DNA of 28,193 nt from a virus. Of this stretch, positions 1 through 28,193 are shown in pieces. The translations under genes and the position numbers were made by a program. The stretch spans positions 1 through 28,193 of IMG/VR virus record IMGVR_UViG_3300006919_000312. One strand, 5' to 3'. The notes beneath the pieces were generated by a model that ran no database searches, was not told the DNA's origin, and saw only the letters and a list, made by a program, of their open reading frames with translations. Numbering within the stretch: position 1 is the first letter of the stretch; the number at the start of each line of letters is the position of its first letter.

Positions 1-1
1 C

Positions 2-706
2 TCAGTACCCAAAGCACAGCGTAAGAAGTTGGCCAAGGTCAAAGTTATGAAGCGTAACTATCGTTGGCAAGGGATTAGTCGGGATTGGTGGAAGGATTAT
101 CCTGGTGATCTTGAACTGGATAATAACACAGGGATTTATGTAGACCTCAAAGCAAATGATCCTGTGATGGATGAGTGGGGTTGGAATAATGAACGTGTCT
201 GGAGTACAGTGAATAGGATGAAGGCATGTGGTCTGATCCCACAAGACACAGTTATCTATGGTTGTCCTGCCAATGTGAAGAACAGGTTAAAGGACCACCC
301 GAACTATATGTCAGTGAAGGAAGCTGATCAAATGTGTAGGGATATCATCTCAAAGAGAGCAACTCCATCTCTCAAAGCCAAGCTGGCCACTGCACAGACA
401 GTAGAATCTTTCCTAACACAGGAAGACATACCTCTTGACATCGATGTGAAACAAGGTTATTATAAACAATGTAGTGATTACATTGATCTTCTAAACAGGA
501 ATAAGGAGATTACATCCTTCATTAAATATGAACTAGTTGATCATCGTAAAGATCAGTTAGTTAGTAAGATCAAAGATATCATTAGAGATAACTTTGAAAG
601 GGACTATCCTCTGCTGCAAGGCAACTACAGAAATACCAACTGTGAACATACAGCAGAGTACATCAAGATGAAATCGTATATCATAGAACAAGGAGTAAAA
701 CTATGA
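2..706 (+). CDS. RIIA-like protein, C-terminal part (5' end outside window)
   Basis: The reading frame is open from the first bases of the window. The only early start codon is a TTG at 29 with no ribosome site, so I read this as the last ~235 residues of a longer gene. I see no catalytic motif. It is rich in charged residues, with a segment around YGCPANVK that resembles, from memory, the C-terminal part of podoviral RIIA-like proteins. The call rests mainly on position: its stop codon overlaps the start of a clear RIIB-like gene by 4 bases, the classic rIIA-rIIB order. In T4 the pair is membrane-associated and counters exclusion by a resident prophage; the role here is unknown. Its base use is AT-rich (18 G/C in 481-540) while the next gene is GC-rich. 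It contains a promoter-like site at 435-463. It could also be an unrelated early protein. Confidence 0.55.
   Translation, partial: SVPKAQRKKLAKVKVMKRNYRWQGISRDWWKDYPGDLELDNNTGIYVDLKANDPVMDEWGWNNERVWSTVNRMKACGLIPQDTVIYGCPANVKNRLKDHPNYMSVKEADQMCRDIISKRATPSLKAKLATAQTVESFLTQEDIPLDIDVKQGYYKQCSDYIDLLNRNKEITSFIKYELVDHRKDQLVSKIKDIIRDNFERDYPLLQGNYRNTNCEHTAEYIKMKSYIIEQGVKL
435..463 (+). promoter_or_regulatory. Sigma-70 type promoter P1 (inside RIIA-like gene)
   Basis: TTGACA at 435-440, a 17-base spacer, and TATTAT at 458-463. Both hexamers and the spacer are close to the bacterial housekeeping consensus. The predicted RNA start is near 470, about 230 bases upstream of the RIIB-like gene at 703, so it could supply that gene and the replication genes with transcript independent of the upstream operon. 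It shares its -35 hexamer and exact spacing with three other plus-strand sites in the window. Confidence 0.6.
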
Positions 707-1590
707 TTAACAATTACCTCGTCACCTCAAGTCAAGTCACCATCATCACCGATGGTCAGACCCTTGTCGTACCCCAAGACCATGTCAGTTACCAACGGGT
801 AATTGATTACCTCAAAGCCGGCGACTATGAAGAGGCGGTGAAGGTTGCCGACGCTGCCCAAACCATCAACGACTTTGGTCAAGGTCAGGTCTACGTTCAG
901 GGTGGTGTCGTCTACCATAACGGCAGTCAACTGGACAACTCGTTGGCCCGTCGCATCATGTCCATGGTACGTGATGGTTTCGATGTCAATCCCATGGTCA
1001 AGTTCCTTGAGAACCTGATGATGAACCCGTCCAGTCGGGCAGTCAGTGAACTGTATCGGTTCCTTGAGTGTAACAATCTCCCCATCACTGACGATGGGTA
1101 CTTCCTTGCTTACAAGAATGTGAACGAGGATTACAAGGATAAGTACAGTGGCAAGTTTGACAACAGCGTCGGCTCCACCTGTCAGATGCCTCGTAATCAG
1201 GTGATGGATGACCCCAACCAGACTTGTTCTGCTGGTCTGCACTTCTGTTCCATTGAATACCTGAATGGGATGTGGGGTCACAGTGGTCACACCATGATCA
1301 TCAAGATCAACCCTGCTGATGTGGTGTCTATCCCTGTGGACTACAACAATTCCAAGGGACGGTGCTGCAAGTACACGGTGATTGGTGAACACCATGACGG
1401 TGAGAAGGACACGCTGTCTGAGTCCAGTGTCTGGCAATCTCCTTACGAGAAAGGGTATGATGCTGGGTTCGAAGGCAGCGTAGAGCAGAACCCGTACCCT
1501 CGTCAGTCTGAGGCGTACCAGGACTGGTATGATGGGTACGAAGATGGTGAAGTTGACAACACGTTTTTGAACGAGGAGGACTATGAATGA
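703..1590 (+). CDS. rIIB-like: RIIB-like protein
   Basis: This 295-residue protein matches the RIIB family as I know it. It has an N-terminal part with the pattern VVYHNG...LDNSLARRI (residues ~68-85), a central block GYFLAYKNV near residue 132, then DNSVG and CSAGLHFCS (~175-185), followed by a NPADVVSIPVDY segment. The C-terminus carries two Gly/Tyr/Asp units (GYDAGFEG and YDGYEDGE) seen in many podoviral homologues. The ATG overlaps the upstream stop as ATGA, with AAGGAG just ahead. In T4, RIIB acts with RIIA at the membrane against exclusion systems; in other phages the role is unproven. The gene is markedly GC-richer (34 G/C in 901-960) than its upstream partner, which may reflect codon selection for expression or a different origin. 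Confidence 0.88.
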   Translation: MINNYLVTSSQVTIITDGQTLVVPQDHVSYQRVIDYLKAGDYEEAVKVADAAQTINDFGQGQVYVQGGVVYHNGSQLDNSLARRIMSMVRDGFDVNPMVKFLENLMMNPSSRAVSELYRFLECNNLPITDDGYFLAYKNVNEDYKDKYSGKFDNSVGSTCQMPRNQVMDDPNQTCSAGLHFCSIEYLNGMWGHSGHTMIIKINPADVVSIPVDYNNSKGRCCKYTVIGEHHDGEKDTLSESSVWQSPYEKGYDAGFEGSVEQNPYPRQSEAYQDWYDGYEDGEVDNTFLNEEDYE

Positions 1591-1748
1591 GATGCTATAT
1601 CTGTGATGTAATCCTCAGTCCAACTGAGATTCAAGTAGATAAAAGGACTGGGGAGTACGAACCATGTTCAAAGTGTCGTGATGCTGCGTACGTGGATGAT
1701 GACTGGGGAATGGAAGGAGAATATAAGGATGAAGGAGACGAACTCTAA
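1587..1748 (+). CDS. Two-CxxC zinc-ribbon mini-protein
   Basis: This 53-residue ORF begins with an ATGA overlap on the RIIB-like stop codon and follows GAGGAGG at 1573-1579. It reads MRCYICD near the start and EPCSKCRD at residues 25-32, so two CxxC pairs (C3/C6 and C27/C30) are about 20 residues apart. That is the layout of a small treble-clef or zinc-ribbon fold. The tail is strongly acidic. It runs 20 bases into the primase-helicase gene in another frame. It is probably a small zinc protein of the early operon, possibly a binding partner of the replication or transcription machinery. That role is inference; I recognise only the general type. Confidence 0.75.
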   Translation: MRCYICDVILSPTEIQVDKRTGEYEPCSKCRDAAYVDDDWGMEGEYKDEGDEL

Positions 1749-3354
1749 GTTTGTCAAACACATCCCATGTGATGCTTGCGGGAGTAGTGATGCGAACTCT
1801 TTATGGTCTGATGATCATACGTATTGCTACTCCTGTGAGCGTTATACTCATGGGAATACAAAACGTACGATGAGTGAAAATGAACATGATGAAAGGATGA
1901 GTATGAGTAATGAATTGGTTGACATTAATGACAGTACTGTTGTTGGTCCCTTGCTTGACCGTGGTGTTACGGCTGATAGCTGCCGACACTACGGGGTCAG
2001 GGTCACACTTGAACACGGACAGGTGACTGAACACTGGTACCCATATCATGACAAAGATGGTGACCTGACCTCATACAAGAAACGTGTGGTCAAGACTAAA
2101 CAGTTTCCCCAGTATGGTGATACCAAAGCTGGTCTTTTGTTTGGTCAGTCCAAGTTCACCAGTGGTGGCAAGTACATCACCCTGTGTGAAGGTGAGATCG
2201 ATACCCTTTCCGCCTTCCAAATGACTGGCTCCAAGTTCCCATGTGTCGGTGTGAAGTCTAGCTCAGAGGCATACAAGAACTGTAAGAAATCCTTTGAGTA
2301 TCTGGATAGCTTTGAAAACATTATCATTGCCTTTGATAATGATGAGGCTGGACAGAAAGCAGCACATCAAGTCGCCAGTCTTTTCCCTAAGAAGGTTAAG
2401 ATTGTCAAACTTAAAGAGGGTAAGGATATCAACTGGTATCTCCAAGAGAGTAAGGAACAGGAGTATACCAGTGCATGGTGGAGTGCTGAACGCTTCAAGC
2501 CTGATGATATTCTGTCTGGCTTTGATACTATGTGGGAGATTGCCAAGCAGCCTCGTCGTGATGCTTTGTTCCAATACCCATGGGATGGTGTCAACAAGCT
2601 GACGTATGGTCTACGTCCATCTGAGATGGTGGTCATCACTGCCGGTTCAGGTATGGGCAAGACACAGTTCCTCAGGGAGATCACCCACCATGCTTTGAAG
2701 ACTACCGAAGAAAACATTGGTACTATCTACCTTGAAGAAACAGCATGGGAAACTGCCATGGGTATCGCCAGTGTGGAGGGTAACAAACCATTCCATCTTC
2801 CTGACACACACTATACCGAGGATGAGCTACGCCAGGCATACGAGAACACATGGGGTACTGACCGTCTCCATACCCTCAATGATAAGTGGCGTGATAATGA
2901 TGTCACCTATATCACTGACAAGATCAAGTACCTGGCCAAGGGTATGGACTGTCGTATGGTCATCCTTGATCACATCAGTTTCATGGTGTCAGATAACCCT
3001 GGTGATGAAAGGAAGATGTTGGATGAGATTGCACACAAGCTTAAAGCAATCGCAGTGGAGCTTGATATATGCCTACTCGCAGTATGTCACTCCAAGCGAC
3101 AAGCAACCAAGCCTCATGAAGAAGGTGGCACCACTAGTCTGTCTGATCTACGAGGAACAGCAGGAATTGGTCAGTTGTCAAACATCGTCCTTGGACTGGA
3201 ACGTAACGGGCAAGCAGACGATCCGACTGAACGGAACACAACTCTCATCCGTGTGTTGAAGAACAGGTTCAGTGGTAAGACTGGGCCGACCAGCCGTGTC
3301 CTCTATGATGAGTTCACCGGACGCCTCAATGAATTGATTGGAGAAGATGAATAA
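1729..3354 (+). CDS. DNA primase-helicase, T7 gp4 type
   Basis: This is a bifunctional replication protein that would synthesise primers and unwind DNA ahead of the polymerase. With the ATG at 1729 (GGAGA ahead; an earlier in-frame ATG at 1678 lacks a good site) it has 541 residues. A zinc-binding domain has C14, C17, C33 and C36. A TOPRIM primase core follows, with CEGEIDTL (E154) and FDNDEAG (D203, D205). The C-terminal DnaB/gp4-type ATPase has Walker A GSGMGKT (306-312), a Walker B-like VILDHIS (D414), and KNRFSGKTG near residue 515, where the DNA-contact and arginine-finger region lies. Length is close to T7 gp4 (566). Internal methionines at residues 48, 57 and 59, the last with its own ribosome site, could give a zinc-finger-less form like T7 gp4B. 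Confidence 0.96.
   Translation: MKETNSKFVKHIPCDACGSSDANSLWSDDHTYCYSCERYTHGNTKRTMSENEHDERMSMSNELVDINDSTVVGPLLDRGVTADSCRHYGVRVTLEHGQVTEHWYPYHDKDGDLTSYKKRVVKTKQFPQYGDTKAGLLFGQSKFTSGGKYITLCEGEIDTLSAFQMTGSKFPCVGVKSSSEAYKNCKKSFEYLDSFENIIIAFDNDEAGQKAAHQVASLFPKKVKIVKLKEGKDINWYLQESKEQEYTSAWWSAERFKPDDILSGFDTMWEIAKQPRRDALFQYPWDGVNKLTYGLRPSEMVVITAGSGMGKTQFLREITHHALKTTEENIGTIYLEETAWETAMGIASVEGNKPFHLPDTHYTEDELRQAYENTWGTDRLHTLNDKWRDNDVTYITDKIKYLAKGMDCRMVILDHISFMVSDNPGDERKMLDEIAHKLKAIAVELDICLLAVCHSKRQATKPHEEGGTTSLSDLRGTAGIGQLSNIVLGLERNGQADDPTERNTTLIRVLKNRFSGKTGPTSRVLYDEFTGRLNELIGEDE
1893..1905 (+). promoter_or_regulatory. Candidate internal ribosome site and start for short helicase form
   Basis: AAGGA at 1893-1897 is followed after 5 bases by an in-frame ATG at 1903, codon 59 of the primase-helicase gene. 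T7 gene 4 makes a full-length 4A and a 4B form starting at codon 64, which lacks the zinc-binding domain. The position here, between the last zinc cysteine (C36) and the TOPRIM domain, is equivalent. A second ATG two codons earlier overlaps the purine run. Confidence 0.5.
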
Positions 3355-3617
3355 TGCCTTACTTTTATACAGATGAAGAGTTACAAAAGGTACTTACTTA
3401 TTTAGACAGCAGAGGTATCTACTATGAAAGACGTGACACTGCCAGAATGTTAATCATATACCACCCACAGAAGAAGTGGAAAAGGTATGACTATCGTTGG
3501 AGTACAGGACGGTGGTCTCCTCTGCCAAACAAACTAAGGAAACACTATTGTTCCAGAGGTATCGAAGACTTCGTTAACCGTTTCCTTAAGCCTGAAGAGT
3601 TGGAGTTAGATGATTAG
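3354..3617 (+). CDS. Hypothetical 87-residue protein
   Basis: The ATG overlaps the last base of the primase-helicase stop codon (TAATG), so translation is probably coupled. The protein is rich in Tyr, Arg and Lys, with basic-aromatic stretches such as KKWKRYDYRW and an acidic C-terminal end (PEELELDD). There is no signal peptide, membrane segment or cysteine motif. Lying between helicase and DNA polymerase, it may be a small nucleic-acid binding accessory of replication, but nothing in the sequence proves this. I do not recognise the family. Confidence 0.8.
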   Translation: MPYFYTDEELQKVLTYLDSRGIYYERRDTARMLIIYHPQKKWKRYDYRWSTGRWSPLPNKLRKHYCSRGIEDFVNRFLKPEELELDD

Positions 3618-3635
3618 GAGAAGGGATCATCAAGT

Positions 3636-5504
3636 ATGAGAACAGTGGTATGTGACATCGAAGCGGATGGGTTACTACCTCATGTATCTAAGATATGGTG
3701 TATAGTTGCAAAGGACTATGAAGATGGAACTGTTTATACTTTTACATCTGATCCTGACGATGATCATCCTAATGTAGAAGACTTTCATGCTTTCGCTGAT
3801 GAGGTACATCATTGGATCGGCCATAACTTTCTCAGTTATGACGCCAGAGTACTTAAGAAAATACTCAACATCAGGATCAAAGGTAACAGGATCACTGACA
3901 CTCTTGTTGTGTCACGGTTACAGGCTTACAGTAGACAAGGAGGACACTCCCTGAATAACTGGGGTGAGATACTTAAACATCCCAAGCTCCCATTCAAAGA
4001 CTTCTCTGAGTACACACCAGAGATGCTTGAGTACTGTATCAATGATGTGGAGTTGAACTATAAGGTAGCCTGTTACCTAAAGTCCGAGGGCGGAAAGTAC
4101 GGGAGCGCAAAAGCAGAGGCGATTGAACATGCTGTTCAGTACCTCCTTGACGAACAGAAGGAACGTGGCTTTGCTCTTGATGTAAAGAAGGCACATAAAC
4201 TTTTCGCCCTATTCGGTAACCGTGCCGCCAGACTTGAGCTTGAGATACTGGCTGAGATGCCACCTGTACCTACGTTCATTGATGTCAGAGAACCAAAGTA
4301 TAAAGCTGATGGTTCCTTGTCTGTTGTGGGGTTGAAGAAACCTTTGGGGGATGGATGGGAGAATTGTTCCGGTCCATTCAGTTATGTGGAGTGGGAAGAG
4401 TTCGACTTGAACAGCCCAAAGCAGAAGGTTAAACGTCTTAACCCCTATTGGAAACCAACAGTCAGGACCAAAGGGTATCGTAAACTTAATGACAAGCTGA
4501 GGTCTGGGGAGATTAATCAAGATGAGTTTGATCAGAGACAACAGTATATGTGGCAAGTGTGTGAGGAAAATCTACAGACACTACCTCCTCATGCCCCGTC
4601 AGGGTTGTCTAAGTTGGCTGATTACGCTATGTATGTGGCTAGGCGGAACGAAGTGGAAGGGTGGTTAGATGCACTTGGAAGTGATAACAGAGTACACGGT
4701 ACCACCTTTTCTATTGGTGCTGTCACTCATCGTATGTCTCATAACAGTCCTAATATGGCTAACATTCCGGGAAGCGACTCTCCCTATGGAACGGAATGTC
4801 GCTCTTGCTTTACTGTTGCCGACACTGATAATCGTTGCCTTCTTGGTGTTGACGCTAGTGGCATTCAACTACGTGTTCTTGCCCACTACATGAACGATCC
4901 AGACTACACAAAGGAAGTAGTTGACGGTGACATACACACAAAGAACCTTGAAGCTATGGGAATTGACAAAGGAGAATGGGATGAAGAACACGGGCAATGG
5001 TCAGCACGATCTACTGCAAAGACTTTTATTTACGCTTGGTTACTCGGAGCAGGAGATGAGAAAGTGGGTCTCATCTGTGGAGGTGATAGTTCATTCGGAC
5101 GTAGGGTCAAGCAGACATTTCTTGAGTCTCTCCCCGCTCTTGCTGATCTCAAAGAAGAAGCAACCAAAACAGCTAGAACTGGAAGACTGGTTGGCATCGA
5201 CGGACGACACATAGAAATCAAGTCCGCACACTATGCACTCAGCTGTTACCTACAGGGGGCTGAGTCATGCATCATGAAGAAGGCCATGATCGATTGGCAT
5301 CTTGAGGTTCGAAAGAGAAACCTAGATGCACAGATGGTGGCTGTCGTCCATGATGAATTTCAAATTGATGTACGAAAGGAACATGCTGATGAAGTAGGAA
5401 AGATTGTAGTTGACTCCATCATCAAAGCTGGTGAGTATTTTAATCTTAACTGTCCAATGGATGGTGAGTACCGTATCGGAAATAATTGGGCAGAGACACA
5501 CTGA
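3636..5504 (+). CDS. DNA polymerase, family A (T7 gp5 type)
   Basis: This is the replicative polymerase with 3'-5' proofreading, 622 residues (T7 gp5 has 704). The N-terminal exonuclease shows DIEADG (D7, E9), HNFLSYD (D69) and YCINDVE (Y133, D137). The polymerase domain shows motif A VDASGIQLRVLAH (D406), motif B RSTAKTFIY (R458, K462, Y466) and motif C VHDEFQ (H572, D573, E574). Y466 aligns with T7 Tyr526 / E. coli Phe762, the residue linked to fast synthesis and virulent lifestyle in surveys of viral family A polymerases. Purine-rich AGGAGAAGG lies upstream at a slightly long spacing. Together with the primase-helicase and SSB it completes a T7-like replisome. I cannot tell whether a thioredoxin-binding loop is present. 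Confidence 0.97.
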   Translation: MRTVVCDIEADGLLPHVSKIWCIVAKDYEDGTVYTFTSDPDDDHPNVEDFHAFADEVHHWIGHNFLSYDARVLKKILNIRIKGNRITDTLVVSRLQAYSRQGGHSLNNWGEILKHPKLPFKDFSEYTPEMLEYCINDVELNYKVACYLKSEGGKYGSAKAEAIEHAVQYLLDEQKERGFALDVKKAHKLFALFGNRAARLELEILAEMPPVPTFIDVREPKYKADGSLSVVGLKKPLGDGWENCSGPFSYVEWEEFDLNSPKQKVKRLNPYWKPTVRTKGYRKLNDKLRSGEINQDEFDQRQQYMWQVCEENLQTLPPHAPSGLSKLADYAMYVARRNEVEGWLDALGSDNRVHGTTFSIGAVTHRMSHNSPNMANIPGSDSPYGTECRSCFTVADTDNRCLLGVDASGIQLRVLAHYMNDPDYTKEVVDGDIHTKNLEAMGIDKGEWDEEHGQWSARSTAKTFIYAWLLGAGDEKVGLICGGDSSFGRRVKQTFLESLPALADLKEEATKTARTGRLVGIDGRHIEIKSAHYALSCYLQGAESCIMKKAMIDWHLEVRKRNLDAQMVAVVHDEFQIDVRKEHADEVGKIVVDSIIKAGEYFNLNCPMDGEYRIGNNWAETH

Positions 5505-5509
5505 CCCGC

Positions 5510-5538
5510 TTGACAAGCACATCACAGCTTGCTACAAT
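5510..5538 (+). promoter_or_regulatory. Sigma-70 type promoter P2 ahead of SSB gene
   Basis: TTGACA (5510-5515), a 17-base spacer, and TACAAT (5533-5538). The spacer ends TTGC, giving a TGn extended -10. It occupies the gap between the polymerase and SSB genes. The RNA would start near 5545, about 35 bases ahead of the SSB ATG, with AGGAGA at 5565-5570. This is the only one of the four sites that lies in non-coding DNA. It would drive high expression of SSB, the tRNA and the nucleases by host RNA polymerase. Confidence 0.85.
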
Positions 5539-5579
5539 ATACATACACAGTAACTCATGAACATAGGAGATAGATAATC

Positions 5580-6077
5580 ATGAGCAACAAACACGAAGAT
5601 GTCGTCATTGAAGCTACCCTGTACTGGCCCTTCCTTGGTAAGGTCAACGATATGTCTGGTAAGTACCAGGTTGACCTTGGTCAGTTGGACAAGAATGCCA
5701 TCAAGGCTATCCAAAGTCTTGGTCTGACTGTCCGTACTGATCAGCCTAAGGACGAAGATAAGCCTGATCGGGAGCAGTTCATCACGGCTAAGTCTAACTA
5801 CCCGTTCAAGGTTCTGTTCAAGAACGGTGTCAGTGTTGTTCCTGTTGACAAGATTGGTAACGGCACCAAGGCCCGTATCAAAGTCAACTCGTACGATTGG
5901 CAGTTCAAGGGTAAGTCTGGTTCGTCCCTGTCTGCCAAGGTTATCCAAGTGACTGATCTTGTGGAGTACACGGGTGTTGTTGATCCTGACTTTGAAGACT
6001 CCACCCCTGCGCCGGGGCAGTCCCACCAGACGGATGAGTTGAACGACGACTTGTCTGATCTGTACTCGGACGACTAA
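5580..6077 (+). CDS. Single-stranded DNA-binding protein, T7 gp2.5-like
   Basis: This 165-residue protein has the features of phage SSBs of the gp2.5 kind. An N-terminal WPFLGKVNDMSGKYQVDL segment opens an OB-type fold, a central FITAKSNYPFKV strand region follows, and the C-terminal tail ends in alternating acidic residues (DELNDDLSDLYSDD). That tail is used by gp2.5 to contact the polymerase and helicase. It coats single strands and coordinates replication and recombination. The gene has its own promoter at 5510 and an AGGAGA ribosome site. Its codons (GGT, CGT, GTT, AAG) look highly expressed, as expected for a protein needed in large amounts. It is shorter than T7 gp2.5 (232). Confidence 0.85.
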   Translation: MSNKHEDVVIEATLYWPFLGKVNDMSGKYQVDLGQLDKNAIKAIQSLGLTVRTDQPKDEDKPDREQFITAKSNYPFKVLFKNGVSVVPVDKIGNGTKARIKVNSYDWQFKGKSGSSLSAKVIQVTDLVEYTGVVDPDFEDSTPAPGQSHQTDELNDDLSDLYSDD

Positions 6078-6089
6078 AACTACACAGGG

Positions 6090-6165
6090 GCCGGGGTAGC
6101 TCAGTTGGTAGAGCAGTTGCCTTGTAAGCATCAGGTCGCCAGTTCGAATCTGGTCCCCGGCTCCA
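6090..6165 (+). tRNA. tRNA-Thr (anticodon UGU)
   Basis: This 76-base tRNA has a perfect 7-bp acceptor stem (GCCGGGG with CCCCGGC), a U discriminator and an encoded CCA. The D-arm GCTC...GAGC and T-loop TTCGAAT are present. The anticodon loop CTTGTAA gives anticodon TGT, which reads ACA. The anticodon stem GTTGC/GCATC has a U-U mismatch at the second pair (28-42), and the first T-stem pair is G-U. It lies 12 bases after the SSB stop and 20 before the exonuclease gene on the same transcript, so it must be cut out of a messenger RNA. Phage tRNAs usually supplement codons rarer in the host; ACA fits the AT-rich genes here. Confidence 0.95.
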
Positions 6166-6185
6166 TCTCTTTGAAAGGATAAAGT

Positions 6186-7028
6186 ATGACCTCGATTGAT
6201 ACCCTTGTACCTGACATCATGAAGATGGTGGATGAAGGTGTTGACCAAGTAGATGAAGCTGCCATCCATCAACTTCTGTCTGACATTGAATACGGTGTCC
6301 GTCGCCAACTGACCAAGTCTGAACGACAGCGCAGTGGCACCCTCCGTATGTCCAATGTCGGTAAGCCTGACTGTCAGCTGTGGCATGAGTGTAACGACAC
6401 TCCTTCAGAGGAACTCCGTCCTGAGACACGGATCAAGTTTCTGTACGGGGATATCGTCGAGGCTCTGGTTCTCTTCCTTGCCAATGCAGCAGGACATGAT
6501 GTGAAGCATGAGCAGAAGGAAGTGGAACTGAATGGAGTCAAAGGGCACATCGATGCTGAGATTGATGGTGTGTTGATTGATGTCAAGTCTACATCCAAGT
6601 TCGGCTTTAATAAATTCAAGGATGGTACACTCCCTGAAGACGATCTTTTCGGCTACATGGGGCAGCTGTCCTCGTACAAACAGGCAGGAGGGTGGGACCG
6701 TGCCGCCTTCCTTGCCTTCAACAAAGAGAGTGGGGCCATGTGTCTCTATGAACCTGACGAGATTGACATGGATCACAATGCTGATCAACGTATTGACTTC
6801 GTCAAGGGGATGGTCACTGGTCCTCAACCTGAACGTTCCTTCGACGCCATCCCTGATGGTAAAAGTGGGAACATGAAGCTGGGTACACGGTGTGCATACT
6901 GTGCATTCAAGGACGAGTGTTGGAAAGACAGCAACGATGGGCAGGGATTGCGCACGTTCATCTATTCCAACGGTCCTCGTTTTCTGACCCATGTTGAAAG
7001 GGAACCTGATGTCCCGGAAACAACCTGA
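6186..7028 (+). CDS. PD-(D/E)XK exonuclease with Cas4/AddB-type iron-sulphur cysteines
   Basis: This 280-residue protein is a nuclease of the RecB/Cas4 kind. The active-site core is E92 (GDIVEAL), D123 (GHIDAEIDG), D132-V-K134 (IDVKS) and Q160 with Y164 (GQLSSY). It also has one N-terminal cysteine (C63 in KPDCQLW) and a C-terminal C236-x2-C239-x5-C245. This is the spacing that in Cas4 and AddB holds a 4Fe-4S cluster stapling the domain ends. It takes the genomic place of the T7 gene 6 exonuclease, so degradation of host DNA, primer removal or recombination is likely. AAAGGA precedes the ATG. The GIY-YIG gene overlaps its last 20 bases. Cluster binding is inference from the spacing. Confidence 0.88.
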   Translation: MTSIDTLVPDIMKMVDEGVDQVDEAAIHQLLSDIEYGVRRQLTKSERQRSGTLRMSNVGKPDCQLWHECNDTPSEELRPETRIKFLYGDIVEALVLFLANAAGHDVKHEQKEVELNGVKGHIDAEIDGVLIDVKSTSKFGFNKFKDGTLPEDDLFGYMGQLSSYKQAGGWDRAAFLAFNKESGAMCLYEPDEIDMDHNADQRIDFVKGMVTGPQPERSFDAIPDGKSGNMKLGTRCAYCAFKDECWKDSNDGQGLRTFIYSNGPRFLTHVEREPDVPETT

Positions 7029-7404
7029 ACACCACTGGGTTGGTCGTAAGCCTGACCCTAAGAAGTACTTCGGGTTTGTGTACGAGATCACATGCTTGGT
7101 TAACGGAAAGAAGTACGTGGGTAAGAAACAATACCACCGTTGGAGCCGACGCAAGATTGCTGGCCCATCGAAGTGGGAGTTCTACCAGTCTTCCTCCAAG
7201 CATGTGGCTGAGGACATCAAGAAGTACGGGGCTGACAAGTTTGAGTTCCGTATCCTGAAGAACTACAAGACACGAGGCGGCTTGGTGTATGGGGAAGCAA
7301 ACCTCCAACACAAACGAGACGTCTTAACCAAACGAAAAGGAGACGAACGTGTCTACTACAATGCACAAATCGCAGGAATCAAATGGATTCCAAAGGAGTG
7401 GTGA
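7009..7404 (+). CDS. GIY-YIG family endonuclease
   Basis: I choose the ATG at 7009 (AAAGGG ahead), giving 131 residues. The N-terminal GIY-YIG signature is visible as GFVYEITC (Y25) and KKYVGKK (Y36, G38), about 10 residues apart. Basic residues (R44, R47, R48) follow, then a KKYGADKFEFRIL helix-strand, and the expected catalytic glutamate in YGEANLQ (E96). This is the full catalytic domain, with no separate DNA-binding domain as in long homing enzymes. It overlaps the exonuclease by 20 bases and is TGATG-coupled to the metallophosphoesterase. In T7 this region codes endonuclease I, so the protein may be a functional substitute (junction resolution or host DNA breakdown). A small free-standing homing endonuclease is the alternative. 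Confidence 0.85.
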   Translation: MSRKQPEHHWVGRKPDPKKYFGFVYEITCLVNGKKYVGKKQYHRWSRRKIAGPSKWEFYQSSSKHVAEDIKKYGADKFEFRILKNYKTRGGLVYGEANLQHKRDVLTKRKGDERVYYNAQIAGIKWIPKEW

Positions 7405-8174
7405 TGACTGATCATCTTGTCATCTTCGACATGCAAGTGAAGCCCGACTCTGACCTCTCTCATCTGCCAGCCATAGGTAACTACATCGTCCGTCATCAAC
7501 CGGAGAAGATCATTGTCATTGGTGACTGGTGGGACATGCACTCACTATCTTCATATGACAGAGGGACCAAGAACGCTGAAGGTGCACGGTATCAGGATGA
7601 TATCAAAGCCGGTATCAAAGCCATGGCCAAGATGCTACGTCCTGTTCACTTCCACAATGAACATATGAAACTGATGAAGAAGAAACAGTACCAACCTGAG
7701 ATGCACTTCACCATTGGTAACCATGAGGAAAGGATCATGCGTCATGTCAATGCCAACCCAATCTTGGAAGGAACGCTTGGTTACCATAACCTTCGTCTCA
7801 CTGAGTTTGGTTTTACTACTCATGATTTCCTCACTCCTGTCATTCTTGATGGGGTAGAGTACGTCCACTACGTACAGAACAGGAACTCCAAGTACGCCAA
7901 GTCTAGTTCCAAAGCCAGCATCGAACAGACCAAGGTGTCGGTCACCCAAGGACACCGGCCCTGCCTTGATGTTTACACAACATGGGGTGACAAGCAAGGG
8001 ATGATGTGGTCTATCACCTGTGGTTCGTCGTACCTTGACCTTGAGGAATTTAAGAAGGCACAGGGTAACCAACATTGGCGTGGTATTGTACATAAACGTA
8101 ACGTCAAAGAAGGTGACTTTGATCCCACGTTCTTTCGTCTGTCCTCTTTGATGGAAGAGTATAGTGATGATTGA
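7404..8174 (+). CDS. Calcineurin-like metallophosphoesterase
   Basis: With the ATG at 7404 (AAGGAG ahead, TGATG overlap with the GIY-YIG gene) the protein has 256 residues. Metal-binding motifs occur in the family order: FDMQ (D9, with Q11 where most members have His), GDWWD (D41, D44), GNHEER (N106, H107), then H155 and GHRP (H184). The Gln variant of motif I is common in phage members. These enzymes hydrolyse phosphomonoesters or phosphodiesters with two metals. The substrate is unknown; phage relatives have been proposed to act on nucleic acid ends or cyclic nucleotides. It sits among nucleases and nucleotide enzymes, so a nucleic-acid role is reasonable. Confidence 0.88.
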   Translation: MTDHLVIFDMQVKPDSDLSHLPAIGNYIVRHQPEKIIVIGDWWDMHSLSSYDRGTKNAEGARYQDDIKAGIKAMAKMLRPVHFHNEHMKLMKKKQYQPEMHFTIGNHEERIMRHVNANPILEGTLGYHNLRLTEFGFTTHDFLTPVILDGVEYVHYVQNRNSKYAKSSSKASIEQTKVSVTQGHRPCLDVYTTWGDKQGMMWSITCGSSYLDLEEFKKAQGNQHWRGIVHKRNVKEGDFDPTFFRLSSLMEEYSDD

Positions 8175-8364
8175 TTGGGTTGAGTTTAGACATGCAGTAT
8201 GTGACAGGTACACCTCTGCTGAAATTGTGGATACCCTTGGGTTGACAGCTGAAGAACTTTATGCTACACTTGAGGTACACATCATAGAGAACTACCAATT
8301 GTTTGACCTTGTCCTTAGGGAGATGGGATTAGACTATGAAGAAGAAGAGGAGGAAGAGTATTAA
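8167..8364 (+). CDS. Small protein with poly-Glu tail
   Basis: This 65-residue protein starts at ATG 8167 (a GTG at 8164 is also possible), overlapping the end of the phosphoesterase gene by 8 bases. The body (YTSAEIVDTLGLTAEEL) has the look of a short helix-turn-helix: two helices around LGLT. It ends in a run of seven glutamates and a Tyr. The DNA encoding that acidic run is read in a second frame as the basic start of the next small gene. Promoter P3 lies inside it. The function is unknown; DNA mimicry or binding would be speculation. Confidence 0.72.
   Translation: MIDWVEFRHAVCDRYTSAEIVDTLGLTAEELYATLEVHIIENYQLFDLVLREMGLDYEEEEEEEY
8242..8270 (+). promoter_or_regulatory. Sigma-70 type promoter P3
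   Basis: TTGACA (8242-8247), a 17-base spacer ending ATGC, and TACACT (8265-8270), with a TGn extended -10. It lies inside the small acidic-tail gene. The RNA would begin near 8277, about 60 bases ahead of the basic mini-protein at 8336, and would continue through MazG and the ribonucleotide reductase. The same -35, spacer length and TGC context occur in P2. Confidence 0.7.
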
Positions 8365-8503
8365 ACCAAGAAACGTGGCGGCTCATGAACTTGAGTCACC
8401 ACTGTATCAACATAAGATCATCCCTAACAAGAAACGAGGACAACAAGATGTTTCAAAAGCTACTAGGAAGAGACAAGCCAGAGATGGAGGAGATTCTATT
8501 TAA
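8336..8503 (+). CDS. Basic 55-residue mini-protein, overlapping both neighbours
   Basis: ATG at 8336 opens a 55-residue frame beginning MKKKRRKSIKPRN, then HELESPLYQHKIIPNKKRG, ending in a second basic segment (KATRKRQARD). Its pattern (basic start, short P-L-Y/F-x-x-K-I/V-x-x-x-K-K core) resembles small basic proteins found at this place in many T7-like phages, so I believe it is real. The first 29 bases overlap the poly-Glu end of the upstream gene in another frame, and the last 56 overlap the next gene. AGGGAG lies 13 bases upstream, rather far. It is probably a nucleic-acid binding accessory, by composition only. Confidence 0.65.
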   Translation: MKKKRRKSIKPRNVAAHELESPLYQHKIIPNKKRGQQDVSKATRKRQARDGGDSI

Positions 8504-8675
8504 CCCTGATCCTCTTATCAATAGACTTGAGATGGTGACCAAGTTAATCCGAATGAGGGATTACGAAGAACTCAGCCTCAACTCAGAGAATCAGATTAAC
8601 AGGGCTATTGAGTTGATCTTCTACTCTCTTGAACCTGATGACTACAAAAGGATAAGAGATGAAGCACTACACTAA
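8448..8675 (+). CDS. Hypothetical 75-residue protein
   Basis: The ATG at 8448 is preceded by GAGGA at 8436-8440 with 7 bases of spacing, which favours it over an in-frame ATG at 8385. The protein is acidic-amphipathic and probably all-helical (NRLEMVTKLIRMRDYEEL, then a C-terminal helix), with no cysteine or membrane motif. It overlaps the basic mini-protein by 56 bases and MazG by 17 bases. Tight coupling to MazG suggests co-expression with nucleotide metabolism. I do not recognise the family. Confidence 0.72.
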   Translation: MFQKLLGRDKPEMEEILFNPDPLINRLEMVTKLIRMRDYEELSLNSENQINRAIELIFYSLEPDDYKRIRDEALH

Positions 8676-9078
8676 GGAGCAAAAGGTTGCAGAGTTTCAT
8701 AAGGCGATGGGGTTGCCGATTGACATCACATCCACTGTAACCCAACTGAAGCTACGTGCACGGTTGATTACGGAAGAGGCAATGGAAGTTGTCAAGGCCA
8801 TGGAGGTGTTGGAGATGGAGCATGAGCGTTCCAAACCTGGTACCAAAGCTCAATGGGCACACTTGATGAAGGAGCTTGCTGATTTACAGTACGTACTCAG
8901 CGGAACCATTGTAACATTCAAAGAACTCTCCCCTGAATTTAATGTAGTCTTTAACCGAGTGCATGAAAGCAACATGTCGAAGCTAGATGATGATGGTAAC
9001 CCCATCAGAGATAAAGAAGGTAAGGTTATGAAAGGACCTAACTATGTTGAAGCTAAATTAGAGGACCTATTTATCTGA
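8659..9078 (+). CDS. mazG-like: MazG-like nucleotide pyrophosphohydrolase
   Basis: This 139-residue all-alpha NTP pyrophosphatase has the metal site visible as E39-E40-x2-E43 (ITEEAMEVV) and E72-x2-D75 (KELADLQ). The phage-typical NRVHESNMSKL follows at ~99-109. The end (GPNYVEAKLEDLF) is also typical of the phage PRA-PH/MazG subgroup. Such enzymes hydrolyse NTPs or dNTPs to the monophosphate. In marine phages they are thought to recycle host nucleotides, or to alter ppGpp levels; the substrate here is not determined. AAAAGGAT precedes the ATG. It is placed just upstream of the reductase, consistent with a nucleotide-supply module. Confidence 0.9.
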   Translation: MKHYTKEQKVAEFHKAMGLPIDITSTVTQLKLRARLITEEAMEVVKAMEVLEMEHERSKPGTKAQWAHLMKELADLQYVLSGTIVTFKELSPEFNVVFNRVHESNMSKLDDDGNPIRDKEGKVMKGPNYVEAKLEDLFI

Positions 9079-9434
9079 TGGTTGAGTTTGAAGAAGAGTA
9101 CACTGAACTCCCCATCGAGATTATCAAAGACAATAGAAGGTGGATCAGGAATGATCTACTTGCCAAAACAAATGCGGATATGCTGTTACAAAAGATACAG
9201 GAAGATGATGGACAACACTACAATCCCAGTGAAGTCCGGCAACATATCCAAGATGCAACCGGTAGATTCCTTGCCTTATGGAGTCTACTCAATGGAGGGG
9301 AGACAGAAAATTCACCGCAGATTATGCAGCAAATAAACGGGATATGCTCCGCATTAGTCGCAGCATATAAACTTACGGAAGGGAAACAACCTACACTTAA
9401 GTTCAAAGATGAACAGTATACGGAGGTTAAATAA
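9078..9434 (+). CDS. Hypothetical 118-residue protein
   Basis: The ATG overlaps the MazG stop codon by one base (TGATG), which implies coupled translation. The sequence looks helical, with an acidic start (VEFEEEYTELP), a central RFLALWSLLNGG stretch that is amphipathic but not clearly a membrane segment, and a charged C-terminus. It has no cysteines apart from one near residue 89 and no recognised motif. It lies between two nucleotide-metabolism genes. The family is unknown to me. Confidence 0.78.
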   Translation: MVEFEEEYTELPIEIIKDNRRWIRNDLLAKTNADMLLQKIQEDDGQHYNPSEVRQHIQDATGRFLALWSLLNGGETENSPQIMQQINGICSALVAAYKLTEGKQPTLKFKDEQYTEVK

Positions 9435-9436
9435 AG

Positions 9437-11128
9437 ATGATCGGACCACAAGTAAAGGAGTGTGCAGACCTACATGCTACGAAATACAGGTTACCAAATG
9501 AGTCATATGAAGAAGGGATCGCCCGTAATGCAGCGGCACTTTCCGACAGTGAAGGTCACCGACAAAAACTTAGAAGCATTCTTGGAGAGCAACGATTTAT
9601 GCCAGCCGGGCGAGTGCAATCTGCAATGGGTTCCCCTAGAGATGTTACAGCCTACAACTGTTTCGTTTCGGGAACTATTGAAGACTCGATGGAGAGTCTC
9701 TACAAGAGGACTGCACAAGCGGCTGAGACAATGCGGCGAGGGGGTGGGATTGGTTATGACTTCTCTCGTCTACGTCCTCGTGGTGATCGGATTGTCAGTC
9801 TCGACTCTTCCGCTTCTGGCCCTGTTAGCTTCATGCGAGTCTTTGATGCTTGGTGCGCAACGATTGTATCGGCGGGTCATAGACGAGGAGCAATGATGGG
9901 TGTCCTCCGTGTCGATCACCCTGACATTGAGGAGTTCATCCGTGCCAAACGAAATGAGACTGACCTTCGTAACTTCAACATCTCCATCGGCATTACTGAC
10001 GAGTTCATGAGGTGTGTTGAGAAAGGAACCACCTTTGATCTGGTATTCGAAGGACGGGTTTACCGTACCATTGATGCTGGTGCGCTTTGGGATGAGATCA
10101 TGCGAAGCACCTGGGACTGGGCCGAGCCTGGTGTACTGTTCATCGACAGGATCAATCAAGACAATCCCCTATTCTATGTGGAGCGCATTGAAGCAACTAA
10201 CCCGTGTGGAGAGCAACCCCTCCCGCCTTTCGGTGCTTGTCTCCTTGGTTCGTTCAACCTAGTTAAGTATGTAAACCCTGAAGGGAGGTTCAACTTTGAC
10301 CTATTTAAAGAGGATATCCCTCATGTTGTACGTGCGATGGACAACGTTATCGATAGGACAAACTACCCTCTTAAAGAACAGCGTGAAGAGGCTCAGAAGA
10401 AACGTCGGATGGGATTGGGCATCACCGGCACTGCTAACGCTATACTTCTATGCGGTCATTCTTATGGTGATGATGCTTCACTACGTCTTGTACGTAAAAT
10501 CATGAAGACTTTGTGTCTCACCGCATATGAGACATCGTCTGACTTGGCTGTTGAGAAGGGTACATTCCCTTTGTTCAGTGAAGAGTACCTTGATAACGAG
10601 TTCATGCAGAAGTTTCCTGATGATCTCAAAGCCAAGATCAAACAACAGGGTATGCGTAACAGTCACCTGATCAGCATTGCCCCTACAGGTACCATCTCCT
10701 TCACCGCTGACAACATCAGCAGTGGCATTGAGCCGGTGTTTGCGTACGAGGTACACCGTACTGTGGAGACAGACCTAGGTAAGGTGATCGTCCCTCTGAA
10801 GGACTACGTATGGAACTACCACGGCCTCAAGGATAAGACTGCGGATCAGTTGTCTGTTGATGACCACCTCAACATGCAGATTGCAGTGCAGCCTTGGGTG
10901 GACTCAGCCGTATCAAAGACCCTGAACGTGGGTGATGATGTCACCTTCGAAGAGTTCAAGGATACCTACCTCAAGGCATGGAAGGGTAAGCTGAAAGGAG
11001 TCACCACCTTCCGTCCCAGTGGTAAACGCTACGGTATCCTGAACAAGGTAGAGCCTGAAGAGGATGTGTATGAGGACGGTGCCGCCTGTTTCATTGACCC
11101 TGAGACTGGACAAAAGGAGTGCGGATAA
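9437..11128 (+). CDS. nrdJ-like: Adenosylcobalamin-dependent (class II) ribonucleoside reductase
   Basis: This 563-residue protein would reduce ribonucleotides to deoxyribonucleotides using coenzyme B12. The redox/radical cysteines are visible: C75 in YNCFVSGT, C257 in the N-P-C-G-E motif (N255, C257, E259), and C268 in GACLLGSFNL. RGGGIGYDFS (101-110) and the phosphate-binding APTGTIS (415-421) are also typical. A C-terminal pair (C551, C562) would shuttle electrons. The CLLGSxNL form, compact length and absence of any small (NrdB) subunit gene nearby point to class II rather than class I. GGAGG lies 10 bases ahead of the ATG. With MazG it forms the phage's DNA-precursor supply. Such enzymes are frequent in marine podoviruses infecting B12-using hosts. 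Confidence 0.93.
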   Translation: MIGPQVKECADLHATKYRLPNESYEEGIARNAAALSDSEGHRQKLRSILGEQRFMPAGRVQSAMGSPRDVTAYNCFVSGTIEDSMESLYKRTAQAAETMRRGGGIGYDFSRLRPRGDRIVSLDSSASGPVSFMRVFDAWCATIVSAGHRRGAMMGVLRVDHPDIEEFIRAKRNETDLRNFNISIGITDEFMRCVEKGTTFDLVFEGRVYRTIDAGALWDEIMRSTWDWAEPGVLFIDRINQDNPLFYVERIEATNPCGEQPLPPFGACLLGSFNLVKYVNPEGRFNFDLFKEDIPHVVRAMDNVIDRTNYPLKEQREEAQKKRRMGLGITGTANAILLCGHSYGDDASLRLVRKIMKTLCLTAYETSSDLAVEKGTFPLFSEEYLDNEFMQKFPDDLKAKIKQQGMRNSHLISIAPTGTISFTADNISSGIEPVFAYEVHRTVETDLGKVIVPLKDYVWNYHGLKDKTADQLSVDDHLNMQIAVQPWVDSAVSKTLNVGDDVTFEEFKDTYLKAWKGKLKGVTTFRPSGKRYGILNKVEPEEDVYEDGAACFIDPETGQKECG

Positions 11129-11292
11129 TGAAGTATTTTATCCTTAAGAAAGTGTATGAACATGTTGCCACATACGATACGGAGGAGAAAGCTGAAGAAG
11201 TTCTTGACCAATTAGGTAGAGATTATATGAACTCTTTCGGAGAGTTTAGTCCTTACTTCATTGAAGAATATGAGGGGGATGAAGATGCCTGA
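11128..11292 (+). CDS. Hypothetical 54-residue acidic protein
   Basis: The ATG overlaps the reductase stop (TAATG), and AAGGAG at 11114-11119 lies 8 bases ahead inside the reductase gene. The protein reads as a short strand-helix-strand: MKYFILKKVYEHVATYDTEE, a helix (EKAEEVLDQLG), then FSPYFIEEYEGD. Placement and codon use look genuine. It could be a small reductase partner, since glutaredoxin-like genes often follow phage reductases, but it has no cysteines, so it is not a redoxin. Confidence 0.75.
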   Translation: MKYFILKKVYEHVATYDTEEKAEEVLDQLGRDYMNSFGEFSPYFIEEYEGDEDA

Positions 11293-11437
11293 CATTGAAA
11301 GAGAGTTTGCCTACCAACAAGAGCAGCAGAAGAAAACAACCCAAGCCTACCGAGACAACTGGAACCACATATTCAAACCCAAGACAGAAAAGGAGAAGAA
11401 AGATGTACGGCAAGGAAGCGATGGAAGCAATGAATGA
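11285..11437 (+). CDS. Hypothetical 50-residue protein
   Basis: ATG at 11285 overlaps the preceding gene by 8 bases. GAGGGGGA just upstream serves as ribosome site. The product is hydrophilic (REFAYQQEQQKKTTQAYR, then WNHIFKPKTEKEKK) and probably one long helix. Its last 35 bases overlap the next gene in another frame. I recognise no family. Confidence 0.65.
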   Translation: MPDIEREFAYQQEQQKKTTQAYRDNWNHIFKPKTEKEKKDVRQGSDGSNE

Positions 11438-11726
11438 CCACCCAATTGAAGATGCGTTCCATTCACCTGATATCTCTGTGTCGCCTGAAGAGGATGAATG
11501 GATTCGTAAGCGATGGGGTACGTATGATGAGCCTGACCCTGTCGTTGCTGCCAATATCCGCCGACTGAGTGAACGATCAGCTGAAGGTATGAAGAAATAT
11601 GGCACCACAATGATGCGTGATGACCTGACCTCTGTGGAATGGATTGACCATGCCATTGAGGAAGCCCTTGACTTTGCCAACTACCTTGAACGTCTTAAAT
11701 ACGACCTATTGAAAGGAACCAAATAA
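11403..11726 (+). CDS. Phage protein with EExLD helix, possible all-alpha NTP pyrophosphatase relative
   Basis: I choose the ATG at 11403 (AAGGAG 7 bases ahead), giving 107 residues. An upstream in-frame start at 11295 would add a low-complexity basic stretch that is the shadow of the neighbouring gene. The C-terminal half contains RSAEGMKKYGTT, then DDLTSVEWIDHAIEEALDF and ANYLERL. This 'KYG ... EW(I/L)xHAxEExLDxxxYL' pattern is frequent in small phage proteins. The E-E-x-x-D helix resembles one half of the MazG-type metal site, so a nucleotide hydrolase relative is conceivable. A second metal helix is not evident and the activity is unproven. Confidence 0.8.
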   Translation: MYGKEAMEAMNDHPIEDAFHSPDISVSPEEDEWIRKRWGTYDEPDPVVAANIRRLSERSAEGMKKYGTTMMRDDLTSVEWIDHAIEEALDFANYLERLKYDLLKGTK

Positions 11727-11950
11727 TGAATCCGCACTTGGAAGAAGCACTTGAGATGATTATGGATGAAGGTATCGGGGATAAGTTCACCGTCGCCACC
11801 TTACAAGAGTTGATCTTTGATATCAGCTGTGACCCTGATGGGTTCGAAGCAGTCACCGGAGTTGGCGGGGAGGAAATGCTTGATGCCCTTTGTCTGTTGA
11901 TCAGTTGGTACGGTGTCCCTGGTAAGGATTTCGAACCTGATGGATGTTGA
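11726..11950 (+). CDS. Hypothetical 74-residue protein
   Basis: The ATG overlaps the last base of the upstream stop (TAATG). The product is acidic and mostly helical, with GFEAVTGVGGEEML and LCLLISWYGVPGKDF segments. The short hydrophobic run near residue 56 is too brief for a membrane span. It is part of a string of small ORFs at the end of the early/middle operon. The function is unknown. Confidence 0.72.
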   Translation: MNPHLEEALEMIMDEGIGDKFTVATLQELIFDISCDPDGFEAVTGVGGEEMLDALCLLISWYGVPGKDFEPDGC

Positions 11951-12158
11951 TAATAGAAAACTGGTAGCTGCTCAGTACGTGCTAGATCGGGTCATAGGTT
12001 GGGTAGATGATATACGAGCAGCATCTTACCCACATACCCCTGAGTCTTACGGTCTACAGTATACGTATTTTGTAGCTACCTTGGACAAGGTACAAGAGTT
12101 ACTCAACAGTCAGGATAGTGAGGATCAACCCGATGAAACAATTGCCCGCCGACGATAA
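11940..12158 (+). CDS. Hypothetical 72-residue protein
   Basis: The ATG at 11940 overlaps the upstream gene by 11 bases. AAGGA lies about 12 bases ahead, a weak site. The protein is helical (KLVAAQYVLDRVIGWVDDIR, then VATLDKVQELLNS) with a charged C-terminal tail. No motif or family is recognised. Confidence 0.65.
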   Translation: MDVDNRKLVAAQYVLDRVIGWVDDIRAASYPHTPESYGLQYTYFVATLDKVQELLNSQDSEDQPDETIARRR

Positions 12159-12273
12159 ACCCGTAGCTCAACCTCCCCCACATTCTCAGCAAGAAACGCG
12201 GAGAATAGCAGAGTTAATCTCCGAAAAGTGTGAAACAATTTGGCCTGTAAGTTGGAAGGAACTAATGAAATGA
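12133..12273 (+). CDS. Hypothetical 46-residue protein
   Basis: ATG at 12133 lies 9 bases after GAGGA and overlaps the upstream gene by 26 bases. The product has a proline-rich N-terminus (KPVAQPPPHS), then a helix (ETRRIAELISEK) and ends WPVSWKELMK. The good ribosome site supports it. The function is unknown. Confidence 0.5.
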   Translation: MKQLPADDKPVAQPPPHSQQETRRIAELISEKCETIWPVSWKELMK

Positions 12274-12368
12274 GAGAATTAAGCACTTTACTGAACGATA
12301 ATGGGATTTATGAGCAGATAACAGTAGAAGTACTAACGGCTCCACTTCTCAGCAGAAAAAGGACTTGA
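12270..12368 (+). CDS. Possible 32-residue leaderless-type ORF at operon end
   Basis: An ATGA overlap with the previous stop opens a 32-codon frame ending at 12368. AAGGA at 12256-12260 is suitably placed. This would be the last plus-strand gene, ending 6 bases before the convergent holin gene. The length is too short to judge by composition, so it is listed as possible only. Confidence 0.3.
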   Translation: MRELSTLLNDNGIYEQITVEVLTAPLLSRKRT

Positions 12369-12374
12369 ATCATT

Positions 12375-12773
12375 TCATTGCTTGCTTCCATCCATAAAGG
12401 TCTTGGCACCTCTGACCAATCCTTTGATGCCGAACGAAGCAGCGAAGCAGACATAAAGAAGGGTCCAGTACTCTTCTGGGATGCGTGTCTTGATAATAAT
12501 AAAAGCAGACTCAAGCCGAGACACAACTTCCATATCACCAAAGGCAGCAGCAACAAACATAACAATAATCGGAGCAGTGATGACAATGGTAAGGTACTCA
12601 TCCTTCCAACTGTCACCACTGTTCTCTGCCTGGATGGCGTCCCAATCCTGATCCCCTTTAATTACAGCCACATCACGTTCGTGCTTGGCCTGGGCTTTCT
12701 CAGCCTTGTTAGAGAGGTACTGTTTACCTACACTGAACAAGCCAGAAACTATTGATCCTAATATTGGTATCAT
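12375..12773 (-). CDS. Holin, GTA-type three-helix family
   Basis: This 132-residue membrane protein has a short hydrophobic N-terminal helix (IPILGSIVSGLFSV), a charged helical segment with DQDWDAIQAE and SWKDEY (~42-60), a strong membrane span at 61-79 (LTIVITAPIIVMFVAAAFG) and another at ~102-119. The Dxx-W...SWKDE pattern before the first full span is characteristic of the 'holin of 3 TMs' family described in gene transfer agents and many podoviruses. It would open the inner membrane at lysis. It is the last gene of the late operon, 17 bases after the fibre gene, with GAAGGGAAAG as ribosome site. It ends 6 bases from the convergent early operon. Confidence 0.82.
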   Translation of the reverse strand: MIPILGSIVSGLFSVGKQYLSNKAEKAQAKHERDVAVIKGDQDWDAIQAENSGDSWKDEYLTIVITAPIIVMFVAAAFGDMEVVSRLESAFIIIKTRIPEEYWTLLYVCFAASFGIKGLVRGAKTFMDGSKQ

Positions 12774-12790
12774 TCTATTTCTTTCCCTTC

Positions 12791-13948
12791 TTAAACGTTA
12801 TCGTAAGCGTTGAGGCTGAACCGGCAGATGACATCACATGTGCCAGTCCCACCAGATGCGTTCGCCGTGAAATACAGCACGTCGCTTGACGTTAGAAGGA
12901 ACTTGATTGGGTCTCTAATAGTATTATGGTCCTGTACCGACGTATCAAGGTTCACCCTGAAAATCTCGTATCGGGTTGCCAAGTTCCTGTTGAAGGCATA
13001 ACCTTTCAAGATGATGTCTCTTGACTTGTTAGACGAGATGATGTTGAAATACAGAAACTCTACCACTGCCGTCTGGCTGAATCCTGTGTGAAAAATGCAC
13101 TGCTGCGTGACGGACCCCTCTGCCGGGATGCTGGCTTGAAAGCTGCCGTTCGTCGTCGCCGTAATAGTGATGTTACTGGCGTTGTAGTTGAGGCTACCGG
13201 ATGCGCTAACTAAACAACGATTAATCCCAAAGCCAGTGAAGCTAGTGGTATCTGTGCCGTCCGTGCCTAGATTATGTTCGGCGACAGCTTGGTTGCCGTC
13301 AGAGTCCAGATAGTAGAATGTCAACTGGGTCGCGCCTGTCGTACCCGCTCCGTCTGTTGACCCACCAGCAGTGCCATCATAGGCGATGTCGAAGGTGGAA
13401 GCCGTGGTGAGGATCGTCGGCGCTGTCGCACTGTCAGGCCAGATGATGCTCTCTGTGCCATCGGCCAGCGCCAATCTATAGCCAAACGTGTTCCAACCCA
13501 GCACACCGCTGCGAAGATTTCGCCGCACTTCATCCTGGAAGTCTGTGGGGCGCACGATGATGGCATCAGTGTCCACGCCAACCGATTGATTCAGTGGCGC
13601 GTTGCCATTGCTATATGGGCCAAAGTAGGTGTATAGACGGAGATAAGTCTGGTCGCCATCTGCGTCGTTCACGAAGCGCACCCGCACATACCTACCGTTA
13701 ACCTTGGCATTGTGGTATTCGTGGATACCCGCCGCAACCCGGAAGCCTTGCACAGGGAACGTACTGTCAGAGTTCACGGCATCGTTAGAGAAATCGAAGT
13801 ATAACGTACCCGGCTGGTCTGTCTTGAGGCTGACCGTTGCGCCATCTAGGCAGCGTGACCATGTACCAGTGAAGGTACTTCCACTTGTCAGTAAGGTAGT
13901 TGTGGTATTTTCACTATTTACTGACGCACCATTAGGAATATAACTCAT
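12791..13948 (-). CDS. Tail fibre / adhesin-like structural protein
   Basis: This 385-residue protein is rich in Ser, Thr, Asn and Gly, with beta-strand-like alternation throughout and few charged clusters. The N-terminal part (SYIPNGASVNSENTT, then FTGTWSRCLDGATVSLKTD) recalls a discoidin-like or galactose-binding-type beta sandwich frequent in marine phage fibre genes; a region with AIIVRPTDFQDEVRRN follows. No enzyme motif is visible. It starts one base after the stop of the collagen-like gene, so the two are probably co-translated and may be parts of one host-recognition structure. The DNA is GC-rich (37 G/C in 13321-13380). Confidence 0.75.
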   Translation of the reverse strand: MSYIPNGASVNSENTTTTLLTSGSTFTGTWSRCLDGATVSLKTDQPGTLYFDFSNDAVNSDSTFPVQGFRVAAGIHEYHNAKVNGRYVRVRFVNDADGDQTYLRLYTYFGPYSNGNAPLNQSVGVDTDAIIVRPTDFQDEVRRNLRSGVLGWNTFGYRLALADGTESIIWPDSATAPTILTTASTFDIAYDGTAGGSTDGAGTTGATQLTFYYLDSDGNQAVAEHNLGTDGTDTTSFTGFGINRCLVSASGSLNYNASNITITATTNGSFQASIPAEGSVTQQCIFHTGFSQTAVVEFLYFNIISSNKSRDIILKGYAFNRNLATRYEIFRVNLDTSVQDHNTIRDPIKFLLTSSDVLYFTANASGGTGTCDVICRFSLNAYDNV

Positions 13949-13949
13949 C

Positions 13950-14588
13950 TTACATAATCACCCAGTTGTTTCCATCACTCTGAAGACGCAAAGATGTCCA
14001 CTGTTTTGTGATGATGGTTGTTGTGTCTCCATCAATTGTCTCTGATTTATACCCGTCAATGGTGACAGTATTCGCAGACGAATCAATCTTCTTAACTGTG
14101 ACAACTCTGCCCACCATCGATCCGGCCCTGGGTAGTGTAACTGTCATCTGGTTAGACGATGCATCACACAAGACTGTGCTATGGTTGTCTTTAAGCTGGA
14201 CAGTTGACGATGTGAACGTGTTAATCTGATAACGCATCACATCACCACCTCCTCCACCACCCGATTGTCCACCCAATTCCACCCATTTACCCCATGTGCC
14301 GTCTGGTTTCTGGAATCTGATGCTGTTGCCTTTGATCTCATGGTCTGGCATCGGACCCATCTCACCATCAACACCATCCCTTCCGTTTAAACCGTCCCTT
14401 CCTGGCTCTCCAGTGGCTCCTACAGCGCCATCTTTGCCGTCTAGGCCATCTACCCCATCCTTACCATCAACACCGTCCCTGCCGTCCTTGACAGCCTTCT
14501 CAGACTGTTTTATACTATAGATAAGATCAAGGGCTTGAGTAGCCATCTTGAGAGCAAGCGTTGCAATATGGGAGTTTAATTCAGACAT
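13950..14588 (-). CDS. Collagen-like fibre protein
   Basis: This 212-residue protein has three parts. An N-terminal helix (1-33) comes first. Next is an uninterrupted collagen-type Gly-X-Y tract at ~36-78, about 14 triplets, mostly with Asp-Gly (RDG VDG KDG) and a few neutral ones. A linker with a run of glycines (~109-115) leads to a beta-rich C-terminal domain (~120-212) with the TVTLPRAG...VTIDG pattern common at phage fibre ends. Collagen-like tracts in phage fibres form triple helices, so a trimeric fibre is expected. No good ribosome site precedes the ATG at 14588; coupling over the 110-base gap is unlikely, so the start is less certain. The plus-strand promoter P4 lies within it. Confidence 0.85.
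   Translation of the reverse strand: MSELNSHIATLALKMATQALDLIYSIKQSEKAVKDGRDGVDGKDGVDGLDGKDGAVGATGEPGRDGLNGRDGVDGEMGPMPDHEIKGNSIRFQKPDGTWGKWVELGGQSGGGGGGDVMRYQINTFTSSTVQLKDNHSTVLCDASSNQMTVTLPRAGSMVGRVVTVKKIDSSANTVTIDGYKSETIDGDTTTIITKQWTSLRLQSDGNNWVIM
14488..14516 (+). promoter_or_regulatory. Sigma-70 type promoter P4, antisense within late operon
   Basis: TTGACA (14488-14493), a 17-base spacer, and TATACT (14511-14516). It is on the plus strand, opposite to every structural gene around it, inside the coding region of the collagen-like gene. The RNA would start near 14523 and reach the plus-strand ORF at 14587 after a leader of about 64 bases. It matches P1-P3 in the -35 hexamer and exact spacing. 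Confidence 0.65.
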
Positions 14589-14823
14589 GGAATATATGGA
14601 GCTTGTTTATTTAGTGTTCAACATCTGCGAAGAAGGTCTGTACGATATGGCGGCTTGGTTGGGTATTTCTTACGAAGAACTCAACATCCTCCTGTTTCTT
14701 ATTCTTCATCCTTTATACTCGATAGTGTTGACTTTAATCTGTCTAAGCGAGTACCTTCAAGGTAAATCTTCGACTTCTTATCCCCTTCAGGCTGGAGAAG
14801 ATAACCAAGGACACGTAGTTTAG
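14587..14823 (+). CDS. Antisense-oriented small membrane protein
   Basis: This 78-codon plus-strand ORF lies in the minus-strand late operon. Its first ~37 codons fill the 110-base gap between the collagen-like and lysozyme genes, where I found no usable minus-strand frame. The rest is antisense to the end of the lysozyme gene. It begins MEYMELVYLVFN, has an amphipathic region (EEGLYDMAAWLGISYEEL) and a hydrophobic span ending near LTLICLSEYL (~37-60). The GISYEELN-hydrophobic-HPL pattern resembles small membrane proteins I associate with marine phages. GGGAG lies 12 bases ahead; an alternative ATG is at 14596. Promoter P4 is 70 bases upstream. Membrane location is likely, so superinfection exclusion or control of lysis is possible but unproven. 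Confidence 0.6.
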   Translation: MEYMELVYLVFNICEEGLYDMAAWLGISYEELNILLFLILHPLYSIVLTLICLSEYLQGKSSTSYPLQAGEDNQGHVV

Positions 14824-16189
14824 TATACCCATCCAACTCAGAGTCTTGGAAGAGGTCGAAGACACCACCAAAGAAGCCTTTCTTCTTGACTATGTCTTCA
14901 TACTTCTTCCCTTTCTTTCCCTCATTAAAGTCATACACATCTTCAATGTAGACTCCGTTCTCGTCCTCTTTGATCTCCCCTGCCCCAATAGTCATAGCCA
15001 TGTTAGCCACTGGGTCCTGCATGATAGTCATAATCTTTCCCATCAACCCAGTCCCTTTGCCATCAGTTGAAGCAAGGTCCTCCCCAATGAGATTAGCCCA
15101 GTCTTCTTTGTTAAAAGAGGTACGACCTTGTGCCTCGATATGCATATACATCTTTCTGAGGGCATCAATATCCCCTTCTTGAAGGTTCAAGGCTGTGTTT
15201 TGTACGTTGTCCACATCAATACCCAACCACTTTTCCATAGCACCTTTTACGAGGGACTCACCAAAAGATGTGAAGGCGGCAGGGGTAATGTTAAACTTAG
15301 ACGCAGCCTTCTCAATCTCAGGTTTACGAGGAGCAGGGCCAACACCACTCAGCTTACCCAGTGTCTCATTGGCTTGTTGTAGAGCCATCTGCTGTTCTGC
15401 TTGTTGGGGAGTGATCTCAGCAGCAGCTGCACTGCTGATTGGATTGATTGTACTGAGGACTTCGGCCATCATATCACCGAAACCACTCCCCTCATCTATA
15501 TTTGCAGAGGCAAACAACGAAGCTTCCGCTGCCCTCCGACGTGCCAGACCACGACTCTTCTCACCATTGATGTTGACGAAGCCAGCTTCTTCAGAGAAAG
15601 CTTCGTGCATGAAGTCTTCGATATGCCCAGCCTCAAGATACTTCTTAGCTTTGGAACCGCCCCATGCACCAGACCCCACATTGTAGATGAGGCTGGTCAG
15701 AGCTTCAACCTTAGATTCGTCAGTGTCAAGTCCTACCTTCTTCAGTGAGGCAATGGCATGTGTCTCAGCCCACAACGTATCAGACTTCAACACCGCCTCT
15801 GCCTGTTCCTGTGTCAGGCCAAGACGGTAATCAACAAGCTCTCCTTTGATATCTATGAAACCTGACTCAGCTTCATCAGCGGTAAGCTTATGCCCATATG
15901 CAATAGTCTGAGTACCCCCTTCCAAAGAATTATGAGGGAACCATTTACCTTCACGAAGACCAGCATTGACGCTATTCTCAAACGCCTTGATCTTCTCCAC
16001 GCTAGTTACTCCTTTGTCCTCATCTAAGTTACCAAGACCAAGTACCAAGTCAAGGTCCATGTTATCCAGTTCTGTAAGAACCTCACTATCACTCATACCC
16101 ACAGGTACTTCAACATCAACCATACCATGAAGAGGATGGTCTACCTTAACGGATTCATAAGTCTGGTCGATGTCAACAATTTCAGTCAT
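14699..16189 (-). CDS. Virion-associated lysozyme (GH24-type) / internal protein
   Basis: With the ATG at 16189, one base after the upstream stop (an in-frame TTG at 16216 is less likely), the protein has 496 residues. Residues ~60-228 form a lysozyme domain: catalytic Glu E71 in AFENS, the TIAYGH motif (95-100), GLTQEQAEAVLKSD, LTSLIYNVGSGAW (164-176) and the closing GLARRRAAEASLF (214-226) are all typical of GH24 muramidases. The preceding ~55 residues contain HPLHGMVDVEVPVGMSD, a short motif often seen at the start of phage ejection proteins. The long C-terminal half is charged and helical. It probably travels in the virion and cuts peptidoglycan during DNA entry, the job of the T7 gp16 N-terminus. 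It could also contribute to lysis. Confidence 0.85.
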   Translation of the reverse strand: MTEIVDIDQTYESVKVDHPLHGMVDVEVPVGMSDSEVLTELDNMDLDLVLGLGNLDEDKGVTSVEKIKAFENSVNAGLREGKWFPHNSLEGGTQTIAYGHKLTADEAESGFIDIKGELVDYRLGLTQEQAEAVLKSDTLWAETHAIASLKKVGLDTDESKVEALTSLIYNVGSGAWGGSKAKKYLEAGHIEDFMHEAFSEEAGFVNINGEKSRGLARRRAAEASLFASANIDEGSGFGDMMAEVLSTINPISSAAAAEITPQQAEQQMALQQANETLGKLSGVGPAPRKPEIEKAASKFNITPAAFTSFGESLVKGAMEKWLGIDVDNVQNTALNLQEGDIDALRKMYMHIEAQGRTSFNKEDWANLIGEDLASTDGKGTGLMGKIMTIMQDPVANMAMTIGAGEIKEDENGVYIEDVYDFNEGKKGKKYEDIVKKKGFFGGVFDLFQDSELDGYTKLRVLGYLLQPEGDKKSKIYLEGTRLDRLKSTLSSIKDEE

Positions 16190-16190
16190 G

Positions 16191-18125
16191 TTACTTCTCT
16201 TCTTTCGAGCGGCCAATGATACGGATAGAGCGTTTCTCTTCTGCCTTGTCCTGTTTTTGGAATTGCTTACGCTCCTCCTCAGTCATCATGAACACCGGCT
16301 TACCGATCTTAATCCATGCCTTACTCTTCTTGTATTCTTCAGGACTCAAACCAATCTCAATAAGAGGGCTGGACTCAGGTACACTCTTTTGAATACTGGG
16401 CCATTGCATGTTGATGATATTTGTACGTACATTCACAGCACCTTTGTTCTTGTCAGGGGTGAACTGCTGGAACTTCATCATCCTGTCCAATGCAGCGTTG
16501 GCTTGTAGTGCAGCTTCCTTTGCTTCGGAAGAGTCACCAGAGACAGAGAAGATACCATCTTTCGTAGTGACCTGTACCCCTGTGTCCTTGGCAATCTGTG
16601 CTAGTTCTTGCATTCGTTGACTGACTGCCTCATGAGAGGTCTGGTTGTAGAAGTCAACAGCTTTTGCAGCGGTAGCTGGATCAGCTTTCTGTAGTTGTTT
16701 GATATACTCGATACCATTACCCCCGCCCATCACATCAAGTACCTCAGTCTGGTTGGCTGAAGTCTTAAGGTGGGCATCACCACTGATAATCATGTCTACT
16801 GTATTGCTGATAATTTTCTGATCTTCAATAGCTGCTGGGGCTGCTCCTTTAATAACACTTAACGCTACACTTTGGTTCATCTGCCTTTGAAATTCATTTT
16901 GGGTGAACTTCTTATTACCACTAACCAGATGGGATAAGGAGCCATTCAATACTGCCTTCCCATCCATCCCTACAGTGGCAATGTGTTTATCAATACGCTC
17001 TTTGAACTTTGGAATCTTGTCCAACAAAGTACCGGCGAAGGTATCTCCACCCAGTTGTTTGGCGAGGAAGACCTCTTGCATGGCGCCATCATTTAAAGCA
17101 TCAACCATTAACTGGTTCTCAATAGCTTTACGGGCAAAGCCAGAGTTTTCTTGTAGTTTTTCCAGCGCCTTCTCCTCTGTTAATTCAGAGGCGTCCAACC
17201 CCATAACTGAACCAAGCTGGTTGATCAACCTCAAGGCTGGTTCCATCGCATAGTCCAACTCAGCTTGTGTAAGCCCCGGCCCCTGCCCATCATGATCGTA
17301 CTGTTGGATCAATCTGGCTTTGGCATTGTTGATATAGTTCCCCATCAACACCCGCAACTCTGCTTTACGTTCCATACTTGCGGTGTCGAACTCTTCCAAC
17401 ATAGGAAGTAGCAAACCCGTCCCAAACTTGGTTGTGGCTTCCCTACTCTTGTTCAAATCAGCAACAAGGGTAGTGCGGAATGTGGAACCTGAGAGACTAC
17501 CACTACCGGCAGCTTTACCCTTGGCACTGGCAGCAGTCATCACGGCCCCGTTAGCCCCCACCATATCGTATGCAGCCACAGCTTCAGTATCAGAACCACC
17601 GACAAAACCAGCAGCCCGGGCTTGGGTGACCTTACGGGTCCACGCCGCCTGTTTAGTTGCCCTCGCCTCTGCCTCAAGTCTGTCAGCATTAGCCGCCATC
17701 GCAGCTGTAGGGCTGACCTGTCCGGTGACATCCTTAAATGCTTTGTCGATTGTGGCCCTATCCGTCTTACCAGGGTTATCACGATACAGGCTGTTACGGA
17801 TAGATTGGAGCTTCAACTCACGTACAGAACTGTTGGGGATACTGGCTGCAAGTTTGAGTTCTTTCCTGGCTTTGTTGAAGTACTCAGGGTCTTGAACAGA
17901 ACTGGTGATCTCTGCCTCAATACTAGTCACAGCCTCAGACCTGATGTGATCCTGACCAATCTCATTAGCCAAGGTAGCCCCTTGAGCAAACAACGTACCA
18001 ATGTTACCGATCAAGTCTCCTGCGGCAGTGTTAACCTCAGTATTCACCGATACGTTGGTGGGCTGGGCAAACCTTGTATCAGGTTCGCTGACCGTTGATG
18101 TAAAGCCTTTTCCTCTGGTAGCCAT
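16191..18125 (-). CDS. Internal virion (ejection) protein, gp15-like
   Basis: This 644-residue protein is helical and Ala/Lys/Glu-rich, with no membrane segment and no catalytic motif. The start has several Thr/Ser and Val-rich stretches, and the end is basic-acidic mixed (KQDKAEEKRSIRIIGR). Its size and place among gp14-like, giant and lysozyme proteins suit the T7 gp15 type component of the tube that crosses the cell envelope. The ATG overlaps the stop of the giant upstream gene (TGATG). The assignment is by synteny and composition, not by recognised motifs. Confidence 0.75.
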   Translation of the reverse strand: MATRGKGFTSTVSEPDTRFAQPTNVSVNTEVNTAAGDLIGNIGTLFAQGATLANEIGQDHIRSEAVTSIEAEITSSVQDPEYFNKARKELKLAASIPNSSVRELKLQSIRNSLYRDNPGKTDRATIDKAFKDVTGQVSPTAAMAANADRLEAEARATKQAAWTRKVTQARAAGFVGGSDTEAVAAYDMVGANGAVMTAASAKGKAAGSGSLSGSTFRTTLVADLNKSREATTKFGTGLLLPMLEEFDTASMERKAELRVLMGNYINNAKARLIQQYDHDGQGPGLTQAELDYAMEPALRLINQLGSVMGLDASELTEEKALEKLQENSGFARKAIENQLMVDALNDGAMQEVFLAKQLGGDTFAGTLLDKIPKFKERIDKHIATVGMDGKAVLNGSLSHLVSGNKKFTQNEFQRQMNQSVALSVIKGAAPAAIEDQKIISNTVDMIISGDAHLKTSANQTEVLDVMGGGNGIEYIKQLQKADPATAAKAVDFYNQTSHEAVSQRMQELAQIAKDTGVQVTTKDGIFSVSGDSSEAKEAALQANAALDRMMKFQQFTPDKNKGAVNVRTNIINMQWPSIQKSVPESSPLIEIGLSPEEYKKSKAWIKIGKPVFMMTEEERKQFQKQDKAEEKRSIRIIGRSKEEK

Positions 18126-21100
18126 CACTCTTGTCCTCTATTCAGATCATGATGTACGTTGAATTTCTCCATGTACCTCATCATGATGCTGGTTGTTTTG
18201 TCTTTCGATTTGTTCAGTACAGCTTGGTTGATGTTACGTCTTTCTTCTTCATCTAGGATGGAAAACATAAACTTCCTAGCCAGTAGGAAATTATCAAAGT
18301 CTCCACTCTTCATAGCTAAGTTTAACTCTCTAGCCAAGATACGGGTGGTGGTTTCCCTGTAACTGTCCCCACCTTTAACTGCCTCAGACAAGGCTCTTTT
18401 ATCTCGTTCCAACGAAGGGTCAAGACCAAGGATACCAAGGACAACCTCAGACATAGAAGCTGCTCTGTCGGTGGTGTTCCCCAGTTTATCAACATGCATC
18501 CCATACCTGGCAGCAATATAAGCTCTCTCAATACCGTTAAACGATGATACTGTACGACGAAGGGCATCTTTACTTACAGCCTTCAGACCTTCCAATTGCT
18601 CAATGGTACCGAAGTATTCAGATGAAGGATTGAGTAGTTTAAATATATTTTTCATACCCTCCGACGCCTTAGCCAAGGTAGACATACCAGCTGCATCAAT
18701 CTTCAGAATTTCTTCCACATCCATGGTGGCCAACTTGGTAGCAACCTCACCCCAACCACCTTCAGTAAGACCAAGGCCAGCCCTGTGAGAGAAGGCAACA
18801 TCAATTCCAAGGGCGTTGGCAAGGAAGGATTCAATCATACCTTTCTCCATCCCATCCAACATCACCTCAGGTAAACCTTCCTCATCTTTAAAGGTTTCTT
18901 TATACATCTCATTGATAGAGTCCCTAAACCTGAGTCCATACCTAGGAGAGGTTGTACCACCTACACCATACAAAGCCAACTGTGTAAGCCTCATCCGCCA
19001 TTTCTGTCCAGTTGTAAAGTGTCGTGAACCACCAGCCATCTCAGGGAGCATCATCTCCAACGCCCTTGCCTGATAACCCCAGAACTGTGTAGGCATAGAG
19101 GCGATCCCCCTCTGCCAGTCAGCCCTGTCAACACGGTTCATATTGGCAGTGAAGAACTCACTCTTGGTCCTGATCTCATCAATGACTGCCTCAGTAACCT
19201 TGGCAGTGGGGTTGGCTTCTCTCCATTCCAAGGCAGCAGCCATAGTTGCACTGACTTTGTTGTACCGCTCAGTTTCCATAAAGGGAACAGTACCAGCATC
19301 AAGGAACTTCTGGAATATGTTAGCCGAAGACAACCCTTTCAATTCCTGTTCAGCCAAACCGCCAGCTTTCAGTCTCCATGTACCTGTCTTCTGGAGGATG
19401 TCATGTAGTTCCATAACCTGTTCACCTTTCAGACCCACCACCTTACCAGCACCACGGGCAATGGCGGCTAATGTCTGTGGGTTCTCAGAGGCCAACATCA
19501 GACGCATCGGCAGTCCCAGCCATGCCCCCCTGGCACCGTGTTTGGGTGATGCAGCCATCATCAGAAGTGTGGCCTGGGCCTGGATAGCGGGTTGACGTAG
19601 GTTGAACAGACCAAGATTGGCGTTATAGGATAAGGAACGGATAAAACCAATAGGGTCTTTGGCTTTAAGATTATTCACCGTCTCCACCTTCATCGGCTTC
19701 CCGATCTTCTTTGACACAGATTCAAAGATATCAACCAAAGGATGAATCATATTCTCTTTAATAAACTTCTCCTTTGAAGTCGGGGTATTCATTACCACCT
19801 TGAAGTGCTGTTCCATCCTCTGTGCTTTCTGGACCAGGGGTATCAGCTTTTCGTTAGGATTGTCGATGTATTCAGGGTTGAGGAAGTGACCCATCGGAGA
19901 CTTCTTATCCAAGTCTTTCAAAACAGGGCCAAAGGTTCTTACAAACTTCTCAGCCTGACGCTGACGCCATGTGTCATGAGACATCAGTTCGATAGCCCGA
20001 TCAAGAGACTTAGACGCAGATTCAAGGGGGTTAATTACAGGGGCAGGGTCACCGTTGAAGTCAGTCAAACCAAACCCACGATGGCTCTTCTGGTCACCAC
20101 CTCTGGCAATCATCCGCTGCACAGAGTTGATTTCGGCGATGTCAGCAGGGTGAGTATTGGCGCCTAGAGATACAGCTTCCCTGACTGCGGTAAGTTCTTC
20201 CCCATCCTTTACAACTTCAAAAGGCATTTCCAGGTTCTTCTCACCAACATGGTCCACAAAGACACGGATAGACTTGAACCGTCCACCTGTGGCCTCATCC
20301 ATCAGCTTACCAGCTTCTTCGGTGAAGTGGAACTTACCATCAGCGCCCCTGTTGCGGAGGGCAACTTCACGTCCTCTGTTCATGGCCTCGACGTATGCAG
20401 CAGCTTCCTCTTTCGTCCCCACACCATACGTCTTAGACTTAAGAAGAATGGGGATGGGGTTATTACTACGCTTCCTGATACGCCCCTGCTTCACAAAGTA
20501 TTCGTTCTGGTATTCAACACGACCACCAGCCCTGTATTCTACCTGATCAGTGCGGAGGGGCTTGACACGTAAATCATGTGCCTTACCAATGATGAAGTTC
20601 AAAGGCTCTAGTACATCAGTCTCCCTCGATCCTTCTAGTTCAGCAAAGACATACCCTTTCTTTCTCAGTTCTTCAATCTTGTCAGGGGTAAGTGCTGTCT
20701 CGTACTTCCCTGTGGACACGTTGTAGATAGATTTATTCCCAGGGTTGGGGATGTTGTCCATCGGCACTGCATCAATCAGACTGTCCAATCCTTTCTTCAA
20801 CGCATCTTCGTTAGTCAACTCAAGAGTTTTGAAACCAAGCCGGTCCTTCCTGTTAAACTCAGAACTGTTCAGTACAATGTGATTGATGTCATCCATACGA
20901 CGAAGGGCATGGTAAGCCACAATCTGTTTGTCGTTGAGGAAAAACCTATTCTTCAGATCAGAGGCAGTAAACCATGTACTATTGTTACGACCTAGTTCCA
21001 TCACCTCACCAAGGTCAGACTTCTCTTTCCCTGTGAGTTTGCTCACATACTTCAGCATCTCTTTGGCATGGACCATTGCATTCTCACGCGTAGCCAATGT

Positions 21101-22783
21101 AAGATGCGCTGCCCGTGCTTCAAAGTCCCCTATGAAGTTGGTAGGGGAACCAAGGACTCTACGCCATCCACCGGCACGGCCCAGGGCTGCATCATCGATA
21201 CCTTCATAAGTCTTGATGAAGCCACCAGGGTTATCAACTCTTTTTTCCAATCGGATGAAGTGAGTACCATCTACTTCTTTCAATGTAATTGTGACACCAT
21301 CCATCTTCATGGTATCAGCATATTCTTTTGCAATCCTCTCGCTTGTGAATCCTGAACCAAAAGCGTCTCCGTATATGGAAACATACTTCGTACCCTCAAT
21401 ACCTTGCTCAATGAAGTCATCCCCAACGACACGAAGTATGTCGTTATGGTACAGGCCAGCATCAAATAGCTCACCAATCACACGTTCACGGTAGAGACTT
21501 AGAACCTCTTCAGTCTCTGACGGGTCAAGGAAGCGTACCTGTTGGGTATCAAGGATATCTTGTGTTGTCTTCTCAATCCTTTGAATCTCTTTTTCAACCC
21601 TACCTGAGATACCAGCTGAACCTGTAATCGTCTCAGAAATCGGTGCCAGTTGCCCTTCAAGTAGAAGTTCAGCAGCATTGGCAGCGGTGTTGCTGTCAAC
21701 TGCAATCTCCCCTGTCCGTACACCGTTGATGACACCATGTACCTGTTCAACAGCAGAGATACGATTCCCTCCAAGGATAGCCATAGTGGCAACTTTCCCT
21801 GCCATAAGTGCCTCAGCAATCTTAGTGCCCAACCCTAACAGATGTAACCCCTTCATCAAGGGTTTCGCTGTAAAAGTCCCGACTATGGTGCCGTCTAGGA
21901 AGGGGACTGAATTTTCCACAAACCAATCCAAACCTGTGAACTCGTTAAGGTAACTGAAGTAGGTAAGGGCAGCAAGATCATTTCCTGCACCTTCAACTAC
22001 CTCACCTAAAGTAGCTGTACCCTCTTCTTTGTCAAAGAACTCTTCAAGGGCTTTTAATGTCTTCGCCTTCTCAGGAATAGACATGGCCTTAAACGTGGCA
22101 ATCTGTTCTTCAATGTCATTCCCAGTGAGGATTGGGTTTTCTGCGGTGGCGATCTTCTGGCTGAATGTGGTGATCTGATCGAAAGGCATCAACATCTGCG
22201 CCCCCGAACCAATAGTGTTCCAGTCCCACCCTAATTTATTGAGGTATTTCTTAACAGCCTTACCAACCAACATCTTCTCAGTCAAAGTGTTCTGTACCAC
22301 ATCCTCAAACGACTGTGTATCCAGTTCCATATCTTGGATAGAGTGTACTGCCCTGTCAGGGTCTTTGACACCTTCAGCAATGATCTGGTCCGCTGCTGCT
22401 GCCTCAACAATGGTGAACTTCTCAGCCTCAGGATCAAAAGCAAACTGTAGATCAATGATATCCTGTACAGTTTGGTTGTCTTCCTGTGTCAATGCTGCGA
22501 TGATCATCTCATCAGACATCGCCAACAGTTTGTCAGTTTTTAAAGAAACCAGTTCACCCCTGATCGTATCCTCCTCCCTCTGTAGAGCAAGATCGAGGTA
22601 CATATCATGCTTGCTTTTAAGCTGGTCATCAGGGGCTTGGGTTAAATTTTTGAAAGCAAGGGTGGAGATAGCAGCAGTAAGCTCCGCATCAGACAGAGGC
22701 ACAGGTGGGGTGTCCTCGGTCAAGTCAATGAAGCTTTCCGTCTCGTTCTGTTCTGTGATATCGATAACTTCAGGTTCTATCAT
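18125..22783 (-). CDS. Giant internal virion (ejection) protein, gp16-like
   Basis: At 1552 residues this is the largest gene here (T7 gp16 has 1318). It is mainly alpha-helical with an acidic N-terminus (IEPEVIDITEQNETESFIDL). Hydrophobic Gly/Ala-rich stretches occur around residues 300-350 (LLGLGTKIAEALMAGKVA) and 1040-1100. The region SYNANLGLFNLRQPAIQAQA near 1060-1080 is the part I associate with very large podoviral internal proteins. No lysozyme or transglycosylase motif is seen, unlike T7 gp16; that activity sits in a separate protein two genes downstream. It likely leaves the virion with the DNA and forms the trans-envelope conduit. The ATG overlaps the gp14-like stop (TGATG). Confidence 0.82.
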   Translation of the reverse strand: MIEPEVIDITEQNETESFIDLTEDTPPVPLSDAELTAAISTLAFKNLTQAPDDQLKSKHDMYLDLALQREEDTIRGELVSLKTDKLLAMSDEMIIAALTQEDNQTVQDIIDLQFAFDPEAEKFTIVEAAAADQIIAEGVKDPDRAVHSIQDMELDTQSFEDVVQNTLTEKMLVGKAVKKYLNKLGWDWNTIGSGAQMLMPFDQITTFSQKIATAENPILTGNDIEEQIATFKAMSIPEKAKTLKALEEFFDKEEGTATLGEVVEGAGNDLAALTYFSYLNEFTGLDWFVENSVPFLDGTIVGTFTAKPLMKGLHLLGLGTKIAEALMAGKVATMAILGGNRISAVEQVHGVINGVRTGEIAVDSNTAANAAELLLEGQLAPISETITGSAGISGRVEKEIQRIEKTTQDILDTQQVRFLDPSETEEVLSLYRERVIGELFDAGLYHNDILRVVGDDFIEQGIEGTKYVSIYGDAFGSGFTSERIAKEYADTMKMDGVTITLKEVDGTHFIRLEKRVDNPGGFIKTYEGIDDAALGRAGGWRRVLGSPTNFIGDFEARAAHLTLATRENAMVHAKEMLKYVSKLTGKEKSDLGEVMELGRNNSTWFTASDLKNRFFLNDKQIVAYHALRRMDDINHIVLNSSEFNRKDRLGFKTLELTNEDALKKGLDSLIDAVPMDNIPNPGNKSIYNVSTGKYETALTPDKIEELRKKGYVFAELEGSRETDVLEPLNFIIGKAHDLRVKPLRTDQVEYRAGGRVEYQNEYFVKQGRIRKRSNNPIPILLKSKTYGVGTKEEAAAYVEAMNRGREVALRNRGADGKFHFTEEAGKLMDEATGGRFKSIRVFVDHVGEKNLEMPFEVVKDGEELTAVREAVSLGANTHPADIAEINSVQRMIARGGDQKSHRGFGLTDFNGDPAPVINPLESASKSLDRAIELMSHDTWRQRQAEKFVRTFGPVLKDLDKKSPMGHFLNPEYIDNPNEKLIPLVQKAQRMEQHFKVVMNTPTSKEKFIKENMIHPLVDIFESVSKKIGKPMKVETVNNLKAKDPIGFIRSLSYNANLGLFNLRQPAIQAQATLLMMAASPKHGARGAWLGLPMRLMLASENPQTLAAIARGAGKVVGLKGEQVMELHDILQKTGTWRLKAGGLAEQELKGLSSANIFQKFLDAGTVPFMETERYNKVSATMAAALEWREANPTAKVTEAVIDEIRTKSEFFTANMNRVDRADWQRGIASMPTQFWGYQARALEMMLPEMAGGSRHFTTGQKWRMRLTQLALYGVGGTTSPRYGLRFRDSINEMYKETFKDEEGLPEVMLDGMEKGMIESFLANALGIDVAFSHRAGLGLTEGGWGEVATKLATMDVEEILKIDAAGMSTLAKASEGMKNIFKLLNPSSEYFGTIEQLEGLKAVSKDALRRTVSSFNGIERAYIAARYGMHVDKLGNTTDRAASMSEVVLGILGLDPSLERDKRALSEAVKGGDSYRETTTRILARELNLAMKSGDFDNFLLARKFMFSILDEEERRNINQAVLNKSKDKTTSIMMRYMEKFNVHHDLNRGQE

Positions 22784-23259
22784 CAGAAGATACTCGCTAT
22801 TTCTTCACGTTGACTGAAAATTGTCCCACCTAGCTTACCAATACCGCTAAAAAGGCTGGCCTTTTCACCGGCTTTACGTGCCTGTAGTGCAAACTGTGAA
22901 GCTCTATTAAGGAAAATGTTCTGTTGATCAGTCATTGTCATCATCTGGTTAATGTATTGCAGACCAGAGTTACCTTGGCTAATAATACTACCGAATCCAC
23001 CAACAACAGAGCCTTGTGCGCCTTGGATAGTGGCATTTGCCACAGCAGCAGAGCGTTTAATCCTTGCTTCACGAACAAGTTGGAGACGTTCACGCCTCGC
23101 TTTGGTCGCGTTCTTTTGTTTCTCAATTTCATTAGCTCGATTACGTTGTTCAGCAAGATTGTCAAGTGCATCAGACCTATCGTTTGCAGCCAGAAAACCT
23201 CCTACTGCACCAACAATACCAAGACCAAGGCCAATGACACCAAGGATACTACCAAACAT
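22783..23259 (-). CDS. Internal virion protein, gp14-like
   Basis: This 158-residue protein (T7 gp14 has 196) starts with a Gly-rich hydrophobic segment (ILGVIGLGLGIVGAVGGFLAA, residues ~5-25). A long basic helix follows (NRANEIEKQKNATKARRERL and on to ~75), then GSVVGGFGSIISQGNSG and a C-terminal helix. The hydrophobic start, Arg/Ala-rich helix and small Gly-Ser turn are the usual make-up of gp14-type proteins, which form the outer-membrane part of the ejection channel. GGGGA precedes the ATG. It is the first of four ejection genes in the late operon. Confidence 0.85.
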   Translation of the reverse strand: MFGSILGVIGLGLGIVGAVGGFLAANDRSDALDNLAEQRNRANEIEKQKNATKARRERLQLVREARIKRSAAVANATIQGAQGSVVGGFGSIISQGNSGLQYINQMMTMTDQQNIFLNRASQFALQARKAGEKASLFSGIGKLGGTIFSQREEIASIF

Positions 23260-23261
23260 TC

Positions 23262-25490
23262 TTACATCCCCGCATTATCACTGAAGTGAACAGCCCAACC
23301 ATAAATATCAAAGTCCTTCCCATCCTCAGAATCGAAGTAAAGGTGCAATGCCCTCCCACTCCCACGTACTTTATTACGTGTCACAGTCACAGGGAAACCA
23401 TTATCAAAGTCCAAGGAGGTTGGGGTGTTGTCATAGTCCTTCAGAATACGATATACCTGTTGCCTACGCCCCCATTTGGAAGAGTTACTGTTATCTGCCC
23501 AGTCCCACCGTGCTTGCATGTAGCAACTGGATGGGTTCTGTAGGACGTATTCTGCCTCATTCAGTGCGTATCCTGTTTCTGTGCGCTTGGAGTACACCAA
23601 CACATGAGGTGCCTGTCTACGGGTCACCACATTGCCTTCTAGGAGGTATCCTGTTTCGAAATAACTGGAGTAGTTCTTCCCAGTCCCATCATTGGCTTGC
23701 CAATCAACGAAGCTGTCGTCATTCAACTGGGCAAATGTCATCTCAGATACAGCCACACCTGGTTCTGCCACAATAAATATAGTTGTGGTTTGCCCACCCC
23801 GAATAACCTCCACATCTGCAACCAAGGTTTCCCCTGTTGCAGCTTCAATCACTGTCTCACCTGTTGCAGCTTCAATCACTGTATCTGTCTCAGTAACCCT
23901 AGAGATAGAAGGGAGAGTGAAAATGCCGAAGATGTAAGGGGAGTTACTGTCCAATTCACCAAAGGCCCATGGGTAGAATCCACCAATGTTGGTGTCAAAG
24001 ATCAAAGCCCTGTCAAACTTATACCTGTAGTTGGTATCATTCCCGTTTGCATTCCAACCCCAGATGATCCTGCCTGTCACAGAGTCATAAGAACCTTGAG
24101 AGTAGACCTTCGAAGCAGAAGGGATGTCCTCGTCGTAGTAAGTTTGGATAGTCTTCTCTGTCAGGGACTGGGCTTCGATACGGTCAGTGACCTGATTACG
24201 TCCGATGGAGTAGATACCACGATCACTCCACCAGATTGGGGTACCTTCAACATCAACAATGGTACGTTTACCCACGATACCAACAGAACTTACCTTGGAA
24301 ACACTATAGTCAGTTGGTGTAAACCCTGTTCCAGCACTTCCACTGACTTCCCACAACCCATTATCTGCAAAGACAAGGAGAGATTCACCTGTCACCCTAA
24401 GAGATACAATGTTACCGGCTTCAGGAATAACAATAACCCCACCATCAGTATCCACCAAGTCGCTGATCTCTTCCGAAGTAGGGTCAGCTTCTTGATAACA
24501 CCTAGGGATGTTGGCCTCATCTTCAATAATTTGGGAGAAGAAAATATGACCAGAGATCGTTTCCTCAGGTGGGCCACCAAACCATGCCCTTCCTGCGTAG
24601 AATGCAGTGGCCTGAGGACGAGTTGTGGTTGTTTCTGTGGTGATACCACTCAAACCTGAAACTGTGTCCCTGTCTTTATTAAAGGGATCGAGGATATAGT
24701 GTCCCCTTGGCGCCCTGGTGTTACCGAAAAAGATTTTTGTCAGTTCAGCAGGATCAAAGTTATCGCTGGCGTACTTGGCTACCCACCACTGTTTGTTGTT
24801 TCCGGGGTATTTACTTTGTGAAGTGTAGTAAGTAGTAACCGGATCAGCAACAGAACCACCCGGAGACACCCAACCTTGGTTCTTGAGGTTATAAGAGTGT
24901 TCCGTAGACAGAGACGAAGGCTCTTCGTCAATATCAAGACTATCGCTAACACCATCGAAGTCCCTGATCTCGATAGCAATCTCTGTATTGGTGATACTGT
25001 CTCCACCAGGATTGTACGTGACATAAAAAGGTTTGATCTTTTTACTTGCAACAAACAGATACCCCTTCCCGTACGAGACATCAACAAGCTCAGAACCAAT
25101 ATCAGTGGCAGCAGGGGCAGCAAAACTAGATAGATCAGTTGTGAATGCCTTCAGATTACCCGACACAGGTTGGCTGTTGATATCGAAGTAGTACAAAGTG
25201 GTGTCAACTTGCACCACCAAGAAGTGCCTATTACCATCACCGGCCACTTCCTTCCACTCAAAAGACCCCACAGCCTGAGTTTGCCATGTGCTTTCTGCGA
25301 TGGATTTAGATGTTGATGTGGCACTTGCTTCGTAGTTAACCCCTAGCCGACGCCTGATGTCACCCTTCTTATCAAAGATACAATTAAGGGCGTCTTGGAC
25401 AGCATTCTCAGGAAACGTCAAAGGGGTGGACTCGGTAACAAGACCACCGACAAACGTATTATAAACCTTTAGGCTGTCGTTCTTAGGCAT
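23262..25490 (-). CDS. Tail tubular protein B / nozzle, T7 gp12-like
   Basis: This 742-residue beta-rich protein (T7 gp12 has 794) starts with the typical TFVGGLVTESTPLTFPENA and CIFDKKGDIRRRLGV (residues ~11-50). Later YFSQI/FFSQ-type motifs, LRVTGESLLVFADNGLWEVSG and PIWWSDRGIYSIGRN mark the beta-propeller-like body. The C-terminal part has YSKRTETGY and many Trp/Tyr. It would form the distal hexameric nozzle of the short tail. An internal 9-residue tandem duplication (VIEAATGET twice) lies about two thirds along. GAGGG lies 5 bases before the ATG, which directly follows the upstream stop (TAAATG). Confidence 0.92.
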   Translation of the reverse strand: MPKNDSLKVYNTFVGGLVTESTPLTFPENAVQDALNCIFDKKGDIRRRLGVNYEASATSTSKSIAESTWQTQAVGSFEWKEVAGDGNRHFLVVQVDTTLYYFDINSQPVSGNLKAFTTDLSSFAAPAATDIGSELVDVSYGKGYLFVASKKIKPFYVTYNPGGDSITNTEIAIEIRDFDGVSDSLDIDEEPSSLSTEHSYNLKNQGWVSPGGSVADPVTTYYTSQSKYPGNNKQWWVAKYASDNFDPAELTKIFFGNTRAPRGHYILDPFNKDRDTVSGLSGITTETTTTRPQATAFYAGRAWFGGPPEETISGHIFFSQIIEDEANIPRCYQEADPTSEEISDLVDTDGGVIVIPEAGNIVSLRVTGESLLVFADNGLWEVSGSAGTGFTPTDYSVSKVSSVGIVGKRTIVDVEGTPIWWSDRGIYSIGRNQVTDRIEAQSLTEKTIQTYYDEDIPSASKVYSQGSYDSVTGRIIWGWNANGNDTNYRYKFDRALIFDTNIGGFYPWAFGELDSNSPYIFGIFTLPSISRVTETDTVIEAATGETVIEAATGETLVADVEVIRGGQTTTIFIVAEPGVAVSEMTFAQLNDDSFVDWQANDGTGKNYSSYFETGYLLEGNVVTRRQAPHVLVYSKRTETGYALNEAEYVLQNPSSCYMQARWDWADNSNSSKWGRRQQVYRILKDYDNTPTSLDFDNGFPVTVTRNKVRGSGRALHLYFDSEDGKDFDIYGWAVHFSDNAGM
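23833..23886. repeat. 27-base tandem duplication inside nozzle gene
   Basis: Two adjacent copies of a 27-base unit, 23833-23859 and 23860-23886, agree at 25 of 27 positions, the first 23 without a difference. They encode VIEAATGET twice, in frame. The recent duplication lengthens an exposed-looking loop without breaking the frame. Confidence 0.9.
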
Positions 25491-25796
25491 TTAACCCTCG
25501 CCTTTAAGACCTTCTTTAATCTGTTCAGCTTTAACCAAGGCTTTGGCAGTTGGTTTCTTAGTCTTAGGTACTGGTCGTTCGTTATCCGCATTATGAGTAC
25601 GTGGGTGGGCTTTGATATACTTATCCCCGTCTTTCACCACATCCTTCATATTGGTGTAGGCCCCACTCAATTCCTTGGGGATGGCCCCACCCTCTTTAAA
25701 CTGAAAATGCATAAACCCATATGGGTCCTTATTGACAACAATCAGTTGCTTGTTCTGCGTTTTCCAATTAAGACCTTCGACGACTCGCTCTACCAT
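25491..25796 (-). CDS. Small conserved-type structural-region protein
   Basis: The 101-residue product contains DPYGFMHFQFKEGGAIPKEL and SGAYTNMKDVVKDGDKYI, a pattern I associate with small proteins encoded next to tail genes in marine podoviruses: 'G-x-h-x-h-x-x-x-x-G-G-x-x-P-x-x-L-x-G-x-Y-T'. It ends in a Lys/Pro-rich tail. GGAAGGG lies 6 bases before the ATG at 25796, and the gene overlaps the gp11-like gene by 29 bases. It may be a minor virion or assembly protein; the function is not known. Confidence 0.78.
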   Translation of the reverse strand: MVERVVEGLNWKTQNKQLIVVNKDPYGFMHFQFKEGGAIPKELSGAYTNMKDVVKDGDKYIKAHPRTHNADNERPVPKTKKPTAKALVKAEQIKEGLKGEG

Positions 25797-26541
25797 AATC
25801 TACCCTTCCGTATGTGTTGCTTTTAGATTCCGATACATTGTGTCTATCTGATTGCCAACGTATCTTCTGTCTGAGTGACACTTGTTCTGCCTTCGGGTTG
25901 GCCCTCTGGTTCAATTCTACATGTGCCACAGACTTCGCTTCGTTCAACAACAATGGGAACAGGTTTACGTCAAGGTCGGGAGTAAACGTATTAGACATGG
26001 TGAATGTCGGCTCTTCAATACCCCACACCATGAATTTACTTGACTGTAATGTGCTGTCCACATCACTATCGTAGGAATCAAAAATCAAATACTGGTCATC
26101 AAAGGAAGTGTAAAAGTCAGGAGCTTTGTCACTCCTTATCAGGACTTCCCCTCCATCAATAGATACAACTGAGACAGTACTTAGATCAGAGTCCCTGGAA
26201 AGAACCCTGGTCAGAAACTCCTCAGGCTCAACCCAGCTGATGACGTTGTAATCTTTTGCTGTCCCCCCTAATGCCACAGTATTATACCTGACTTCCTCAA
26301 TCCTACGCACCCCATCAGGTACCAACATATGTGTGGGAGTAGAAGAGTCACCAAGGGCTGTCAGAGTAATAAGCTTACGATGTTCAGGAATCTCTATATT
26401 ATTGATCAGATCATAATAGGTATCCCTAATGATCCAGGCAACTTGTTCAGATTCAATTGTATCATCATACGAGTTGACACCATCAGCATCCATAGAACTG
26501 AGAATACGCTGTGTCATGTCAAGGAGAGTCAGCTTAGGCAT
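25768..26541 (-). CDS. Tail tubular protein A / adaptor, T7 gp11-like
   Basis: This 257-residue protein would form the ring that joins portal and nozzle. The N-terminal block (LLDMTQRILSSMDADGVNSY, then DDTIESEQVAWIIRDTYYDL, residues ~6-45) is the helical signature I associate with gp11-type adaptors of marine podoviruses. The middle is beta-rich, and the end (NEAKSVAHVELNQRANPKAE, then basic) is also typical of the family. Location directly upstream of the nozzle gene supports the call. T7 gp11 is shorter (196). Its start has only an AAAAAGG site about 10 bases away. It is the first GC-balanced gene after the AT-rich cassette. Confidence 0.85.
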   Translation of the reverse strand: MPKLTLLDMTQRILSSMDADGVNSYDDTIESEQVAWIIRDTYYDLINNIEIPEHRKLITLTALGDSSTPTHMLVPDGVRRIEEVRYNTVALGGTAKDYNVISWVEPEEFLTRVLSRDSDLSTVSVVSIDGGEVLIRSDKAPDFYTSFDDQYLIFDSYDSDVDSTLQSSKFMVWGIEEPTFTMSNTFTPDLDVNLFPLLLNEAKSVAHVELNQRANPKAEQVSLRQKIRWQSDRHNVSESKSNTYGRVDYGRASRRRS

Positions 26542-26561
26542 TACTTACACACCTTTTTCTT

Positions 26562-26813
26562 TTACCATTTTTTACAACTCCAGTATCGGGCTGAAAGTTT
26601 ATCAGGTGGATTTGTATCACATTTGTGTCTAGCCCTAAAACTTTTTCTTCGTGCCGGTTGATCTTTTTTAATTTTCATATTTGGATCACCAAAACGGATT
26701 AATCGAATATCATTGCCATCTTTTGCTAACACAGCAAATTTTTTAGATTTTCCGGGTGTACGTTTAGGTTTATTATATCCCGAAAAAGTTTCACCCCTAT
26801 ACTTTATAGTCAT
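26562..26813 (-). CDS. Conserved-type basic protein with RKSFRARHKC and YWSCKKW motifs
   Basis: This 83-residue, very basic protein has GKSKKFAVLAKDG, then IRFGDPNMKIKKDQP (~40-53), RRKSFRARHKC (55-65) and the closing ARYWSCKKW (75-83). I know this FGDP...FRARHxC...YWSCxxW arrangement from many small viral proteins, mostly marine, of unknown function. C65 and C80 with His63 could bind a metal. Its ATG overlaps the stop of the preceding mini-gene (ATGA). It ends 20 bases before the gp11-like gene. A nucleic-acid or head-assembly role is only a guess. Confidence 0.85.
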   Translation of the reverse strand: MTIKYRGETFSGYNKPKRTPGKSKKFAVLAKDGNDIRLIRFGDPNMKIKKDQPARRKSFRARHKCDTNPPDKLSARYWSCKKW

Positions 26814-26911
26814 TTCTTTTTAACTTTTTTCTTTTGAGATTTTTTAGCTTTTTTAGCTGCTGCATAACCAGCTTTTGTATATGGATAATGTTTTCCTGCA
26901 ACTTTAGGCAT
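26810..26911 (-). CDS. Lys/Ala-rich 33-residue basic mini-protein
   Basis: The 33 residues begin MPKVAGKHYPYTKAGYAAAKK and end in a lysine run. This 'HxPYTKxGxAAAKKA' make-up recurs in tiny marine phage ORFs, so I accept it despite the size. AAGGAG lies just ahead, inside the upstream gene's end. The product probably binds DNA or RNA through its charge. The stop overlaps the next start by ATGA. Confidence 0.75.
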   Translation of the reverse strand: MPKVAGKHYPYTKAGYAAAKKAKKSQKKKVKKK

Positions 26912-26912
26912 G

Positions 26913-27080
26913 TTATTTCTCCTTATGATCTTTGTATAAAACATACAAACGGCTACAAACAAGAATAAATGTTACTACTGTTATACCAAATTGTGCCCAT
27001 TCTTCAAAAATATGTAACCACCACGGCATTGTTAATGCTGGTGTTGCAATGGCTCCATCAATTACTATTTTTTCTTTCAT
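26913..27080 (-). CDS. Single-span membrane protein, holin-like
   Basis: This 55-residue protein has a short N-terminal arm (MKEKIVIDGAIATPALTMPWW), an amphipathic FEEWAQFG, one membrane span at ~31-47 (FGITVVTFILVCSRLYV) and a charged C-terminal end (YKDHKEK). A small size, a single span and a charged tail suit a class III holin, antiholin or similar pore regulator. Lying next to a membrane-anchored coiled-coil gene supports a lysis role. The late operon also encodes a three-helix holin at 12375, so this may be a partner or regulator. Confidence 0.72.
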   Translation of the reverse strand: MKEKIVIDGAIATPALTMPWWLHIFEEWAQFGITVVTFILVCSRLYVLYKDHKEK

Positions 27081-27082
27081 AC

Positions 27083-27427
27083 TTATTCTATTTTAGGATG
27101 TTTGCCGTTGTGCATGGTAATTAATTTTGAAATATCGTTTTCAGCCCTGTCAATACGTGTAATAATATTAGACATTTCTCTGTGCCTTGCTGCTTCATTA
27201 GAAGGGTCCATCATCTTGGCAAGCACTCCAAGCTTTTGTGCTTGCGTTTCAATTTGAGTATGACCTTTATCAAGTCGTTGATCAAATGTCCGATATCTAG
27301 CTTCTAAATCATGCAGCATTTCCACAATATTTTTAATTTGTGATTGCGCTACAGCCGCTGCTCCAGCAACACTAAAAATAATACCACCGATTGTGACAAC
27401 CAATCCAATGTCAATTGAGCCTTCCAA
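27083..27427 (-). CDS. Membrane-anchored coiled-coil protein, possible inner-membrane spanin or lysis accessory
   Basis: The 114-residue frame opens with TTG at 27427; the first ATG (codon 37) would remove the only membrane span (~8-28, LVVTIGGIIFSVAGAAAVAQ), so I keep TTG. After the span a long heptad-like helix runs to ~103 (VEMLHDLEARYRTFDQRLD, then THTQI-type and ISNIITRIDRAEN segments). One N-terminal span followed by a periplasmic coiled coil is the plan of i-spanins; no outer-membrane partner with a lipobox is seen. Structural or holin-accessory roles remain possible. It follows the upstream stop by one base. Confidence 0.65.
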   Translation of the reverse strand: MEGSIDIGLVVTIGGIIFSVAGAAAVAQSQIKNIVEMLHDLEARYRTFDQRLDKGHTQIETQAQKLGVLAKMMDPSNEAARHREMSNIITRIDRAENDISKLITMHNGKHPKIE

Positions 27428-27428
27428 T

Positions 27429-27548
27429 TTACCGTACTCTCATATTAGATTTAGGACCAAGCTTTTTTCTATGCTTTAGTCCTGTTGGTTTAGTCCGTCG
27501 TTTAATGACTTTGTGGTAACTCTTTTCGTTGCTGACTTTTGTAGCCAT
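27429..27548 (-). CDS. Basic 39-residue mini-protein
   Basis: MATKVSNEKSYHKVIKRRTK followed by a second basic stretch (GLKHRKKLGPKSNMRVR) gives a highly charged 39-residue product. The ATG overlaps the tail-fibre stop by one base (TAATG). Composition resembles the other basic mini-protein of this cassette. The role is unknown. Confidence 0.62.
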   Translation of the reverse strand: MATKVSNEKSYHKVIKRRTKPTGLKHRKKLGPKSNMRVR

Positions 27549-28193
27549 TACCTTGCCCTCGCCTGTGAGATGCCCTCGCCGCCGAATGGGTACTCAGCGA
27601 AGGCGAGGTAGATGTAAGTTCCGCCGCTGACGTTAATGTTAGCAACAGAGCCAGTTCGTATTTTGAACCCATTAGCTACAAAATCGATAGCCGTAGTACC
27701 TGCCGTTGCCTCAGTATCTGCTGCATTGGCATGTAATCTCTTATCAACTACGTTATAAGGATTGCGGGCATTGTCGTGAATGTCCCAATACCCAGTGCTA
27801 TCGGTGCGCTTAATCATAACCCAAGCCGGACGGAACCCAGACCCGCCATCATCAACGACAACGTAAGGGCCATCAGCCGAGCCGTTGCCGGTATAGGAGC
27901 CAATTCCTATCAAGCCGGGGGTGCGGGCGAAGGCGTAAGTAACAATGTCGAACGAAGAGCCGCCATACCAAGTGGTTCCTGCAATCGTGAATACGCTGGA
28001 CGTTGGACTTGTATCTGACCAGGGATCGCCAGCGGGATTGGCGACGGCGGCGTTGCTGTGAAGTCCTAGGTATCCGTCCACTCCAAGGTCAGCGGTCCAG
28101 ACCAACCAACCTTGTGTTCCAAGCCCTTTCTGAATAAGCATATCCGGGGCTTGACCCATTCCGTGACCAACAGTGTAGTCGCCGGAAGTATTC
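27548..28193 (-). CDS. Tail fibre protein, C-terminal part (5' end outside window)
   Basis: The frame stays open to the right edge (upstream of the ATG at 28159 it reads NTSGDYTVGHG), so the window holds only the last ~214 residues of a longer gene. The sequence contains TVGHGMGQAPDMLIQKG, YTGNGSADG, GFRPAWVMIKRTDSTGYW, then IDFVANGFKIRTG and the closing YIYLAFAEYPFGGEG and SQARAR. This is a beta-rich C-terminal module I know from marine phage fibre and receptor-binding proteins. It is the first visible gene of the late operon and is GC-rich compared with the small genes after it. Its N-terminal attachment domain cannot be seen. Confidence 0.85.
   Translation of the reverse strand, partial: NTSGDYTVGHGMGQAPDMLIQKGLGTQGWLVWTADLGVDGYLGLHSNAAVANPAGDPWSDTSPTSSVFTIAGTTWYGGSSFDIVTYAFARTPGLIGIGSYTGNGSADGPYVVVDDGGSGFRPAWVMIKRTDSTGYWDIHDNARNPYNVVDKRLHANAADTEATAGTTAIDFVANGFKIRTGSVANINVSGGTYIYLAFAEYPFGGEGISQARAR

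What the first reader, a model, noticed from the sequence alone, without database searches (positions are those of the whole stretch)
14488..14823. Antisense gene unit with its own promoter inside the late operon
A near-consensus sigma-70 promoter (TTGACA, 17 bases, TATACT) points the opposite way to all surrounding virion genes. About 70 bases downstream begins a 78-codon ORF encoding a likely membrane protein. Its first half fills the only sizeable gap in the late operon, where no minus-strand frame exists, and its second half is antisense to the lysozyme gene end. This would be a separately controlled, possibly early-expressed membrane protein (exclusion or lysis control). Its RNA would also be antisense to the lysozyme and ejection genes, a second possible regulatory effect. 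The promoter and ORF are seen directly; the function is inference.
Basis: partly seen in the sequence, partly recalled or inferred. Interest (0 to 1): 0.78.

Follow-up and report, generated by a model that had tools for sequence, protein, structure and literature searches.

The report
Antisense early membrane-protein gene in phage
Inside the block of genes that build this phage's virus particle sits a real, conserved gene running the other way from its own early-type promoter; it makes a tiny two-helix membrane protein of a so far unnamed family, probably made early to change the infected cell's membrane, perhaps to keep rival phages out.

Summary
The 78-codon plus-strand ORF (14587-14823) overlaps the 3' end of a lysozyme-domain gene (14699-16216, minus). 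A homologous antisense ORF at the same spot occurs in 10 distinct loci (window included). Three other relatives lack it, and there the next sense gene starts 1-38 bp after the lysozyme stop. In the non-overlapping part, differences fall mainly at third codon positions (50/21/86). Seven of 10 loci have TTGACA-N17-TATACT/TATTAT/TATAGT upstream; three do not. The same promoter class occurs along the early-gene strand and is absent from the window's late strand. The protein is predicted as a two-helix membrane hairpin. It has no family in Pfam, NCBIfam or PHROGs; relatives lie behind nrdB in pelagiphages and, patchily, in SAR11 and Bacteroidota genomes. Related phages swap the ORF together with the lysozyme C-terminal domain, in two pairs with the break at the ORF start codon. 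The anatomy matches P22 sieA. Best reading: an early small membrane protein, most likely for superinfection exclusion; timing and function are inferred. Antisense-RNA regulation is at most secondary.

The parts
14488..14516 (+). sigma-70 type promoter TTGACA-N17-TATACT of the antisense gene (expected RNA start about 14523)
   Evidence: conserved in 7 of 10 distinct loci
14570..14574 (+). possible weak ribosome-binding site GGGAG, 12 nt before the ATG
   Evidence: sequence; relatives have AGGAG/AAGGA
14587..14823 (+). 78-codon ORF for a small two-helix membrane protein
14589..14698 (.). gap of the late arm filled by the first 37 codons of the ORF; here differences show the codon pattern
14699..16216 (-). 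505-aa virion-type protein with a Phage_lysozyme domain; its 3' end overlaps the ORF by 125 bp; its C-terminal domain is swapped together with the ORF among relatives
13950..14588 (-). collagen-like tail fibre gene; its start (CATG) shares bases with the ORF start, and the promoter lies inside it
5510..5538 (+). early-arm promoter of the same class (TTGACA-17-TACAAT with TG), 41 nt before the gene at 5580
8242..8270 (+). early-arm promoter of the same class (TTGACA-17-TACACT with TG), before the gene at 8385
435..463 (+). third early-strand site of the class (TTGACA-17-TATTAT), inside the first gene

Best explanation
A genuine nested early gene. Host RNA polymerase reads TTGACA-N17-TATACT soon after infection, in the direction of the early arm, and makes an mRNA for a 78-aa protein that forms a helical hairpin in the inner membrane (gene, conservation and promoter are shown; timing and membrane location are inferred). 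Most likely mechanism, inferred: the protein sits in the infected cell's membrane and blocks or disarms the ejection apparatus of a superinfecting related phage (lysozyme-bearing and other ejection proteins), as P22 SieA does and, by inhibiting the virion lysozyme, T4 Spackle does. Sub-confidences: real gene 0.95; early sigma-70 expression 0.8; exclusion or self-protection 0.4.
For: Antisense ORF at the same site in 10 distinct loci, absent only where the gap is absent. Codon-position pattern 50/21/86 in the gap; pN/pS 0.24-0.52. Promoter conserved in 7 of 10 loci and of the early-arm class. Helical hairpin with a hydrophobic second helix, pLDDT 85. Same anatomy as P22: gene 16, then sieA on the opposite strand with its own promoter, then the tailspike; [quoted passage not shown] The ORF is exchanged together with the lysozyme C-terminal domain under an unchanged promoter.
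Against: No RNA or protein data. Three loci keep the ORF without a clear promoter. No sequence similarity to SieA. Sense-oriented relatives behind nrdB in pelagiphages and patchy chromosomal relatives fit a broader membrane role. Linkage to the lysozyme C-terminal domain is partly forced by the overlap, and L028 breaks it.
Confidence: 0.45

Rival explanations
1. Early host-takeover membrane protein: it imitates a small host membrane protein and modulates a host membrane complex, with no role in exclusion.
For: Relatives in SAR11 and Bacteroidota chromosomes and behind nrdB in the early arm of pelagiphages.
Against: Patchy occurrence in hosts (11 of 147 and 5 of 198 genomes) speaks against a core host complex; fixed position beside the ejection genes and cassette exchange are not predicted by it.
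Confidence: 0.3
2. Lysis control: an antiholin-like or lysozyme-restraining membrane protein that delays lysis.
For: A membrane protein encoded at the lysozyme gene, near the holin-like gene 12375-12773 (weak PHROG holin match).
Against: Early-class promoter; the lysozyme partner has a long C-terminal domain and looks like a virion protein, and a relative has a separate 152-aa lysozyme; three relatives lack the ORF.
Confidence: 0.12
3. The transcript acts mainly as an antisense RNA that dampens the lysozyme and ejection genes; the ORF is secondary.
For: The RNA would be complementary to the lysozyme 3' end, and no strong terminator follows the ORF before 15358.
Against: Strong coding signature; overlap varies from 17 to 125 bp; three loci keep the ORF without a clear promoter; the overlapped sense sequence is replaced among relatives while the protein frame stays.
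Confidence: 0.04
4. A chance open frame under a chance promoter match.
For: Antisense frames are common: many other plus-strand ORFs of 60 aa or more exist in the late arm.
Confidence: 0.02

Closest known systems
Salmonella phage P22 sieA (superinfection exclusion)
   Same: Short membrane-protein gene directly behind the last ejection-protein gene, on the opposite strand, with its own promoter, before the tailspike gene; inner-membrane protein; sequence types under 30% identical (PMC10883804).
   Different: No sequence similarity; 164 aa against 78; P22 is temperate and sieA does not overlap gene 16; exclusion is untested here.
T4 Spackle (inhibitor of the virion lysozyme gp5)
   Same: Early product associated with a virion lysozyme (PMC7677548).
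   Different: Spackle is a periplasmic protein not encoded at its target gene; the present protein is predicted to be membrane-embedded; lysozyme binding is untested.
Phage Fc02 olg1 and gene 10 (exclusion genes overlapping on opposite strands)
   Same: Small exclusion gene antisense to another phage gene, with its own promoter (PMC9936078).
   Different: Located in the lysis-lysogeny control region of a Mu-like temperate phage; Olg1 is soluble; other genes overlapped.
Unannotated ORF behind nrdB in Pelagibacter phage HTVC115P and marine contigs
   Same: Homologous small membrane protein.
   Different: Sense orientation at the end of the early arm, not antisense to a lysozyme gene.

Membership tests
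Unnamed small membrane protein family of marine phages, SAR11 and Bacteroidota | shared profile with the motif F..C...L..(A)..G[IT][ST]YE..N...F.I..P | tested here: met
   A profile of the ten antisense phage proteins finds the chromosomal relatives at 4e-10 to 1e-14 in ten whole genomes and 58 frames at 1.6e-8 or better among 8,710, next hit 0.21
P22 SieA | sequence similarity to a SieA type | tested here: not met
   No BLASTP alignment with P22 SieA; other SieA types not tested
P22 SieA | gene on the opposite strand behind the ejection-protein genes, own promoter | tested here: met
P22 SieA | inner-membrane protein | tested here: inconclusive
   Predicted hairpin with hydrophobic helix; no localisation data
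P22 SieA | blocks DNA injection of related phages | not testable with these tools
   Needs plating and DNA-entry assays
T4 Spackle | periplasmic inhibitor that binds the virion lysozyme domain | not testable with these tools
   Binding cannot be tested here; the predicted membrane hairpin does not look periplasmic
Moron (self-contained inserted gene) | inserted between genes that are adjacent in relatives | tested here: met
   L005, L025 and L029 lack it, with 1-38 bp between lysozyme and the next gene
Moron (self-contained inserted gene) | own promoter | tested here: met
   (7 of 10 loci)
Moron (self-contained inserted gene) | own terminator | tested here: inconclusive
   No terminator-like site on + between 14823 and 15358; simple scan only
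Known curated families (Pfam, NCBIfam, PHROGs, PADLOC) | match above the curated cut-off or a clear E-value | tested here: not met
   only weak matches (E 0.007 or worse for family members)

The most novel reading that the evidence does not exclude
The antisense membrane protein and the C-terminal domain of the ejection lysozyme it overlaps are a matched specificity pair (exclusion factor and target) that phages swap as one two-strand cassette under a fixed early promoter.
Probability: 0.2. Interest if true: 0.82.

Novelty: new variant of a known kind. Interest (0 to 1): 0.62.

Why it matters
It shows that phage late operons can hide conserved early genes on the opposite strand, which gene-calling rules against antisense overlap tend to discard. 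It defines an unnamed membrane-protein family shared by marine phages, SAR11 and Bacteroidota, and gives a concrete superinfection-exclusion candidate that simple expression and plating can test. The joint exchange of the gene with the ejection-lysozyme C-terminal domain makes a specific prediction about its target.

Tried and rejected
DNA search of 10 kb against the phage collection gave nothing. tblastn of family members against phages gave no credible match (only weak tape-measure hits at E=7); one member found HTVC115P. Pfam matches to baculovirus Ac76/Ac81, PHROG matches at E 0.02-1 and a PADLOC match at 0.007 were rejected as weak, membrane-composition matches. Foldseek against viral models gave nothing below E 0.79, as expected for a two-helix hairpin. 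The promoter-like site of L017 (TTGCCT-17-TATAAT) was set aside because a like site occurs in L025, which has no ORF. A search with the 1552-aa protein returned no locus. Neighbours in SAR11 (MzaB-like, C5-methylase and nuclease genes in L055 and L058) hint at variable or defence regions but are too anecdotal to use. Antisense RNA as the main function was considered and rejected (see rivals).

Full report
WHAT IS THERE. The window is a virus record of 28,193 bases. Its genes resemble Zobellviridae: the 742-aa head protein matches SIO1-like roseophages, Methylophilales phages and others at 33-37% identity. The early arm (replication, ribonucleotide reductase) runs on + from 1 to about 12158; the late arm runs on - from 12375 to the end. 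Inside the late arm, + carries TTGACA-17-TATACT at 14488-14516 and a 78-codon ORF at 14587-14823. The ORF fills the 110-bp gap between the fibre gene (13950-14588, -) and the lysozyme-domain gene (14699-16216, -) and overlaps the latter by 125 bp. Other apparent gaps of the late arm hold small minus-strand ORFs.

MORE THAN CHANCE. A 99.55% identical contig (L002/L003) keeps ORF and hexamers; its two SNPs near the promoter lie in the spacer. Distant relatives are more telling. With the lysozyme protein and then an alignment of it, 17 loci were fetched. A scan of the region after each lysozyme stop found an ORF on the opposite strand, overlapping the lysozyme 3' end by 17-125 bp, in the window (and L003), L017, L018, L019, L020 (=L021, L022), L023, L024, L026, L028 and L030 (=L031): 10 distinct loci. 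L052, close to L028, adds one more. In L005, L025 and L029 the ORF is absent and the next sense gene begins 1, 38 and 11 bp after the stop, against 98-377 bp where the ORF is present. So gap and ORF come and go together.

CODING EVIDENCE. In the part that lies opposite no gene, differences between pairs of relatives fall 50/21/86 at codon positions 1/2/3 over 202 codons (chi-square p=2e-9; pairs share members, so the p-value is approximate). pN/pS over the whole ORF is 0.24-0.52. The proteins align; even the two most different classes match in profile comparison (E about 2e-7 to 3e-7 for the single pair).

PROMOTER. TTGACA-17-TATACT, TATTAT or TATAGT (11 of 12 matches) stands upstream of the ORF in the window, L020, L023, L024, L026, L028 and L030, with 27-70 nt from the -10 box to the start codon (in L023 the homologous start lies 14 codons further in, so the leader is longer). 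L017 has only TTGCCT-17-TATAAT, and a like site occurs in L025 without the ORF; L018 and L019 have none. In the window and L028 the promoter lies in the start of a fibre gene, so fibre codons could contribute to its conservation there; in L020, L024, L026 and L030 it is not inside a long sense gene. In the window the three sites with 11 matches are all on + (435, 5510, 14488), with a fourth at 8242 (10 matches, TG before the -10 box); the late strand has none with 11, and shuffled sequence gives 0.25 per strand. In relatives the same class marks the early arm: G005 at 1869, 5758 and 8499 plus the antisense gene at 13547; G008 at 11197 and 13926 plus 18685; G012 at 10308 and 13540 plus 4399. 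The antisense gene thus carries an early-class promoter and runs in the direction of the early arm. Timing remains inferred: there are no RNA data.

THE PROTEIN. AlphaFold2 on a 26-sequence alignment gives two helices, 3-25 and 29-61, with pLDDT of at least 90 in 56 residues and mean 85; the second helix holds the hydrophobic stretch 34-52. The conserved G-[IT]-[ST]-Y-E is the turn and the start of the second helix. No Pfam, NCBIfam, PHROG or PADLOC family fits. Relatives exist behind nrdB in the sense direction in marine phage contigs and, unannotated, in Pelagibacter phage HTVC115P; and in chromosomes, mostly SAR11 with some Bacteroidota. A profile of the ten antisense phage proteins finds these in whole genomes at 4e-10 to 1e-14. 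They are patchy: 11 of 147 genomes of the SAR11 order and 5 of 198 Bacteroidota. The individual loci were picked by a motif, but the genome samples were not, apart from the centre genome of each.

CASSETTE EXCHANGE. L020 and L024 are identical for 110 of 110 bases up to the ORF start codon (promoter, leader, ribosome site). From the ATG on, the ORF DNA falls to 34% and the lysozyme C-terminal domains have no BLASTP match, while the lysozyme N-terminal domains are 76% identical. L018 and L019 show the same with 92% identical N-terminal domains. L026/L029 and L030/L005 show ORF present against absent with N-terminal domains 89% and 77% identical and different C-terminal domains. C-terminal types and ORF classes go together in {window, L017}, {L019, L026, L030} and {L018, L024}, but L028 has a class-c ORF with another C-terminal domain. 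Part of this linkage is forced by the overlap.

MECHANISM. Shown: a conserved coding gene and a conserved early-class promoter. Predicted: a membrane hairpin. Inferred: early synthesis by host RNA polymerase and a role in the infected cell's membrane. I favour superinfection exclusion for three reasons. First, the anatomy equals P22 sieA: gene 16 ends at 13313 (+), sieA is 13336-13830 (-), its promoter 13861-13891 (-), the tailspike starts at 16204 (+). [quoted passage not shown] Third, the ORF is exchanged like a specificity factor. T4 Spackle, an early product that inhibits the virion lysozyme (PMC7677548), is a second functional parallel, and phage Fc02 shows small exclusion genes that overlap on opposite strands (PMC9936078). 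That the 505-aa protein is virion-associated is inferred from its position, its long C-terminal domain and the separate 152-aa lysozyme gene in L004. Against: relatives behind nrdB and in host chromosomes point to a broader membrane role, which is the main rival.

WHAT IT IS NOT SHOWN TO BE. It is not a SieA by sequence. A terminator of its own was not found, so the moron label fits only in part. The antisense RNA effect has no independent support.

Noticed in passing
L020/L024, L018/L019, L026/L029, L030/L005 (lysozyme 3' ends): The lysozyme C-terminal domain is exchanged among relatives as a cassette while the N-terminal domain stays 76-92% identical; the antisense ORF goes with it and in two pairs the break is exactly at its start codon.
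   Followed up: partly
L053:6001-6228 (+), Pelagibacter phage HTVC115P 16988-17215: An unannotated small membrane-protein gene of the same family overlaps the 3' end of nrdB in an isolated pelagiphage; the record's annotation leaves it out.
   Followed up: partly
L055, L057, L058, L061, L065, L069 (SAR11 chromosomes): Family members lie in variable surroundings, with a recurring small gene directly upstream (L055, L057, L058), a recurring gene of about 190 aa nearby, and in places MzaB-like or DNA-methylase genes.
   Followed up: partly
window 6090-6165 (+): tRNA-Thr (anticodon TGT) between the SSB-like gene and the nuclease-like gene of the early arm.
   Followed up: no
L023, just downstream of its antisense promoter: Read on the opposite strand, the sequence gives MATKALDLINSIH-stop, similar to the window's fibre segment MATQALDLIYSIK: apparently a remnant of a fibre gene under the promoter (sequence).
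   Followed up: no
window 13950-14588 (-): The collagen-like fibre gene has no clear ribosome-binding site before its listed ATG at 14588; it may start at the later ATG (codon 15).
   Followed up: no
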